From NCBI RefSeq assembly GCF_004366815.1, contig NZ_SORI01000011.1:1-64000 (forward strand): a stretch of DNA of 64,000 nucleotides, given 5' to 3'. The first letter of the stretch is position 1, and each line of letters opens with the position of its first letter. This stretch comes from Aminivibrio pyruvatiphilus (lineage in GTDB: Bacteria; Synergistota; Synergistia; Synergistales; Aminobacteriaceae). The notes under the pieces are model-generated. The model did no database searches, had not been told where the DNA came from, and saw only the letters and a list, made by a program, of their open reading frames with translations. The translations under genes were made by a program, and so were the position numbers. Below are positions 1 to 64,000 of this stretch, one piece after another.

Positions 1-110
1 CGGATTTGAGGTCTCGTTGCGTAGGCAAACCAATGATATCTCAAAGACCTTGGGGGCTTTTTAATGTTCCTAAAAACCTATTTTGGACAAGAGTGAAAGG
101 AGGTATTTTC

Positions 111-1679
111 ATGGCTGAAACAGCAACCCCTCAGAAGAGGACACTGTTCGAGAAATTCATCAAGGGAATCGAGATCGTCGGCAACATGCTCCCGCACCCC
201 TTCTGGCTTTTCGTCTATCTTTCGCTCATCGTCCTCGGACTGTCCTATTATCTTTCAGAGGCCGGAGTCTCCGTGACCTACATGGCGGCGAAAGCCGGAG
301 AGGCCCCGAAGGAAACGACCGTTGCGGTTCTGAACCTTCTCTCCTTCGCCGAAATGAGAAAGTTCACGGCCGGCTTTGTTTCCACCTATGTCAATTTCGC
401 ACCCCTTGGCCTGGTCATGGTCATGACGCTTGGAATCGGCCTTGTGGAGCAGTCCGGGATGATTTCCGCCCTGATGCGGAAGACCATTCTCGGCGCCCCC
501 TCCTACATGGTGACGGCGGTCCTCGCTCTTGTGGGCATCAACTCGAACCTTGCCTCCGACGCGGGCATCATCTTCACCCCGGTCATCGGCGGCGCGGTCT
601 TCAAGGCCCTGGGAAGAAATCCATGGGTCGGCATCATCGCCGGTTTCGCGGCGGCCTCGGGAGGTTTCACCGCGAACTTCTTCATTGCCGGAACTGACGC
701 CCTCCTCGCCGGAATCACCCAGTCGGCGGCCCAGGGAATGAACGTCCCCGGACCGACCCATCCCCTCATCAACTGGTACTTCATGGCTGTGGCCACCATC
801 GTCGTCATGTTCGTCACCACGTGGGTGACCGAAAAATTCACTGTTCGTGTCCTCGGTGACAGTGCCCACGACAAGGATTCCGACGAGCTTCTGAAGCATG
901 CCGTCACCCCCGAAGAGAACCGGGGACTCCGTTTCTCCGCCGTCATGGCGGTTCTCGTCATCGGCGTCCTGCTGTACCTTATACTCCCTGAAGGCTCCTT
1001 CTTCCGGGCCGATGACGGAACCATCGTCCCCCGCTCGCCCTTCCTGAGCAGCATCGTGGCGATTCTGTTCTTCCTGTTCTTCTTCGTCGGGATCGCCTAC
1101 GGCTTCGGCGCCGGCACCATAAAGAAGATGGACGACGTGCCCAAGCTCATGCAGAAGGGCCTTTCCGGAGGACTGAGCTTCATGGTGGTCGTTCTTCCCG
1201 CCGCCATTTTCGTCCAGCTCTTCAACGCCAGCAGGCTCACCACCGTCCTCGCGGTCAACGGCGCCCACTGGCTTGAAAGAATGAATCTCGGCGGCATCCC
1301 GCTGCTTATCATGTTCATTCTCCTCTGCACCTTCATCAACCTGTTCATCACCAGCGGTTCTGCCAAGTGGCTCATCCTGGCCCCCATTTTCGTTCCCATG
1401 TTCTCCATCGTGGGCTTCTCGCCGGCCCTCACCCAGGTGGCGTATCGAATCGGCGACTCTTCGTCCAACATCATCTCCCCCCTGTCGTACTACGTGCCGG
1501 TTATCATAGGGCTTCTGGAGCAGTACCGGTCCGACCCGGACACGAAGGTCGGCATCGGTACGGTCATCTCCCTGGAGATGCCCTATACCATCGCCTACCT
1601 CATCTGCTTTACCGCACTGCTCATTGCGTGGTATCTGCTGGGCATACCTCTTGGCCCCGGCGCTTCCGCTCTGTTGTAG
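111..1679 (+). CDS. AbgT family transporter
   Basis: A 522-aa polytopic inner-membrane protein with about a dozen hydrophobic segments, resembling the AbgT family. Known members import p-aminobenzoyl-glutamate (AbgT) or export antimetabolites such as sulfonamides (MtrF, YdaH); the substrate here cannot be read from sequence. Family-like stretches include GINSNLASDAGIIFTPVIGG in the first half and the ITSGSAKWLILAPIFVPM region followed by RIGDSSSNIISPLS in the second. The reading frame is open back to base 6, but I chose the ATG at 111 because AAAGGAGG lies about 7 nt before it and the protein then begins MAETATPQKRT, a plausible cytoplasmic tail. A strong terminator follows, so it is probably transcribed alone or as the last gene of a unit that begins before the window. 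Confidence 0.9.
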   Translation: MAETATPQKRTLFEKFIKGIEIVGNMLPHPFWLFVYLSLIVLGLSYYLSEAGVSVTYMAAKAGEAPKETTVAVLNLLSFAEMRKFTAGFVSTYVNFAPLGLVMVMTLGIGLVEQSGMISALMRKTILGAPSYMVTAVLALVGINSNLASDAGIIFTPVIGGAVFKALGRNPWVGIIAGFAAASGGFTANFFIAGTDALLAGITQSAAQGMNVPGPTHPLINWYFMAVATIVVMFVTTWVTEKFTVRVLGDSAHDKDSDELLKHAVTPEENRGLRFSAVMAVLVIGVLLYLILPEGSFFRADDGTIVPRSPFLSSIVAILFFLFFFVGIAYGFGAGTIKKMDDVPKLMQKGLSGGLSFMVVVLPAAIFVQLFNASRLTTVLAVNGAHWLERMNLGGIPLLIMFILLCTFINLFITSGSAKWLILAPIFVPMFSIVGFSPALTQVAYRIGDSSSNIISPLSYYVPVIIGLLEQYRSDPDTKVGIGTVISLEMPYTIAYLICFTALLIAWYLLGIPLGPGASALL

Positions 1680-1698
1680 CAGAAAAAGATACGACATG

Positions 1699-1725
1699 GG
1701 ACCCCGGTCTTCCGGGGTCCTTTTT
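1699..1725 (+). terminator. Rho-independent terminator after the AbgT gene
   Basis: A perfect 9-bp stem (GGACCCCGG / CCGGGGTCC) with a TCTT loop is followed by five T residues, 19 bp after the AbgT stop codon. Confidence 0.9.
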
Positions 1726-1969
1726 CTTACCCTTCGCTTCGGGGGCTTGCCAGGGAACGATATATCACTTTCCCGTCCGGACTCCGAAAATTTTCCCCGG
1801 AGAATTTTTCCTTCCAGCCTGAAGTACTCTGGACCGGAGAAAAAAGTTGGAGTACACTTTTTCCCGTGTTTCTCCCGCTGTTATTTGATCCCTCCCTTTC
1901 TGCGACATTGCGGAAAAAGGGAAAGCGGCGGTGTGGGGCAATTCTTTCGAGGTCTGGGGTGAAACAGAA
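1726..1969. other. Intergenic leader before kdnB
   Basis: About 240 bp between the AbgT terminator and kdnB hold no credible gene; short ORFs here lack ribosome-binding sites and family resemblance. The kdnB promoter should lie here, but I see no convincing -35/-10 pair. Confidence 0.5.
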
Positions 1970-3088
1970 ATGAAAAACGTACCGGCGGACATGGAAGGTT
2001 TCCTTTCTCATCAGCCCTGGTGGCGCACCGGGGTCCCGACAGAAATAATCCGTTCCCGTGAAGGAGTCGGGGAGCTTCTTCACAGGGTGAAACAGGTGAA
2101 AAAAAATCCCTTTTTCGTGGTGGATTCAGTGCTGCAGGATCAGCCTGTCTTCGCCCCCCTTTTCGCCCATGAAGCCCTGTTTCTTTTCGATGCCTCCGCG
2201 TCGGAACCCAAAACAGGAGATGTCGATACTGTCGTCTCCATAATAAAAAACAGGGCGAAACCCCATGATGTGGTGGTGGGCATCGGCGGGGGAGGGACCA
2301 TGGACCTTGCGAAAGCCGTGGGCATATGCCTTGCAAATCCGGACCCCGCCCATACATACCAGGGGTATGGCCTGGACATGAAGAAAGGGGCGGATATCTG
2401 GGTTCTTCCTACGCTCAGCGGTACAGGGGCCGAAATTACTCCCATCGCGGTGCTCCGCGGACCCGAGAAGAAACTGGGCATCAACAACCCCTATACCGCA
2501 CCCTCCGTGGCGTTCATCGATCCCGGGCTCACATCGGGGGTACGTAAATACAACCGGTTTTTCACCATGATGGACTGCTTCTTCCATCACTATGAAATCA
2601 CGAAAAGCGCGACAAGCTCGGAGACGGCCGTTTCGGATGCCCTTGACGGCATCAGCCTCTCCAGGGACGTCCTGACGTCGGGTGTGGAGGAGTTTCGGAT
2701 GGACAACGCCATCCGGTCGGCCATGGCCTCCGTTCTAGGAGGAAGCAGCACCATCGGCGGGAGAGTGGGGGCAGCCCACGCAGTTTCCTATGGGCTGAGC
2801 AACTCCTCGCCAACCCTCCCTCACAGCGTGGCCGTCACCCTCGCCATGCTTTCCCTCGGCGACCTCTATCCTGACGGATACGAGGACACTGTTTCCTTTC
2901 TCCGGATCAACGGCATGGACACTCCAAAAGCAGCGGATTTCGGAATAGGGGCAGGAGCAGTGGAAAAAATGACGAAAACTGCCCTCGGCATGGAGAAGCT
3001 CTGGCAGAGCTGTTTCGGAGTCAACTGGAAGGAGCGGGCCACGGAGGGATATATCCGGGGGATCTATGAAAGAATCGTTTCCCGGTAG
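1970..3088 (+). CDS. kdnB: 3-deoxy-manno-octulosonate 8-oxidase (KdnB-like iron alcohol dehydrogenase)
   Basis: A 372-aa iron-dependent alcohol dehydrogenase fold protein. It resembles Shewanella KdnB, which oxidises the C8 hydroxyl of Kdo to an aldehyde as the first step to 8-amino-Kdo. Visible features are the nucleotide-binding GIGGGGTMDLAKA (about residues 104-116), PTLSGTGAE (147-155), and probable metal ligands Asp202 and His206 in MMDCFFHHYE, His270 in GAAHAVSYGL and His285. The frame opens at a GTG at 1931, but the ATG at 1970 has a better upstream purine stretch and gives the usual family length. The next gene encodes the matching aminotransferase 41 bp downstream, which strengthens the assignment over a generic alcohol dehydrogenase. 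Confidence 0.8.
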   Translation: MKNVPADMEGFLSHQPWWRTGVPTEIIRSREGVGELLHRVKQVKKNPFFVVDSVLQDQPVFAPLFAHEALFLFDASASEPKTGDVDTVVSIIKNRAKPHDVVVGIGGGGTMDLAKAVGICLANPDPAHTYQGYGLDMKKGADIWVLPTLSGTGAEITPIAVLRGPEKKLGINNPYTAPSVAFIDPGLTSGVRKYNRFFTMMDCFFHHYEITKSATSSETAVSDALDGISLSRDVLTSGVEEFRMDNAIRSAMASVLGGSSTIGGRVGAAHAVSYGLSNSSPTLPHSVAVTLAMLSLGDLYPDGYEDTVSFLRINGMDTPKAADFGIGAGAVEKMTKTALGMEKLWQSCFGVNWKERATEGYIRGIYERIVSR

Positions 3089-3129
3089 GGATTTTTTGCT
3101 TCTGCAGAAAACGACAGGGGGGAAGGCTG

Positions 3130-4308
3130 ATGGCAGGAACGGAAATTTTCGGGAAGGAAGAACTGGAGGCAGTTCAGGATGTCATTGAAAGAAAAATGAT
3201 CCACCGTTACGGGTCTCACGGAGCAAGAAGGGGTATTTACAGGGTGGAGGAGTTTGAAAACAGGGCCGCGGAAATTTCAGGAGCCCGCCATGCCCTTGCG
3301 GTGGCCAACGGAACGGCTGCCCTTATCGTCGCCCTGAAGGGAATCGGCATCCAGCCGGGGGATGAAGTTATCACGTCTCCCTTTACCTTCATCGCCACTG
3401 TCGAGGCTATCGTTGCCTGCAACGCAGTTCCCGTACTCGGCGAAATCGACGGGACCCTGAGTCTCGACCCGGTCTCAACAGAGAGGCTTATCACCGAAAG
3501 AACACGGGCGATCATGCCGGTCCATATGTTCGGTGCCGCGGCGGACATGGACAGGTTTGCCGAACTCGGAAAAAAGTACGGTATCCCCATCATCGAGGAT
3601 GCCTGTGAAGTCGTCGGCGGCACCTACAAGGGAAGGATGCTCGGAAGCCTGGGAACATGCGGCACCTGGAGCTTTGATCCCAACAAGACCCTCACCGTGG
3701 GCGAAGGCGGGATTGTGTTCACCGACAGCGAAGAAGTCTACTCCAGAATGGACTGCTACCATGACCACGGGCATATCCACAGCAAGGAACACGACCGGGG
3801 TGCCGAAGGCAAGTCGGGGCTGGGTGTGAACTACCGGCTCAGCGAACTGCAGGGAGCCCTCGGCCTTGTTGCGCTGCAGAAAATGGACTATGCCCTCGGG
3901 CTGCTCCGATCCACCAAGAAAAGGATTCTGCAAGCCGTTTCCGATACGGGCATTGTCCCCCGTCCCACCCACAACGGTGAGGGGGACACTGCCTCCCATG
4001 TGATTTTCATGCTGCCGTCGGCGGAGTCGGCCTTGAAGTTCAGGGATGCCGCCGTTTCAGCGGGTTGCGGTTGTTCCATTATCGCAGACAACACCTGGCA
4101 TTTCGCAAAACACTGGAAGGCTCTTGAAGTAATGGGGGAAAAGGACTGGTTCGGGACGAGGACTCCTTCCTATGCCCCGGAAACAATGGCAGGGAGCGAC
4201 AGGCTGCTTGCCCGGGCAGTCATGTTCGGTCTCAGCATCATCATGGATGATTCCGCGGTGGAAGCCATTATCCATGCAGTGCGGGCGGGGACAAAGGCTG
4301 CTCTCTGA
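3130..4308 (+). CDS. kdnA: 8-amino-3,8-dideoxy-manno-octulosonate transaminase (KdnA-like)
   Basis: A 392-aa member of the DegT/DnrJ/EryC1 sugar aminotransferase family. In the known pathway KdnA transfers an amino group from glutamate to the 8-aldehyde made by KdnB, giving 8-amino-3,8-dideoxy-Kdo. The PLP-binding lysine is probably Lys186 in SFDPNKTLTVGEGG, with the family IIEDACE stretch at about 154-160 and AVANGTAAL near 57-65. A GGGGGGAAGG ribosome-binding site precedes the ATG at 3130. It lies 41 bp after kdnB on the same strand and is very likely co-transcribed with it. Other family members act on UDP- or dTDP-sugars; the kdnB neighbour and the converging kdsB favour the Kdo role. Confidence 0.82.
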   Translation: MAGTEIFGKEELEAVQDVIERKMIHRYGSHGARRGIYRVEEFENRAAEISGARHALAVANGTAALIVALKGIGIQPGDEVITSPFTFIATVEAIVACNAVPVLGEIDGTLSLDPVSTERLITERTRAIMPVHMFGAAADMDRFAELGKKYGIPIIEDACEVVGGTYKGRMLGSLGTCGTWSFDPNKTLTVGEGGIVFTDSEEVYSRMDCYHDHGHIHSKEHDRGAEGKSGLGVNYRLSELQGALGLVALQKMDYALGLLRSTKKRILQAVSDTGIVPRPTHNGEGDTASHVIFMLPSAESALKFRDAAVSAGCGCSIIADNTWHFAKHWKALEVMGEKDWFGTRTPSYAPETMAGSDRLLARAVMFGLSIIMDDSAVEAIIHAVRAGTKAAL

Positions 4309-4330
4309 GATATCTCCTTCGGGTTAAGCG

Positions 4331-4368
4331 AAGCGGGCCTCCGGGAATCTGCCGGGGGCCCGCTTTCC
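4331..4368. terminator. Terminator hairpin between kdnA and kdsB
   Basis: The inverted repeat AAGCGGGCCTCCGG / CCGGGGGCCCGCTT lies between two converging genes and could end transcription from both sides; the T-run is short. Confidence 0.65.
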
Positions 4369-4374
4369 AGTGAG

Positions 4375-5109
4375 CTACAGGCAGAAGTCGGGGTGGAGTT
4401 CCAGGTATCGCTCCAGGGCTTCCGCGTCCTCCGGAGTATCAATCTCGATGGTGTCCCTCTCCGTGGGAACGCAGGCGATGGAATGCCCTTTTTCGAGAAC
4501 CCGGAGCATTTCCAGGCTTTCCGTTTTTTCCAGGGGCGTCTGTTCCCAGGAGGAGAATTTCAGCAGGAAATCTCTCCTCCAGCAATAGGGGCCGATATGC
4601 TTGTAATAGACAGGGTCTCCGTTTCTCGGATAGGGAATGGGGGAGCGGCTGAAGTACAGCGCCCTTCCTGCGGAATCGAACACCATCTTGACTATGTTCG
4701 GCGAGAAAACTTCCTCTTCGCGGTCAATCCGCTTTGACAGAAGGGCGAGCATGACGGCAGGATCGTCCATGGCCGCTGCCAGGGGATCGATCATGTCCGG
4801 CCCCGCGAGAGGATCGTCGACCTGGACGTTGAGGACGATATCGGAAGGGATTCTTTCGGAGACCCAGGCCACCCTGTCGCCTCCGCTCGGCAGTTCGGGA
4901 GGGGTGAGCATGCATTCCCCTCCTGCGTCCCTCACCGCGGCGGCGATCCGTTCATCGTCCGCAGCGACGATGATCCTGTCCACGGACGAACACCTTTCCA
5001 CCCGGCGGAGTACCCGGACGACCAGTGGTACCCCTCTTACCGGAAGAAGGGGCTTTCCTGGGAGGCGGGTGCTTGCGAATCTTGCGGGAATGACGGCGAG
5101 GGTTTTCAT
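4375..5109 (-). CDS. kdsB: 3-deoxy-manno-octulosonate cytidylyltransferase (KdsB)
   Basis: A 244-aa cytidylyltransferase that activates Kdo (or, given the neighbours, possibly 8-amino-Kdo) with CTP to CMP-sugar for LPS core assembly. The N-terminus MKTLAVIPARFASTRLPGKP is the classic KdsB nucleotide-binding start, and the C-terminal IDTPEDAEALE matches the family's DTPEDL end. Two motifs diverge from the E. coli form: NVQGDEP reads NVQVDDP, and HQSGTER reads LPSGGDR. The frame extends 22 codons further upstream, but the ATG at 5109 starts the conserved fold and has an AAGGAG site before it. It converges on kdnA. Confidence 0.9.
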   Translation of the reverse strand: MKTLAVIPARFASTRLPGKPLLPVRGVPLVVRVLRRVERCSSVDRIIVAADDERIAAAVRDAGGECMLTPPELPSGGDRVAWVSERIPSDIVLNVQVDDPLAGPDMIDPLAAAMDDPAVMLALLSKRIDREEEVFSPNIVKMVFDSAGRALYFSRSPIPYPRNGDPVYYKHIGPYCWRRDFLLKFSSWEQTPLEKTESLEMLRVLEKGHSIACVPTERDTIEIDTPEDAEALERYLELHPDFCL

Positions 5110-5192
5110 GATCCATCCATCTCCTTGAAGGAAGATTGACAACGGATATTGATGATACACTTTTCCTTCCTTCACCGGAAGGGGAGGGCAGG

Positions 5193-5226
5193 AAAAAAGC
5201 GGCCCCTGAAGGGGCCGCTTTCAGCA
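5193..5226 (-). terminator. Rho-independent terminator of arcC
   Basis: On the minus strand a perfect stem AAGCGGCCCC / GGGGCCGCTT with a TTCA loop runs into six T residues, 25 bp after the carbamate kinase stop codon. Confidence 0.9.
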
Positions 5227-5249
5227 GATGCCTGAGGGCAGAGGAGTGG

Positions 5250-6191
5250 TCAGTCCTTGAGAATCTGGGTGCCCGCCGAGCCTTCCAGGGCTTCGAGGGC
5301 CTGTTCGAGGCTCGCGATGACGGCGCGGCTTCCGCCGTTGCGGACAAAACGGAGGGCTGCCCGAACCTTGGGTCCCATGGAGCCGGCCTTGAAATGGCCT
5401 TCCTTTTCAAGGGCTTCCATTTCGGTTACCGTAAGCTTCTCAAGCCATTTCTGGTTCGGCGTGTTGTAGTTGATGGCAACCCTGGGCACGTCGGTGAGGA
5501 TCATCAGGAGGTCGGCCTTCACCGCGGCGGCGAGCCTTTCGCCGGCGAGGTCCTTGTCGATGACCGCCTCGACTCCCTGGTAGGTTCCGTCAGCCCCGCG
5601 GATGACGGGAATGCCGCCGCCGCCGGAAGCGATGACGGTGAAGCCCTTTTCCAGCAGGGAGTTGATGACGTCCTTTTCCACTATGGACTTGGGGTCAGGG
5701 GAGGGAACGACCCTTCTCCAGCCGCGTCCCGCGTCATCGATCCAGAATTCTCCGGTTTCAGCCATGCGCTTCTTCGCCGCTTCTTCCGTATAGAACGGTC
5801 CCACCGGTTTTGTCGGATGGACGAAGGCAGGGTCGGCAGGATCGACCTCAACCTGGGTCACGACGCATGCGGGTTCATGGCCGGACAGGCCTTCGAGAGC
5901 AAGGGTGTTGTGGAAGCTCTGGCAGAACATGTACCCGATGAGTCCCTGGCTCTCCGCTCCGCAGACATCCATGGGCATGGCAGGCACAGAAGTGCTGCCC
6001 AGTTCGTTCTGGATGAGGATTGCGCCGACCTGGGGCCCGTTGCCGTGGGTGACCACCACTTCATGACCGGCCCGGATCATCCTGACGATCTGGTCCACTG
6101 TTTTCTGAACGTTGTCCCGCTGTTCCGCTGCATTGCCCTTCTGGCCTCTCTGCAGAATGGCGTTGCCTCCAAGGGCGACCAATACTCTCAT
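5250..6191 (-). CDS. arcC: Carbamate kinase
   Basis: A 313-aa protein of the amino-acid kinase fold. It catalyses carbamoyl phosphate + ADP to carbamate + ATP, the energy-yielding last step of arginine or citrulline fermentation. [17 protein letters not shown] at the N-terminus, [11 protein letters not shown] near 47-57, [10 protein letters not shown] in the middle and GSMGPKV near the C-terminus are characteristic. The length is normal for the family. A GGAGGGG site sits about 12 nt before the ATG. No arginine deiminase or ornithine carbamoyltransferase lies in the window, so the carbamoyl phosphate source is elsewhere. It has its own likely promoter overlapping the end of the spermidine synthase gene. 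Confidence 0.95.
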
Positions 6192-6233
6192 CTCTTTAAA
6201 TTCCCCTCCTGAATGTTAATGCTAAACCAGTAT

Positions 6234-6262
6234 ATTCTAAACTAAGCAGCTTATTTCAGCAA
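6234..6262 (-). promoter_or_regulatory. Putative promoter of arcC
   Basis: On the minus strand TTGCTG (6262-6257) is followed after 17 bp by TAGAAT (6239-6234), 42 bp before the arcC start. It overlaps the end of speE, implying separate transcription of arcC. Confidence 0.5.
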
Positions 6263-7096
6263 GTCAATGACAAAGGGCGGAAGAACGAAACTTGCCCTAT
6301 GGATATCGGATGTGTAGTACCTCGTTCCCTCGGGTGCCGGGCGAAGGGGCGCCGACGGATCGGCATTCTTCGATCCCACTGTGTAGGTCCACATTCCGCT
6401 GGGATAGGTGGGCATGGCTCCCCAGTACATCCTGACGACGGGAAAGACGGAACTCATCTCCCGGAAGGCGTCCCGGACGACGTTCCTGTCGGTGAAGGGT
6501 GATTCCGTCTGGGCAACGACCATTCCGTCCTTTTTCAGGGCGTTGTGGATATCGCGGTAGAAGGGGGATTCAAAGAGTCCGGCGGCAAATTCCACGGGAT
6601 CCGTGCTGTCCACGATGGCGACGTCGAATTCTTCTTTCGCGGCTTTGATATATACCATGGCGTCCATGGGTTTTACGTCCGCCCTGGGGTCTTCAAGGGC
6701 AGCGCTGATGGTCGGGAGAAACCGTTTCGAGGCGTTGATCACTTCCTCGTCGATATCGATAAGAGTGGCCTTTTCCACGCTTTTGTGTCGGAGGACTTCC
6801 CGCAGAACGCCGCCGTCGCCGCCGCCGACGATGAGCACTCTCCGGGGATCCGGGTGCGAGGAGAGCGCCACGTGGGCCATCATCTCGGAGTAGCAAAATT
6901 CATCCCGTTCCGTGATCTGGATTGCTCCGTCGAGAATCATCATCCGGCCGTATTCTCCGGTTTCCACAAGCAGGATGTCCTGGTAGGGGCTTTTCACGTT
7001 CAGAAGCACCTCTGAAACGCGAAGGCTCAGCTTCATGTCGGGGCTCTGTTCTTCCGTAAGCCAGAGCTCGTTGAAGCGTTTCGGGCGGGTTTCCAT
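6251..7096 (-). CDS. speE: Spermidine synthase (polyamine aminopropyltransferase)
   Basis: A 281-aa aminopropyltransferase that makes spermidine from putrescine and decarboxylated S-adenosylmethionine in the cytoplasm. The N-terminal beta domain (ESP-like start through YGRMMILDGAIQITERDEF) is followed by the Rossmann domain with VLIVGGGDGGVLREVLRH, TLIDIDEEVI and AIVDSTDPVEFAAGLF, where the Asp of DSTDP is the expected catalytic base. The ATG at 7096 was chosen over the longer frame because GGAG lies 8 nt upstream and the product begins METRPKRFNELWLTE. A terminator separates it from the ornithine decarboxylase gene upstream, so the two may be only partly co-expressed. No speD is visible in the window. 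Confidence 0.93.
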   Translation of the reverse strand: METRPKRFNELWLTEEQSPDMKLSLRVSEVLLNVKSPYQDILLVETGEYGRMMILDGAIQITERDEFCYSEMMAHVALSSHPDPRRVLIVGGGDGGVLREVLRHKSVEKATLIDIDEEVINASKRFLPTISAALEDPRADVKPMDAMVYIKAAKEEFDVAIVDSTDPVEFAAGLFESPFYRDIHNALKKDGMVVAQTESPFTDRNVVRDAFREMSSVFPVVRMYWGAMPTYPSGMWTYTVGSKNADPSAPLRPAPEGTRYYTSDIHRASFVLPPFVIDLLK

Positions 7097-7115
7097 TGGG
7101 CATTCTCCTTTCTCT

Positions 7116-7158
7116 GGAAAAAGCGGAGGGAACAAGTCGTTCAACCTGTTCCCTCCGC
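7116..7158 (-). terminator. Terminator after the ornithine decarboxylase gene
   Basis: On the minus strand a 13-bp stem (AGCGGAGGGAACA / TGTTCCCTCCGCT) ends in a run of five T residues, between the decarboxylase stop and the speE start. It may attenuate speE. Confidence 0.85.
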
Positions 7159-7192
7159 TGACTGACTTTCATTCAGTATAGAATGTCCTGCT

Positions 7193-8368
7193 TCAATCTT
7201 CAAGCACGTAGGCGCGGAGCGGGGGGAAGCCGTTGAAGCAGACCGAGGAGTAGCTCTGCGTGTATGCCCCGGTGGTGAAAAAGTACAGCCGGTCTCCTTC
7301 CGTCAGTGAAGCGGGGAGGGCGTACTTTTCGTTTTCGTACAGAATGTCCATGCTGTCGCAGGTGGGACCGGCCAGGATCGTTTCCTGAATGGGGCCTGAT
7401 TTCTCCGAGTAGATGGGGTACTTGATGGACTCGTCGAGAGTTTCAATAAGACCGCCGAATTTTCCGGCGTCAAGGTACACCCAGCTGTACTGGTTGGCCT
7501 CCGACTTCCGGGAAATGAGCACCACTTCCGTAATAAGGATTCCTGCGTCTCCGGCCATAAAGCGGCCCGGTTCAAGAAGGATTTCAGGGAGGGTTTCTCC
7601 GAAATCTTCCGTAAGGAAGCGGATAATCTCCGCTCCGTAAACTGAGGTCTCCTTCGTGGGGGAAATGTAGTTCGCCGGGAATCCGCCGCCGAGGTTCACC
7701 ATTTTCAGCTCGATTCCCTCCGCCTTCGCGGAATCAAAGAGATATTTGCAGGTGGAGATGGCATGATCCCACTGGCCGATGTCCCTCTGCTGGGAGCCCA
7801 CGTGGAAGGAAATCCCGTAGGGCTCCAGGCCGAGTTCAGGAGCCTGGAGAATGAGCTTGTAAATGGTATCGGGGTGGGCGCCGAACTTCCTGGAGAGGGG
7901 CCAGTCTGCGCCGCTTCCGTCGGTGAGGATCCTGAAGAATACCTTCGAGCCGGGAGCGTTCTTCGCGATTTTTTTCAGATCGTTTTCCGAATCGGTGGCG
8001 AAGAGGCGGACTCCCTTCGAATAGGCGTAGGCGATATCCTTCGCCTTTTTTATTGTATTGCCGTAGCTGACCCTGTCCGGCGTTGCGCCGAGAGCGAGGA
8101 TGTGATCCAGTTCGTATATCGAGGCTATATCGAAACAGCTTCCCTTGGCCACGAGCATCCGAATGACGGATTCGTTGGGGTTCGCCTTCACGGCATAGTA
8201 AATCTTTGCAAAGGGCAGGGTGCTGATCAGTTCATCGTACTTCTGTTCGACCTTTGCCAGGTCAATTACGAGAAAGGGTGTCTCCTTATCTTCAGCAAAC
8301 TTTTTGATGCGGTCGAATCGTTCCCTGGAAATATACCTTTCAAGGTCGAACTGGAACTGGTTTTCCAC
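7193..8368 (-). CDS. Ornithine decarboxylase (PLP fold-type III)
   Basis: A 391-aa alanine-racemase-fold decarboxylase of the eukaryotic-type ODC group, converting ornithine (possibly also lysine) to putrescine (cadaverine). The PLP lysine is Lys61 in YYAVKANPN, the glycine-rich phosphate site is NLGGGFPA, EPGRFM follows, and the catalytic cysteine is in GPTCDSMD at about residue 337. The length of about 390 aa fits ODC or lysine/ornithine decarboxylase better than the longer biosynthetic arginine decarboxylases. The start is a GTG at 8368 with a clear AGGAGGT ahead. Position next to speE and near arcC suggests that ornithine from arginine catabolism is turned into polyamines. Confidence 0.88.
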   Translation of the reverse strand: MENQFQFDLERYISRERFDRIKKFAEDKETPFLVIDLAKVEQKYDELISTLPFAKIYYAVKANPNESVIRMLVAKGSCFDIASIYELDHILALGATPDRVSYGNTIKKAKDIAYAYSKGVRLFATDSENDLKKIAKNAPGSKVFFRILTDGSGADWPLSRKFGAHPDTIYKLILQAPELGLEPYGISFHVGSQQRDIGQWDHAISTCKYLFDSAKAEGIELKMVNLGGGFPANYISPTKETSVYGAEIIRFLTEDFGETLPEILLEPGRFMAGDAGILITEVVLISRKSEANQYSWVYLDAGKFGGLIETLDESIKYPIYSEKSGPIQETILAGPTCDSMDILYENEKYALPASLTEGDRLYFFTTGAYTQSYSSVCFNGFPPLRAYVLED

Positions 8369-8406
8369 GTCTCTACCTCCTAATGAATTGGTTTTGAACC
8401 TGATGC

Positions 8407-8435
8407 AGTTTACGGCCTCGGGCCGAGAAATGCAA
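8407..8435 (-). promoter_or_regulatory. Putative promoter of the ornithine decarboxylase gene
   Basis: Minus-strand TTGCAT (8435-8430), a 17-bp spacer, then TAAACT (8412-8407), 38 bp upstream of the GTG start. Confidence 0.45.
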
Positions 8436-8557
8436 TAGGGAAAGGGGAAGAAAAATCAGGGAATTTACGTATTCTTTTCCCCCTTGCCCGCAGAGGTTCC
8501 ATGGTAGAATCAATGCTGTTCCGACCATTGAGCGCACCGCTGCAAGGAGGCTCCTCC

Positions 8558-9229
8558 ATGTTCTACGGAAAAAGAAAATTTCCCTTCTGGGCAAAGCTGG
8601 CCGGCCTTGCCCTTCTGGTTGTTGCCGGTTTTCTCACGGGGTACCTCGGCTATACTCTCTACCGGGAGCTGACGGCTCCGCCGCCCGAAATGCCGGCTTC
8701 ACCCGGTCCGGTTCCGCTGCCGGAACCGTCCCTGCAGTTTCAGGAGCCTCCCGGAGTTCATACTCCGGTTCCGGCGCCGGAACCGCCGCTGCCCCCAGCC
8801 CTGCCGGGAAGGGCGAAAAGCGACCAGCTCTGGCTCCACGTCGTCAAGGGGACTTACCGGATGTATCTCTACCGGGGAAGAAACGTGGAGCGGACCTTCG
8901 ATGTGGCTGTCGGGGCCAACGGAGGGCAGAAGCAGCGTGTCGGCGACAGCAGGACCCCTACAGGTGACTTCACCGTCCAGCAGATTCAGAGGTCCTCCTC
9001 CTGGACCTACGACTTCGGCGACGGGAACGGACCTATCCCGGGAGCGTACGGCCCCTGGTTCATACGGCTGAAAACCCCGGGATGGTCGGGTATAGGCATT
9101 CACGGTACCCATGATCCCCACTCCATCGGCACCATGATAACCCAGGGGTGCATACGGATGAGGAACCATGAACTTGAGGAGCTGAAGAAGACGGTTTTTG
9201 TCGGCATGAAAGTCGTCATTTCGGAATAG
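8558..9229 (+). CDS. L,D-transpeptidase (YkuD domain)
   Basis: A 223-aa envelope protein with one N-terminal membrane anchor (about residues 8-30), a proline-rich spacer (about 38-80) and a C-terminal YkuD catalytic domain. Such enzymes form 3-3 peptidoglycan cross-links or attach proteins to the wall. The signature HGT...GCIRMRN is present with the catalytic cysteine at about residue 198. AAGGAGG lies 7 nt before the ATG at 8558; the frame opens earlier but without such a site. A weak promoter candidate (TTGCCC 8484-8489, TAGAAT 8505-8510, 15-bp spacing) lies upstream. The hydrolase gene follows after 11 bp, so the two probably share a transcript. Confidence 0.9.
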   Translation: MFYGKRKFPFWAKLAGLALLVVAGFLTGYLGYTLYRELTAPPPEMPASPGPVPLPEPSLQFQEPPGVHTPVPAPEPPLPPALPGRAKSDQLWLHVVKGTYRMYLYRGRNVERTFDVAVGANGGQKQRVGDSRTPTGDFTVQQIQRSSSWTYDFGDGNGPIPGAYGPWFIRLKTPGWSGIGIHGTHDPHSIGTMITQGCIRMRNHELEELKKTVFVGMKVVISE

Positions 9230-9240
9230 GAGCAGTTGCC

Positions 9241-10137
9241 ATGAAATTTGTGAACATAGATCTCCAGGTAAACAAAAGGGGTTTTCGGCGCTTCATTTCC
9301 TCGTGGCTGGTAAGGGATGAGAATGAGGACAGGACCTATCTCGTGGACACGGGACCGGGCAGCACCTGGCCCATTGTCCGCGATGCGGTGGAACGGCACG
9401 GAGGGAGCAGGGTGGATGCCGTTCTTCTGACCCATGTGCATCTCGACCATGCCGGGGCTGTTTCCCTCGCTTTTCGGGAATACGGCGCTAAGGTGTCCGC
9501 GGCACCGAAGGGAATTCCTCACCTGCTCGAGCCTGCGGCCCTGTGGAAGGGGAGCGTGGAAACCCTCGGCAATACGGCGTATCTTTACGGAGAGCCGGAA
9601 CCCCTTCCCCGGGAAGCCCTTCTGGCGGATGAAAACCTCCCGGCCGGTTTCTCGGCGGTGGAGACCCCGGGACATGCATCCCATCACCGGTGCTTTGTCC
9701 TTGATGAAGGAGGAGGCGGAAAAACCCTTTTCGCCGGTGAGGCGGCAGGAATTTTCCTGGAAGGGGAGGAGCCTTTTCCCTATCTTCGTCCTGCCACGCC
9801 CCCCCGTTTCTTCCCGGAAGTGACCCTCGAGTCCATTGAAAAGCTGATACCCCTCGGCTGCAGCAGGATCTGCTATTCCCATTTCGGAGCGGCCGAAGGA
9901 GCCGGGGAAATGCTCTCCTTTGCCAGGGGGCAGATTCTCTTCTGGAGAGACATCGTGGTGGACCTGTTCAGAAGGGGGGTTCCGCCTGACGACGAGGAGG
10001 CAGTTTTTCAGGAGCTGCTGGAGCGTGACCCCTTCCTTGCGGCCTGGAGAAAAATGGAGCCCGATATCCGGGACAGGGAGCGGGAGTTCATCGGGAACAG
10101 CATCCGCGGATTCGCGGGAGCTTACGGCCCGAAGTGA
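9241..10137 (+). CDS. Metallo-beta-lactamase-fold hydrolase
   Basis: A 298-aa MBL-fold metal-dependent hydrolase. The zinc motif HVHLDHAG lies at residues 65-72, a further His in TPGHASHH near 140, and an Asp-containing strand FAGEAAG replaces the usual GD pair. The layout resembles the lactonase or generic YqjP-type subgroup, but the substrate is not evident. It starts 11 bp after the L,D-transpeptidase gene with AGGAG before the ATG. The C-terminal 100 residues form a helical extension not needed for the core fold. Confidence 0.8.
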   Translation: MKFVNIDLQVNKRGFRRFISSWLVRDENEDRTYLVDTGPGSTWPIVRDAVERHGGSRVDAVLLTHVHLDHAGAVSLAFREYGAKVSAAPKGIPHLLEPAALWKGSVETLGNTAYLYGEPEPLPREALLADENLPAGFSAVETPGHASHHRCFVLDEGGGGKTLFAGEAAGIFLEGEEPFPYLRPATPPRFFPEVTLESIEKLIPLGCSRICYSHFGAAEGAGEMLSFARGQILFWRDIVVDLFRRGVPPDDEEAVFQELLERDPFLAAWRKMEPDIRDREREFIGNSIRGFAGAYGPK

Positions 10138-10177
10138 AAACGAACGGGGGAGCGGATTTGCTCCCCCCGTTCGTTTC
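10135..10177. terminator. Bidirectional terminator
   Basis: An inverted repeat (AAACGAACGGGGGAGC / GCTCCCCCCGTTCGTTT) between converging genes, with A residues on the left and a T-rich tail on the right. Confidence 0.8.
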
Positions 10178-10184
10178 TCTTCCT

Positions 10185-10970
10185 TTATTTTGTTCCCGGT
10201 GTTCCGTTTCCTGCTTTGTATTCATACACTATTCCCTGAAACGCCTCCGGAAGAACCCGGCTCGTGATCGTCAGGCTGTCCTCGTCGTACTCGATGGAGT
10301 GAAGCTTCAGGGGAAAAACAAATTTTCTCAGGTCGAGAAGGGGCTGGATCTGTTCCACAGCCTGGTCTGTTATGAACTGGGGGACGTCCACCCGGTTCAC
10401 CTTGAGGGTGTAGTCATGAAGCCACACCTGCTGCATGTCCACGATCTTGAACCGGCTGAAGATTTCGATGAGAATGTTCAGCCGGAAGATTACCGTCACC
10501 AGGTAATTCCCCCGGGCGTAAATTCCGTCGGGCCGCATGTCCACCTGGAGGTTGTTCCAGTGGTCGTCATCGCCGAATTCTTTCGAAAGGAGGTTGTCGT
10601 TGAGATCCTTCTCCAGGATCCGGGCGAAGGCGTGGACGTGGAGGATTTCCCCGGCATCAAGTCCTTTTGTCTCCCATTCCCCGGGAGGGTTCATCTGGAC
10701 TCCCATGGCCCTTACCCGCAGGGAATCCATGCGGACGCCGCCGATGACGCATCCCGATATGTCCAGGTAGATATCCCTCACATAGCCGGTGTCGTCCGGT
10801 TCTTCGTCGATGATCATGGTCATCCTCTCGGGGGTGAATTCCGAGACGAAATGCCTGAGGAGATGGCTTCCCAGGGGTTCTCCGCCTGCCGGTGCCGGCG
10901 CGACGAAGAAAAGGGGCAGAAGAGCAGCTGCTGCGACCAGAGCGCATCGAACCGTTTTTTTCATTTTCAT
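10185..10970 (-). CDS. DUF2993 (LmeA-like) exported protein
   Basis: A 261-aa protein with a signal peptide (KMKKTVRCALVAAAALLPL, cleavage near residue 25-29) and a body that resembles DUF2993/LmeA-like proteins, thought to bind lipid or act in the envelope. The frame runs upstream into the ABC-F gene, but the ATG at 10970 has an AGGAAAG site and begins the signal sequence. It lies 28 bp after the ABC-F gene and is probably its operon partner. The family call rests on general pattern (beta-rich, MDSLRVRA and LTITSRV stretches), so it is tentative; the secreted nature is firmer. Confidence 0.6.
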   Translation of the reverse strand: MKMKKTVRCALVAAAALLPLFFVAPAPAGGEPLGSHLLRHFVSEFTPERMTMIIDEEPDDTGYVRDIYLDISGCVIGGVRMDSLRVRAMGVQMNPPGEWETKGLDAGEILHVHAFARILEKDLNDNLLSKEFGDDDHWNNLQVDMRPDGIYARGNYLVTVIFRLNILIEIFSRFKIVDMQQVWLHDYTLKVNRVDVPQFITDQAVEQIQPLLDLRKFVFPLKLHSIEYDEDSLTITSRVLPEAFQGIVYEYKAGNGTPGTK

Positions 10971-10998
10971 TCCGTTCTTTCCTCCCTGGTGGTCATAG

Positions 10999-12936
10999 TT
11001 ATCCAGTTTTTTCGATCGTTTCGATTTCCGCCATGAGGTTTTCCCACAGTCCGTAGAGGGAATCGAGTTCCTTTGCGGCATCGTTTCTCTGAATGAGCAG
11101 GTTCTGGACTTTTTCCGAATCGGAGAGAAAGACCGGATCGGACAGAAGGCTGTCCCTTTCCGACTGCTGTTTTTCAAGGAGAGAAATTTTCACTTCTACC
11201 GGCTCAAGTTTGTCCAGGACCTTTCTTTTCTTTCGGTACAGGAGGTTTCGTCTCTCCGCCTCAATTCTCTTCCGCTCTTTTTCAGGGTCTTCCTTTTCTT
11301 TTGGGTCCATCCGCTTCTCAGCAGCCTCTGAGGAAAGGGCTTTCCTTTTTTCAATAAAATAGGAATAGTTCCCCGGATAGTCCAGGAGTTTTCCCGAGGC
11401 TATTTCCACCACCCTGTTCACCAGGTTGTCGAGGAAAAAGCGGTCATGGGAGACAAGGACCAGGGTGCCGTCGTATTCAAGGAGGGCTCTCTGGAAAAGA
11501 TCCTTGGTCTGCATATCCAGATGGTTCGTAGGCTCGTCGAGAACGAGGCAGTTGGCTTCTTCCATCAGCAGCTTCAGCAGGGCAAGCCGGGATTTCTCTC
11601 CTCCTGAAAGCACTGAAACAGGCTTGTAAATATCGTCGCCGCCGAAGAGAAAAGCCCCGAGAAGGTTTCGCTTGTCCTGGGCTGTCCATGCGGGATTGCG
11701 TCCGGAGAGGGTTTCCCACACGGTCCTGGAATAATCCAGGTTTTCCGATGACTGCTGGGAAAAAAAGGCGATCCGGACATTGTGCCCTGTTCGTACCGTT
11801 CCAGAAGTGAGCCCCTCGGTTCCGCTGAGGATCCTGGAAAGGGTGGACTTTCCGGCCCCGTTGACGCCGACCAGGGCAATTTTCTCTCCCCTCTGGATAG
11901 TCAGGGATGCGTCGGAGAAAACCGTGTGATCCCCGTATTTCTTTTCTCCCTTTTCCATGACGGCCACGTCGAGACCGCTGCGAACGCAGGGTGGAAACCG
12001 GAAGGACACCCGCTTCGTGTCCTCCTCTATTTCAACAAGGCTCATTTTCTCGAGCCGCTTGACCCTGCTCTGTACGGACGCCGCCTTCGAGGCCTTGTAG
12101 CGGAACCGCTCGATGAATTCTTCCATGCGGGCGATTTCTTCCTTCTGGAGTCGTTCCTGCCTTCTGAGTTCTTCAAGCCGCCTTTCCCGCTCGTCGAGGT
12201 ACTCCGAGAAATTGCCCTGGTAGATGGAAATCTTTCCCAGAGAGAGTTCCGCGATGGAGGTGCAGATCGTATCGAGAAACCTCCGGTCGTGGGAGACGGC
12301 GACGATAGTCCCCCGAAAACCTGAAAGCCATCCTTCCAGCCATTCCATGCTCTCCGTGTCAAGGTGGTTTGTCGGTTCGTCAAGCAGCAGGATGTCCGGG
12401 CAGAGAAGAAGAAGGCCGGCAAGGTGGAGCCTCATTTTCCAGCCGCCGGAAAAGCATCCGGTGGTCCTGTCCAGGTCGTACTGTGAAAAGCCAAGGCCCG
12501 AAAGTATTTTGCCTGCCATGGCATCGAAAGCATATCCGTCGAGGGACTCGAACCGTTTCAACAGAAGGTCGTGACGGTTGAGTTCCCGTTCATGCTCGGG
12601 GGATTCCGGGGGTAGTGCGGCCAGCCTTCCTGCGCATGCTGCGAGTTCGTCCTCCACGGCTGCCAGGCCCGTTCTGGAACGCAAAAAGGAAAGAACGGGC
12701 ATGTCGGGGAGCTCCACCAGGTCCTGGGGCAGATAGCCGATCCTGAGCCCTTTGGGGATTGTGACCGTTCCGGAATCCACAGCCGTTTCCCCTGTCATCA
12801 TTCGGAGCAGCGTCGTCTTCCCTGCGCCGTTGTTTCCCACAAGACCGGTACGGGACCCAGAAAGAATGGTCCACGAAAGGTCCTGGAAGAGGGATCGCTC
12901 TCCCAGCTGTATTCGAATGTCGCAAATCCGGATCAC
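10999..12936 (-). CDS. ABC-F family ATPase
   Basis: A 645-aa soluble protein with two ABC ATPase domains and no membrane segment, typical of ABC-F translation factors that act on the ribosome E-site. Domain 1 has Walker A GNNGAGKTT and Walker B LLLDEPTNHLD with signature FSGGWKMRL; domain 2 has GVNGAGKST, LSGGEKSRLALL and LVLDEPTNHLD. A charged linker lies between them and the C-terminal 100 residues (rich in Lys, Glu and Arg) look like the coiled coil of the Uup or YdiF subgroup. The start is a GTG at 12936 preceded by AAGGAGG. Resistance, translational and housekeeping roles cannot be separated by eye. Confidence 0.9.
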   Translation of the reverse strand: MIRICDIRIQLGERSLFQDLSWTILSGSRTGLVGNNGAGKTTLLRMMTGETAVDSGTVTIPKGLRIGYLPQDLVELPDMPVLSFLRSRTGLAAVEDELAACAGRLAALPPESPEHERELNRHDLLLKRFESLDGYAFDAMAGKILSGLGFSQYDLDRTTGCFSGGWKMRLHLAGLLLLCPDILLLDEPTNHLDTESMEWLEGWLSGFRGTIVAVSHDRRFLDTICTSIAELSLGKISIYQGNFSEYLDERERRLEELRRQERLQKEEIARMEEFIERFRYKASKAASVQSRVKRLEKMSLVEIEEDTKRVSFRFPPCVRSGLDVAVMEKGEKKYGDHTVFSDASLTIQRGEKIALVGVNGAGKSTLSRILSGTEGLTSGTVRTGHNVRIAFFSQQSSENLDYSRTVWETLSGRNPAWTAQDKRNLLGAFLFGGDDIYKPVSVLSGGEKSRLALLKLLMEEANCLVLDEPTNHLDMQTKDLFQRALLEYDGTLVLVSHDRFFLDNLVNRVVEIASGKLLDYPGNYSYFIEKRKALSSEAAEKRMDPKEKEDPEKERKRIEAERRNLLYRKKRKVLDKLEPVEVKISLLEKQQSERDSLLSDPVFLSDSEKVQNLLIQRNDAAKELDSLYGLWENLMAEIETIEKTG

Positions 12937-12971
12937 GGCCCCGCCTCCTTCCCGCTTTACTGATGAACCTG

Positions 12972-13001
12972 ATTATACGGTGATTTTTCCGGGGAAAAAA
13001 G
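12972..13001 (-). promoter_or_regulatory. Putative promoter of the ABC-F operon
   Basis: A consensus -10 TATAAT on the minus strand (12977-12972) lies 35 bp before the GTG start; the -35 position is only T-rich, so the element is tentative. Confidence 0.35.
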
Positions 13002-13095
13002 AGGAAAACAAGGATTTCAATGGTATCATTTCTTTTTACGGGTCGCACCTGCGGTTCCCGTTCCGCACAAGAACACGGAGAAAAGAGGAGAGAGA

Positions 13096-14415
13096 ATGAC
13101 TGAGCAGTATTCCGGAGAATGCAGAAACGGAAGCGGGGAGGGAATGAAGAAGGCCCTCTCCTACCGCTGGATTGTGTGGGGGGTTATGGTCTTCGCCTTC
13201 ATGGTGGTTTTCTTTCACCGTTTTGCCGCGGCGGTGGTGAAGGACGACGTGACGAGAGACTTTTCCCTCAGCGCCACCGCTTTCGGCGCCATGGCATCCA
13301 TGTATTTCTACGCCTACATGATCATGCAGATACCGGTAGGGTTCCTCGCCGATTCGCTCGGAGCGAGGATCACGGTCTCCCTTGGAATGTTTCTTGCCGG
13401 GGCCGGATCGGTCATCTTCGGATTCGCACCGTCCTCCTTCTGGCTTTTCCTCGGGAGATTCCTCGTCGGCATAGGTGTATCCACCGTTTTTGTCTCCATC
13501 ATGAAAATCCAGTCCCAATGGTTCCGCGACAGGGAGTTCGCCACCATTTCCGGAGCCACAACTCTTGTGGGCAACGCCGGGGGCATTTTCTCCCAGGGAC
13601 CGCTGGCCCTTCTCATCTCCGTGGTTTCCTGGAGAGCGGGATTTGTGGCCATCGGCCTCCTCACCCTCGCAATCGCGGCGCTGTGTTTCCGGTTCATCCG
13701 GAACAGGCCCCAGGATATGGGGCTTCCTCCGGTAAACGAAAGGGAAATTGCCAGGGCAAACCTGCAGCCGGATCCCTTTTCCGTGGTTTCGGGACTGAAG
13801 AATGTCCTCTCGGTCAGGGGCATCCTTCCGGCGACCCTTTTCTACCTTTTCAACCAGGCCGGTTTTTTCGCCCTCATCGGTACCTGGGGTATCCCCTGGA
13901 TGGTGAACGCCTACGGGCTTTCAGTCCAGGAAGCGTCTTCCTACAGCGTGGTCCTCATCTTCGGGATAATGGCGGGGGGGTTCATCACCGGCTGGATATC
14001 CGACCGCCTCGGAAGAAGAAAAGCCCCCATGCTTGTCAGCTCGCTGCTCCATATGGTTTTGTGGGCGGTGATTCTCCTGTCGGAAAACGGAATGCCTCCC
14101 CTCGGGTGGCTGAAAGTCGTTTTTTTCCTTCTCGGCATAACGAATACTGCCTTTATCCTCGCATGGTCCGTGGCCAAGGAACTTACCTCGGAAAAGTACA
14201 CCGGGCTCGCCATTTCCATACTCAACGCCGCCGGTTTTCTTTCCATAGCAGTCTGCACTTCTGTCATGGGATGGGTCATTGACCTCTTCGCGGCCCTTCC
14301 TCCGGCAGGAGCCTACAGAATGGCCTTCATGCTTCCTCTCGTTTCAGCCGTCCTTTCCTTTCTTTCTGTCCTCTTCATCCCCGAAACAGGATCGGTTAAA
14401 CATGGGGGGCGCTGA
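13096..14415 (+). CDS. MFS transporter
   Basis: A 439-aa major facilitator with about 12 hydrophobic segments. The N-terminal half carries GFLADSLGARI, the common MFS loop 2-3 motif, and the C-terminal half repeats it as GWISDRLGRRKAP. The gene reads like members that move organic anions or sugar phosphates, but no substrate can be given. AGGAGAGAG precedes the ATG at 13096; an internal ATG at 13144 with GGGGAGGG is an alternative start that would begin right at the first membrane segment. It is divergent from the ABC-F gene. No clear terminator follows. Confidence 0.88.
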   Translation: MTEQYSGECRNGSGEGMKKALSYRWIVWGVMVFAFMVVFFHRFAAAVVKDDVTRDFSLSATAFGAMASMYFYAYMIMQIPVGFLADSLGARITVSLGMFLAGAGSVIFGFAPSSFWLFLGRFLVGIGVSTVFVSIMKIQSQWFRDREFATISGATTLVGNAGGIFSQGPLALLISVVSWRAGFVAIGLLTLAIAALCFRFIRNRPQDMGLPPVNEREIARANLQPDPFSVVSGLKNVLSVRGILPATLFYLFNQAGFFALIGTWGIPWMVNAYGLSVQEASSYSVVLIFGIMAGGFITGWISDRLGRRKAPMLVSSLLHMVLWAVILLSENGMPPLGWLKVVFFLLGITNTAFILAWSVAKELTSEKYTGLAISILNAAGFLSIAVCTSVMGWVIDLFAALPPAGAYRMAFMLPLVSAVLSFLSVLFIPETGSVKHGGR

Positions 14416-14544
14416 AAAAGCATCCTGAGGAGAGCATTAAGTTTCAGCTAATGGAAAGCCTTTTTATTTAATTAATTTTCTCAGGAAAAAATGGCCGAAA
14501 AAAAGAAAAAAGATGGGGAAACCTTTACCGGAAGGAAAAAATCC

Positions 14545-14573
14545 TTGACATCAACGGAAAAATCCTATATTGT
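14545..14573 (+). promoter_or_regulatory. Promoter of the cold-shock gene
   Basis: A consensus TTGACA at 14545-14550 is followed by TATATT (14566-14571, 15-bp spacing) or TATTGT (14568-14573, 17-bp spacing). A leader of about 45-50 nt then precedes the coding region. Confidence 0.65.
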
Positions 14574-14626
14574 TTGATAGTGGCCTAGGCCGCGAATTTA
14601 ATAAAGTTTTAGGAGGCTGTCTTTGG

Positions 14627-14827
14627 ATGAGTCAGGGAACAGTGAAATGGTTTAACGATAGCAAAGGGTACGGTTTCATTACAACGGACGAGGGCAAGGA
14701 CGTTTTCGTTCATTTCAGCGCCATTGTTGGTGATGGTTTCAAGACCCTCGCCGAGGGGCAGAAGGTTTCTTTCGACGTCGTCGACGGTGAAAAGGGACCT
14801 CAGGCTGCGAACGTTCACAAAGCGTAA
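14627..14827 (+). CDS. Cold-shock protein (CspA family)
   Basis: A 66-aa single cold-shock domain protein that binds single-stranded RNA or [23 protein letters not shown] and DVFVHFSAI contain the RNP1 (KGYGFI) and RNP2 (VFVHF) motifs. The length is that of bacterial CspA homologues. The frame is open further upstream, but the ATG at 14627 follows AGGAGG by 10 nt and matches the family start. It has its own promoter and terminator. The helicase gene on the other strand shares the converging terminator; both genes are of the kind that handles structured RNA. Confidence 0.95.
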
Positions 14828-14859
14828 CCCTTCCCTCGATTTACATTAAACCAAGGGAA

Positions 14860-14897
14860 AAAAGACCGCCGGTTCTTCGGAACCGGCGGTCTTTTTC
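14860..14897. terminator. Bidirectional terminator between csp and the helicase gene
   Basis: A 14-bp stem (AAAGACCGCCGGTT / AACCGGCGGTCTTT) with a CTTCGG loop, followed by T residues on the plus strand and preceded by A residues that serve the minus strand. Confidence 0.92.
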
Positions 14898-14898
14898 G

Positions 14899-16629
14899 TT
14901 ATCTTCCTCTGTATTCCGGCTTGCCCTGCCTCCTGGGCCGGGATGCGCCTGATGGACGTCCCCTGACCTGCTGGGTCTGGCTGGACGCGGGAAGGAGGAA
15001 ATCCCTGCCTTTGCCCTCTTCAAGGAGACCGCACCGTTCCAGGCCGCGGCAATCCTCCTCGAACCGGGAGAGAGCCACGGGAAGCAGCTCCACGAGGACA
15101 TGGTCGTCTTTCATCCTGATAGCGCCCACTTCCGAACGGTCCACGTTCAGGGATGTGCATACGGAGCTCAGAACCCTGCCCACGTCCCATCCGTCCGCCA
15201 GTCCCTTGCTCAGGCGCAGCATTGTTCCCTTGGGACGTCTTCCCTTAAGGGGCCGTGCCCCGGGTGTGCGGTCTTTTTCTCCGGCGAAGCGGCTCTTTCT
15301 CCGGAGTTCCCGTTCCAGTTCGGAGGAGAGATTGTATCCGGCAGAACGTTTTGAAGACAGGGTCCAGAGCAGCCTGGCTACGAGATTTTTCGCACTGACC
15401 CTGGAAAGAAGGTCCTCGGCCCACAGGAGATAATCCTCGTCTTCTCCGGCTTCCTTCACGGTGAGAAGTTTTTCTTCTGCGATCTCTCTCTGAACCTTTG
15501 AAATGGCGTCAAGGTCGGGGACATTCTTCCATTCAACGGTTACCTTTGCCGAACCGAGCATGTACTTGAATTTCTCCGCCTCCTGGGGGGAAAGAAGGAG
15601 GATGTCGGTTCCTTCCCGCCCGGCCCGTCCTGTCCGTCCGCTCCTGTGGACGAAAGTCTCCCTGTCGTCGGGCAGTCCGATCTGGATGACGTGCGTTACT
15701 CCCTCAACGTCGAGGCCGCGGGCAGCCACGTTCGTCGCGACAAGCAGCGGCAGGTGCCCGTTTTTGAAGGAACCGAGAACGGCATTGCGCTCTCTCTGGG
15801 TCATTTCTCCATGGAGCGACCCCGCGCTGAAACCTTCTTCCGAAAGCCGCTGGGCCACAGACATGGTTTCCAGGCGGGTATGGCAGAAGATCAGTCCCCG
15901 TTTGGGCCGTTCCCAGAGAAGAACGTTCACGAGGCCTTCCATTTTATGCCTGAAGGGAACGAGGTATGCCCGGTGGACGATATCCTCGTGCTGTTCGCCA
16001 TCCTCCACCAGGGAGATGGACACAGGAGCGGAGAGGTATTTTTTCGAGAGTTCCCTGACTTCCCTGGGCATGGTGGCGGAGAAAAGCCAGGTCCGCTCCC
16101 GCTGGGGAAGAGCGTCAAGAATGCCTTCAAGTTCATCCCGGAATCCCATGTCGAGCATATGGTCCCCTTCATCCAGGATGACGGAATGGATACCGTCAGC
16201 TCTCAGGGTTCCCCTGTTCACGTGGTCAAGGGTCCTTCCCGGCGTGCCGACGACGATGACTGCTCCGTCCTTGAGTGAGCGGATCTGGGTTGACATGTCC
16301 AGCCCTCCCACAAGAGTGGCGACCGATATATCCATGTACCGCGAAAGCCATTCCGCCTCACGGGCAGTCTGCTGGGCCAGTTCCCTGGTGGGGGAGAGGA
16401 CAAGAATCCGGGGTGAGGACTGGGGAAGATCCATATTCTGAAGAAGCGGCAACAGGAAGGCCAGGGTTTTTCCGGAGCCCGTCTTGGCCCGGACGATCAG
16501 GTCTGTTTCGAAATTTTCCAGGGCGAGGACTTTTTCCTGTACCGGGGTCGGGATGGAAAATCCCTTCTTTTTCAGGGCGAGAAGCAGTTCTTCCCGCAGT
16601 TCGTAACTCGCGAAACCGTTGTCATTCAT
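14899..16629 (-). CDS. DEAD-box RNA helicase with DbpA-type RNA-binding domain
   Basis: A 576-aa ATP-dependent RNA helicase, likely in ribosome assembly or cold adaptation. Visible motifs are the Q motif (GFSIPTPVQ), Walker A AKTGSGKT (near 46-53), PTRELAQQ, motif II LDEGDHMLD (near 152), SAT, the NVAARGLDVEGV region and RSGRTGRAGREG. Motif II reads DEGD in place of DEAD. The C-terminal 75 residues (KGLADGWDVGRVL to LERCGL) look like the RRM-like DbpA domain. The ATG at 16629 is preceded by AAGGAGG, about 12 nt away; a longer frame begins at 16731 without support. It converges with the cold-shock gene. Confidence 0.9.
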   Translation of the reverse strand: MNDNGFASYELREELLLALKKKGFSIPTPVQEKVLALENFETDLIVRAKTGSGKTLAFLLPLLQNMDLPQSSPRILVLSPTRELAQQTAREAEWLSRYMDISVATLVGGLDMSTQIRSLKDGAVIVVGTPGRTLDHVNRGTLRADGIHSVILDEGDHMLDMGFRDELEGILDALPQRERTWLFSATMPREVRELSKKYLSAPVSISLVEDGEQHEDIVHRAYLVPFRHKMEGLVNVLLWERPKRGLIFCHTRLETMSVAQRLSEEGFSAGSLHGEMTQRERNAVLGSFKNGHLPLLVATNVAARGLDVEGVTHVIQIGLPDDRETFVHRSGRTGRAGREGTDILLLSPQEAEKFKYMLGSAKVTVEWKNVPDLDAISKVQREIAEEKLLTVKEAGEDEDYLLWAEDLLSRVSAKNLVARLLWTLSSKRSAGYNLSSELERELRRKSRFAGEKDRTPGARPLKGRRPKGTMLRLSKGLADGWDVGRVLSSVCTSLNVDRSEVGAIRMKDDHVLVELLPVALSRFEEDCRGLERCGLLEEGKGRDFLLPASSQTQQVRGRPSGASRPRRQGKPEYRGR

Positions 16630-16694
16630 TAATTTTTGTTCCTCCTTGAGATTCGAAAGAAGGGAAGGGCAACGACGCCTCCGTCTTTCGCCCT

Positions 16695-16729
16695 CAAAAA
16701 AGAGTGGACCCCGTTCCGGGGGTCCACTC
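16695..16729 (-). terminator. Terminator of the ABC importer operon
   Basis: On the minus strand GAGTGGACCCCC / GGGGTCCACTC with a short GGAAC loop runs into six T residues, about 80 bp after the last permease stop. Confidence 0.9.
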
Positions 16730-16807
16730 AAAATCTTCCCTCCATTACATCTGATCTATTATGCGGAAGATTTGTGATTTGTCAAGCTACCCAAACACGA
16801 AAAGGCG

Positions 16808-17881
16808 TTACTCCTTTTTTGTCAGCCTCTGCCATGCGTGGAGAGCCAGGGCTATGCCGATGACCCCGTAGGCGACGAAAACACGGAAATATTCGCCAAC
16901 CTGGGCGCTTCCCATGATATTCTTCCCTGCCAGGGGGGACACGATGAAAAGGGCGTGAAAAAGCACCGTTCCAAGGATAGCCTGGCCGATGGTGGCCTTC
17001 GAGACGGATGCGCCGCCTATTAGGAGCGCCGCCACAGCGAAGGTCCCTACCTGGACATGGGATCCGTACACCTGGACGTTCCCGATGTTCTGGAGGAAGA
17101 TGAGCTGTCCCCAGGCCGCGAGAACGGTGGAGAAGATGACGGCGATGATCCTCACCCTGTCGACCTTTATGCCGGCCACCTCGGCGATGTGCCTGTTCTG
17201 TCCCACGGCCCGGAAATCCTGGCCGAGCTTCGTCCTGAAGAGAAGGTAAACGGCTGCGCAGAGAAGGGCGATTATAACGAGAGTAAGCACCGGGAAATTG
17301 ATGTTGTTCAGGTATTTAAGCACCGGAATGTCGATGCTCCTCGCCCGGAAGACGTAAAACTTGTCAATGGCGTACTGCCAGATCTTGAGGTCGAGGGTGT
17401 TCACAAAGCCGATCCCCGATGGCAGCAGCAGCGCCTTGTTGGAAATGGGAATGATCCACCCGATGAAGATGAGACATACGAGCTGGTAGAGTCCGTTGGC
17501 GAAAAAGCCGAGAATCAGGCCCGTGATCATTTCCTTTCCCTTGGCCTTATTGAAAAGGATGCCGGTGAGCCAGCCGAAGAGGACGGCGAAGGGAACGGAC
17601 ATGATGCATGCCAGAAAGAACCCCGTTATTCCGGTGAGGTTGTAGACCACCGTGATGAAAGCTGCAAACTGGCCGGCCATGGCGCCGAGGACAATGCCGA
17701 AATTGAGTCCCATCCCTGCGAGTACCGGGATAATAAGAGAGATCACCAGGAAGGAGTTCCGTGCGAGCCTGGACATGAGATCGTTGGCGAAAAACATCCA
17801 GGACAGCCCGGAATAATAAAAACCGATCGAGCAGAGAACAAGGAACACTATGGGGACTATGTTTTTCTGAAGGAGCCTCAT
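16808..17881 (-). CDS. ABC importer permease 2
   Basis: A 357-aa inner-membrane permease of the BPD_transp_2 type (the branched-chain amino acid, ribose and nucleoside importer group), with 8-10 hydrophobic segments. The family-type stretches GLNFGIVLGAMAGQFAAF and GQDFRAVGQNRHIAEVAGI (the EAA-like loop) are visible. Its ATG at 17881 overlaps the stop of the preceding permease in an ATGA arrangement, which indicates translational coupling. With the first permease it would form a heterodimeric channel driven by the ATPase encoded two genes upstream. It is the last gene of the operon, before a terminator. Confidence 0.88.
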   Translation of the reverse strand: MRLLQKNIVPIVFLVLCSIGFYYSGLSWMFFANDLMSRLARNSFLVISLIIPVLAGMGLNFGIVLGAMAGQFAAFITVVYNLTGITGFFLACIMSVPFAVLFGWLTGILFNKAKGKEMITGLILGFFANGLYQLVCLIFIGWIIPISNKALLLPSGIGFVNTLDLKIWQYAIDKFYVFRARSIDIPVLKYLNNINFPVLTLVIIALLCAAVYLLFRTKLGQDFRAVGQNRHIAEVAGIKVDRVRIIAVIFSTVLAAWGQLIFLQNIGNVQVYGSHVQVGTFAVAALLIGGASVSKATIGQAILGTVLFHALFIVSPLAGKNIMGSAQVGEYFRVFVAYGVIGIALALHAWQRLTKKE

Positions 17882-18918
17882 CGGGCGTCACCTCCCACTT
17901 CTTTGCGGGTGAGGGCGTAGAGAATGATGCCGTTGCTTATTATGACCCTCATGATCTCGGAGATGTCGCTGTCCATGGCCACGTTGGCCACAGGGAGGGC
18001 GATGACCAGGAGTCCGTTGAAAAGAAAGGTGCCGATGAGTGCCTGGGTGATGGTGGCCCGCTGCAGTGACGCGCCGCCGATAAGGATGGCGGAGACGGAG
18101 TAGAGTGCCATGTACAGGGGCGCCTGGTAGAGCTGAATGAAGCCGTAGCTCTGGGAGTAGATGACGATGCCTGCCGCACCCATGGCGCAGGAGATGATGG
18201 AGGCGAGCATTCTGTACTTGTTCACGCTGAGGCCCGAGGCCTCGGCGAAGCGGGGGTTGGATCCGACCACCGACATGGCAAGGCCCGTCCTCGTCCTCAG
18301 GAAAATCCACAGGAGAAGGCAGCACAGGGCAGTGACAAGAAGCAGGCCGGTAGGGATCCTCACGCCGTAGAAGGTGAAGCTGAGAAAGCGGTCGAGGAGC
18401 TGTTCCATCCTGCCGTCAAGGACCACGGTGACCCGCAGTCCGTCGCCGCCGTAGGGCCAGATCATCTCCGGGCTCTTGTACGGGGCCATCAGCCAGAAAA
18501 TGCACATGACCGACACGATGGAAAAGCCCATATAGGTACCAACGGTCATCTCCTGTCCCTTGACCCGGTTGAGCAGCAGACCGTACAGCCAGCCGGCGGC
18601 CGCGCCGAGAGGAATGGAAACGCCGATGGCGAAGAAGAGCGCGGTGAAGCCCCGAAGGTCGAGCTCGATAGCCAGGGTCGCTCCGACAAGGCCGCAGATG
18701 ATTCCGAAAGGAAGGCCGAAGTTCGGTCCGGCTCCTGCCTGGATGGTGGGAATCATGGCCAGCACCAGGAGGGCGTTCATTCCGAACCTGGTGAGCATTG
18801 CGCTGAAGATCTGCCCCATGGGAAGACCGAAGGAGAAGGCTGCCGCGACGAGAAATGCGAGAAAGAGAGAAATGATGAGGCGCGGGATGCCGACTTTGTT
18901 CAAAAGGCCGTTGCCCAT
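17878..18918 (-). CDS. ABC importer permease 1
   Basis: A 346-aa membrane permease of the same family as the downstream one, with IQAGAGPNFGLPFGIICGLV early and GLAMSVVGSNPRFAEASGL as the ATPase-contact loop. The ATG at 18918 begins 1 nt after the ATPase stop codon and is preceded by AAAGGAGG within the ATPase gene. The two permeases are clearly related but not close copies, as in the heterodimeric YufP/YufQ-type nucleoside importers. Confidence 0.88.
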   Translation of the reverse strand: MGNGLLNKVGIPRLIISLFLAFLVAAAFSFGLPMGQIFSAMLTRFGMNALLVLAMIPTIQAGAGPNFGLPFGIICGLVGATLAIELDLRGFTALFFAIGVSIPLGAAAGWLYGLLLNRVKGQEMTVGTYMGFSIVSVMCIFWLMAPYKSPEMIWPYGGDGLRVTVVLDGRMEQLLDRFLSFTFYGVRIPTGLLLVTALCCLLLWIFLRTRTGLAMSVVGSNPRFAEASGLSVNKYRMLASIISCAMGAAGIVIYSQSYGFIQLYQAPLYMALYSVSAILIGGASLQRATITQALIGTFLFNGLLVIALPVANVAMDSDISEIMRVIISNGIILYALTRKEVGGDAR

Positions 18919-18919
18919 G

Positions 18920-20521
18920 TCATACAGCCTCCTTTCTATGAATCTTGTGGTATTCCCCGGCCATCATGAGTCCGAAATCCCTGTCGCTGTCCGTCGGGAG
19001 AAGAATGCCTTCCAGCTTTCCCTGGTAGACGATGGCGATCCGGTCGCAGATCGAACGGAGTTCCGCCAGTTCGGAGGAGGTCATGACGATGGTGAGACCT
19101 TCCTCCCTGTTCAGCTTCACGAGGTGGTCGAGAATGAGCTTCTTGGCGCCGATGTCGATGCCCCTCGTCGGCTCGGAAACGAACAGCAGATTGGGCTCAA
19201 GGGTAATGGCCCTGGCGATGCAGACCTTCTGCTGGTTTCCGCCCGAGAGACGTCGCGTAAGCTGCCCCGGGCCGGTGCACCGGATGTCGAGCTCCCTGAT
19301 CATTTTCGATGCGTACTCCGTCATGCCCTTTCCGTCAAGAATGCTTATCTTCCCCTGGGTCAGGAATTTACACTGGACCTGGATTGCCGTAGCGACGATG
19401 TTGAATTCAATCGAGTCGTCCAGTAGTAGCCCGGTCCCTCTTCTGTCCTCGGAGACAAAGGCCATGCCGTTGTCGAGGGATCCCCGGGTATTGTTCAGCA
19501 TGACGGGATCGCCGTTTTTCTTCACGTCTCCTCCGGAAGGAAAGAGCCCCATGATGCCGTTGGCGATGCCGATTTTTCCCTGGCCGGCAAGGCCGCCGAT
19601 GCCGAGAATCTCACCGCGCTTCACGTCCAGGTTAACGCCCTTGACCCTCTCCCCGGGCATGGATACGGACAGATCCCGGATTTGGAGTATGTAGTCGTCC
19701 TTTAGTTCCGAGGGCGGCCTGCCCTTCATTTCGCCGCTCTCGATTTTTCTTCCGACCATAAGCTCGGCGATCCGTTCAATGGAAGTCTCGGAGGGCAGGG
19801 TTTCAGCTATCTGTTCGCCGTCCCGGAGAATGACGATCTTGTCGGAGGCCGTCATGACCTCGTCGAGGCGGTGGCTGATGAACAGGATGGAGATTCCTTT
19901 GTCGGTGAGGATTTTCATGGCCTCGAGGAGTTTATCAGAGTCGGATTCCGTAAGCACCGCCGTAGGCTCGTCGAGGACGAGAAGGCGGATGTTTTTCTTG
20001 TCGAGTTCCCTGGCTATTTCCACAAACTGCATATGGCCCACGGGCAGGCCCTTGACGGGGAGCATTTCGTCAATGCCCAGGCCGATGGCATCCATGGAAA
20101 CCCTGGCGTCGTCCTTCATGGCGGGCATGTCGAGCCACTTGAGGGGTTTTCCGAAGAATCTGCTGAGCAGGCTGTCTTTCGTGATTTCCCTGTTGAGCTT
20201 TATGTTCTCGGTTATGGAAAAACCGGGGAGGAGCATGAATTCCTGGTGGACCATACCGATGCCGAGTTTCATGGCTTCTTCGGGGGATTTAATGTCAGCT
20301 TTTTCACCGTCGAGGTAAATTTCGCCTTCGAATCCTCCTGTCGCATGGATCACCGGCATACCGAAAAGAATATTCATAAGGGTGGATTTGCCTGCTCCGT
20401 TTTCTCCGACGAGGGACAAAACCTCTCCCCTGCCGAGGGAGAACGACACGCCCTTAAGGACGCGGTTCCCGTAGTACTGCTTGCTGATGTTCTTCATCTC
20501 AAGACGGGGTGTACCGGTCAA
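18920..20521 (-). CDS. ABC importer ATPase with two ABC domains
   Basis: A 533-aa ATPase with tandem ABC domains of the RbsA/YufO type, powering uptake through the two permeases. Domain 1 has GENGAGKST and LVLDEPTAVL; domain 2 has the degenerate Walker A GLAGQGKIG, LSGGNQQKV and a FVSEPTRGIDIG Walker B region, the usual asymmetry in this subgroup. The frame opens at 20542, but the TTG at 20521 lies 8 nt after GGAGG and is the better start; the product then begins just before PRLEMKNISKQYYGNRVLK. It lies about 80 bp after the binding-protein gene. Confidence 0.9.
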   Translation of the reverse strand: MTGTPRLEMKNISKQYYGNRVLKGVSFSLGRGEVLSLVGENGAGKSTLMNILFGMPVIHATGGFEGEIYLDGEKADIKSPEEAMKLGIGMVHQEFMLLPGFSITENIKLNREITKDSLLSRFFGKPLKWLDMPAMKDDARVSMDAIGLGIDEMLPVKGLPVGHMQFVEIARELDKKNIRLLVLDEPTAVLTESDSDKLLEAMKILTDKGISILFISHRLDEVMTASDKIVILRDGEQIAETLPSETSIERIAELMVGRKIESGEMKGRPPSELKDDYILQIRDLSVSMPGERVKGVNLDVKRGEILGIGGLAGQGKIGIANGIMGLFPSGGDVKKNGDPVMLNNTRGSLDNGMAFVSEDRRGTGLLLDDSIEFNIVATAIQVQCKFLTQGKISILDGKGMTEYASKMIRELDIRCTGPGQLTRRLSGGNQQKVCIARAITLEPNLLFVSEPTRGIDIGAKKLILDHLVKLNREEGLTIVMTSSELAELRSICDRIAIVYQGKLEGILLPTDSDRDFGLMMAGEYHKIHRKEAV

Positions 20522-20602
20522 AAAAACGACCTCCTTTATCAAAAAGGCAGGGCTGCCCGTAGTGACAGCCCTGCCTCGAGTCTTAACGTTCCCGGGACAG
20601 GA

Positions 20603-21712
20603 TTACTTCTTCCCGAAGATGATGGATTCGCCGACGACCATGAGGAAGTTCGGAGCCTTTTCCTCGTCGAAAGCGCGGATGCGGACGGCACCGGCTGCCT
20701 TCTCGAGGGTAAACTTCGCTCTCTGGATGTCCTTTTTGTCTTCGAACTTGCCGTTGGCGAAGTCCATGGCGTATTCTGCCCCGGCACGGATGAAGTTCAT
20801 GGTGACGGGGGCGGTCCAGGTGGCGATCCGGCCGGCGACGCCCAGCTCGACAACCTTTTCATCGATGGCCTTGAGGATGTAGGGCACGTCTCCCTTGTTC
20901 TCCACCTTCAGTCCGAGAGCGTTGGGAAGGGCGTGGAAGGGGCTGGGGCAGCACTGCTCGGGATAGATGGCCTTCCCCTTCACCACGGACTTGATGAGGG
21001 GTTCCTGCATGGAGCAGTTGGTGCTGAAGAAAGCTGTGTCAGGGCCGTACTTTTCCACCTGGCGGGGAGCATCTTCAAGGATGAACTGCTGGGAACCGGC
21101 GACTCCGCCCTCGCCCGTGGGGTCGGGAGCGTTGACGAAAACGAACTCGACGCCGATTTTCTTCGCGGTCTGTTCCATGATCTCGCGGCGCTTGGCAAGG
21201 AGAGGATAGCTCATGTGACGGGGGAAGGAATAATGGATGAAGGTCTTGGCGCCCATTTCCTTCGCCTTTTCAACAATGGAGGTTCCGCGGGTGGGCTGGT
21301 CGATTTCAAAGAGAATGTCAGCCTTGCCGGCCATCATGTAGGGCTCTTCATGGACGGTGCCGATGACGAAAAGAATATCGTCCCGGACTTCCTTGACCTT
21401 GTCGATGGCGGCTGCCGTCCCGGGGACGCCCTGGCAGATGACGATGGCCTTCACGTCAGGGTCGGAGGCCATGGCCATGACCTGGGAAATGGTGGTCTCC
21501 TGCTCGTCCATGAACTTGTCCGGATAGGTGACGTGGATGACCCTGTCTGCGCCGTACTTGGCCACCATTTCTTCCCCTGCGCGGTACTCTTCCTCTCCCT
21601 GGGAAACGGTTCCGGTCATAATGCCGATCTTGGGTGCCGCAAAGGCCACCGTTCCAAGGGCAAGAACAAGCGCGACTGCAAACAGAACTCTGGTGAATCT
21701 CCTCATGTGCAT
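20603..21712 (-). CDS. DUF3798-like periplasmic binding protein
   Basis: A 369-aa secreted protein with a signal peptide (RRFTRVLFAVALVLALGTVAFA, cleavage about residue 26) and no lipobox cysteine. The mature part, KIGIMTGTVSQGEEEYRAGE onwards, has the two-lobed look of periplasmic binding proteins and, from memory, resembles the DUF3798 family rather than the BMP or ribose-binding families expected with this type of ABC importer. It is the first gene of the operon and is placed where the substrate-binding subunit belongs. Several cysteines (NCSMQ, EQCCPSPFH) are present. The substrate is unknown. The ATG at 21712 has GGAGGAG close by; the ATG two codons later is also possible. Confidence 0.75.
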   Translation of the reverse strand: MHMRRFTRVLFAVALVLALGTVAFAAPKIGIMTGTVSQGEEEYRAGEEMVAKYGADRVIHVTYPDKFMDEQETTISQVMAMASDPDVKAIVICQGVPGTAAAIDKVKEVRDDILFVIGTVHEEPYMMAGKADILFEIDQPTRGTSIVEKAKEMGAKTFIHYSFPRHMSYPLLAKRREIMEQTAKKIGVEFVFVNAPDPTGEGGVAGSQQFILEDAPRQVEKYGPDTAFFSTNCSMQEPLIKSVVKGKAIYPEQCCPSPFHALPNALGLKVENKGDVPYILKAIDEKVVELGVAGRIATWTAPVTMNFIRAGAEYAMDFANGKFEDKKDIQRAKFTLEKAAGAVRIRAFDEEKAPNFLMVVGESIIFGKK

Positions 21713-21811
21713 ATCTCCTCCTTATTGAGTTGTCTGTTTCTGCTTCGTATGGATAGAAAGAAACGAACTGCCGGATAGGAATGGAATTGAAGCCGATTTC
21801 GTATACGCTGA

Positions 21812-21840
21812 ATGCTACAACATAAAAAGCATTTTGTAAA
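21812..21840 (-). promoter_or_regulatory. Putative promoter of the ABC importer operon
   Basis: Minus-strand TTTACA (21840-21835), 17-bp spacer, TAGCAT (21817-21812), about 100 bp upstream of the binding-protein gene. Confidence 0.4.
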
Positions 21841-22001
21841 GAATTGCCTTCTTTACTGACTTCATCCAGTGGTAATTTTAGTGCAGGTTCGGTTGATAAT
21901 CAACGAAAATAGTTTTTATTTATTTCAGGCAGCATAAAACGGGATTCCGGATCTGAATCGCCCGCAGAGGTTTTTCCGGCGGGGAAGGGGCCTTATATTT
22001 C

Positions 22002-22031
22002 TTGACAGGAACGAGGCTGAATATCTATACT
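22002..22031 (+). promoter_or_regulatory. Promoter of the tolC-like gene
   Basis: Consensus TTGACA (22002-22007), 18-bp spacer and TATACT (22026-22031), about 105 bp before the start codon; among the best sigma-70-type promoters in the window. Confidence 0.7.
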
Positions 22032-22136
22032 CAGACAGCAGGGATAGGGAAAGGAGATATCGCTTCTCCTGATATCGTCCTGTTTCTTTTCTCACCCGGC
22101 CGATACGGCGGGAGTTACGTTCAAGGAGGAACATTC

Positions 22137-23426
22137 ATGGGAAAGCGCTTAAAAGCAACTATTCTTGCCTCGGCAGTGCTGGCGTGGGTTGTTTCGCTCC
22201 CGGCAGCTGCCGCGGAGATGTCCCTTGACGAGTTTCTGCTCTCCGTAAGGGAGAGCAACCCGGTGCTTCAGGCTTCCTTCAGGAGACTGGAGGCATTCAG
22301 TCATACGGTGCGGTCATCCGTGGCAGTTCAGCGCCCATCCTTGGGAGTCAGGGGAAACACCACCTGGCTCAGCGATACCTATTCCTCCCAGGCAGGCAGG
22401 AATACGGGGTCCAGGGGGAACTATTCCCTCTCGGCGGCAATCACCCACCGTTTTGATGTGAGCGGCGTCTACGGCGCCCAGGAACGGCAGCTCCTTCTCC
22501 AGTACAACGGCCTGGCCTCCGACCACCTCGCCCTGGTAAACAACACCCTTGCCGCTGCGGAAAGCCTCTACTGGCAGTCATTCATTGCCCGGCAGAATAT
22601 TTTTCTGCAGAGGGGCATCCTGAACCAGCGGAAGGAAGACCTGAGAATTACCGAGGAAAAGTTCAGGCAGCAGCTTATCCCCCGCCTGGACGTTGTCCGG
22701 GCCCAGGCGAAGGTGGAGGAGGCGGAAAGTCTCGTGGTGGAGGCGGAATCGGCCTACAGGAACACCCTCGCCCAGATGGCGACTCTTGCAGGAGGCACAG
22801 ATCTTGAACCGAAGGAGGAAAGCCTCCTTGTTCCCGCCCTTTCTGTCCAGGCAGGAATAGAAAAAGCCATGGACCGCAGGAACGACGTCCGCTCGGCCGA
22901 GACTGCCCTCGAGCGGGCAAGGGTGCTGAAAACCCTTGCCGCAAAGGGAATGGCTCCCACGGTGGAAGGATCGGTGGGGTACATGCTGCTCACCGACAAT
23001 GACAATTCCTCACCGATAGAAAAGGAATTCCTTCTCTCCCTGAATGTCTCCATACCCGTCTATGACGGAGGGAAAACGAAGGAGGACGTGGCTGACAAGG
23101 CAAAGACCGTCGAAGCGACGGAGAGGACTCTGGAATCCCGGAAAAACCAGGTCCGGGAGGATGTGGTGAAAGCTCTTAACCAGTGGGAAAAGGCGGTGGC
23201 CGTGGAAAGCAGCAAGAGAAAGCAGGTCGCCCGGTCTGACGAGGAGCTCAATATCACTCAGCTTATGTACAAGGAAGGCATGGGAGCCCAGATCGACCTT
23301 CTGAACGCCCAGGTGGACAATCAGAAGGTCAAGACGGAACACCTCGCTGCAATCAAGGAAATGTATCTCGCCCTGGTAAGCCTGAAGCAGGCCATGAGCG
23401 AATACGAACCGGCCCCGGCCGAATAG
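22137..23426 (+). CDS. TolC family outer-membrane efflux protein
   Basis: A 429-aa outer-membrane channel protein with a signal peptide (about residues 1-26, ending AAAAE) and two OEP-type repeats rich in long helices (residues about 30-215 and 230-425). It would form the trimeric exit duct of type I secretion or drug efflux systems. GILNQRKEDLRITEEKF and MYKEGMGAQIDLLNAQVD are typical of the coiled-coil parts. AAGGAGG precedes the ATG at 22137. No inner-membrane pump or adaptor lies next to it, so its partner is encoded elsewhere. Confidence 0.9.
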   Translation: MGKRLKATILASAVLAWVVSLPAAAAEMSLDEFLLSVRESNPVLQASFRRLEAFSHTVRSSVAVQRPSLGVRGNTTWLSDTYSSQAGRNTGSRGNYSLSAAITHRFDVSGVYGAQERQLLLQYNGLASDHLALVNNTLAAAESLYWQSFIARQNIFLQRGILNQRKEDLRITEEKFRQQLIPRLDVVRAQAKVEEAESLVVEAESAYRNTLAQMATLAGGTDLEPKEESLLVPALSVQAGIEKAMDRRNDVRSAETALERARVLKTLAAKGMAPTVEGSVGYMLLTDNDNSSPIEKEFLLSLNVSIPVYDGGKTKEDVADKAKTVEATERTLESRKNQVREDVVKALNQWEKAVAVESSKRKQVARSDEELNITQLMYKEGMGAQIDLLNAQVDNQKVKTEHLAAIKEMYLALVSLKQAMSEYEPAPAE

Positions 23427-23455
23427 CGCCTTTTTTTTACAATAAGGGCATTCTC

Positions 23456-23496
23456 CCGGGGACGGTGCTGCCGGAAAGCATCGTCCCCGGCTTTTT
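23456..23496 (+). terminator. Terminator after the tolC-like gene
   Basis: A stem CCGGGGACGGTGCT / AGCATCGTCCCCGG (one G-T pair) followed by CTTTTTG, 30 bp after the stop codon. Confidence 0.85.
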
Positions 23497-23560
23497 GAAC
23501 CTGAAAATCTGCGGCCCTGCAGTCCGCGGAAACCATCGTGAACGGAACGGGAGGAAAGTC

Positions 23561-25507
23561 ATGGAACAGGAACGGTTTTCTTTTCAGGCCGAGGCGAAGC
23601 AGCTCCTTGACCTTATGATCCATTCGGTGTATTCCAACAGGGATATTTTCCTTCGGGAGCTGATTTCGAATGCCTCGGACGCCCTCGACAAGCGCCGCCT
23701 CGAACTTCTTGCCCACCCGGAATATGCCGACAGCGAAGGGGGAGCGGGGCTCTCTGCTCCGTCGATCCGGATTGCCCGGGGAGAGGAAGGACGGACTCTC
23801 TTTGTCTCCGACAACGGTGTGGGGATGAACAGGGAGGAACTGACAAACTATATCGGGACCATCGCCAGGTCCGGAACCGGGGAATTCCTTGCGGCCATGA
23901 AGGCTGCCCGGGAGTCCGCAGGGGCCGAGAGCCTGATCGGCCGGTTCGGAGTGGGCTTTTACTCCGCCTTCATGGTGGCTGACCGGGTGGACGTGGTGAC
24001 CCGCCGTCTCGGCGAAGGAAAAGGCTGGCGTTTCTCTTCCCCCGGAGACGGCACCTATACGCTGGAAGAGACTGAAAGGAACGAGCCCGGCACCACGGTG
24101 ATCCTGCACCTTAAAACGCCGGACAAGGAGAAGGGCGAACGGGATTACACCGATGAGTGGACCCTTCGGGACATCGTGAGGAAGTACTCCGATTTTATCT
24201 CCTATCCCATCGTGATGGCCGTAGCGAAGGGGCGGGAGGGCGGCGAAACCGCGGAGGACGAGGTCCTCAATTCAGGAAAGGCCATCTGGCGCCGCCCGGA
24301 AAAAGACGTGACCGACGGCGAGTACGAGGAATTTTACAAGCACGTCGCCTCGGACTGGGAACCGCCCCTCGGCAGGGTGGTTTTCTCAGTGGAGGGAGGA
24401 ACGGAATTCCGGGGGATTCTTTTTTTCCCGTCGAAAGCTCCCTTCGACCTTCACTATGCACCCCGGAACGAGGGCGTGAGCCTGTACATCCGCAACGTCT
24501 TCATCATGAACGACTGCCGGGATCTTGTCCCATCCTGGCTCCGTTTTCTGAGGGGCGTGGTGGACTCAGAGGACCTTCCGCTCAATATCTCCAGGGAAAT
24601 TCTCCAGGAGGATCCCCTGGTAAGAATCATCAGGAAGAGCCTTGTCCGGCGGGTTCTTTCCGCACTGAAAAAAATGCTGGCCGACGACAGGGAAAAATAC
24701 GTCCGCCTCTGGAAGGAATTCGGTCCGGTCATCAAGGAGGGGCTCGCTTCCTTCGACGGTGCCGAAAAAGAAAACAGGGAGGCCATCCTGGAAATCTGCC
24801 TCTTCCCGTCCTCTTCCTCAGGGGATGGTTTTGTTTCCCTTCATGAATACGTGGATGCCATGAAAGAGGGGCAGCAGGGGATTTACTACATCACGGGAAG
24901 GAAGCTCCAGGTTCTCAGAAATTCTCCGCTTCTTGAACGGTGCCGGGAGAAGGGGTATGACGTGCTCCTCCTCGCCGACCCTGTGGACGAGGTGATCGCT
25001 CCCGTCCTCCCGAAATTCGGAGACAAGGAATTCCGATCCATGGAACGGGAAGACGCCCTGCCTCCGGAGGAAGCAGGGAAAGACACCGTTCAGCCGGAAG
25101 GGCTTGCCTCGTTTTTGAGGGGGGTTCTCTCCGAAACGGTGAAAGATGTGAAAATCTCCTCCCGTCTCACGGAATCACCGGCGTGCCTTGTAACCGACGA
25201 AGACGGCTCCTCTTTCAATATGGAGCGCATACTCCGGTCCATGGGCAGGGAGGTCCCTCCCCTCAAGCGTATTCTCGAAATCAACCCGGAGCACCCGGTG
25301 ATCTCGAAAATGGAGAGGATGCTTGCTTCCGGCGGAGCGGAAGAAAAAGTGAAGGAATATGCCTTCCTTCTCCATGACCAGTGCGTTCTCGCGGAGGGAG
25401 GACAGATCGCGGATCCCGCCCGTTTCGCCGGAAGGCTTTCCGTTCTTCTTTCCGAAAACATGGATGCCGCAGGAGGCAGCCCCTCTCCGTCCGGTGAAGG
25501 GAAATGA
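23561..25507 (+). CDS. htpG: Chaperone HtpG (Hsp90)
   Basis: A 648-aa cytosolic Hsp90 chaperone. The GHKL ATPase domain begins with FQAEAKQLLDLMIHSVYSN and has ELISNASDALDK, DNGVGM and GRFGVGFYSAFMVA; the middle domain carries NISREILQE; the C-terminal dimerisation domain follows. The length is normal (E. coli protein about 624 aa). The frame opens at 23465, but the ATG at 23561 has GGGAGGAAAG before it and begins the fold. The EamA gene overlaps its stop by 4 nt. Confidence 0.96.
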   Translation: MEQERFSFQAEAKQLLDLMIHSVYSNRDIFLRELISNASDALDKRRLELLAHPEYADSEGGAGLSAPSIRIARGEEGRTLFVSDNGVGMNREELTNYIGTIARSGTGEFLAAMKAARESAGAESLIGRFGVGFYSAFMVADRVDVVTRRLGEGKGWRFSSPGDGTYTLEETERNEPGTTVILHLKTPDKEKGERDYTDEWTLRDIVRKYSDFISYPIVMAVAKGREGGETAEDEVLNSGKAIWRRPEKDVTDGEYEEFYKHVASDWEPPLGRVVFSVEGGTEFRGILFFPSKAPFDLHYAPRNEGVSLYIRNVFIMNDCRDLVPSWLRFLRGVVDSEDLPLNISREILQEDPLVRIIRKSLVRRVLSALKKMLADDREKYVRLWKEFGPVIKEGLASFDGAEKENREAILEICLFPSSSSGDGFVSLHEYVDAMKEGQQGIYYITGRKLQVLRNSPLLERCREKGYDVLLLADPVDEVIAPVLPKFGDKEFRSMEREDALPPEEAGKDTVQPEGLASFLRGVLSETVKDVKISSRLTESPACLVTDEDGSSFNMERILRSMGREVPPLKRILEINPEHPVISKMERMLASGGAEEKVKEYAFLLHDQCVLAEGGQIADPARFAGRLSVLLSENMDAAGGSPSPSGEGK

Positions 25508-26409
25508 CAGCCACCGCCAGGGCACGCCTCAAGGCATTCATCGCGGTGGTGGCGTGGGGCGGTTCTCTGCCTTCCATAAAGGCCGCGGTCGCCGAGGTTT
25601 CCTTTACCACCCTGATCTGGCTCCGCTTCGGAACAGGGGTGGCGGCCCTGCTCCTGTTCCTTCTTCTCAGGGGAAGGATGCGGCTTCTTCCCCTGAGGGA
25701 AGCGGCTGTTTTCGCCGGCCTGGGATTTCTCGGGGTCTTTTTCCACAACGCTCTCCAGGCCTTTGCCCTGAAGACTGTCTCGGCGGGCATGTCGGGTCTC
25801 ATCGTGGCGGCAAACCCCATCGCCATCGCCCTCCTGGGAGCCCTTATTCTCGGCGAAAGGCTCGACGGGAGAAAGAAAGGCGGGATCCTCCTCGCGGCCT
25901 TCGGGGTCCTGGTCATTCTCTCCAAAGGCGATCCCGGCGTGTTCCTGAGGAGAGGCTACAGCCCCGGGGAGCTGCTCATGGTGGTCAGCGTCTTTTCATG
26001 GGGCCTTTTTTCCGTCTTTTCCCGGAAGGCTCTCAGGAAAACCTCCCCGGAACTCGGGATGGCCTACGCCCTTTCTTTCGGATGGCTTTTCGCCACCCTT
26101 CCCTTTCTCTTTTCGGGGGGGGCTTCGGAGGTCCCGTCCATTTCCGCCGGAGCCTGGGCCAATATCCTGTTCCTCGGTGTATGCTGCTCCGCCCTGGCCT
26201 ACCTTTTCTGGTACGATGCCCTCCGGGAGCTTCCCGCCTCCGAGGCCGGGGTTTTTCTCTACATTAACCCAGTGGTGGCCGTGCTCCTCTCGGCGGCCTT
26301 TCTCGGAGAGACCGTTACCCTTTCCATGATCGCGGGAGGTGTCCTGGTGTTCACGGGAGTCTGGTTCGTCAACACGAAAAAAAAACCGTCCCCTTCCGGG
26401 GAAAAATGA
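25504..26409 (+). CDS. EamA/DMT family permease
   Basis: A 301-aa inner-membrane protein with about ten hydrophobic segments in two EamA repeats (residues about 8-140 and 150-295). Such carriers move amino acids, metabolites or drugs; the substrate is unknown. The start ATG overlaps the htpG stop (ATGA), so it is translationally coupled to htpG. The leucyl aminopeptidase gene follows after 22 bp. A metabolite exporter beside a peptidase fits amino-acid overflow, but that is only a suggestion. Confidence 0.88.
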   Translation: MTATARARLKAFIAVVAWGGSLPSIKAAVAEVSFTTLIWLRFGTGVAALLLFLLLRGRMRLLPLREAAVFAGLGFLGVFFHNALQAFALKTVSAGMSGLIVAANPIAIALLGALILGERLDGRKKGGILLAAFGVLVILSKGDPGVFLRRGYSPGELLMVVSVFSWGLFSVFSRKALRKTSPELGMAYALSFGWLFATLPFLFSGGASEVPSISAGAWANILFLGVCCSALAYLFWYDALRELPASEAGVFLYINPVVAVLLSAAFLGETVTLSMIAGGVLVFTGVWFVNTKKKPSPSGEK

Positions 26410-26431
26410 GTATTCAGGGAGTGTGGAATCA

Positions 26432-27895
26432 ATGAAGATAACGGCATCCCCTCTTTCCGGCGCAAACGTACAGGGGAGCGGGGCAATTGCTCTGTATGTT
26501 TTTTCGGGAGAACCTCTCCCGGCAGGGATCCTTTCACCCGGGGACGTCCCGGCAGCGGCTGCCCTGCTCGATGACTCCTCGTTCAGGGCGAAAAAGGGAA
26601 AAATAGCGAAGGCTCTCCTTCCTGGTTCCGCCTTTTCGCCGCTTTACCTTGTCGGCCTCGGAGAAAGGAAGGTTTTCGGGGAGGACAGTCTCCGGTCCAG
26701 TACCGCGGAGCTTGTCCGGAGAGCGAAAGGAGACGGAGTTTTCCGTATTTTCGCCCATCTTCCGGTTTCTCCGGACCGGAACGCAAGCTGTGCCGTGGCG
26801 GAGGGTGCGGAGCTCGGAAGCTACTCCTTCGAAAAATACAAAACCCGGAAAGATGAAGACAGGCTTCCCGAACCGGGAGAATTCGTCCTGTACGGCGGCG
26901 ACGGGGAAGGACTCTCCCTGGGGAAAATGCTCGCCTGTGCCCAGAACATGGCCCGGGATCTCGCAAACGAGCCGGGGAACAGGTCCAACCCCCTGACGCT
27001 GGCGGAGTATGCCCTTGCTGAAGCAGCAGATTTCGGCCTCGAAGCGGAAGTCTGGGACGAAAAGAAAATCCTCGAAGAGAGAATGGAAGGGCTCTATTCC
27101 GTGGGAATGGGGTCGTCCACACCTCCGAGGCTGGTCCGCCTCTCCTGGAAGCCCGACGGCATACCCTTGCGGAAAGTGGTCTTCGTAGGGAAGGGCATCA
27201 CTTTTGACAGCGGCGGGCTGAACCTCAAGCCCGGCGACTTCATCCGCTCCATGAAGAGTGACAAGTCAGGGGCATGCAATGTTTTCGCCCTCCTCCGGGC
27301 GGCTGCGAAGATGAAGCTGCCCGTGGAGGTTCACGGAATCGTGGCCCTCGCCGAGAACATGCCCGGCGGCAAGGCGTTCCGTCCCGACGACATTCTCCGG
27401 ATGAGGAACGGAAAAACAGTGGAAATCGACAACACTGATGCCGAAGGACGGCTCGTCCTTGCAGATGCCCTGAGCTACGCCTCGGAGCTCGGCCCCGATG
27501 TCATCATCGACATGGCAACCCTCACAGGGGCCTGCGCTGTGGCCCTGGGAACGTCCATAGCCGGACTTTTTACACCGGACGACACTCTCGCCGCAAGCCT
27601 TCTGGAAGCCGGAAAGGCCAGGGGAGAGCGGCTGTGGCGGCTTCCTGACGATGACGAAAGGATTGCGGAATCCATGAAATCTCCCGTGGCGGACCTGGTG
27701 AATTCCGGAAGCAGGTACGGCGGAGCCATCTTCGCTGCACGGTTTCTTCGGGAGTTCGTCGGTGAGGGGATTTCCTGGGCTCATCTGGATATTGCGGGGG
27801 TGGACTTCAACAAGGACGAGTATTCGGTCTACGGCAAAGGGGCAACCGGTTTTGCCGTCAGGACATGCCTTCAGTTTCTTTTGTCCGTGCGGTAG
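26432..27895 (+). CDS. pepA: Leucyl aminopeptidase (M17 family)
   Basis: A 487-aa cytosolic zinc or manganese aminopeptidase that removes N-terminal residues from peptides. The metal-binding core is complete: VGKGITFDSGGLNLKP, MKSDKSGA, NTDAEGRLVLADAL (family signature) and MATLTGACAVALG. The N-terminal 150 residues are the less conserved macro-like domain. The frame extends into the EamA gene, but the ATG at 26432 fits the family length; its ribosome-binding site (GGGAG) is modest. It ends before a convergent terminator facing mnmE. Confidence 0.93.
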   Translation: MKITASPLSGANVQGSGAIALYVFSGEPLPAGILSPGDVPAAAALLDDSSFRAKKGKIAKALLPGSAFSPLYLVGLGERKVFGEDSLRSSTAELVRRAKGDGVFRIFAHLPVSPDRNASCAVAEGAELGSYSFEKYKTRKDEDRLPEPGEFVLYGGDGEGLSLGKMLACAQNMARDLANEPGNRSNPLTLAEYALAEAADFGLEAEVWDEKKILEERMEGLYSVGMGSSTPPRLVRLSWKPDGIPLRKVVFVGKGITFDSGGLNLKPGDFIRSMKSDKSGACNVFALLRAAAKMKLPVEVHGIVALAENMPGGKAFRPDDILRMRNGKTVEIDNTDAEGRLVLADALSYASELGPDVIIDMATLTGACAVALGTSIAGLFTPDDTLAASLLEAGKARGERLWRLPDDDERIAESMKSPVADLVNSGSRYGGAIFAARFLREFVGEGISWAHLDIAGVDFNKDEYSVYGKGATGFAVRTCLQFLLSVR

Positions 27896-27902
27896 TATCA
27901 AG

Positions 27903-27944
27903 GGAGGGGAGGAGCCGGGGGGCTCCTCCCCTCCGCTTATTTTC
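27903..27944. terminator. Bidirectional terminator between pepA and mnmE
   Basis: A 14-bp stem GGAGGGGAGGAGCC / GGCTCCTCCCCTCC with a GGGG loop between converging genes; the T-run on the plus side is interrupted, and the hairpin reaches the last codons of mnmE. Confidence 0.75.
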
Positions 27945-29346
27945 CGACGCAGAACTGGCTGAAAATGTAGTCGAGCAGGGTGTCGTCTCCGGAAATGCCG
28001 AGAAGGCGCTCCATGGCGGACCGGGCCTCGGAGATGCAGGATCCTGCGATATCCTGGCCAAGCCCTGATTCCAGGGCTGCCGAGGCATCCCTGAGAAATC
28101 CGATGGCGGCACGGATCTCGTTCACCTGCCTGGCGGACGCATTCAGCCCTGAATCCAGCGCCCCGCCGCCCGCGATGGAGGAGACCACGGCATCCTTCAG
28201 GCTGTCCAGCCCGGTGCCTTTCTTTGCTGAAATGGAAAGCATGGGACTTTCGGGCAGAAGTTCGGAGATGGCTTCTTCGGTGGTCCTTCCCGTTTCGTCT
28301 CTTCCTGGAGGAAGGTCCGATTTGTTCACCGCCACCACGTGTACGAGATCCCGAAGCCGGTCCGCCATGTCGAAGTCGAAGGGGGCGGGCGGAGCGCTTC
28401 CGTCGGCCACCCAGATGCGCACGTCAGCATTTTTGAAGGCTTCCTCTGCCAGCGAGATCCCTATGGCTTCCACTTCGTCGGAGGGTATCCCCATCCCTGC
28501 CGTATCCACAAGGCGGAGAGGTATTCCCCTATAAGTGAGCACTTCCTCGATGAGGTCCCTGGTCGTGCCCGGAATCGCAGTGACGATTGCCCGCGACTCC
28601 CTGAGGAGGGCATTGAGAAGAGAAGATTTCCCCACGTTCGGCCTGCCCACGATGGCCACCCTGATCCCTTCACGGAGAAGGAACCCCGTGGCGCACCGGT
28701 CCAGCAGGTCCTCCAGGCTCTGGCGGATTGCCTGGAGGGAATGGCTCGTATCCTCGTCGCTTCCGTAGGGAAGGTCTTCCTCCGGAAAGTCGAGAGAAAC
28801 TTCCATTTTTCCCGAGAGAGCCAGAAGCTCGTCATAGATGTCTCTGGCGAAGGAAGCGAGCTCTCCCTTCAGTGTCCTGGCGGCAGCCCGGAGGGCCTCG
28901 TCGCTCCGGGAACGGATGATCCCCAGGACAGCCTCCGCCTGGGTCAGGTCGATCCTGCCGGACAGGAACGCCCGCTTCGTGAACTCTCCCGGTTCCGCGA
29001 GCCGGGCTCCCCGGCAGAGAAGGAGCTCCAGGCATTTTTGTGCCACCAGGGTGCCGCCGTGGGTGTGGATTTCCACCACTTCCTCCCCGGTATAGCTTTT
29101 CGGGGGAGCGAACCATACAGCGAGCACCTGGTCGATGGCGTCTCCCTTTTCGTCAAGAAGATAACCGTTCCGGAGGTATCTGGAGGGAGTCCCTGAAAGG
29201 GGAACGGCAAGAGAAAGCTGCCTGTCGGCAAGTCTCCTCGCTTCCGCTCCGGAAAGGCGGACAATGGCTATGCCTGCTTCTCCCCACGCTGTGGCAATAG
29301 CCGCTATGGTATCCTGTGTGCCGCTGTGCGGACTCGTGGAATCCAT
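27937..29346 (-). CDS. mnmE: tRNA modification GTPase MnmE
   Basis: A 469-aa GTPase that, with MnmG, modifies wobble uridine 34 of certain tRNAs. The N-terminal TrmE domain binds a folate cofactor, the helical domain follows, and the inserted G domain has GRPNVGKSSLLN, DTAG and NKSD. The C-terminus ends FSQFCVGK, which keeps the functionally needed cysteine of the family C(I/L/V)GK tail. The ATG at 29346 is preceded by GGAGGAGAG. No mnmG lies in the window. Confidence 0.95.
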   Translation of the reverse strand: MDSTSPHSGTQDTIAAIATAWGEAGIAIVRLSGAEARRLADRQLSLAVPLSGTPSRYLRNGYLLDEKGDAIDQVLAVWFAPPKSYTGEEVVEIHTHGGTLVAQKCLELLLCRGARLAEPGEFTKRAFLSGRIDLTQAEAVLGIIRSRSDEALRAAARTLKGELASFARDIYDELLALSGKMEVSLDFPEEDLPYGSDEDTSHSLQAIRQSLEDLLDRCATGFLLREGIRVAIVGRPNVGKSSLLNALLRESRAIVTAIPGTTRDLIEEVLTYRGIPLRLVDTAGMGIPSDEVEAIGISLAEEAFKNADVRIWVADGSAPPAPFDFDMADRLRDLVHVVAVNKSDLPPGRDETGRTTEEAISELLPESPMLSISAKKGTGLDSLKDAVVSSIAGGGALDSGLNASARQVNEIRAAIGFLRDASAALESGLGQDIAGSCISEARSAMERLLGISGDDTLLDYIFSQFCVGK

Positions 29347-29422
29347 CGTTCTCTCCTCCTCCGGTCTTCCTGCTTCATCCAGCTCTCTTTCGTATCTTAC
29401 ATCAAATTGTCCCCGGGCGCAG

Positions 29423-29452
29423 AAAAAACTCCCTCCCCGAAAGGGAGGGAGC
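29423..29452 (-). terminator. Terminator after the aminotransferase gene
   Basis: On the minus strand GCTCCCTCCC / GGGGAGGGAG with a TTTC loop runs into six T residues, 24 bp after the aminotransferase stop. Confidence 0.88.
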
Positions 29453-29475
29453 AGAGGCGGCAGAACAATGGATTG

Positions 29476-30699
29476 TCAGTGCACTGCGGGGATAGCCAGT
29501 TCGGTGACTGCCTCGGCGAGGCGTTTCACGCCCTCCTCGATGATTTCCGGGGAAGGGAAAGTGTAGCACAGCCGGGCATTGTGGATGCCCGCCCCGGCAG
29601 TGGGGCAGAAGGGATCGCCGGGAACGAAGGCCACTTTCTTGTCGATGGCCTTTTTGAAAAGGTCGTTGGTGTTCACGGTGGGGAACTTCAGCCAGTAGAA
29701 AAAGCCCCCTTCCGGCTTGACCCACGTCACGCCGAGAGGAGTGAGGTGTTTTTCGAAGCTCTTCTCCATGGCGTCACGCTTCACCCTGTAGTTGTCGATG
29801 ATCACGGGGAGGTGACGGTCGAGGTGGCCGTTCACGCAGTACTCCGCCACCAGGGCCTGGGTGATGGTGCTGGAGCAGAGGTCCGTCCCCTGCTTGAACA
29901 CGGTGAGATTCCTGATGATCTCCTTCGGTCCCGTAACCCACCCCACGCGGGTTCCGGGGGAGAGGATCTTCGAGAAGGAACCGGCGTAGATTACGCCCCC
30001 CTGGTCGTGGAATGAGAAGATGGACGGCAGATGGTCACCCTCGTACCGGACATAGCCGTAGGGGTCGTCTTCGAAAATGGGGATGTTGTATTGTTTGGAG
30101 ATCTCCACCAGCTTTTTCCGACGTTCCACGGACATGGTAGATCCTCCGGGATTGTGGAAGTTGACGATGGTGTAGATGAACTTGATCTTCTTTCCCTCGG
30201 ACCTTGCCTTCTCGATGATGCCGGGGAGAAGGTCCACCTGCATGCCGTTCCGGTCCGTGGGGACGCCGAGAAAGCTGCCGCCGTGGTTGAAGAAAACAGT
30301 GAGGGCTGCAAGGTAGGAAGGATCCTCGGTAATGACATAATCCCCCTTGTCGATCATGGACCATGCGAAAAGGTCGAGGGCCTGCTGGGAACCGGTGGTG
30401 ATGAGCATTTCTTCCGGTCCGGCCTTCCTCCCCAGACGGGGTGCGGTCCAGGCTGCAAGAAAATCCTTGAGAGGAGGGTAGCCCTCCGTAGTGCCGTACT
30501 GGAGAAGTTCTTTGCCCTGGTCTTTGAGGATGTGTGCTCCCTCGTAGAACTGGTCTACCGGAAACACTTCCGGGGCAGGCATGCCTCCCGCGAAGGAGAT
30601 CATGCCGGGCTGCTTGATCACTGCCAGCATCTCCCGGATTGGTGACGGCCGGTTGTTCTTCGCTACGGAGCTGAAGTTGTCCTGCCAAATCCCGCTCAT
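29476..30699 (-). CDS. PLP-dependent aminotransferase (2-aminoadipate transaminase-like)
   Basis: A 407-aa fold-type I aminotransferase of the subgroup with LysN, ARO8-like and MocR C-terminal domains, acting on 2-aminoadipate, aromatic or branched-chain amino acids. The PLP lysine is in YAGSFSKILSPGTRVGW; SFAGGMPAPEVFP near residue 35 and NFHNPGGSTMS near 200 are typical of the group. The substrate is not certain. AGGCGAAG precedes the ATG at 30699 and a consensus -10 (TATAAT, minus, 30791-30786) lies upstream, so it is probably transcribed separately from the giant gene before it. Confidence 0.88.
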   Translation of the reverse strand: MSGIWQDNFSSVAKNNRPSPIREMLAVIKQPGMISFAGGMPAPEVFPVDQFYEGAHILKDQGKELLQYGTTEGYPPLKDFLAAWTAPRLGRKAGPEEMLITTGSQQALDLFAWSMIDKGDYVITEDPSYLAALTVFFNHGGSFLGVPTDRNGMQVDLLPGIIEKARSEGKKIKFIYTIVNFHNPGGSTMSVERRKKLVEISKQYNIPIFEDDPYGYVRYEGDHLPSIFSFHDQGGVIYAGSFSKILSPGTRVGWVTGPKEIIRNLTVFKQGTDLCSSTITQALVAEYCVNGHLDRHLPVIIDNYRVKRDAMEKSFEKHLTPLGVTWVKPEGGFFYWLKFPTVNTNDLFKKAIDKKVAFVPGDPFCPTAGAGIHNARLCYTFPSPEIIEEGVKRLAEAVTELAIPAVH

Positions 30700-30785
30700 T
30701 TCTTCGCCTCCCTTGATTTGTTCGCGTTTTCACCAATTATTCGGATTTTACGCCATAGAAGCAAAAAAATCGACAATACAAGTAT

Positions 30786-30816
30786 ATTATAGCACGAAGG
30801 TGGGGAACGGCGTAAA
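30786..30816 (-). promoter_or_regulatory. Putative promoter of the aminotransferase gene
   Basis: A perfect TATAAT (minus, 30791-30786) with a weak TTTACG (30816-30811) 19 bp upstream; the -35 falls inside the preceding hairpin. Confidence 0.35.
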
Positions 30817-30830
30817 GCCGTTCCCCACCA
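30801..30830 (-). terminator. Hairpin after the giant exported-protein gene
   Basis: A 12-bp inverted repeat GGTGGGGAACGG / CCGTTCCCCACC, 30 bp after the stop codon at 30860; there is no T-run, so termination efficiency is unclear. Confidence 0.5.
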
Positions 30831-30859
30831 TAGGAACAGGGACCTGACGCTGTACGTGC

Positions 30860-33800
30860 CTAGGGCCGGCTTTCCCTTTCTGCCCTGGAATACCGGATTT
30901 CCGCAAGAGGGACCCCGGACGGGGAAAGGGCGTCCGTTTTCAGACGGATTACAAAGTCGCAGGGGCCGTCGTCTTCCGGTTCGACCCGGACCATGTAGTC
31001 GCCCCATTCTCCTTTCAGTGTGATATTCCCCTCCGCCAGCACATAACCTTCTTCATCCGGAGGGAGAACCTCCACCGACCATGTGCACGGAATCTCCCCG
31101 CTTGCTGCAGCCTTCCAGAAGAAAAGCAGTGTACCATCCTCCCCGTCCTCTTCCAGGTACCGGTCCAGTATTTTCGTTTCGATCCCCCGGACGTCGACGT
31201 TCACTGAAAACCCGCCGCACCGGAATGGATAGGACCCGGTCGCTATGGCACGGGGAAGGACCAGTTCGAGAATTGCGGTCCCGTCCGCGCCCGGAATCAC
31301 TTCCTTCACTCCCTCCGTGCCGGCTGTTCCGCCGGGGATCAGGGGGGAGGAAACGGAAAGGGGGTCTCCCCCTTTCCCGGAAATACGGATCCGGACAGTT
31401 TCCCCCGCCTCGTACTGCTGTTTTTCCGGAAGAAGGAGGACCTTCCCTGACCTGTCCTGCACCTGGAGGGCATTGAGCAGGATGGATCTTCCCGAGGCAT
31501 GGTAGAGGCCGTAGAGTATTTTGTTCCCCCTGAAAGAAACCGGTATGTCCGGGAACAGAGCCTTTCCCTTCCCCCCCGTGAGCTTCACCGGTTCAAGGCG
31601 GGTTTCGTCGTTGAAGGAGACCCTGACCTGGTATTCTCCTTCGTTTGTATTGGAAGTCACATCCACTTCAAGGGCCAGGACTTCACCTTCCTCGTAGGCT
31701 TCCCTGTCTGTCCGTGCTGATACGGAGAATTTCGGAGCCTCGATGGAGAGTACTCCCCGTTTCGAATGGTCACCCGCTTTCACAAGGGCGTACACCCGGG
31801 AGTTGACGCTGTCTTCCGGCACAAGAACTTCGAAAGGAACTTCCGCCCGTTCGCCCGGTCCAAGGACTGTTTCCCTGACGATTCTTCCCATATCCGGAAT
31901 CTCGAGGGAACAGAAGGTCCTCCCGCCTTCATCCCCCCTGTTTTCAAGAACAGCCCGGAGGATTTTTCTTTCTCCCGGCCTCAGTATCTCTTCAGAGGGG
32001 ACGCTGAGAATGACGGGTGCAAAGGGGGCATGGGGCCGGAGCTCCGACAGGGGAGAAAGCATCAGCCCTGCCTTTTCAGTTTCTCCTCCTTCCACGGCCG
32101 TTCGCGAGCTGCCCTTTCCGTACCCTTTCGCTTCCGCTGAAACGGTATGGATTCCTGAGGGCGCGTTCCTGAAAAGAACCTGCCCCGAACTGTTGACATT
32201 TCCCCGGAATATCGTTCCCGCACAGGACAGGGCTACGGCCGCGCCCGGAAGGGGTTTTCCGGCAGAATCGGCCACCGATACGAGGAGATTTCCTCTCCCA
32301 GGCGGGACAATGCGCTCCAGGGGGATGGCCAGTTCGACGTCCCTGCGGCCCGAGGTGAAAAAGCCGGGGGCGTCAGTCTCCTTATACCCCGGAGAAGAGG
32401 CCCGGAACCATTGGTGTTTGAAGTGAGTCCGGGATGAATGGAGGCCCCTGCCCTCGGGAGCCCTGAGAGGAGGTTCACCCTGGGGCTGGAAGGTGATGTT
32501 GGTCACTGTTTCCCCTGAAGCCAGGTCGACTCCTTTCAGGTTCATCTGCCCGAGGGGGTCCGTCGGATGGAGATAGACGGTGTGCGTGGTCGAGCGGCCC
32601 GGGAAGGCCGTAGGATAGAACCCTGCTTCGAAGTAGCCGTCCGCCCTGATCACCGTGTTCCTGTTCCCCGGCAGGGCTTCCGTGGAGGCCATGCCGTTCT
32701 CGTACCGGGCCCACCCGTTTTCGAGGAGGTATGCCGAAAAGACCGGCAGGGGGGTTCCCGTGAGAACGTCCGCCACGGTGAAATCCACCCGCCCCAGCGA
32801 AGGGGCGAGGAAAATGGTTCGATCTGCGGTTTTCCCCGGGAATACGGTGGGGTAGAAGGACCCGGTTTCGTAGTATCCGGGTGCTTTGATGACGGTATTC
32901 CTGTTCCCCGGCTGGGCCTCCATGGAGCTCTTCCCGTTCCGGTACTGGGCCCATCCTCCGTCAAGCAGGTAGGCGGAAAAAACGGGAAGAGGCTTTCCGG
33001 TCTGTCCGTCTTTCACGGAAAAGGCGAGTTTCCCCGTGGATGGGGTGAGAAATACCGTGCGTTGTATGGTCCTTCCCGGAAAAACGGTAGGATAGAAAGA
33101 ACCGGTTTCGTTGTATCCCGGAGCATTGATGACGGTATTTCTGTTCCCGGGCTGGGCTTCCGTGGAGGCCGTGCCGTTTTCGTACCGGGCCCACCCGTTG
33201 TCGAGAAGATAGGCGGAAAACTGCGGTATAGGTTTCCCGGTGATCATGTCGAGAACCGAGAAATTGATACGCCCCGACGAGGGACTGAGGAAAATGGTCC
33301 TCGTGACGGATCTTCCCGGAAAAACGGTGGGGTAGAAGGACCCGGTTTCATAGTATCCCGGTGCCTTGATGACCGTGTTCCTGTTCCCCGGCTGGGCCTC
33401 CGTTTCGCCGGAGCCGTTTTCGTACTGGGCCCATCCGTTGTCCAGAAGATACGCCGAGAACCTCTGTATTGGTTCCCCGGAGAGGGCGTCAATGACGCGG
33501 AACTGTATCTTTCCCGTGGAAGGGTGAAGCTGGATCGTTTTTTTCACCGTTTTCCCCGGGAAGACGGTCGGATAAAAAGAACCGGTTTCGTAGTATCCGT
33601 CCGATTTGATGACGGTATTCCTGTTCCCCGGTCTGGATTCTGTGGCGGCGGACCCTTTTTCAAACCCTGCCCATCCGTTGTCGAGGAGATAGGCGGCGAA
33701 TTTTTCCAGGGGCTCTCCCGTAAGGGCATCCACGGCGCTGAACAGCATCCTGCCGGGAGTATCGGGATAGGGGGCTTCCGAAGAGAAGAGGAAAAACTCC

Positions 33801-34560
33801 TCCTCCTCCGGAGGGAGTATTCCCCTGGAGAAATACGTCTGGGTCTTGAGTTCGTGGAACCCTGCGGAAGTCAGGGTAAGTTCAAGGGGACCCGGCTCCG
33901 GAGACAGGGAAAATGTTCCGTTCTCCAGGCTTTCCGTCGTGGCGGTGGTGTCTTTTTGTTTCAGGGTTATGGAAACGCGGGAAAGAGGTTCTCCGGCAGT
34001 GTTTTTCACCACTCCCCGGAAGGGGTACGGGCTTTTTTTCGGGAACAGGAAGACTTCGTCAGCAGGAGTGTCTTTCCTGCCATTCCCCGGAACGAAAAAC
34101 CCTGTGGTGAGAGAATCGTATCCGTCCAGCTCGAACCTGAATGAGAGCGCTCCCCTGGGCACTGAAGCCTCGAGGATCCCTTCATTCCCCGTGACGCCCA
34201 GATCGTGTCCCGTCTCCCTCTCGAGCCGGAAAATTCTCACTCCTCCAAGGGGCTTTTCCGTAATGCCGTCCCTGAGGAGAAAGGCTGCTTTCGCTGAATC
34301 GAAGTCGAGATAAAACACCCTTTCCGCCTCATCCAGGTAGCTGTTGAACAGTTCCGTCTCCAGGGACGCATATCCTTCCCGGGTAAACCTGAGAGCGACT
34401 CTTCCATCTGGAATCGCAAGGGTGACACGGCCGCTGTCGTCCGTGACTCCCTGCTGGAAGCCGCTGGGAGCGGTCACTTCAACGGATGCTCCTGTAACCG
34501 GACTGCCGGTCATCCTGTCGAGGACGGCCAGTCGTGCGCTTCCCGTTTTTTTTGTGTATC
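30860..34560 (-). CDS. Giant exported protein, C-terminal segment
   Basis: About 1,230 codons of the -1 frame, starting after the A8 run. No ribosome-binding site or plausible start codon introduces it, so it probably needs the upstream frames. It holds carboxypeptidase regulatory-like domains (pattern xxxxVxDxxTGxPlxgaxVxv...), the five 80-residue repeats with GNRNTVI and FYPTVFPG, then modules that resemble alpha-2-macroglobulin MG or CARDB-type beta domains (VLENRGDEGG, VSFNDETRLEPVKL). The tail ends ESRP without a membrane anchor or sorting motif. All this suggests an extracytoplasmic, surface-associated structural or binding protein. Confidence 0.6.
32545..33700 (-). repeat. Five tandem 240-bp coding repeats
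   Basis: Five copies of an 80-aa unit in register, starting on the minus strand at about 33700, 33460, 33220, 32980 and 32740. Each contains FSAYLLDNGWA, PGNRNTVI and GSFYPTVFPG in the same order; a marker string (CTGTTCCCCG on the plus strand) recurs at 32661, 32901, 33381 and 33621 (33141 with one change), exactly 240 bp apart. The last copy is the most divergent and lacks one residue. The units differ enough to be old duplications. Confidence 0.92.
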
Positions 34561-35319
34561 CCGGGAAAGATACAGTTTCACCTCGGGCACCTCCGCCTCG
34601 GGGTGGACCGACGAGTACCATTCCGTTGAAAGGATGCTGTATCCTTCCGTCTCGGCGGAAATGACCCACCGTCCGTCCTCGAGGCTGAAGATGCATCCTC
34701 CGTCGTCGTCCGTCTTCTTTGTTTCGGATGCCGGCTGTCCGGGACGTCCCGCAGAGACGGCCACCCCCGCCAGGGGAGCTTCGCTGACGAGATCGACACA
34801 GATGATCTTCATAGAGCCTTTTTTCGGGGTCAGGTAGAGAAGGGTTTCCCTTGTCCTTTCTCCGGCGAGGATTTCCGTTTCAAGAGGCCTGTACCCGTCG
34901 GCGGATATCCTCAGCGCTCTCCTCCCGGGAGCGGTCAGGGCGGCGGGTCCGCCGTTGACGGAGAAGGAAATGTCCCGATTCCAGCCGTCATCCTTTGAAA
35001 GATCGCTGGTCCTGAGAATTGCGGTGACGCTCCCCACCTCCTTTTCCGATATGGCGTCCAGGATCCTGAGCCGTATTTTCCCCAGGGGGGGATAGAGGTC
35101 CAGGCGCTGCTCCCATCCCTCGGTTATCCTGAAGGGAAATTCCGATGAACTCCAGCTCTGTCCTTCCACAAAACACCGTGCCAGGTAATCGCCGGGAAGC
35201 AGCGCCAGGGAATAGCGGGCCGAGGCATCGCTTTGTACCGTGTACTTTTCATTTCCCTTGATGATATCGATCAGGCATCCGGGTACGGGCTCGCCGGTTA
35301 CCCTGTCGAAAACCCGTCC
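34510..35319 (-). pseudogene. Giant exported protein, middle segment between the two lesions
   Basis: About 270 codons in the same frame as the N-terminal segment, open from directly after the amber codon to a stop at 34510 just beyond the frameshift point. It encodes two further carboxypeptidase regulatory-like domains (GRVFDRVTGEPVPGCLID; VDLVSEAPLAGVAVSAG). The last correct residues are LYLSRDTQKK at the A8 run; what follows in this frame (REAHDWPSSTG) looks random. A GTG at 35169 opens a 219-codon frame but has no ribosome-binding site. Confidence 0.7.
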
Positions 35320-38300
35320 CTAGACCATTCCTGTTCCCTCTCCCTTGCCGAGGGGAAGGAGGGCTATGGGGAATTCGGCCCTGTCCTCCGGACCGATAAC
35401 GGCCTCTGCCGTGAAGATGTTGAAACCTTCCGCAGAAGCCTCGATGCTGTACCGTCCGTCAGGGAGAGCAATCTCAAAAACGCCGTTTCCGTCGGTTTTT
35501 CCCCTGAAGGAGGAGCCCCCGAGATGAAATTCGACCTCGCTCCCGGAGAGCGGAGAGCCTGTGATGCGGTCGGCGACCTTTCCCTTGATGGGGTAGGGCC
35601 TGCCGGTGTAGGTGAATGGTGCGCTTCCTACACCGACGATGGTCCCCCTGAGAACGAGAAACGCCTGGAGAGAGCATTCTCCCGAGAACGTGTTTTCCGG
35701 AAGGAGAATCTCGAAGGGAACGGCTGCACCTTCCTCCGATACTTCAAAACCGATTTCCTTGTCCAGGGGAGTTCTTCCTGCAGAATCAGCGGCCTTGATC
35801 CTCAAAGTGCCTGTTCCTTTCGCCCTGAAGGGATTTTTGAAGGAAACCTCGCCCTTCAGCGCGCTTCCCTCCGGGAAGGTTTGACCTGAAAGGAGGACGG
35901 AAATTTCAGCGGACGGGCTCTTCGTATAGAATCCTTTCGATACTGTGCTCATTTTCTCGCCTGTCCGGCCGTCAAAGACATCGACCCACAGCCTGTCGAT
36001 TCCGTCGGTATTCACGATAGGTATGGAGAGGTTTATTGTCTCCCGCGACCCCGGTTTCAGGGCCAGGGTGTTCGATCCGGCGTATTTTTCTTTCTCCGTT
36101 CCCGGCGCGCTTCCGTAGTTGTGGGGGAACCTCCAGTCGACCCGAACCGTCTTTTCAGCTGCCCCCCGGTTCCAGAGGAGAATGGAGAACCGTCCTTCCG
36201 CTCCCCTGATATAGTTCTCCAGGTCGCTGGCCACCGATGCGCTCACGCCGTCCCTTTGCCCGTCTTCAGCACCAGAAAGGCCTCCAGGGAGGATGCTCAG
36301 TCCGAAGCGTGTTCTTGGGAAAACCACTCCTGTTTTCTTTCCCGATCCGTCGGCGAAAACGCCGCCGAGCCGATAAAAGCCGGGGAGCCCCGGGAGGGGA
36401 AGTTCAAGTTCGTCACTCGAAACCGTTTGGGAAGGGACTTCTATCTCGGCACCGTCCGGGCCGAGAAGAAGGGGCGCAAAGGAAACCCCGCGCTCGCCTG
36501 TTTCGGGTCCCGGCAGGGGAACGCGGACGGTTTTGCCCGCATGGGGGAGGACGGGGGCGTTGTCAAGAAGGAAGGAGATCAGATCCCTGAAGAAGAGCCT
36601 TTCATGAACGGTCCCCTGGTGGTTGCCGGCCGCCCAGTCCAGGTACAGGGTCGAAAGTACGACCCGTCCTTTGCCCCAGGGGAAGGAGATCATGCAGGGC
36701 TGGTCGTTTTTAGTTCTCGAAAGCCAGATTTCGCTTTCGGCGGGGTAGTCGAGGAAATATCCGTCCACGTTGAAATCCGGCGTATGGGTCGTCATGGAGC
36801 AGAAGGCCCCGTTCGAAGCGGTGATCCGGGCGGAGGCGTACTGGCAGCTCTGGTCTTCCGCGAATCCGTAGGCGGTCACCTTTCCGGGCAGAACGGCATA
36901 TTCTTTCCCGAGCTGCTGGGAGAAAGCGAGGAGGGTTCCTCCAGAGGAGACGAATTTCTCCACCGCGTTCCGGAAGGTCTCCGAGAGGCTCCAGTCGGAC
37001 AGGGATCCGCTCGGGAGAATGAGCAGCCTGAATTTCGCAAGGGACTCGCCGGCGTCAACAGGCTGCAGGAGTGTCGCGGGTTCCGTTCCGCCGAGGAGGG
37101 CCGCCGCTCCCCTTGCGTACCCCGAGGAAAGGATCGCTACGTCTGGTGTCTCCGCGACTGTCTTCAGGAGATCCCTGTAGATTTCTTCCGCGGCAGCTCC
37201 CTGCTCTTCGGAGAAAGGAGCCTCGAAGGTCACCCGCTCACCGGATTTCGAGCCCTGTAGAAAGGCCCCCAGTGTTTCCGGGCCCAACGGTTCGGAAAAG
37301 GCGCCCCTGTTCCGGGAAGAAAGGAAATCCATGACGAAGGCGTTTCCCTTTTCCGCCGCCCGGAGGTAGAGGCCCAGCTCCTGGGGAGGAAGGGCGAGCA
37401 TGGCTTCTCCGATGTTGTCGTTGTCGTCTGGATTGTCCGCCCCGGGAGAACCGAAGGTAATGCCGAGTTCCTTCGCTCTCCTGTCCTTGTACTCCTTCAT
37501 CCATTTCCACAGGTCTTTCCCCGCGGGAGTCTTCATGATCTTTTCAAGGGCTTCCCTGTCGTCGAGGATGGGCTTGAAGATCCTGTAGTATTTCCAGCGG
37601 TTTTTCTCCCATATAGGGGGGAGAGGACCCCCGATGACATGGGTCATGAGGTCGGAGAGAGGTTTGTAGGCCGTATCGAGCCGCTGCTTCATGTCCAGCG
37701 CCCGCTGGGCGGCTTTCCGGGCGTCAAGGAGGTCGCCGACCAGTCCGTATCCTTCCGAGATCGCCTCGGCGCCGGAGATGAGCGGCCCCACAGTCACGGA
37801 TTTCCCGAACTCCCAGGCAGCGTAGGCACCCGCCCAGACAGCGGGAGGCAGGAGCCATTCCTTCCCCTCCCGCAGGTCCTTGAGGTACTGTTCCCGGGTG
37901 GAGAGCCCGATCTGCTCTCCCATCTGGATCAGCCCGGGAATGCCGAAAAAGGTCGCCACCCCGTACCCTATGCCTTTCCCGACAGTGAGCAAGCCGAAAT
38001 TCTCCGGATCCTCCCGTGCGGCCTTGTCAAGATAGTCGGAATACGCCTTGAGGGATTCGTATCCCTGGTAGACCAAAAGTATGCCCGTTCCGACCTTCAC
38101 CAGCTTCGACGGAGGAGGGGGCGTTGGAGTCGCCGGTTTTTGGGGAAGTTGAGGCTTGATCACCTTCGGTACTGTTCTCTTTGTCCCCGGCGCCGTTTTG
38201 TCCGCAAACTGACTCCTGGTCATGGTTTTGCCCGTTTTCAGGTCCGTTACCGTGCCGTCAGGATTTAGCCGCACCTGCTGTTTCGTGATCTTTCCCCCGA

Positions 38301-39468
38301 TTTCCGGGGCCTTTTCCGCAATGTTTCTCAGGGTCTCACCGTTGCTTTTCGAGATTGTATGGAGCTCGTCCGTCAGTTTTCTCCAGGTCTTCTGGTCGGC
38401 TTTGGACATGGGGGGCTTTTTGTTCAGTATTTCCGTGAGTTCCTTCACTTTTCCGTCCGTGATCTTCTGGCTCTGCCTCTGGGCCTTCTGGTAGGACTTC
38501 GACAGGGAATCCTGGGCTTTATCGAGCCACTGCCGGATCTTTTTGTTTTTCACCTCCGGGGGATCGTTGGGGCTTGTTATACCCGCTTCCTCCCAGCTTC
38601 TTCCCTTCCGCAGGTTCTCCGCCTGCCTGGCGAATTCGGCCGCTTCACCCTTTTTCGGAGTCGTGCCCGTCCATTCCATGGCCTTCTTTACGCTTTTGCC
38701 GATGGTTTTGGAATCGATCTCCCCGGCAGCGGGATTCTTTCCGATCCCTGCCTCCATCGCTTTTTTCACGTTGTCGAGGACCGCACCGGCGGGGTCTTTC
38801 GCGCCCACCTTGCCGCCTGAGGTCTCGAAGAGCCCGCCAGCGGTGGAAAAGGTATCTTCAGCACCTGCCCGGGACGTCACCCAGTTCCGCCATTCCGGGC
38901 TTCCGGTCCTCAGGTTCGGGGGGGTCTCCCAGATCACGAGCTTCTTTGCGGGATCCACGTACCGTCCGGGAACGTTCGGGTCAGGACGGATGGAATAGCC
39001 CTTCGAGTTGAGCTGGTCCGCAAGCTTTTTCGCGCTCCCGGGCTTCATCTCCGTCAGGTCGATGTCGCTTGAAGGAGTTTTGGGAGCGCTCCCGGAGTTG
39101 AGAAACTCCTTTTCCATCCCGGAGGACTTGATTGCGTCCTTGATCTCGGTGAACCGGCCGTCACGGTTTTTGTAGGTTGTCCGAACGCCGTCGGACGCCT
39201 TCTGGAAATCATTCAGCCATTTTTTCCGTGCGGAGCTGAAGCTCCCTTCATCGGAAAACTGTCCCCTTTGGGGTTCGGAGGCCGCAAAATTATCCCGTAC
39301 TTTGCCCAGTTCGCTCAGCATCTCCTCCTCGAGGGATGCTCCGAGTGCCTGTCCGCCGAAGGAGAAGAGATGAAGGGCGAGGAGGGTGAACAGGAAAAAG
39401 AGAGAGAAAAATTTCCCGTAATGCCTCGTTTCCGCTGTCTTCAATTCCTTCACTTCCCTTCGGTCCAT
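35320..39468 (-). CDS. Giant exported protein, N-terminal segment
   Basis: A 1,382-codon open frame that would make an exported protein if translation stops at TAG 35322. There is a signal peptide (FFSLFFLFTLLALHLFSFGG, cleavage near residue 43). Residues about 45-420 are Lys/Glu-rich helical sequence with a nucleotidyltransferase-like SSDIDLTEM patch, followed by TPTPPPPSK and hydrophobic stretches near 450-560. Residues about 775-980 resemble a GATase1-like or beta-galactosidase-trimerisation domain (VAILSSGYARG, LLILPSGSL, GKGRVVLSTLYLDWA), a fold also found in secreted assembly proteins. A carboxypeptidase-regulatory-like domain is the last unit. The start may be the ATG at 39468 or the GTG at 39453, which overlaps the TPR gene stop as GTGA; neither has a strong Shine-Dalgarno. 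Confidence 0.7.
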   Translation of the reverse strand: MDRREVKELKTAETRHYGKFFSLFFLFTLLALHLFSFGGQALGASLEEEMLSELGKVRDNFAASEPQRGQFSDEGSFSSARKKWLNDFQKASDGVRTTYKNRDGRFTEIKDAIKSSGMEKEFLNSGSAPKTPSSDIDLTEMKPGSAKKLADQLNSKGYSIRPDPNVPGRYVDPAKKLVIWETPPNLRTGSPEWRNWVTSRAGAEDTFSTAGGLFETSGGKVGAKDPAGAVLDNVKKAMEAGIGKNPAAGEIDSKTIGKSVKKAMEWTGTTPKKGEAAEFARQAENLRKGRSWEEAGITSPNDPPEVKNKKIRQWLDKAQDSLSKSYQKAQRQSQKITDGKVKELTEILNKKPPMSKADQKTWRKLTDELHTISKSNGETLRNIAEKAPEIGGKITKQQVRLNPDGTVTDLKTGKTMTRSQFADKTAPGTKRTVPKVIKPQLPQKPATPTPPPPSKLVKVGTGILLVYQGYESLKAYSDYLDKAAREDPENFGLLTVGKGIGYGVATFFGIPGLIQMGEQIGLSTREQYLKDLREGKEWLLPPAVWAGAYAAWEFGKSVTVGPLISGAEAISEGYGLVGDLLDARKAAQRALDMKQRLDTAYKPLSDLMTHVIGGPLPPIWEKNRWKYYRIFKPILDDREALEKIMKTPAGKDLWKWMKEYKDRRAKELGITFGSPGADNPDDNDNIGEAMLALPPQELGLYLRAAEKGNAFVMDFLSSRNRGAFSEPLGPETLGAFLQGSKSGERVTFEAPFSEEQGAAAEEIYRDLLKTVAETPDVAILSSGYARGAAALLGGTEPATLLQPVDAGESLAKFRLLILPSGSLSDWSLSETFRNAVEKFVSSGGTLLAFSQQLGKEYAVLPGKVTAYGFAEDQSCQYASARITASNGAFCSMTTHTPDFNVDGYFLDYPAESEIWLSRTKNDQPCMISFPWGKGRVVLSTLYLDWAAGNHQGTVHERLFFRDLISFLLDNAPVLPHAGKTVRVPLPGPETGERGVSFAPLLLGPDGAEIEVPSQTVSSDELELPLPGLPGFYRLGGVFADGSGKKTGVVFPRTRFGLSILPGGLSGAEDGQRDGVSASVASDLENYIRGAEGRFSILLWNRGAAEKTVRVDWRFPHNYGSAPGTEKEKYAGSNTLALKPGSRETINLSIPIVNTDGIDRLWVDVFDGRTGEKMSTVSKGFYTKSPSAEISVLLSGQTFPEGSALKGEVSFKNPFRAKGTGTLRIKAADSAGRTPLDKEIGFEVSEEGAAVPFEILLPENTFSGECSLQAFLVLRGTIVGVGSAPFTYTGRPYPIKGKVADRITGSPLSGSEVEFHLGGSSFRGKTDGNGVFEIALPDGRYSIEASAEGFNIFTAEAVIGPEDRAEFPIALLPLGKGEGTGMV

Positions 39469-40403
39469 TCAGCAAGAACTGAACGCACATAGACAGCCTT
39501 TTCCGTGTCCTGGGAAAAGGCTTCCGCTGCCAGCCTCATCGTTTCCCCTGCTTCCGGCAGCTCTTCCATCCCGTGGAGGATTACCCCAAGGCAGAAAAGG
39601 GCGGTGCCGTTGGGCTCCACGGATGAAAGGTACTTTCGAAAGAACTGCTCTCCCCGGGGAAGGCCGTTTTCAAGAAAATAGGCGGCACCGAGGAGGGATG
39701 CCGTCCGGAAGTCGAGCAGAGCCGGCTTTTCGGAAACCGCCCTTTCCAGGTTATCTATCGCCAGTGCGAAGGACCTGTTTTGGTGCTGCAGAATACCGAG
39801 GAGAAGCCGTGCTTCGGAGTACGAGGGGTCAAGTTCCAGCGTTCCTGAAGCCGCCTCTTCCGCAAGCTCCAGGGTGAAGGGGTTCGGGCCGAAGGCCGCG
39901 TAGACCTGGGCGACGAGGAAAAGAAAATCCGGTTCATCAGGGGCGAGTTCCGCCGCTGAAAGGGCATTGGCCAGGGCAAGGTACAGAGGGTTATCCAGGC
40001 CTTTTTCTGAAGGAGTCTTTCTTTCGCCGGACTTCAGGGAATCCAGTATGGATGAGGCTTTACGTGCCCTCAGTATGGCGAGGGTGAGTACGTTCGGCTC
40101 ATCAGGGTTTTCCATGGCCGCCGCAAGGGCCTTTTCTTCCCCGGGACTGAGCGGGTATGCCAGGTCGAGGCTGTCAAATTCTTCCTGCTCCGGTTCCGTC
40201 CCGAACACGTCCCCGGCGGAAGCGAAGATGTCGCTGTCCCGTCCGCTGAAGAAATCAGGCCTGTCGTCCTCGGGTATTTCTTCCTCGAGAATGAATTCCT
40301 CTTCCACGGTCACCGTTTCATCTGCCGCTGACGCCTCCTGAAGCGGCATCGAAAAAAGCAGCAGCGCCGCAAGAACAGACACAGTCAACTGCATTGCGAT
40401 CAT
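39450..40403 (-). CDS. Exported TPR-repeat protein
   Basis: A protein of about 317 aa with a signal peptide (MIAMQLTVSVLAALLLFSM, ending EASAA) followed by an acidic stretch (EEEFILEEEIPEDD) and several tetratricopeptide-like helix pairs, for example SYSEARLLLGILQHQNRSFALAIDNLERAV and the FLFLVAQVYAAFGPN unit given in part. TPR proteins act as assembly scaffolds; here the partner is probably the giant exported protein, whose gene overlaps the 3' end by up to 19 nt. The ATG at 40403 (GTGAAAGCGAG upstream) or 40394 is the likely start; the frame opens at 40430. A TATAAT on the minus strand (40479-40474) lies about 70 bp upstream, without a clear -35. Confidence 0.75.
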   Translation of the reverse strand: MIAMQLTVSVLAALLLFSMPLQEASAADETVTVEEEFILEEEIPEDDRPDFFSGRDSDIFASAGDVFGTEPEQEEFDSLDLAYPLSPGEEKALAAAMENPDEPNVLTLAILRARKASSILDSLKSGERKTPSEKGLDNPLYLALANALSAAELAPDEPDFLFLVAQVYAAFGPNPFTLELAEEAASGTLELDPSYSEARLLLGILQHQNRSFALAIDNLERAVSEKPALLDFRTASLLGAAYFLENGLPRGEQFFRKYLSSVEPNGTALFCLGVILHGMEELPEAGETMRLAAEAFSQDTEKAVYVRSVLAEWTEGK

Positions 40404-40482
40404 CTCGCTTTCACCCGGAAACGGGCACACTGAAAACGTCAGAAAAAAGAGAACAGGCGGAAAGATGCTTCATATTATACAA

Positions 40483-40515
40483 CAGAAGCGGGAGCCTCCT
40501 CAGGCTCCCGCTTCT
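40483..40515 (-). terminator. Hairpin after the M48 peptidase gene
   Basis: A 14-bp inverted repeat (CAGAAGCGGGAGCC / GGCTCCCGCTTCTG) with a small loop, 33 bp after the stop codon; the following bases are TTGTATAAT, so there is no long T-run. Confidence 0.65.
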
Positions 40516-40547
40516 GTAAACAGTGTCCCTTGTGCGGGGTTATTCCG

Positions 40548-41177
40548 TCATTTCCGGGGTTCAATAGCCGATGCGTTGTTTCTCAGGCGAAGAAGGCGCC
40601 TGTCCGTTGGAGGATGGGAATTGAAACCGTTCGGGGAGGTCTTGAATCCGGCGGCCTTCATTTTCTCCATTGCCCGGACGAGCCCCCACGGACTGTACCC
40701 GGCGGCGGAAGCCGTCCTGATGCCGTAATCGTCCGCGGCCACTTCCTGTTCCCTGCTGAAGCCCGATTCGGCCAGGGCCATGCCCACCCCTCCGGCAATC
40801 TCCCGGGCCGCGTTTCCTTCAAGTGCATGGAAAAGGAGCCCCCAGAGCAGGCTGCGCCCGACGGAGCTGTTGTAATGTCCCAGCTGGATATGCCCCGCTT
40901 CGTGGGCGAGAATACCCGCGATCTCGTCTTCGTGGTCGAGTATGGCCATCAGCCCGGTGGTGACATGGACCGAGTGATTCCCGGGCGAAAACTTCACCCA
41001 GGCGTTGGGTTCTTTTTTGTTCTCGAAATTGACCGGCTTATGCTCGATTCCAGCCGCTGCGGAAATGTTCTTCCAGGCACGGTTAACCGCGGCCTGGTCA
41101 ATGGCTGCTTCCAGTGTTCCCGTGAAAAGAAGGGCCAGGAGAGAAACGGCGGGAAGGAGTCTCCATGCTTTTTTCAC
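40548..41177 (-). CDS. M48 family metalloprotease, exported
   Basis: A 209-aa zinc protease of the Ste24/HtpX/BepA clan. A signal peptide or membrane anchor (residues about 6-24) precedes the catalytic AHEAGH (His92, Glu93, His96) and a second motif SREQEVAADDYG near residue 145 that supplies the third ligand. The C-terminal NSHPPTDRRLLRL is also typical of M48 proteins. The start is a GTG at 41177 with GGAGGAG before it. It would act on misfolded envelope proteins, like BepA or LoiP. It lies upstream of the TPR gene on the same strand and may belong to the same neighbourhood function. Confidence 0.9.
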   Translation of the reverse strand: MKKAWRLLPAVSLLALLFTGTLEAAIDQAAVNRAWKNISAAAGIEHKPVNFENKKEPNAWVKFSPGNHSVHVTTGLMAILDHEDEIAGILAHEAGHIQLGHYNSSVGRSLLWGLLFHALEGNAAREIAGGVGMALAESGFSREQEVAADDYGIRTASAAGYSPWGLVRAMEKMKAAGFKTSPNGFNSHPPTDRRLLRLRNNASAIEPRK

Positions 41178-41300
41178 ATCGTTCTCCTCCTTTCTTCGGG
41201 GAAAAGTTCCCGGGATTGTCTTTCAAACTTCGTTCCTTTTTGAAATTCTTGCCTATTTTTTCCCTGCAGGAAAGGGGAGAATTACGTATAATATCCTATT

Positions 41301-42461
41301 ATGACTGATGACGGCAAAATGATGCTTCAGTGCTCTCTCTGCGGTGCAGCGGTCCGGGAAGACAGCCTGCTGTGGCGGTGCGGCTGCGGGGCTCCTTTCA
41401 AGGCGGACTTCGGCGGCATTCCCCCCATGAACAGAAAACGGATACGTTCCGGTGAACAGGGGATGTGGCGTTATGGGGCCTCCCTTCCCCTGGAAAGACC
41501 GGAGGAGAAGGTGTCCTTCGGTGAGGGATGGACCCCCCTTGTCCGGGAAGAGTGGAACGGCATGAAACTCTTCCTGAAGCTCGACTTTGCCTGTCCTACA
41601 GGCTCCTACAAGGACCGGGGGATGGCCTACCTGGTGAGCAGACTGAGGGACCAGGGAATCCATGAGGTTATAGAGGATTCTTCCGGAAACGCGGGAGCCT
41701 CCATGGCGGCCTACTGCGCCCGGGCCGGCATACGGTGCCGTGTTTTCGTGCCCTCCTACACCTCAGAGGGAAAGTGTGTCCAGGTTGCCTCCTACGGGGC
41801 GGAACTTGAAAGGGTACCCGGAACCAGGGAGGATACGACCAGGGCAGCCGAGAAGGCCGCGGAGACCGCATTTTACGCAAGCCACAACTGGAGTCCCTGG
41901 TTCGCCCACGGGATCAAGACCTTTGCTTTTGAACTGTGGGAACAGCTGGGATTCACCGCCCCGGATGCGGTCCTTCTTCCTGCCGGCCAGGGGAGCCTCG
42001 TTCTCGGCTGTGCCCTTGCCTTCGAAGAACTGCTCTCAAGCGGGGAAATAGAAACCCTTCCGAAGATATTCGCCCTTCAGCCGAAGAACTGCGCCCCCCT
42101 GGAAGAAGCGTTCAGGGAAGGAAAACCCATTCCCGGAAAAGTGCGGAAAACGGAAACCATCGCAGAAGGTATCAGCTCCGCGGAACCTGTTCGGGGGAGA
42201 GAAGTCCTCGAAGCGGTGAGAAAAAGCGGAGGCGCCGTCCTTTCCTTTTCCGACAGGGAAATCTGGGACGGTTTTGTCAAGCTCGCCCGAAGAGGTTACT
42301 TTGTCGAACCCACGAGCGCCATCGTTGCGGCGGCGGCGGAACGGCTTTCCCGTGACGGCGGGGTGGGAAGGAGAGATACGGTGGCGGCGGTTCTTACCGG
42401 GTCAGGGCTCAAGGGGAGCGGAAAGATTCTCTCCCTTTTTGCCTCCCCGCCGGAGGACTGA
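41301..42461 (+). CDS. thrC: Threonine synthase
   Basis: A 386-aa PLP-dependent lyase of fold type II that converts O-phosphohomoserine to threonine. It has the N-terminal zinc-ribbon-like CSLC...CGCG found in one threonine synthase class, then DFACPTGSYKDRGM with the PLP lysine near residue 98, and EDSSGNAGASMAAY and the glycine-rich PAGQGSL. The alternative, a related threonine dehydratase or cysteate synthase, is less likely given the zinc ribbon. No Shine-Dalgarno is found at normal distance before the ATG at 41301; AGGGGAG lies about 25 bp away and a perfect TATAAT at 41287-41292. The HDOD gene starts 41 bp downstream. Confidence 0.85.
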   Translation: MTDDGKMMLQCSLCGAAVREDSLLWRCGCGAPFKADFGGIPPMNRKRIRSGEQGMWRYGASLPLERPEEKVSFGEGWTPLVREEWNGMKLFLKLDFACPTGSYKDRGMAYLVSRLRDQGIHEVIEDSSGNAGASMAAYCARAGIRCRVFVPSYTSEGKCVQVASYGAELERVPGTREDTTRAAEKAAETAFYASHNWSPWFAHGIKTFAFELWEQLGFTAPDAVLLPAGQGSLVLGCALAFEELLSSGEIETLPKIFALQPKNCAPLEEAFREGKPIPGKVRKTETIAEGISSAEPVRGREVLEAVRKSGGAVLSFSDREIWDGFVKLARRGYFVEPTSAIVAAAAERLSRDGGVGRRDTVAAVLTGSGLKGSGKILSLFASPPED

Positions 42462-42502
42462 ATGAAAAGACGGCATTCCCCTTTGCCGGGAAGGGATCTG
42501 CC

Positions 42503-43741
42503 ATGGGCAGGGTGAGCGTGAACAACCTGCGGGAGGGGATGGTCCTCGAAGAAGACCTGTCCGCTCCCAACGGCAGGTTCATCCTGGGCAGGGGCGCCGC
42601 TCTGAAAGAAAATCATATCCGGATGTTCAAGATCTGGGGCGTAACCGGTGCATCCGTGGAAGGGGCCGAGGACGGTGAGATAGTGCTCGGGGAGAATCTC
42701 CGGGAAGAGGCTCTCCGGTCGGCCGCCGCCTACGTGGATTCCTATTTTCCGCCTCCGGAAGGTGAAACGGCTGCGCCGGCGGGGATCCGGTCCTTCTGCA
42801 CCAGGAAATTTGCCGGAGAAATCTCTTCCGGCAAAACCCCGGACCCCCTTCCTGCCATGAAACAGCTCCCGCGCCCGCCGGAAGGGCACTTCGGCCGTAC
42901 CTTCTCCGCCTACGGCCTCGCAAAGAACGAGGTGAGGCTCGTTTCGTTCCCGGACATCTACTTCAAGATACAGGAAGTCATCAATTCTCCGATAAGCTCC
43001 GCCACCTCCATCGCGAAAGTGGTGGGCAAGGACCCCAGCCTTACCGCCCGTCTCCTCCGGCTGGTGAACAGTTCTTTTTACGGCTTTCCGAACCCGATAC
43101 TGTCCATTCCCAGGGCCATCGCCATCATTGGGTCGAACGAGCTGACGGCCCTCGCCCTTGCCGTGTCCACCATGACGGTGTTTCGCCATGTTCCGCCCGC
43201 GTACGTGGACATGAAATCCCTCTGGAAGCACTCCATCGCGTGCGGCGTGTTTTCCCGCCTTCTGGCCTATTCGAAGAGAATACGGAACGAGGAGCGGTTC
43301 TTCCTCGCCGGACTTCTGCACGACCTCGGGAGGATCATTCTCTACACCAAGACACCGGCAGAGATGACCTATGCCCTCGAACTTTCCTTCTTTGAGCGGA
43401 TTCCCCTCTGGCGGGCGGAAAAGAGGGTTTTCGGTTTTGACCACGCCGCCGTGGGAAAGGTTCTTCTCGAAGAATGGAACATCCCCGAAAGCATACGGAA
43501 GCTCTGCGACTTCCACCACTCGCCCCTGGAAGAAGACGCCCCCGAAGAGTCCGCCTTTGTTCATGCCGCGGATTACATTGCCAACGGGCTCCGCACAGGA
43601 ACAAGCGGTTCGGCCTATCTTTCCGCCCCGGCTCCGGAGATCTGGGACTATCTCGGTCTGGACGAAGGAGATCTGGAATCGGTCCTCGTTCAGGGAGAGC
43701 GGCAGATCCGGGAAATCATGCATATTTTCCTCGTGGCCTGA
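42503..43741 (+). CDS. HDOD domain signalling protein
   Basis: A 412-aa protein with an N-terminal domain of about 70 residues (MGRVSVNNLREGMVLEEDL, the DUF3391-like start seen in many HD-type signalling proteins), a linker, and an HDOD domain at about residues 145-345. HDOD proteins relate to HD phosphohydrolases but mostly lack catalysis and transmit signals or regulate other enzymes. VGKDPSLTARLLRLVNSSF and LLHDLGRIILY are visible; the HD pair in the latter is kept. It begins the three-gene signalling set with the hybrid kinase 7 bp downstream. Confidence 0.85.
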   Translation: MGRVSVNNLREGMVLEEDLSAPNGRFILGRGAALKENHIRMFKIWGVTGASVEGAEDGEIVLGENLREEALRSAAAYVDSYFPPPEGETAAPAGIRSFCTRKFAGEISSGKTPDPLPAMKQLPRPPEGHFGRTFSAYGLAKNEVRLVSFPDIYFKIQEVINSPISSATSIAKVVGKDPSLTARLLRLVNSSFYGFPNPILSIPRAIAIIGSNELTALALAVSTMTVFRHVPPAYVDMKSLWKHSIACGVFSRLLAYSKRIRNEERFFLAGLLHDLGRIILYTKTPAEMTYALELSFFERIPLWRAEKRVFGFDHAAVGKVLLEEWNIPESIRKLCDFHHSPLEEDAPEESAFVHAADYIANGLRTGTSGSAYLSAPAPEIWDYLGLDEGDLESVLVQGERQIREIMHIFLVA

Positions 43742-43748
43742 GGCGGGA

Positions 43749-45899
43749 ATGATGAGCGGAGATCCCATGGAAAAAATGAAAGAAAGACTTGCGATTCTCT
43801 CCAGGGAACGGGAGGCGGCAAAACGCCTTCTCGAATCCGCCGTGGATTCCCTCGGCTTTTCCGTGGTGGTGGACGAGGAGTTTTCCTATCCCGCCCTGTT
43901 CGAGGAATGCGCCCGGAAAGTGCGCACCTTCATCGCCTTCGAATCTCTTGCCTTCATCGTCTTCGCCCATGACGGCCTCAATATGTCCCTGGAGTTCTGC
44001 GACCCTTCCTCCGGCAGGCCCTTTTTCGAGAAGGAGATGCTCCCCCTCGTTGAAGACAGAACCTTTGCCTGGGCAGTGGACAGGAACAGGCCGGTCATCG
44101 TTACTGCCACCGACGGCAGGGGGCAGATTCTCCTTCATTCCATGACCACCCAGAACAGGACCATGGGGATGTTCATGGGGTACCTCGGAGAAGACGAGGC
44201 GGATATTCTCGACCTGTCCTTCGCTTTCCTCACCGTTGTCCTCAGCGCGGCAGCCGGACTGCTCCAGAATGCAGAACTCTACACCGTGATCCGGGGCCTG
44301 AACAGCGAGCTCAGCAGAAAAATCGAACGGCTCGAGGAATCGGAGCGAAGCCTCGCGGAGGCCATGCGGGCCAGGGACATCTTCCTCGCCAACGTAAGTC
44401 ATGAAATTCGAACCCCTCTGAATGGAATTCTCGGCATGGCCACACTGCTCGAGGACACGTCGCTCGACTCCCGTCAGGCCGACATGGTCCGGATCCTCAG
44501 GGATGAATCTTCTTCTCTTCTGCGGCTCATCAACGATCTTCTCGACTTTTCCAGGATAGAAGCCGGGAAGCTTTCCTTCGAGGATGCTTCTTTCGATTTT
44601 CCTGAATTCTGGAACAGCATCCGGGACAGTTTTTTTCCGAGAGCGCGGCAGAAAAATCTCCGGTTCCGGATGGAACTCAGGGGAGAGATTCCCGGGACGG
44701 TGTCCGGGGATTCTCTCAGAATCCGCCAGGTTTTCGGCAACATCATCGGGAATGCCCTGAAGTTTACATCGAAGGGTGAAGTTTCCGTTCTCGGAGAAAT
44801 CCTTCCCCGAGAGGAGGGACTGTGTGTTCTCCAAGTCGACGTCCGGGACACGGGAATCGGCATCTCTTCAGAACAGGCGGGGCGGCTCTTCCGGCCATTT
44901 GTCCAGGGAGATCCCTCCACTACCAGAAAATACGGCGGAACGGGGCTCGGTCTTGTGATCTCCAAACGACTGGTGGAAGGAATGGGAGGTTTCATATCCA
45001 TCGAGCCCGGGAAAGAGAAGGGAGCCCATTTTCGGTTCTGCCTTCCCCTGAAGATCCTGGCCGGGAAATCCCGGGAGAAGGACAGCACAGGGGGAACGGT
45101 AATCGGCTTTCCCCCGGGATATTCTGTGCTGGTGGTGGAGGACAATGAAACAAGCAGAATGGTGGCCGTCTCTCTGCTGGAGAAAATAGGCGTTCCGGAG
45201 ATAGAAATTGCGGAAGACGGTGCCGTGGCCATTGAAAAACTTTCCTCAAAAAGGTACGATCTTGTTCTAATGGATATCCAGATGCCGGTGATGGATGGAC
45301 TGGAAACCATTGCCGCAATCAGGGATTCATCGTCCCCCGTTCTGGACCGCCAGGTTCCCGTAGCCGCCATGACGGCCAACATACTCCCCGCCGACAGGGA
45401 GAAGTACCTCAGGTCCGGCATGACGGACTATATCAGCAAACCGGTTCTCCCCGAGGATCTCGTCAGGCTTCTCCTGAAAAACCTCGGCGCGGAGAATGCG
45501 CGGACGGGCGACAGGGACGGCGGGAATGAAAAGACCGTCTTCAGAAAAGATATCCTCCTCAACCGCATGGGGGGGGATGAAAAACTCTGTGAACGGACCA
45601 TACGGCTTTTCGTGGAGGATTCTCTGAAACTTGCAGGGGAGCTTGCCGCCCTTCTCGAGTCCGGCGGTCTCGAGGAAGCGAAGATGAAGGCCCATACCCT
45701 GCGGGGTGCCGCGGCGAACGTGGAATCCAGGGAGATAATGGCAGCAGCGGCAGCTGTTGAAGAAGCCGCCGCCGCCGGCAAAAGGGAGAAGGCCAGTTCC
45801 CTGATGCCGGCCGTTTTTGCGGCCCGAAAAAGGTTTCTCGCCGAAGTGGCGGACGGTGAAGACGCGAGTCCAAAAAGCACCGGAGAATGGAAAGGATGA
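43749..45899 (+). CDS. Hybrid histidine kinase (GAF-HisKA-HATPase-REC-Hpt)
   Basis: A cytosolic hybrid sensor kinase of about 716 aa. A GAF-like sensor (about residues 30-185) is followed by a coiled coil, HisKA with the phosphorylated His in SHEIRTPLNG (near 218), a HATPase domain (about 320-440; IIGNALKFT, DTGIGIS, GGTGLGLVI), a receiver (about 458-580; LVVEDNETS, DLVLMDIQMP with the Asp near 507, MTANI, SKPV) and an Hpt domain with KAHTLRGAAANV near 648. No membrane segment is visible. The start is one of the ATGs at 43749, 43752 or 43767. The next gene, whose start abuts this stop codon, is the likely final phosphate acceptor. Confidence 0.92.
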   Translation: MMSGDPMEKMKERLAILSREREAAKRLLESAVDSLGFSVVVDEEFSYPALFEECARKVRTFIAFESLAFIVFAHDGLNMSLEFCDPSSGRPFFEKEMLPLVEDRTFAWAVDRNRPVIVTATDGRGQILLHSMTTQNRTMGMFMGYLGEDEADILDLSFAFLTVVLSAAAGLLQNAELYTVIRGLNSELSRKIERLEESERSLAEAMRARDIFLANVSHEIRTPLNGILGMATLLEDTSLDSRQADMVRILRDESSSLLRLINDLLDFSRIEAGKLSFEDASFDFPEFWNSIRDSFFPRARQKNLRFRMELRGEIPGTVSGDSLRIRQVFGNIIGNALKFTSKGEVSVLGEILPREEGLCVLQVDVRDTGIGISSEQAGRLFRPFVQGDPSTTRKYGGTGLGLVISKRLVEGMGGFISIEPGKEKGAHFRFCLPLKILAGKSREKDSTGGTVIGFPPGYSVLVVEDNETSRMVAVSLLEKIGVPEIEIAEDGAVAIEKLSSKRYDLVLMDIQMPVMDGLETIAAIRDSSSPVLDRQVPVAAMTANILPADREKYLRSGMTDYISKPVLPEDLVRLLLKNLGAENARTGDRDGGNEKTVFRKDILLNRMGGDEKLCERTIRLFVEDSLKLAGELAALLESGGLEEAKMKAHTLRGAAANVESREIMAAAAAVEEAAAAGKREKASSLMPAVFAARKRFLAEVADGEDASPKSTGEWKG

Positions 45900-46814
45900 A
45901 TGGTCCCTATGAAAATACTTGTTGCCGAAGATGACGCAACATCTTTATTCATGCTGCAGTCCCTGCTCGAAAAATGGGGGTACGATGCTGTAGCCCTTTC
46001 CGACGGTGTGGAGGCTCTCTCGGTATTGAACGGCGAAGATCCCCCCCTCCTTGCGATCCTGGACTGGATGCTTCCCGGCCTGAACGGGCCGGAGATCTGC
46101 CGGAGGCTCCGCATGGGCGGAGGGGCACGTAAGGGAAGGCCGTACCAGTACATCATCATGCTGACCGTCAAGGGAGAGAAGGAAAACGTCGTTGCCGGCC
46201 TTGACGCAGGGGCGGATGATTATGTGACAAAGCCCTTCGATTCCCAGGAGCTGCAGATGCGGATAAAGGTTGGAGAAAGAATTCTCCTCCTCCAGGAACA
46301 GCTCCGGAAGGCGGCCCTGTACGATTCGCTCACGGGACTCCCCAACAGGAGGGCCGTCATTGACGGTCTCGAGGGGGAAATCGCCCGTTCCGAGAGGTCC
46401 GGGGAATCTTTTGCCGTCGCCCTTCTTGACCTCGATCATTTCAAGGAGGTCAACGACAGCTATGGTCATGCGACGGGCGATTCAGTCCTTGCCGAGGCGG
46501 CCCGGCGGATCCGGTCGGCGGTGAGAAGCTATGACCTTGTGGGCCGGTACGGCGGTGAAGAGTTCCTTCTCGTTTTTCCGGGCCTGAAGGGCGATGATGC
46601 CCTCAGGATCTGCGAGAGGGTCTGTTCGGTGATAGAAAAAAAACCTTTTTTCCCCGCGCCGCAGCAAGGAAGCGCAACTCCTTTTACCGTAACCGCCAGT
46701 CTCGGTATATGTGAATGGAGCCCTTCCTCCAGCGGACCCGATGAGATGCTTATGGGGGCGGACCAGGCGCTGTACAGGGCAAAGAGAAAGGGACGCAACG
46801 CCGTTTGCCTCTGA
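45900..46814 (+). CDS. Response regulator diguanylate cyclase (REC-GGDEF)
   Basis: A 304-aa protein with an N-terminal receiver (phospho-accepting Asp55 in LAILDWMLPG, conserved Lys in YVTKPFD) and a C-terminal GGDEF domain with the active-site sequence GGEEF at about 218-222. An RxxD inhibitory site (RSYD) lies five residues before it, so product inhibition by c-di-GMP is likely. The variant GGEEF is fully compatible with activity. The start codon directly follows the kinase stop (TGAATG). An additional ATG at 45909 is possible. It would raise c-di-GMP upon phosphorylation by the hybrid kinase. Confidence 0.93.
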   Translation: MVPMKILVAEDDATSLFMLQSLLEKWGYDAVALSDGVEALSVLNGEDPPLLAILDWMLPGLNGPEICRRLRMGGGARKGRPYQYIIMLTVKGEKENVVAGLDAGADDYVTKPFDSQELQMRIKVGERILLLQEQLRKAALYDSLTGLPNRRAVIDGLEGEIARSERSGESFAVALLDLDHFKEVNDSYGHATGDSVLAEAARRIRSAVRSYDLVGRYGGEEFLLVFPGLKGDDALRICERVCSVIEKKPFFPAPQQGSATPFTVTASLGICEWSPSSSGPDEMLMGADQALYRAKRKGRNAVCL

Positions 46815-46892
46815 TTAGGGATTTTTACCGGAGATTTCTTCCTGTTCTTCCCCTATTATAATGCCCGAAAAAATGTGAAAGGAGGGATGCCG

Positions 46893-48998
46893 GTGCCCAG
46901 ATTGCTGAAAGCACCAGTTGTCCTCAGCACTTTAACCATTGCTTTCTTCCTCCTTGCTTTTCCGGCCGGAGGAGCCGCCTCCGGCATGGACGAGCTTTTT
47001 ACCGCAAGAGACTGGCGCGGTGTGGACACCCTGCTGGCGCAAAAAAGCGGCGTTCTCTCCCCGAGAGAACTTTCTCTTGCGGCAAACTCTCTCTGGTTTC
47101 GCGGAAAATGGGCCGAGTCGCTGGAGCTTCTTGAACGGACGGCCTCTCACTGGCCCCAGTCGGTGAAGCCCTACGGTACCCTCATGACCATCCTCGGACT
47201 GGAGAGGACCGGCCGAAAGGACGAGGCAAGGCAGGCTGCCGCAAAGTTTCTGCCCGCGGCTCCGGCGGACATAGCCTATTACGTCGCCTATGCCCTGTAC
47301 AGGCTCACAGCTGAAGAGGACACCGCAGGAAGAAGAAAGCATCTTCAGCGTATGTACAGCCTCGCCGAAAACACCTCCCAGCAGTCGTCCGCCCTGACGC
47401 TTCTCCTGGGGCTGCCGGGCGACAGGACTGCCTATGCCCTGAACCTTCTCAGCATCCACCCCAGAAACAGCGCGGCCCTGAAGATCCTCGAGGCCCTGCC
47501 TAAACCATGGAAAGCCGAAGTGAATTTCGCCGTCGGGTATGCCGCCTACCTCAGGGGACAGCACGGGAAAGCGGTACCCCTCCTTAAGGCGGTCCCGCTC
47601 GAGTCCCGCAACGGAAGAAAGGCCAGATACTACCGGGCCTTTTCCCTCTACAGCCAGCAGAAATACGGTGAGGCCCTCGAGCTGTGGAGTTACCTCGCCA
47701 GGAACGGCTCCACCTATGCCGAGTCCTCCATACGGAGAATATCCATCCTTGCAGGGAGAGCCCAGAAGGAGCGGGCCCTCCGGGTGCTCCGGGAAGTTGC
47801 CGCCTCCCGGGAGGGCGCGATAAAAGCGAGGGCCCTGTATTCCCTCTCGACCCACGCTTCAGGAAAAGAAAAGCGGGAACTCGAGGAAAAGGTCATCGCC
47901 CTTATTCCGGATTCGGCCTTCACCACCCGTATCCTCTACAACCGGGGATGGGACCGGTGGAACAGCGGCGACATCAAGGGAGCCGTGCAGGAATGGGAAA
48001 AGAGTATTTCCTCAGGTATGGACGGGAACTGGCGCCCCAGGGTTCTCTACTGGGTCGCCCATGGATACGAACGGCTGAAGGCGCCTGAAAAGAAGGCCGC
48101 CTTCCTTGAAAAAATACGGAAGAATCATCCTTTGTCCATCTACGCTTTTCTCAGCGGCGGGGACAAGCTGTCCATTGTCCCTGACGTTCCCCGTCCCCTG
48201 GCCCAGGACAGCCCTTCGGACCTCGAGCAGTGGGGGTTCATCACCTATGCGCGGTGGCACCTGCTCGCAAGGGGCGACGCCAAATCCCTCTTCCGCGCAG
48301 CCCGGCTGGCGGAGTGGAGCGGAGATCACCTGGCGGCCTATTCAGCCGTTGGCCGCATCGCCGGGGAGATAACCCGGGGGCCTTCTTTCTTCAGGAAGGG
48401 CATGGAATATCTCTACCCCCGGCCCTTTCTGGACGAGGTGAGAAAGGCGGCGGAACGGTTCAAGGTGGAGGAAAATCTCGTCTGGGCCATCATGCGGCAG
48501 GAAAGCGCCTTCAATCCCAACGCCACAAGCTGGGTGGGCGCCGCCGGGCTCATGCAGCTCATGCCCGCCACGGCACGGAGCGAGGCGAAAGCCCTGGAGA
48601 TGAAGAACTACAACCTCTACAACGCCGGCCAGAACATTATTCTCGGAACAGCCCATATCGCCCGCCTTTTGAAATCCTTCAGCAACGTGGAGCAGGCTGT
48701 GGCCGCCTACAACGGAGGAAGCGGCTCGGCCAGACGCTGGCTTGCCGGAAGGAAGGACGTTCCCCTGGATGAATGGATAGAATCGGTCCGGTTTGAGGAA
48801 ACCAATGACTATGTCAGGAAAGTGATGGCCAATCTTCACATTTACAGGGCGCTGTACGGCATTCCCAGAACAGAAGGTGCGGCTCCGGGAGCGCCCGGCG
48901 ACGTGCCTGACGACGACCTTGAAACTTCCGCCGACGGTCCCGACCCTGAGGACAGGGACGACGAAGCTCCTCTTCTTCTGGACGACGGAGGAAAATAA
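46893..48998 (+). CDS. Lytic transglycosylase (Slt70-like)
   Basis: A 701-aa periplasmic murein lytic transglycosylase. A signal peptide (about residues 1-28, LSTLTIAFFLLAFPAGG) is followed by a long superhelical region of TPR-like pairs (about 35-520) and a C-terminal SLT domain (about 535-650) with the catalytic Glu in MRQESAFNP, AAGLMQLMPATA and AAYNGGSG. The last 50 residues are acidic and low-complexity, which is not usual for the family. The start is best at the GTG at 46893, 6 nt after GGAGGG; an earlier GTG at 46875 opens the frame. A TATAAT at 46857-46862 lies just upstream. Confidence 0.92.
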   Translation: MPRLLKAPVVLSTLTIAFFLLAFPAGGAASGMDELFTARDWRGVDTLLAQKSGVLSPRELSLAANSLWFRGKWAESLELLERTASHWPQSVKPYGTLMTILGLERTGRKDEARQAAAKFLPAAPADIAYYVAYALYRLTAEEDTAGRRKHLQRMYSLAENTSQQSSALTLLLGLPGDRTAYALNLLSIHPRNSAALKILEALPKPWKAEVNFAVGYAAYLRGQHGKAVPLLKAVPLESRNGRKARYYRAFSLYSQQKYGEALELWSYLARNGSTYAESSIRRISILAGRAQKERALRVLREVAASREGAIKARALYSLSTHASGKEKRELEEKVIALIPDSAFTTRILYNRGWDRWNSGDIKGAVQEWEKSISSGMDGNWRPRVLYWVAHGYERLKAPEKKAAFLEKIRKNHPLSIYAFLSGGDKLSIVPDVPRPLAQDSPSDLEQWGFITYARWHLLARGDAKSLFRAARLAEWSGDHLAAYSAVGRIAGEITRGPSFFRKGMEYLYPRPFLDEVRKAAERFKVEENLVWAIMRQESAFNPNATSWVGAAGLMQLMPATARSEAKALEMKNYNLYNAGQNIILGTAHIARLLKSFSNVEQAVAAYNGGSGSARRWLAGRKDVPLDEWIESVRFEETNDYVRKVMANLHIYRALYGIPRTEGAAPGAPGDVPDDDLETSADGPDPEDRDDEAPLLLDDGGK

Positions 48999-49001
48999 AG
49001 T

Positions 49002-49044
49002 CAAAGGGGCCCCGCCGGGAAAGAGCGGGGCCCCTTTTGCTTTT
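49002..49044. terminator. Bidirectional terminator
   Basis: An inverted repeat AAAGGGGCCCCGC / GCGGGGCCCCTTTT between the transglycosylase and the CDC48-type gene, with T-rich flanks. Confidence 0.85.
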
Positions 49045-51189
49045 CTACTTGCTGCCTTCGTTCTGCCTGCAGATTGCCGGCAGCTCTTTGAGTTCCTTCA
49101 GGGCGGATTCGAAATGGTGCCACTCCATGAGGAGCTCCCCGTCTCCTCCCGTTTTCAGGTGGTCTCTCACGGCGAGCATGGCCGCTTTCCTGCAGACGAA
49201 GGCGATGTCGCCTCCCGTTCTGCCGTCGGTAAGCCGGGCCAGGGTAGCGATGCGGACCTCGGAAGACAGTGGTTTTTTCCGCAGGTGTATTTCAAAGATT
49301 TTCTCCCTGGCCTGGGCATCAGGGCGGGGAAGTTCGAGAATCAGATCGAACCGTCCGCCTGAAAGAAGAGAGGGGTCCACAAGGTCAAGGCGGTTTGTCG
49401 TCGCCAGGATCACTACCCCCTTGAGCTCCTCGATGCCGCTCATTTCCGCGAGAAACTGGCTGATCACCCGCTCTGTGAAGCTCGCCCCGCTGCCGCTTTC
49501 CTTTCCCCGCACCGGCACCAGGGACTCGATCTCGTCAAAATACAGGATGGAGGGCGAAGCCTGTTTTGCGGTCCTGAAAACGTCCCGGATGGCCCGTTCG
49601 CTTTCTCCCACGTATTTTGACATGAGGGAGGGGCCCTTCACGGAAATGAAATTTACTCCGCTCTCCCGGGCCAGGGCTTTCGCCAGAAGGGTTTTTCCCG
49701 TTCCGGAGGCCCCGTGGAGCATGATTCCCTTGGGCGGCGTGATGTCGAACTTCTCGAAAATATCGCCGTGCTGGAGAGGCCACTGGACCGCGTCACGAAG
49801 CTCTTCCTTGATCTCCTCCAGCCCTCCGATATCCCTCCATGTGACATCGGGAACCTCCACGAAGACTTCCCGTATGGCCGAGGGTTCCACTTCCTTGAAG
49901 GCCTCGAGAAAATGGTCCATGCGGACGTCCATGGCAAGAAGGCGGTCGTAGGGAATGTCCTCCATCTCCATGTCGATCTCCGGAAGCAGTTCCCTGAGGC
50001 TTGCCATGGCGGCCTCCTTTGCCAGGGCTTCCAGGTCGGCTCCCACGTAGCCGTGGGTCATTTCAGCCACTTTCCTGAGGTCCACGTCCGCCGCCAGGGG
50101 CATTCCCCTGGTGTGGATGGTCAGGATTTCGTGCCTTCCCTTCCTGTCGGGAATGGGAATGGAAATTTCCCGGTCGAACCGTCCGGGCCTGCGGAGCGCA
50201 GGGTCGAGCGTGTTGGGAATATTCGTCGCCCCGATGACCACGATCTGTCCTCTTGACTCCAGCCCGTCCATCAGGGCCAGGAGCTGTGCCACAACCCGCC
50301 GTTCCACCTGCTTCTCTCCGCCCATATCCTCCCGCTTGGGGGCGATGGCGTCGATCTCGTCGATGAATATGATGGAGGGAGCATGGGCCTGGGCATCCTC
50401 GAAGACGTTCCGCAGTCTCTCTTCGCTCTCGCCGTAGAATTTCCCGATGACCTCCGGTCCCGAAATGTGGGTGAAGTAAACATCGGTCTCGGCAGCCACA
50501 GCCCTGGCGATCACAGTCTTTCCCGTTCCCGGAGGGCCGTAGAGAAGGACGCCTTTGGGAGGCTGAACGCCGAGGCGGTCAAAGACCAGAGGAAACCGGA
50601 GGGGGAGCTCGATCATCTCCCTGATGCGCTGGATCTGGGAACCGAGGCCGCCGATGTCCTCGTAGGAAATCCTGGCCTTCTTCTCCATTTCCGGCTGCTT
50701 TTCCACGTTCACGTAGGTGGACTTGCTGATGATGACCGTTCCGTCGGGAGTCGTGTCCATGACCCTGAAGTCGCAGATTCTCGTGCCGAAGAGGTTTGTC
50801 CGCACCCGGTCGTCCTTCCTGACGGCCATTCCCTCGAGCAGGGACCGGATATACACAGCGTCCCGCTCTTTTTCCAGAAGGGCGGTGGACGTGAGCGGCC
50901 GGAGGGTGATGCTTCCCGCGAAATGGTGATCGGCCTTCCTGACGGTGACCTTGTCGTCGATTCCTGCCTGGGCGTTGTCCCTGATGATGCCGTCGATCTG
51001 GAGGAATCCCCGCCCCCCTCCCTCGGACATCTCGGAATCGCACGAAAGAAGCCGTGCCGCAGTGACTTTCTTCCCTTCTATTTCGATGATCTGCCCTTCA
51101 GACAGCCCCAGCTCGCGAATATCCTCCGGCGCCATCCGGGCGATGCACCGGCCTACGTCTTTCGGCATGGCTTCCTTGACTTTGAGCAT
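49045..51189 (-). CDS. CDC48/VAT-type AAA+ ATPase
   Basis: A 714-aa protein of the CDC48/p97/VAT family. An N-domain (about 1-175, double-psi barrel type, KEAMPKDVGRCIARMAPEDI at the start) is followed by D1 with Walker A GPPGTGKT (about 218-225), IIFIDEIDAIAPKR and ALRRPGRFDRE, and D2 with HGASGTGKT (about 495), LYFDEIESLVP and a second-region-of-homology SLLSGGRFD (about 608). It would unfold proteins with ATP. In D2 the first of the paired arginines usual in LRPGR is replaced by Ser. Such genes are universal in archaea and scattered in bacteria. The ATG at 51189 has a weak GGGAATG upstream. Confidence 0.93.
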   Translation of the reverse strand: MLKVKEAMPKDVGRCIARMAPEDIRELGLSEGQIIEIEGKKVTAARLLSCDSEMSEGGGRGFLQIDGIIRDNAQAGIDDKVTVRKADHHFAGSITLRPLTSTALLEKERDAVYIRSLLEGMAVRKDDRVRTNLFGTRICDFRVMDTTPDGTVIISKSTYVNVEKQPEMEKKARISYEDIGGLGSQIQRIREMIELPLRFPLVFDRLGVQPPKGVLLYGPPGTGKTVIARAVAAETDVYFTHISGPEVIGKFYGESEERLRNVFEDAQAHAPSIIFIDEIDAIAPKREDMGGEKQVERRVVAQLLALMDGLESRGQIVVIGATNIPNTLDPALRRPGRFDREISIPIPDRKGRHEILTIHTRGMPLAADVDLRKVAEMTHGYVGADLEALAKEAAMASLRELLPEIDMEMEDIPYDRLLAMDVRMDHFLEAFKEVEPSAIREVFVEVPDVTWRDIGGLEEIKEELRDAVQWPLQHGDIFEKFDITPPKGIMLHGASGTGKTLLAKALARESGVNFISVKGPSLMSKYVGESERAIRDVFRTAKQASPSILYFDEIESLVPVRGKESGSGASFTERVISQFLAEMSGIEELKGVVILATTNRLDLVDPSLLSGGRFDLILELPRPDAQAREKIFEIHLRKKPLSSEVRIATLARLTDGRTGGDIAFVCRKAAMLAVRDHLKTGGDGELLMEWHHFESALKELKELPAICRQNEGSK

Positions 51190-51260
51190 GCTTCATTCCC
51201 TCTTTCCTGTAGATCGTCAATACAGCGGCGGTACTTTTTTTACATCCGGAATGCTACCAT

Positions 51261-51290
51261 AAAAAAGCCCTCCCCGACAAACGGGGAGGG
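51261..51290 (-). terminator. Terminator after the aspartate aminotransferase gene
   Basis: On the minus strand CCCTCCCCG / CGGGGAGGG with a TTTGT loop runs into six T residues. Confidence 0.9.
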
Positions 51291-51319
51291 ACCGGTCTTC
51301 AAACGGCGGCAGGTCCGCT

Positions 51320-52531
51320 TCAGCGGGCCACTGCAGCCTCCACGCGGCCGGGATACGCCTCCAGGCCGACCTTGAGAATGTTCATTGCCTTGAGGAGGTC
51401 TTCGTTGTTCAGGACGTAGGCCAGCCGGAATTCCTGCTTTCCGAGACCCGGGGTGGCATAGAAGCCTTCTCCGGCGGACGCCATCATAGTTTCCCCGTTT
51501 ACGTCGAAGTTCTGGAGCATCCAGATGATGAACTTCTCAGCATCGTCCACCGGCAGCTTCACCATCACGTAGAAGGCTCCCTTCGGCTCGGCGCACACCA
51601 CGCCGGGCATCTCCTTCAGGGCCTTGTACAGGGTGTTTCTCCTTGACTGGTACTCTTTGTTGACTTCCTCGAGATAGGACTTCGGCGTGCTGTACAGGGC
51701 CGTGGCGCCCACCTGCTCCAGGGTGGGGACGCACAGTCTTCCCTGGGCGAGCTTCAGAACCTGGGCCATGAAGTCCCTGTTTCTGCAGGCGATGCAGCCG
51801 ATGCGGGCGCCGCAGGCGCTGTAGCGCTTGGATACGGAATCCACGATGATGACCCGGTCGGCGATCTCCGGGAGATGTCCGAAGCTCGTGTACTGCAGCC
51901 CGTCGTATACGAACTCCCTGTACACTTCGTCGGCGACGATGAAAAGGTCATGCTTCAGGGCCAGGGAGGCCAGCATATCCATTTCATCTCTCGTGTAGAT
52001 GGTTCCGGTGGGGTTGCCGGGATTGGCCACGAGAACACCCCGGGTCTTCGGAGTGACGAGGGCTTCGATTTCCTCTCTCGGGGGAAGGTGGAACCCTTCT
52101 TCGGCTTTTGTGGTGATGGGGCGCACTTTCACGTTCACGGAACCGGCAAAGGCGTTATAATTGGCGTAGAAGGGTTCGGGGATGAGCACTTCGTCCCCGG
52201 GATCGCACATGGCCATGAAGGCGAACATGAGGGCTTCGCTTCCGCCGTTTGTGACGATGATGTCCTCCCGTTCGAAGGGAATGTTGAAGTTTTTATAGTA
52301 GCCGCTCATGGCGTCACGGAGATCGTTGTTTCCCTGGGAGGTGGCATAGGCTATCACGTCCTGGGAAAAGCCCCTGATGGCCTCGAGGAAGGATGGAGGA
52401 GTCACGATGTCTGGCTGGCCGATATTGAGGGGATAGATCTTTTTGCCCTTCGCCCGGGCTTCCTCCGCATAGGGAAGAAGGCGGCGGACAGGCGACGACT
52501 GAAGCGCGCGAACTCGTTCGGAAAACTTCAC
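51320..52531 (-). CDS. Aspartate-type aminotransferase (class I)
   Basis: A 403-aa PLP aminotransferase of fold type I, class I. The PLP lysine is in VDSVSKRYSACGARIG, ANPGNPTGTIY is the typical Asn-Pro-Gly stretch and PLNIGQPD near residue 35 is common to the group. It could use aspartate, alanine or other amino acids; in this sort of organism it would funnel amino groups to 2-oxoglutarate for glutamate dehydrogenase. The start is a GTG at 52531 with AGGGGGT before it. The upstream gene on the other strand is divergent. Confidence 0.9.
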   Translation of the reverse strand: MKFSERVRALQSSPVRRLLPYAEEARAKGKKIYPLNIGQPDIVTPPSFLEAIRGFSQDVIAYATSQGNNDLRDAMSGYYKNFNIPFEREDIIVTNGGSEALMFAFMAMCDPGDEVLIPEPFYANYNAFAGSVNVKVRPITTKAEEGFHLPPREEIEALVTPKTRGVLVANPGNPTGTIYTRDEMDMLASLALKHDLFIVADEVYREFVYDGLQYTSFGHLPEIADRVIIVDSVSKRYSACGARIGCIACRNRDFMAQVLKLAQGRLCVPTLEQVGATALYSTPKSYLEEVNKEYQSRRNTLYKALKEMPGVVCAEPKGAFYVMVKLPVDDAEKFIIWMLQNFDVNGETMMASAGEGFYATPGLGKQEFRLAYVLNNEDLLKAMNILKVGLEAYPGRVEAAVAR

Positions 52532-52668
52532 CTGTATTACCCCCTTGAATTAAACTGGATGGACCTTTGGAGAAAATGATATCATAAAATCCAATGGTTT
52601 TTGCAGAAAAAAACGAGTACTTACTACAAATTTGTTCCTGGAAATTACCCGGAGGTGGAATCTGACCC

Positions 52669-53877
52669 ATGAAAAGAATGGAACTTCTGCGGAGACTCGC
52701 CCGCGACAACGGAAAAAAAATGATACTCCTCGTCATGGACGGAATCGGCGGACTTCCCGGCCCGGACGGAAAAACCGAGCTCGAAGCCGCTGATACCCCG
52801 AACCTGGACGGCCTTGCCGCAAAAAGCGAGCTTGGCCTCATCGACATGGTGGACGCGGGAATAACCCCGGGAAGCGGTCCCGGCCATCTTTCCCTGTTCG
52901 GTTACGATCCACTCGAGTTTTCCATCGGCAGGGGCATCCTCGAGGCCATGGGCGTCGGGGCTCTCGTAGGCCCGGGAGACGTCTGCGCCCGGGGGAATTT
53001 CTGCACCCGCTCCGAAGACGACATCATCCTGGACAGGAGAGCCGGGCGGATAGCCACGGAAAAAAGCGCTCTCGTGGTGGAGAAGCTGGCGGCAGCCATA
53101 AGAGAGATAGATGGTGTGAAGGTCACCTTTTACCCCGGAAAGGAACACCGGTTTGTCGTCGTCTTCTCCGGTGCCGGCCTGACTGAACAGGTTGCCGATG
53201 CCGACCCCCAGCAGGAAGGGGCCCCCATGCGGTGGGCGGACTCTCTTGGGCCCGACGGGGAAAGGATGGCGGCCGTGGCCAATGCCTTCATAAGGAAGGT
53301 CTCCGAGGTTCTGAAGGGTGATGCCCCGGCGAACGGATGCCTGCTGAGGGGATTCTCCTCAGCTCCCGATCTGCCCCTGATGGGGGACCTCTACCGGATG
53401 AGGCCCGTTGCCGTGGCAACCTACCCCATGTACCGCGGGCTGGCGAAGCTCGTCGGGATGGACGTCGTTGACGCCGGCGAGACCCTGGACCAGCTCTTCG
53501 ACACCGTCGGCCGTCTCTGGAACGACTATGACTACTTCTACGTCCACGTGAAGTACACGGACAGCAGGGGAGAGGACGGAGACTTCGACGGCAAGCGGAA
53601 AGTGGTGGAGACGGTGGACGCCCTTCTTCCGAAACTACTTGCCCTGTCCCCCGGCGTACTGGTGGTGACGGGGGACCACAGCACCCCCAGCGTCATGAGC
53701 GCCCACTCCTGGCATCCCGTGCCGTTCCTGCTCTCGAGCCCCTTCGTTCGTTCAGGGGATTCAGCGGCCTTCAGCGAGAGGGAATGCCGCATCGGCTCGG
53801 GGGGCAGGATGGAGGCGCGGAAGCTGCTCGGACTGATGCTCGCCCATGCCGGCCGGCTAGAAAAATACGGCGCGTAA
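52669..53877 (+). CDS. apgM: Cofactor-independent phosphoglycerate mutase (archaeal type)
   Basis: A 402-aa metal-dependent mutase interconverting 3- and 2-phosphoglycerate. It belongs to the alkaline phosphatase superfamily: VMDGIGG with the metal-binding Asp24, ADTPNLDGLA, PGSGPGHLSLFGYDP and the C-terminal TGDHSTPSVMSAHSWHPVP with metal-binding Asp and His. The length and these motifs match ApgM (typical of archaea and some bacteria), not the longer GpmI. AGGTGG lies about 14 nt before the ATG at 52669. A YhaM-like nuclease gene follows after 10 bp. Confidence 0.92.
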   Translation: MKRMELLRRLARDNGKKMILLVMDGIGGLPGPDGKTELEAADTPNLDGLAAKSELGLIDMVDAGITPGSGPGHLSLFGYDPLEFSIGRGILEAMGVGALVGPGDVCARGNFCTRSEDDIILDRRAGRIATEKSALVVEKLAAAIREIDGVKVTFYPGKEHRFVVVFSGAGLTEQVADADPQQEGAPMRWADSLGPDGERMAAVANAFIRKVSEVLKGDAPANGCLLRGFSSAPDLPLMGDLYRMRPVAVATYPMYRGLAKLVGMDVVDAGETLDQLFDTVGRLWNDYDYFYVHVKYTDSRGEDGDFDGKRKVVETVDALLPKLLALSPGVLVVTGDHSTPSVMSAHSWHPVPFLLSSPFVRSGDSAAFSERECRIGSGGRMEARKLLGLMLAHAGRLEKYGA

Positions 53878-53887
53878 GGCCTCTTTT

Positions 53888-54943
53888 ATGACAATACGGG
53901 GTGATGGCGTGGAAGAGCAGCGGCTGAGCAAGACCGGAGAAATCCGGCGGATGGCCAAGGACGACCGTTTCAAGGTTCTCGGGGTTGTGTCGAGAGCCTC
54001 CGTGAGAAAGGACAAGAACGGGAAGAATTACTGGGATATCGCCCTTATGGATGACGAAGGCATCATCGAAGGAAAAATCTGGGGAAATTCCAGGTGGTGG
54101 GACAAGAGCGGCGACGGGCAGGTCGAGGTGCAGGACCCTGCCGAATCGTCAGTTTTCGGTGAGCTTGTGGGCAAAACCCTGGGATTGGCGGGTCAGGTCA
54201 CCGAATTCAAAGGACAGCTCCAGTACAATTTCAACGCGGTGTATTTCCTGAACCAGGAGAAATTTCCTCCCCACCAGTTTGTACAGCGTTCTCCCATCGA
54301 CCAGGACACCCTGGAAAAGGAGTTTTTCGACCTCCTGGGGAGCTGCGGCGGACAGGTGGAGGCTTTTCTCCGTTACGTCTTCTTCGAGAGAAAACTCTGG
54401 GACCGGTTCAAGGACTGGCCGGCAGCGGTGGCCCACCACCATGCCTACGTAGGTGGATTGCTGGAGCACACCATTGCCGTGGCGAGGACGGCAAGATCCC
54501 TGGCGGGGACCTACTCCGAATCGGGGTATGAAATCAGTGTCCCAGTCGCTGTGGCGGGGGCCCTGCTGCACGATCTCGGAAAGATGGATTCCTACAGACT
54601 CGTTCCTGCTCCCGAAATGACGGTGGTCGGCACGGTCATAGACCATATTGTCCTGGGATACAGCACCTTCGCCGCCCTTGCCAGGGATTTCGGCCTGGAG
54701 GAACGGCTTTTTCTCGCCATAGGCCATATTCTGGTGAGCCATCATGGATGCCGGGAATTCGGATCCCCCGTTCTGCCCGCCACCCCAGAGGCCATGGCGG
54801 TGAGTGCGGCCGACGAGCTCGACTTCAGGCTTTTCTGCTGGAAAAATTCTGTGGAGAAAATGGAGGACGGCAAGGAAATTACGGATTACAACGTTTCAGC
54901 CCAGAGGCGTTTCTGGAAATGGGAGCAGGGGAATGGCGCATAA
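53888..54943 (+). CDS. YhaM-like 3'-5' exoribonuclease (OB-fold plus HD domain)
   Basis: A 351-aa protein with an N-terminal OB-fold (about residues 20-125, VSRASVRKDKNGKNYWDIAL) and an HD hydrolase domain (about 165-320). HHAYVGGLLEHT and LLHDLGKMDSY (His228, Asp229) supply metal ligands. The layout matches YhaM/CBF1-type exoribonucleases that trim RNA. The ATG at 53888 is used here, but a GTG at 53909 with GGGGTGAT ahead is equally possible. It overlaps the next gene by 11 nt, so they form one transcript with the mutase gene. Confidence 0.85.
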   Translation: MTIRGDGVEEQRLSKTGEIRRMAKDDRFKVLGVVSRASVRKDKNGKNYWDIALMDDEGIIEGKIWGNSRWWDKSGDGQVEVQDPAESSVFGELVGKTLGLAGQVTEFKGQLQYNFNAVYFLNQEKFPPHQFVQRSPIDQDTLEKEFFDLLGSCGGQVEAFLRYVFFERKLWDRFKDWPAAVAHHHAYVGGLLEHTIAVARTARSLAGTYSESGYEISVPVAVAGALLHDLGKMDSYRLVPAPEMTVVGTVIDHIVLGYSTFAALARDFGLEERLFLAIGHILVSHHGCREFGSPVLPATPEAMAVSAADELDFRLFCWKNSVEKMEDGKEITDYNVSAQRRFWKWEQGNGA

Positions 54944-55859
54944 GCTGACGGTTTCCTCATCCGACGACGGACGCAGGTTTGACAAGGTGCTCCGGTCCAT
55001 CTGGCCCGGCCTTCCCCTGAGCGTGGTCATGAAGGGAATCCGGACAGGCTCCGTGAGGCTTGACGGAAAAAAGGCCTCCTGCGATGTCCGGGTTTCTGCC
55101 GGCCAGGAGATTTACGTCCCGTGGGAGAGCCCCAGGGAAGCGGCGGGGGAGTACCGCTACCGCCGGACTTTGTCCGTTCTCTTCCGTGACAGCCGGATCT
55201 GGGCTGTGAACAAGCCTGAAAACCTTCTTGTCCAGCCCGACAGGAAGGACCAGGACAACGTCCTTGACCGGGTGAAGTACATGCTGCAGCTCGAGGGGCT
55301 CGAAGAAAGGGCCTATGCCGTGCACCGCCTCGACAGGAACACCACGGGCGTTCTGCTCGTTGCCCTTTCGGGGGTCAGTCTCCGGATACTTCAGGACGCC
55401 TTCCGGGAGAGAAAAATCCGCAAAACCTACCTCGCGGTGGTGGCGGGACTCCCGCCGAAGGAAGGAGAGATCCGGGCGCCGCTCCTGAAGGAGCCTTCGT
55501 CGAACACAGTCCGGGTCGATCCTGCCGGCAAAGAAGCCCTGACCAGGTTCAGGCTTCTCGGCGGCGGAAACGACGCCTCCCTCGTGGAGATCGACCTCGT
55601 GACGGGACGGTCCCACCAGGCCAGGGTCCACATGGCGTCCATAGGATGCCCTGTCCTCGGCGACATCCGGTACGGAAGCGAGGAAACCAACGGAAAATGG
55701 AGAAAGCGGGGAATCCGGCGCCCCCTGCTTCACAGCTACAGGATCCTTTTTGGGGAACTCGGGGGAGAAATTGAGGATTTGTCCGGCATGAGGATTACCG
55801 CTCCTCTTCCCGCCGACATGGAGTCCCTTTGCGCCTCCCGGGGATGGCGGCTTCCGTAA
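54933..55859 (+). CDS. RluA family pseudouridine synthase
   Basis: A 308-aa enzyme isomerising uridine to pseudouridine in rRNA (or tRNA). An S4-like N-terminal domain (GRRFDKVLRSIWPGLPLSVV) precedes the catalytic domain, which contains AVHRLDRNTTGVLL with the catalytic Asp near residue 134 and VTGRSHQARVHMASIG. RluC/RluD-type target sites cannot be distinguished by eye. The start at 54933 has GGGAGCAGGGG before it and lies inside the end of the YhaM-like gene; the longer frame from 54804 is spurious. The candidate selenoprotein gene follows 44 bp after its stop. Confidence 0.92.
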   Translation: MAHKLTVSSSDDGRRFDKVLRSIWPGLPLSVVMKGIRTGSVRLDGKKASCDVRVSAGQEIYVPWESPREAAGEYRYRRTLSVLFRDSRIWAVNKPENLLVQPDRKDQDNVLDRVKYMLQLEGLEERAYAVHRLDRNTTGVLLVALSGVSLRILQDAFRERKIRKTYLAVVAGLPPKEGEIRAPLLKEPSSNTVRVDPAGKEALTRFRLLGGGNDASLVEIDLVTGRSHQARVHMASIGCPVLGDIRYGSEETNGKWRKRGIRRPLLHSYRILFGELGGEIEDLSGMRITAPLPADMESLCASRGWRLP

Positions 55860-55903
55860 TGGAAGAGGAGTGACGGACTGAAGGTCCGGAGAGGAGGATA
55901 ATG

Positions 55904-56230
55904 ATGGAACTGAAAATCGTCGCGGAGCGGAGCATTATGGACAAGCTCCGGAAAAAAGGCGAAGCGTTTGTCATCCAGCGGACCCTCGGGATCGGGTGAG
56001 GAGCCAGGAGAGTCTTCAGAGTTGAAGACGGCGTTCCTCCGTCGGAGGGCGAATACCGCAGAATAGAGCACGAAGGAGTTTCCCTCTGGGTTCCCTCCTT
56101 TATGAAATTCAGAAATGACACTGTCGAGGTAGTCCAGCGGGGCTTTCTGTGGTCGGCCTATCTCATGGTTACCAGCGTAGAAGCGGGCAGCGGCTCTTTT
56201 TGCGCTGATTGTTCCGATTGCGGAGAATGA
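55904..56230 (+). CDS. Candidate HesB/IscA-like selenoprotein (in-frame TGA)
   Basis: A 109-codon frame from an ATG at 55904 (AGGAGG 6 nt upstream; ATG 55901 also in frame) to TGA 56228, broken only by TGA at 55997-55999. Reading that TGA as selenocysteine gives a 108-aa protein with Sec at residue 32 in LGIGUGARRVFRVEDG and three Cys at 100, 103 and 106 in FCADCSDCGE near the end. E. coli IscA is 107 aa with Cys at 35, 99 and 101, so length and positions fit the HesB-like fold, and HesB-like selenoproteins are known in bacteria. The stretch after the TGA keeps a sensible composition. A SECIS-like hairpin follows the TGA. A stop-truncated 31-aa ORF is the alternative. It probably shares a transcript with the RluA gene. 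Confidence 0.7.
56000..56040 (+). promoter_or_regulatory. SECIS-like hairpin in the selenoprotein candidate
   Basis: Directly after TGA 55997-55999 the RNA can form GUCUUC (56012-56017) / GAAGAC (56024-56029) with a six-base AGAGUU loop, 18 nt after the TGA, plus outer pairing GGAG / CUCC. A G lies in the first two loop bases, as bacterial SECIS elements usually have. Confidence 0.5.
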
Positions 56231-56287
56231 ATTGTAAGATTTTGTTCTAGGTATTTGGAACTATTTTGACCTATTTCTTCTCTTTTC

Positions 56288-56317
56288 TTGGTGCTTTAAG
56301 GAAAAAAATGTTATGAT
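56288..56317 (+). promoter_or_regulatory. Putative promoter of the first glutamate dehydrogenase gene
   Basis: TTGGTG (56288-56293), 18-bp spacer, TATGAT (56312-56317), about 50 bp before the ATG, in an AT-rich stretch. Confidence 0.5.
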
Positions 56318-56367
56318 ATGAACGGTCTCAAACGGCGGAAGCCGTAAAAATACAGGAGGTGTGTTTA

Positions 56368-57645
56368 ATGGCCGTAGTGAAGCGTACTTCCTCAAACGTT
56401 CTCCTTGACACAGCACTCAAGAATTTCTATGCAGCAGCTGAGGAGATGGGGCTCGAAGAGGGACTCATCGACATCCTCAGCCACTCCGAGCGCCGGACAT
56501 GCGTTTCCATCCCCGTGGAAATGGATGACGGTACGGTAAGGGTTTTTGACGGGTACAGGGTTCTCCATTCTTCCGCCATCGGACCGGGCAAGGGCGGAGT
56601 CCGTTTCCACCCCGAAGTGAATCTTGATGAATGCGAAGCCCTCGGCATGATGATGACCTGGAAATGCTCCCTCGCCGGCATTCCCTACGGCGGAGGCAAG
56701 GGTGGCGTTTCCTGCGAACCCCTCGAGCTTTCCAAGAAGGAAAAAGAGCGGATCGCCAGAACCTGGGCAGCCCGGATGGCTCCCGTTATCGGAGCATGGA
56801 CCGACGTCCCCGCCCCTGACGTGAACACCGGCGGACCGGAAATGGTCTGGTTCATGGACACCATCAGCAAGATGAAGAACCAGCTCGAGCCTGCAATTTT
56901 CACCGGAAAGCCCATTCCCCTGTGGGGGTCCAAGGGCCGCACGGCTGCGACGGGCTACGGCGTCGCCACCTGCGCTCTCGAGCTTCTGAAGAATCTGGGC
57001 AAGTCTCCCGAGGGCGCCACCGTCGCCATCCAGGGCTTCGGCAACGTGGGCACCTATGCCGCCCTTACAATGATCGATGCCGGATCCAAGGTCATCGGCA
57101 TCAGCGACATCACCGGAACTTATTACGCCCCCAACGGCCTTGATATCAAAAAAGCATTCGACCACGTGAGCAACCATCCGAAGCGCCTTCTTGAAGGCTT
57201 TACCTGCGACGGCTGCCAGAAGCTCGACCTTCCCGAAGTGCTTTTCCTGGACTGTGACATCCTTATCCCCGCCGCCCTTGAGGGCGTCATCAACGGGAAG
57301 AATGCCGACAAGGTCAAGGCGAAGTACATCGTCGAAGCAGCCAATGGCCCCATCACTCCTGAAGGCGACGCCATTCTCGATGACAAGGGAATTCTCGTCG
57401 TTCCCGACTTCCTGGCCAATTCCGGCGGAGTCATCGGCTCCTACTTCGAGTGGGCCCAGGACCTCGGCGGATTCTTCTGGTCGGAGGAGGAGTACAACGA
57501 CCGGCTGATCCGCATCATGAAGGACAACTTCCAGCGGGTGTGGACGTACGCGAAGGACAAGAACGTCAAGATGCGCCGGGCAGCCTTCATGGCCGCTATC
57601 CAGAGAGTGGCCGATGCGGTGCGGATGAGAGGCGTGTTCCTGTAA
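56368..57645 (+). CDS. gdhA: Glutamate dehydrogenase (Glu/Leu/Phe/Val family), paralogue 1
   Basis: A 425-aa NAD(P)-dependent dehydrogenase that oxidatively deaminates glutamate (possibly other amino acids) to the 2-oxo acid and ammonia. GPGKGGVRFHPEV, IPYGGGKGGVS (substrate Lys), the VPAPDVNTGGPEMVWFMD stretch and QGFGNVGTYAAL (Rossmann) are family signatures. AGGAGG stands 11 nt before the ATG at 56368. Length is normal for the hexameric bacterial or archaeal type. A second gene of the family follows 187 bp downstream, beyond a terminator. Confidence 0.93.
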   Translation: MAVVKRTSSNVLLDTALKNFYAAAEEMGLEEGLIDILSHSERRTCVSIPVEMDDGTVRVFDGYRVLHSSAIGPGKGGVRFHPEVNLDECEALGMMMTWKCSLAGIPYGGGKGGVSCEPLELSKKEKERIARTWAARMAPVIGAWTDVPAPDVNTGGPEMVWFMDTISKMKNQLEPAIFTGKPIPLWGSKGRTAATGYGVATCALELLKNLGKSPEGATVAIQGFGNVGTYAALTMIDAGSKVIGISDITGTYYAPNGLDIKKAFDHVSNHPKRLLEGFTCDGCQKLDLPEVLFLDCDILIPAALEGVINGKNADKVKAKYIVEAANGPITPEGDAILDDKGILVVPDFLANSGGVIGSYFEWAQDLGGFFWSEEEYNDRLIRIMKDNFQRVWTYAKDKNVKMRRAAFMAAIQRVADAVRMRGVFL

Positions 57646-57666
57646 AAGAAAAGAGCTTATTGTTTC

Positions 57667-57698
57667 GGGGCCGGAGAAATCCGGCCTCTTTTTTTGTT
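57667..57698 (+). terminator. Terminator between the two dehydrogenase genes
   Basis: A stem GGCCGGA / TCCGGCC with a GAAA loop and a T-rich tail (TCTTTTTTT), about 25 bp after the first stop codon. Confidence 0.88.
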
Positions 57699-57832
57699 CC
57701 GTTAATTAGACAGAAAAGACAAATAAGTGATCAAAACATGCGCCGTGTGTGTTAGAATTTTCAAAGAAAGAAGTGGCGAAACGGTCTCTGTAATCCATGG
57801 GAAAGCAGATCTACGAGGAGGTGGAGGAACGG

Positions 57833-59074
57833 ATGAACCCGAGAGAGATGTACCTGCAGCAGCTTGAACAGGCGGTGCCTTACTTGACGGTGGAGCCCGA
57901 ATACCTTGAGATGCTGAGGTATCCGAAAGAGGTTCTCGAGCTTTCCATTCCCGTGCGGCTCGACGGAGGAGGAGTGAAGATTTTCAGCGCGTGGCGGAGC
58001 CATCACAACAACGCTCTCGGCCCCTACAAGGGAGGAGTCCGGTACCACGTGGAAGTAAGCCGGGATGAAGTTGTCGCTCTTTCCTCGTGGATGACTATCA
58101 AGTGTGCCATTGCCGGCCTCCCCTACGGCGGAGGCAAGGGGGGCGTCTCGGTGGATGTCCGCGAGCTGTCGCGGAACGAACTCGAGAATCTCAGCAGGGC
58201 CTATGCTTTCGGCATCTCCCGGTTCGTCGGGACGGATTATGACATTCCCGCTCCCGATGTGTACACAAATCCCCAGGTAATGGCCTGGTTTCTCGATACC
58301 TTCGAGAAAGTGAAGGGCTGGAGCGAGCCGTCGGCTTTTACGGGAAAACCGGTAGTCATGGGAGGATCTCTCGGCAGATCCGATTCGACGGGAAAGGGAG
58401 GCATCTTCATCCTCAGGGAAGCCCTGAAAGCCATGGGACTCCTGGGCAAACCCCTCACCGTGGGAATACAGGGATACGGAAACGTGGGCTCCCGGGCCCA
58501 CCGGTTCGTCGAGGAAGATCTCGGCCTCACCGTAGTAGCGGTCTGTGATTCCGGTGCGGCTGTTTACAATCCGGCGGGACTGAAATACTCGGAAGTGGGG
58601 AAATTCAAGGAAGAAACCCGTTCCCTGAAAGGTTTTTCCGGCGGGGAAGAATTTTTCCCTGATCTGATTTTCGAGAAGGAAATGGACATCCTCATCCTGG
58701 CTGCCCTCGGCGGTGCAATCGACGAAAAGAATGCCGGAGCTGTAAGGGCAAAGGTGATTCTCGAGCTGGCCAACGGCCCCATAACGCCTGAAGGCGAAGC
58801 CATCCTTGCCGACAGGGGAGTGCTTATCGTCCCGGATGTCCTTGCCAACGCCGGGGGAGTAATCGTCAGCTGTTTCGAATGGATCCAGGGACGTTCAGGT
58901 GACATGTGGTCTGAAGAATATGTGTTTTCAAAGCTGGACGAGAGAATGGTCCGGTCCTTCAGGGAAATCTGGTCTATCCGGCAGGACAGGAAGATCAGTT
59001 TCCGCCAGGCCGCCTATGTCAAGGCGGTCAGCAGAATTGTGGATGCCATGAGGTTCCGGGGGATTTGGCCGTAG
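57833..59074 (+). CDS. Glutamate dehydrogenase family, paralogue 2
   Basis: A 413-aa Glu/Leu/Phe/Val dehydrogenase. GPYKGGVRYHVEVSRDEV, LPYGGGKGGVSVD, the VYTNPQVMAWFLDTFEK stretch and QGYGNVGSRAH are present, and ARG/GDH-type ANGPITPEGEAIL is shared with the neighbour. It is clearly related to paralogue 1 but quite diverged, so a different substrate or cofactor preference is plausible. The start at 57833 (GGAGG 5 nt upstream, protein begins NPREMYLQQLEQA) matches the family better than the frame opening at 57797. Confidence 0.9.
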   Translation: MNPREMYLQQLEQAVPYLTVEPEYLEMLRYPKEVLELSIPVRLDGGGVKIFSAWRSHHNNALGPYKGGVRYHVEVSRDEVVALSSWMTIKCAIAGLPYGGGKGGVSVDVRELSRNELENLSRAYAFGISRFVGTDYDIPAPDVYTNPQVMAWFLDTFEKVKGWSEPSAFTGKPVVMGGSLGRSDSTGKGGIFILREALKAMGLLGKPLTVGIQGYGNVGSRAHRFVEEDLGLTVVAVCDSGAAVYNPAGLKYSEVGKFKEETRSLKGFSGGEEFFPDLIFEKEMDILILAALGGAIDEKNAGAVRAKVILELANGPITPEGEAILADRGVLIVPDVLANAGGVIVSCFEWIQGRSGDMWSEEYVFSKLDERMVRSFREIWSIRQDRKISFRQAAYVKAVSRIVDAMRFRGIWP

Positions 59075-59086
59075 GGGGACTGAGCA

Positions 59087-59118
59087 GGGTGGAAAGGAGC
59101 AGCTCGGCCTTTCCACCC
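59087..59118. terminator. Convergent hairpin
   Basis: An 11-bp inverted repeat GGGTGGAAAGG / CCTTTCCACCC between paralogue 2 and the hydrolase gene; no T-run. Confidence 0.55.
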
Positions 59119-59123
59119 GGAAA

Positions 59124-60287
59124 TCAATCGTAGAACACTCTTTCAGCCGGGCTTGCCCCCGGGTCTGCAAAGAAGGGGCCTAGGCCCTTGTTCATCATCT
59201 CTGCGTAGGTTGGGATTCCCTCGAGGATAACGGTCTTGTCGGGAGACAGCATGTTGTGGACCTGAAGGATCGTCATGAGGGTGGTAACGTGCCGGGCGGT
59301 CCGTTTGTGCACCGGCCATCCGTTTTCGTCGATGGGGGCGTACAGGAGCTTGTGCTCTCCGGCTTTCATGACGAAGCGGTCCTTTCCCGACATGAGGAGC
59401 TCCTCGTCAGTGATGCCCCGGATCCTGTCAAGCATGGGTTCGGCAACCTCCGCCAGGTAGGAGACCGCTTCTGAATGATCCCCGATTTCCCTGTGGGAGA
59501 GTCCGTGGAGTGCCTTTGGGGAAAACTCCATGCCGATGGGGACATCGAATGTCTGGGAGGTGAGCATCATTGAGGCCATGGCGGCCACGGACTGCCCCTT
59601 TTCGTGGACGACGATGGTGTTCTCCACGGCATATTCAAGCTCCGCCTCGTGGAAATCCATGACGATGTCCGCCTTTTCGTTCCGTATCAGTTCCATGGCG
59701 GCGAAGCAGGTGCGTTCAGCAAGCAGTCCGTCAGGTCTGCCGGGCCATGTTCTGTTCGCATTTCTCACGTCCATGTAGGCGAGGTTCTGCCCGCTGGGGA
59801 AATGAATGTACACTTCCGGGTCCGGCCAGGAATCGAGGGGGCTCGCAACCCTGTCCCCGTAGCGCCATCGTTTGACTCCCCATGGTGTGTTCACATGAAA
59901 AAACCGGGGATAGGCCTCTCCCATCCTGGTCCCGAGGGAGGCGCTCCGGTTGATTCTGTTGATAACAATGATTCTCCCCCGGAGGGGTTTCACGTTCTCG
60001 GTGAAAATCTGGGCAGACAGGTTTGCCACGGGCTCTTCGGGGTGGGTTCCTCCGATGAGCACTACCGTTCCTCCCGGAACCCCGCTGTTAAAAATATACA
60101 CATTGGCGTCGTTCACCGAGTTCTTAACGGAATCGCTGTAATCACTGAGTCTTTTTACCTCCGAAATGTAGGGGCTGACGACGACGGCTTCCCTGTATTC
60201 CCGGTGTTCCGTGAAGAGGAAACCGGCCACGGCGGCGCAGCCGCCAACGATAAGGAGGATGACCGCTTTTGCGGTCCGGATAGTCAT
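59124..60287 (-). CDS. Aspartoacylase/succinylglutamate desuccinylase-family hydrolase, exported
   Basis: A 387-aa zinc hydrolase of the M14-like AstE/AspA clan. A membrane anchor or uncleaved signal (residues about 8-26) suggests an extracytoplasmic location. GGTHPEEP (near residue 80) is the zinc motif His..Glu, and MDFHEAELEY (near 216) provides further ligands. Related enzymes remove acyl groups from N-acyl amino acids. It is the last gene of a minus-strand operon; a GGGAGGAAG site lies before the ATG at 60287, 16 bp after the small membrane-protein gene. The substrate is not known. Confidence 0.82.
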   Translation of the reverse strand: MTIRTAKAVILLIVGGCAAVAGFLFTEHREYREAVVVSPYISEVKRLSDYSDSVKNSVNDANVYIFNSGVPGGTVVLIGGTHPEEPVANLSAQIFTENVKPLRGRIIVINRINRSASLGTRMGEAYPRFFHVNTPWGVKRWRYGDRVASPLDSWPDPEVYIHFPSGQNLAYMDVRNANRTWPGRPDGLLAERTCFAAMELIRNEKADIVMDFHEAELEYAVENTIVVHEKGQSVAAMASMMLTSQTFDVPIGMEFSPKALHGLSHREIGDHSEAVSYLAEVAEPMLDRIRGITDEELLMSGKDRFVMKAGEHKLLYAPIDENGWPVHKRTARHVTTLMTILQVHNMLSPDKTVILEGIPTYAEMMNKGLGPFFADPGASPAERVFYD

Positions 60288-60303
60288 GGGGTCTTCCTCC
60301 CTT

Positions 60304-60474
60304 CTATTTCAGCCGCAAAAGCCTGAGGACGAAGGGAATCATGATGATCCCGTAAAGCGCCGCCTCCTGTATGCTTTTGGTCGCCAGGAAATTCTTCGCA
60401 AGGGCAAGCAGAAAGAATGCCGTGATAAAGTAGTACAAAACCATAACAACAGAATTGACCATAATCATGTCCAT
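60304..60474 (-). CDS. Small hydrophobic membrane protein (56 aa)
   Basis: A 56-aa ORF with GGAGG 8 nt before the ATG at 60474 and no competing frame. It has two hydrophobic stretches, VNSVVMVLYYFITAFFLLAL (about 6-25) and AALYGIIMIPFVLRLL (about 38-53), joined by a short KNFLATKSIQE hinge. It starts 4 nt after the permease stop codon and lies 16 bp before the hydrolase gene. Its position, next to a large permease and a secreted protein, suggests a small permease subunit comparable to the small membrane proteins of tripartite uptake systems. No family was recognised. Confidence 0.75.
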   Translation of the reverse strand: MDMIMVNSVVMVLYYFITAFFLLALAKNFLATKSIQEAALYGIIMIPFVLRLLRLK

Positions 60475-60478
60475 GCTG

Positions 60479-61813
60479 TCAGCCTCCGATCACGCCGGAC
60501 AGTTCACTGCTGTACACCATGAAAAGGGAGCACAGAAGGAGAATGACGGCCATGGGGGCCAGGGATGTCCGGACGAAACCCCGGAAATACTCCCCCTTGT
60601 AGCCGAGTTCCATTACGGTTGCCCTGCCCACGACCGCCGTGGGCGGAAGGCAGTCTCCAAGGGGCCACATGACGGACCATGCCGCGAGAGAAATCACCGG
60701 ATCAAGGCCCTTCATGTTGAACAGCATGATCAGCGGCACGCCGAAAAGAGGCGCCACCGCATACTGGAGCATTCCCTCCGAAATGGGCAGGATGAGCCAC
60801 AGGGAGAAGAAGAGAACCGTCAGCGGCAGAGTGACCACCGCCAGGGAGAGGAGTCCCCGGACGCCGCTCAGGGTCATGATCTGGATGAGGGCCCCGACAA
60901 CAACCATGATGCCAACGAGCCCCTGGAGGTTGTGTACCGTGTCGGCCGCAACCCGGAAGACGGGAGGCCGCACCGGGCTGACCAGGAGGACGGAAAAGGC
61001 GCAGACCATGAAAATGAGGGGGAGCCCCAGGACCGGGAACCCGTGGGGAATGATCCGTCCTGCCAGTACGAGAGCCCCGAGCAGTATAAAGGGGAATCCG
61101 GCGCGATGCCAGTTCCATCCCTCCGGGGCTTCCGGAAGCCCGGAAAGGGCCTTTTCAAGATCCACGGGCTGCCCTTTTCCGGCAAGCCAGAATGCGGAAA
61201 GAAGGGCTCCTGTAATGGAGAGAACCGCAAGGGGAACCGCGAAGCCCACGTAGGGCATGTTTGCCCCTGCGGCGGCCATCATGGCCCAGAGGTTGATGGG
61301 CGGGCAGGCAGCACTCATTGCTGCAAGGAGAAAGATGAGAGCCGTTCGTCTGTCCTCTCCCACACCCATGGCAAGGAGGACCGAACCGACAAGGGAGCCG
61401 ACGGTCAGCACTGCCGTGGCTCCTGACCCGGTGATGGCTCCGGGGGCGAGCATGACCAGCACCAGGAGAAGAAGGCATATAAACCGGCGGGAATGGAACG
61501 TCCGGACTATTTTTCTCACTATGAAAGCCACGCCCCCCGCTTCCTTGTAAAGGGTCATGAAAAATGTGGCTGAAAGGAAGATCAGGCAGACATCGAAGTA
61601 CGTGAAGGTTCCTTCGACGATATGCCGGACCGCTTCCGAGAAAAGCAGAGGAGACCGTGGATCGGCTCCCTTCGGGAGAACCATGTGGGCTGCAAGGCCT
61701 GAAAAAGCCCCGCCAAGCATGGAAAGTTCGGTGGTCAGGGAGAACTTTTTCCCTGCGGCAAAGGCCACGACGATGACCAGAAGGACAAGGAGCGAATGAT
61801 GGAACATTGTCAT
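60479..61813 (-). CDS. Large membrane permease (DctM/ion-transporter superfamily-like)
   Basis: A 444-aa integral membrane protein with about 12 hydrophobic segments and a helical-hairpin layout like TRAP DctM or other IT-superfamily carriers. Glycine-rich spots GAITGSGATAVLTVGSLVGS (about 125-144) and PLGDCLPPTAVVGRATV (about 395) resemble the hairpin tips that bind anions and sodium. It is probably an importer of an organic acid or amino-acid derivative. It lies between the DUF6305-like gene (upstream) and the 56-aa protein gene. AAAGGA lies upstream of the ATG at 61813. Confidence 0.75.
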   Translation of the reverse strand: MTMFHHSLLVLLVIVVAFAAGKKFSLTTELSMLGGAFSGLAAHMVLPKGADPRSPLLFSEAVRHIVEGTFTYFDVCLIFLSATFFMTLYKEAGGVAFIVRKIVRTFHSRRFICLLLLVLVMLAPGAITGSGATAVLTVGSLVGSVLLAMGVGEDRRTALIFLLAAMSAACPPINLWAMMAAAGANMPYVGFAVPLAVLSITGALLSAFWLAGKGQPVDLEKALSGLPEAPEGWNWHRAGFPFILLGALVLAGRIIPHGFPVLGLPLIFMVCAFSVLLVSPVRPPVFRVAADTVHNLQGLVGIMVVVGALIQIMTLSGVRGLLSLAVVTLPLTVLFFSLWLILPISEGMLQYAVAPLFGVPLIMLFNMKGLDPVISLAAWSVMWPLGDCLPPTAVVGRATVMELGYKGEYFRGFVRTSLAPMAVILLLCSLFMVYSSELSGVIGG

Positions 61814-61845
61814 CGGTGATACATCCTTTCAAGAGAGGTGGGGAA

Positions 61846-61866
61846 AGGGCCTCGTGACGAGGCCCT
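61846..61866 (-). terminator. Short hairpin between the DUF6305-like gene and the permease gene
   Basis: AGGGCCTCGT / ACGAGGCCCT inverted repeat, 21 bp after the DUF6305-like stop on the minus strand, followed by only three Ts; it may cut back downstream expression. Confidence 0.5.
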
Positions 61867-61886
61867 CCTACCCTGGCGAAGGCCGC

Positions 61887-62438
61887 TTATTTCAGGGCGT
61901 TGCCGATGGCGAGGGCGTCCTTGACCTTAATAAGGGGTTTCCCGTGTTCCCCGGCGTACCGGGTAAAAAAGCCGTCGCTGTCGCTGTCATCGACGACGAG
62001 AATTATATCGGCAGCCTTCATGACGGCTTCGATGGATGCTTCATCAGAACTGTCCGTCCTCCGGGCCATACCTTCGATGTGAGCTCCGACCACTGTCATT
62101 CCTGCGGCACGGGCCGCTTCCATGAGGGTGATACACCGTTCGATCTCCCTGTTGACGTTTGTTCCAGCAGCTCCCATTCCTTTCATGCTTGTGCCGGCCG
62201 TAACGATGAGGGTTTTCGCGTTCTTTCCCGCCAGAGCTTCTGCTGTGAGCCCGTTGTCGTGCTCCGCCTGAACACCCGCCTGGAGAGCCGACATGCGGAG
62301 CATGACCGCACCGGGGCTCTGCCCGCAGGTCGTGACGATGAAGGGGCCCTCGAGCTTCGGGGCCTCGGCGAATGCCGCGGCTGACAGGAGAACGGCGGCA
62401 AGGCAAAGGATGAGTCCGACTGCATAGTTTCTTTTCAT
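61887..62438 (-). CDS. DUF6305-like exported protein
   Basis: A 183-aa protein with a signal peptide (RNYAVGLILCLAAVLLSAAA, cleavage after AFA, about residue 24). The mature part begins EAPKLEGPFIVTTCGQSPGA and contains NAKTLIVTAGTSMKGMGAAG and IILVVDDSDSDGFFTR, a Rossmann-like alternation resembling DUF6305 proteins from memory. It is secreted to the periplasm and encoded between the C69 dipeptidase and the permease, so it may bind the substrate of the permease. GGAGG lies upstream of the ATG at 62438. No catalytic motif stands out. Confidence 0.65.
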   Translation of the reverse strand: MKRNYAVGLILCLAAVLLSAAAFAEAPKLEGPFIVTTCGQSPGAVMLRMSALQAGVQAEHDNGLTAEALAGKNAKTLIVTAGTSMKGMGAAGTNVNREIERCITLMEAARAAGMTVVGAHIEGMARRTDSSDEASIEAVMKAADIILVVDDSDSDGFFTRYAGEHGKPLIKVKDALAIGNALK

Positions 62439-62503
62439 TCCGGTGAACCTCCCGTTGGATGTATTTCTCTGCGCCTGGAGCCCTTCCGTACTGGGGAAGG
62501 AAC

Positions 62504-62526
62504 AGAGCGGCGGGGGGAGCCGCTCT
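62504..62526 (-). terminator. Hairpin after the C69 dipeptidase gene
   Basis: AGAGCGGC / GCCGCTCT inverted repeat, about 20 bp after the dipeptidase stop on the minus strand; no T-run, possibly attenuation within the operon. Confidence 0.45.
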
Positions 62527-62544
62527 CAGTGCGGATGAGCCTGG

Positions 62545-64000
62545 TTATTTCGAAGCTTCCCTCGATTTGGCCCGTTCGAGGTCGCGGATGGTGAGATCGC
62601 CGAAGCCGACGTTCTTCAGGTACTCTGCCGGATAGCCGGGGGAGGTCATTTTGCCGTCCTCGTTGATCATTCCGCCGTCATAGAACTTCCCGATAAGATG
62701 GAACGCGAAGTCCCACCAGCCCTTTTCAACCTTGTTCAGGTTGTCGTTCGTGTATCCGGTAAGGTAGGCTACTGCTTCGGCAGGATTTTTCCTGTAAAGC
62801 TCCAGAGCCTTTTCCTCAACCTGGGCCTGCAGCGAGAAGAACACGTCCTCGTATTCGGCCTTCTTGGCACGGATCACCTTGTACATGGCATCCCAACGGA
62901 GGTTCGCCCAGTTATTGACGAGGTTGAAGGCCCACCATGCGCTTTCCCGGTCGAATTCAGCCCTCTTGCCCGTGGTCCAGGGTTTCGGAAGCTCGGTAAC
63001 ACCGCAGTAAATGGGGACGTAAACGGTGGTGTCAGGGGCGTCCTGCCCGAACCAGAGCACTCCGCCTATGGGGTTGGGAAGCCAGTCGCGGCTCTGGGAG
63101 ACAAAGCTGTATGAGCATCTGAACATGGCGATGGGCCGTTCCCAGTCCATTCCCTTGCGGTCTTCGGGCCTGACAGCGGCGGGAGTGGGCCAGCGGTTGG
63201 GATTCCCGAAGGGGCCGGAAGCGGCGTCCTTTGTAAGGTCGTACTCGGTTCCTTCCAGATGGTCGCTGTAAATATCCATAATGTCCCTGACGCTGAGTTT
63301 CTTGTCAGGTTTCACCGAGAAGGGATAATGATCGTATTCGCCGAGGACGTCGAACTTCTGGGAAGGGGCTGCGAGATTGAGGGCTCTCCATTCTCTCCTG
63401 GCCTGGTAGTAGGGGTACCCGTAAGGATCGGGGTTGAAGATATCGGCGTAGTGGAAAGGAGTGCCGGGTTTCCACCACCCCATCTGCTCGGGGAGTTTCG
63501 TGATATCGGTGGAAAACATGAAATTCTCGGTATCTGCGAAATCAACCACACCTATCCTGGCGCGGTTGGCTCCCACGAACACCTGGTCGTCGGGGACCCT
63601 GCGGGCGACCCAGTGAGCGCCGGGTCGTCCTGATTCCCTGTTCCAGAGACCGGGGCCGCAGATTTCGAACACCCAGAGTTCCTTCGTGTCGCCGATAACA
63701 AGCGTTTCTCCGCCGTCGGCATAACCGTACTTTTCCGCAAGCTCTCCCATGACTTTGATGGCTTCGCGGGCGGTGGCGGCGCGGGCGAGGCCCAGGGCCT
63801 GGAGGTTTTCGATGTAGAAAAGGCCTTCGGGAGTTGCGAGCTCATCCCGCCCGCTCCAGGTGAATTCGCCCATCATGAGCTGCTGGTCGTTCATGAAGGG
63901 GTAGCCGATATGGAAGTACGTGTAGGTCTTTTCGACCTGGGGAATTTCGCCGACTTTCTTCACGGGACGGTCCGGTCTCGTGTCGTAGCACATGATGTTG
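62545..64000 (-). CDS. C69-family dipeptidase (partial, cut by window edge)
   Basis: The C-terminal 485 codons of a C69 (U34) peptidase, an N-terminal-nucleophile hydrolase that cleaves dipeptides. The frame is open to the edge, so the start and the Cys nucleophile are outside the window. Family-like stretches are GETLVIGDTKELWVFEICGP, VFVGANRARIGVVDF and SRDWLPNPIGGVLWFG. Gram-negative members are often secreted. It is the first visible gene of the minus-strand operon running to 59124. The internal ATG at 63993 is not a plausible start. Confidence 0.87.
   Translation of the reverse strand, partial: NIMCYDTRPDRPVKKVGEIPQVEKTYTYFHIGYPFMNDQQLMMGEFTWSGRDELATPEGLFYIENLQALGLARAATAREAIKVMGELAEKYGYADGGETLVIGDTKELWVFEICGPGLWNRESGRPGAHWVARRVPDDQVFVGANRARIGVVDFADTENFMFSTDITKLPEQMGWWKPGTPFHYADIFNPDPYGYPYYQARREWRALNLAAPSQKFDVLGEYDHYPFSVKPDKKLSVRDIMDIYSDHLEGTEYDLTKDAASGPFGNPNRWPTPAAVRPEDRKGMDWERPIAMFRCSYSFVSQSRDWLPNPIGGVLWFGQDAPDTTVYVPIYCGVTELPKPWTTGKRAEFDRESAWWAFNLVNNWANLRWDAMYKVIRAKKAEYEDVFFSLQAQVEEKALELYRKNPAEAVAYLTGYTNDNLNKVEKGWWDFAFHLIGKFYDGGMINEDGKMTSPGYPAEYLKNVGFGDLTIRDLERAKSREASK

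Follow-up and report, generated by a model that had tools for sequence, protein, structure and literature searches.

The stretch of DNA analyzed here (referred to as the window; 64,000 nt) is contig C11 of the Aminivibrio pyruvatiphilus genome that we examined as a whole (3.35 Mb, 98.9% complete). Toward one end of the window, three genes follow each other on the forward strand, the middle one of which is, on the comparative evidence presented below, almost certainly a real selenoprotein gene. The features of this locus are as follows:

54933..55859, + strand: gene for an RluA-type RNA pseudouridine synthase (PF00849, E = 4e-35), which ends 44 nt before the start of the selenoprotein gene
55892..55897, + strand: ribosome-binding site AGGAGG, read from the sequence, 6 nt 5' of the ATG at 55904
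55904..56230, + strand: predicted selenoprotein gene, 108 residues with Sec32, terminal TGA at 56228-56230
55996..56040, + strand: SECIS-like element, identified by fold energy, family covariation and a synonymous-recoding control; upper stem 56012-56018 paired with 56023-56029 around loop GAGU (56019-56022), lower stem 55998-56004 paired with 56033-56039 and reaching into the UGA
55997..55999, + strand: in-frame TGA at codon 32, predicted to be read as selenocysteine (TGA in 65/67 distinct homologues, Cys codon in 2/67)
56201..56221, + strand: C-terminal CADCSDC (Cys100, Cys103, Cys106), proposed to supply partner thiols for Sec32 given the near-exclusion of tail Cys and UC in the family
56368..57645, + strand: downstream glutamate dehydrogenase-family gene (PF00208, PF02812)

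The product of frame 55904-56230 reads MELKIVAERSIMDKLRKKGEAFVIQRTLGIG-TGA-GARRVFRVEDG...FCADCSDCGE-TGA, and an alternative ATG is possible at 55901. The local context of the putative selenocysteine is GIGU(32)GARR, i.e., a GxGU motif. A first-pass annotation, made from the sequence alone, had described a frame preceded by a strong ribosome-binding site, running through one TGA at codon 32 and stopping at a second TGA; these coordinates were reproduced, and the AGGAGG ahead of the ATG bears out the ribosome-binding site. The same annotation held that a standard gene caller would miss the gene. As our six-frame scan listed no open reading frame of at least 50 amino acids in the frame of 55904-56230, an ordinary gene caller would indeed overlook it.

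The genome encodes the components expected for selenocysteine insertion, for which the first-pass annotation had proposed to look, i.e., tRNA-Sec, SelA, SelB and SelD. A tRNA-Sec gene on contig C8 scored 74.5 bits with RF01852, which exceeds the cut-off, and carries the anticodon TCA (ARAGORN); selA and selB adjoin each other on contig C4, while selD, located on contig C18, itself contains an in-frame TGA. In another genome in the comparison (locus L009), a tyrosine-recombinase-like open frame adjoins the tRNA-Sec gene, and this tRNA may thus be an integration site.

A scan of bacterial genomes found four Synergistaceae loci with 57-84% identity to the window protein, with the TGA at the identical codon in all four. 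A profile search of 188 Synergistota genomes yielded matches in 54, nearly all of them with one in-frame TGA; searches of plasmids found nothing relevant. After a repeated search, the 67 distinct Synergistota homologues comprised 65 with TGA and two with a Cys codon at the Sec32 column, which was the sole invariant column of the homologue alignment, and the TGA in this column spanned ten taxonomic families. The only members recovered with Cys in place of Sec were the second copy at L053, which adjoins a Sec copy, and L066. The gene for SelA was detected significantly more often in genomes carrying a homologue (48/54) than in the others (85/134; P = 4e-4, Fisher's exact test); of the six homologue-bearing genomes in which selA was not detected some, not all, are clearly incomplete drafts.

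Comparison of the window gene with its homologue at L017 gave dN/dS values of 0.086 for the part preceding the TGA and 0.074 for the part following it, which at the level of sequence indicates protein-coding constraint on both sides of the TGA and agrees with the earlier impression that the codons past the TGA have the composition of a real protein. Under the standard genetic code, translation would terminate at codon 32, and the TGA could then represent a true stop (i.e., a nonsense mutation, a pseudogene or a sequencing error) leaving a 31-residue peptide. Given that ten taxonomic families share the identical TGA and that constraint continues past it, we regard the probability of a true stop as negligible. 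The two outcomes that the first-pass annotation had named as arguing against a selenoprotein, i.e., homologues that end at the TGA and a genome lacking selenocysteine insertion genes, were both contradicted by these data.

A hairpin located directly past the UGA was also investigated. The window element (48 nt) folds at -17.5 kcal/mol (z = -1.87) and contains a hairpin with a 7-bp stem and a 4-nt loop, GAGU, positioned 19 nt from the UGA. The published bSECIS model specifies a loop of 3-9 nt, a stem of 4-16 bp, an energy of at most -7.5 kcal/mol, a G within the first two loop positions and a distance of 16-37 nt from the UGA (PMC13188914). The window element agrees with this model in geometry and in the energy of the whole element; the upper hairpin alone, at -7.0 kcal/mol, falls slightly short of the energy limit. 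Rfam searches at the site found no convincing family, the two matches listed being far below their gathering scores.

To assess covariation, we used 56 relatives, from which the window's own branch and the sister genus were left out, and in which the element aligns without gaps. Changes on both sides were found for 7 of the 9 hairpin pairs, and the covariation score was 0.342, as compared to a mean of 0.204 for shuffled alignments and at most 0.167 when the partners were slid. For example, pair 21-31 is C:G in 25 and U:A in another 25 of 55 sequences, with a silent third codon position tracking the opening base of a codon for Gly or Ser/Asn. When compared to synonymous recodings drawn with the codon usage of the window, the mean best hairpin of the family was considerably more stable (-8.7 vs. 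-3.8 kcal/mol; 0/20000 recodings). The window hairpin alone was not significantly more stable than its synonymous recodings (P = 0.26), and the signal is thus one of the family only; as the sequences are related, neither the covariation counts nor the recoding counts represent independent events. Overall, the sequence comparison indicates covariation of this hairpin throughout the family, including at positions where it required silent codon choices.

These data also bear on whether the UGA might specify a different amino acid, or be decoded by some process distinct from selenocysteine insertion, as the sequence reveals the frame and its conservation but not the inserted residue. We consider such a reading very improbable. 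Cys is the only residue other than UGA that occurs at the Sec32 column, the alternation expected of a bacterial selenoprotein; the selenocysteine genes are present and selD also has an in-frame TGA; TGA additionally serves as the stop of the selenoprotein gene itself; and the geometry of the hairpin agrees with the published bSECIS model (PMC13188914). The proposal of a candidate selenoprotein is therefore strongly supported by the insertion genes, the phylum-wide UGA and the covarying SECIS-like hairpin.

With respect to genomic neighborhood, an RluA-type homologue was found upstream in 48 family loci, and hence in most relatives, mostly at a distance of 22-96 nt and on the same strand, and the RluA-type gene is a probable operon partner of the selenoprotein gene. 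A glutamate dehydrogenase gene was located downstream in about 26 family loci; the arrangement of RluA, selenoprotein and glutamate dehydrogenase genes is an old one. Between the selenoprotein and glutamate dehydrogenase genes of the window lies a conserved, AT-rich non-coding stretch (56231-56330; TATTTGGAACTATTTTGACC), which is common to L017, L018, L019, L020 and L042 despite their differing frames and stop codons and which looks like a promoter or operator. Two glutamate dehydrogenase-family genes follow in succession on the same strand (56368-59074). Elsewhere in the window, positions 49045-51189 encode a double AAA ATPase of the CDC48 type that has CDC48 N domains, here in a bacterium.

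As the first-pass annotation had likened the product, in length and Cys/Sec placement, to HesB/IscA-type iron-sulfur carriers, we compared the window protein to IscA. No Pfam family matched it, including PF01521 (Fe-S_biosyn), and it was therefore rejected as a member of the latter; 11 relatives match Fe-S_biosyn weakly (best E = 2.3e-5). An AlphaFold2 model of the window protein (pLDDT 79, pTM 0.66) was used in a Foldseek search, in which the leading PDB matches were of the IscA/SufA type (probability 0.87-1.00, best E = 3.1e-3), with a TM of only about 0.45. Alignment against IscA homologues with hhalign placed residue 32 on Cys35 (P = 0.0025), at a probability of only 12%. A sequence search against PDB returned a weak BolA-like match (E = 0.48), which was taken as noise. 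Judging from the structural model, the window protein likely has an IscA-like fold, as a remote resemblance rather than as family membership, and the sequence alignment weakly supports placing Sec32 where IscA has Cys35. The part of the earlier interpretation that stands is thus a remote fold relationship, supported by Foldseek and hhalign; membership in a carrier family does not, as neither Pfam nor TIGR01911 matched. Similarly, the proposed correspondence of cysteine placement is weakly supported for Sec32 and lost for the C-terminal residues. The IscA ligand set (Cys35, Cys99, Cys101) is absent as such, since the C-terminal pair is unconserved in the family, and Cys100, Cys103 and Cys106 were rejected as a family-wide equivalent of Cys99 and Cys101 because the pattern varies and one branch is devoid of it.

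The distribution of cysteines among the 65 Sec proteins suggested another role for these residues. Tail Cys without UC was found in 43 proteins, UC without tail Cys in 11, both in one and neither in 10 (P = 4e-6, a value inflated by relatedness, as the counts are not independent events); the number of tail Cys ranged from one to three outside the UC branch, in which they are absent. Among the ten Sec members without a partner Cys, eight carry an export-like, hydrophobic N-terminus, and another one is truncated by its contig end. Overall, eleven distant Sec-containing relatives (L092-L100) show such an N-terminus, and L099 and L100 each represent two tandem copies. The near-exclusion of UC and tail Cys points to a selenol/thiol (selenenylsulfide) pair more than to an invariant Fe-S ligand set; as far as sequence can indicate, it suggests that the partner Cys swaps between the residue adjacent to Sec and the C-terminal tail, in keeping with selenol/thiol redox chemistry.

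We thus propose that the gene, which is probably transcribed together with the RluA-type gene ahead of it, specifies a small selenoprotein with an IscA-like fold, probably cytoplasmic, whose UGA at codon 32 would be decoded by SelB and tRNA-Sec under the guidance of the hairpin directly downstream. The Sec32 selenol may be the active residue and may cycle with a partner thiol, which would be a Cys of the flexible C-terminal tail in the window's branch and, in proteins of the UC branch, the residue directly following Sec; the pair could form and release a selenenylsulfide, or briefly hold a sulfur, selenium or metal species. The explanation as a whole, i.e., a Sec-decoded protein of IscA fold with a redox pair, appears probable to us from the sequence evidence, while for the redox-pair step taken separately the chances fall slightly short of even.

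Alternatively, the window protein might be a true A-type Fe-S carrier replacing IscA/ErpA, with Sec as the first ligand and the C-terminal CxxCxxC as the others. The IscA-like fold, the placement of residue 32 and the three Cys in the window's tail are compatible with such a carrier. Moreover, no match to PF01521 was found in the 188 Synergistota genomes (the same search was positive in 9 of 14 control genomes), yet the window genome has a NifU_N/IscU-type scaffold. However, the UC branch is devoid of the C-terminal Cys, which number one to three elsewhere, eleven relatives carry an export-like N-terminus, and the family is absent from most genomes of the phylum and hence not a general replacement. 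We consider a true carrier unlikely on balance. A-type carriers are also missing from some other lineages, where it is an open question what replaces them (PMC2682760). As PF01521 was not found in the phylum, the window selenoprotein provides a candidate, not a general, answer to this question: it could stand in for A-type carriers, even though most of the phylum is without the family and the ligands are missing from members of the UC branch and from those with an export-like N-terminus. More broadly, it is tempting to speculate that a phylum-wide Sec lineage of IscA fold abandoned Fe-S transfer in favor of selenol redox chemistry, with the resolving Cys having moved and some copies having become extracytoplasmic, in a phylum without detectable A-type carriers; we would regard this scenario as tentative and somewhat doubtful.

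Synergistota are already known as a selenoprotein-rich phylum (PMC5029168), to which the present data add a well-supported branch that current models overlook. The best NCBIfam match of the window protein was NF041239 (Moor_selen_rel), a CC/Se motif family (seleno)protein that is listed as a predicted selenoprotein from Moorella thermoacetica in a 2026 review (PMC13188914). The window protein scored 24.6 bits, below the cut-off of 40, and was thus rejected as a member, and the model remained silent in the window genome (E <= 0.001), as compared to relatives of the protein in 54/188 Synergistota genomes. All 67 Synergistota relatives nonetheless match NF041239 over nearly the whole profile, several exceeding the cut-off (41-50 bits, top 50.2). 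The window protein differs in having Gly, not Cys, after Sec; if the family name is read as Sec/Cys followed by Cys, the window protein (UG) departs from it, and UC occurs in 12/65 relatives. By sequence, we thus interpret the window protein as a divergent branch linked to the little-described and uncharacterized NF041239 selenoprotein family, which connects the IscA fold with a CC/Se family so far unexplained and, as the partner Cys of Sec seems to swap place, offers a testable idea of its chemistry.

Among other known systems, the HesB-like selenoprotein, a family of unclear function that is distantly related to IscA (PMC11097638), resembles the window protein as a Sec-containing remote relative of IscA. 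Its model (TIGR01911, cut-off 66.35 bits) did not match the window protein (E <= 10), which was thus rejected as a member, nor anything else in the window genome, and gave two below-cut-off matches in the phylum, both without a TGA; its motif is UxGP (PMC13188914), as opposed to GxGU in the window protein. A GxGU motif is listed for UXX-star selenoprotein family 2 (NF041211; PMC13188914), although this motif is short and the NF041211 model does not match the window protein at E <= 10. Compared to IscA/SufA/ErpA (PF01521), finally, the window protein shares the predicted strand order, the best fold matches and the alignment of Sec32 with Cys35, whereas the C-terminal CGC is replaced by a variable tail that is absent from some relatives.
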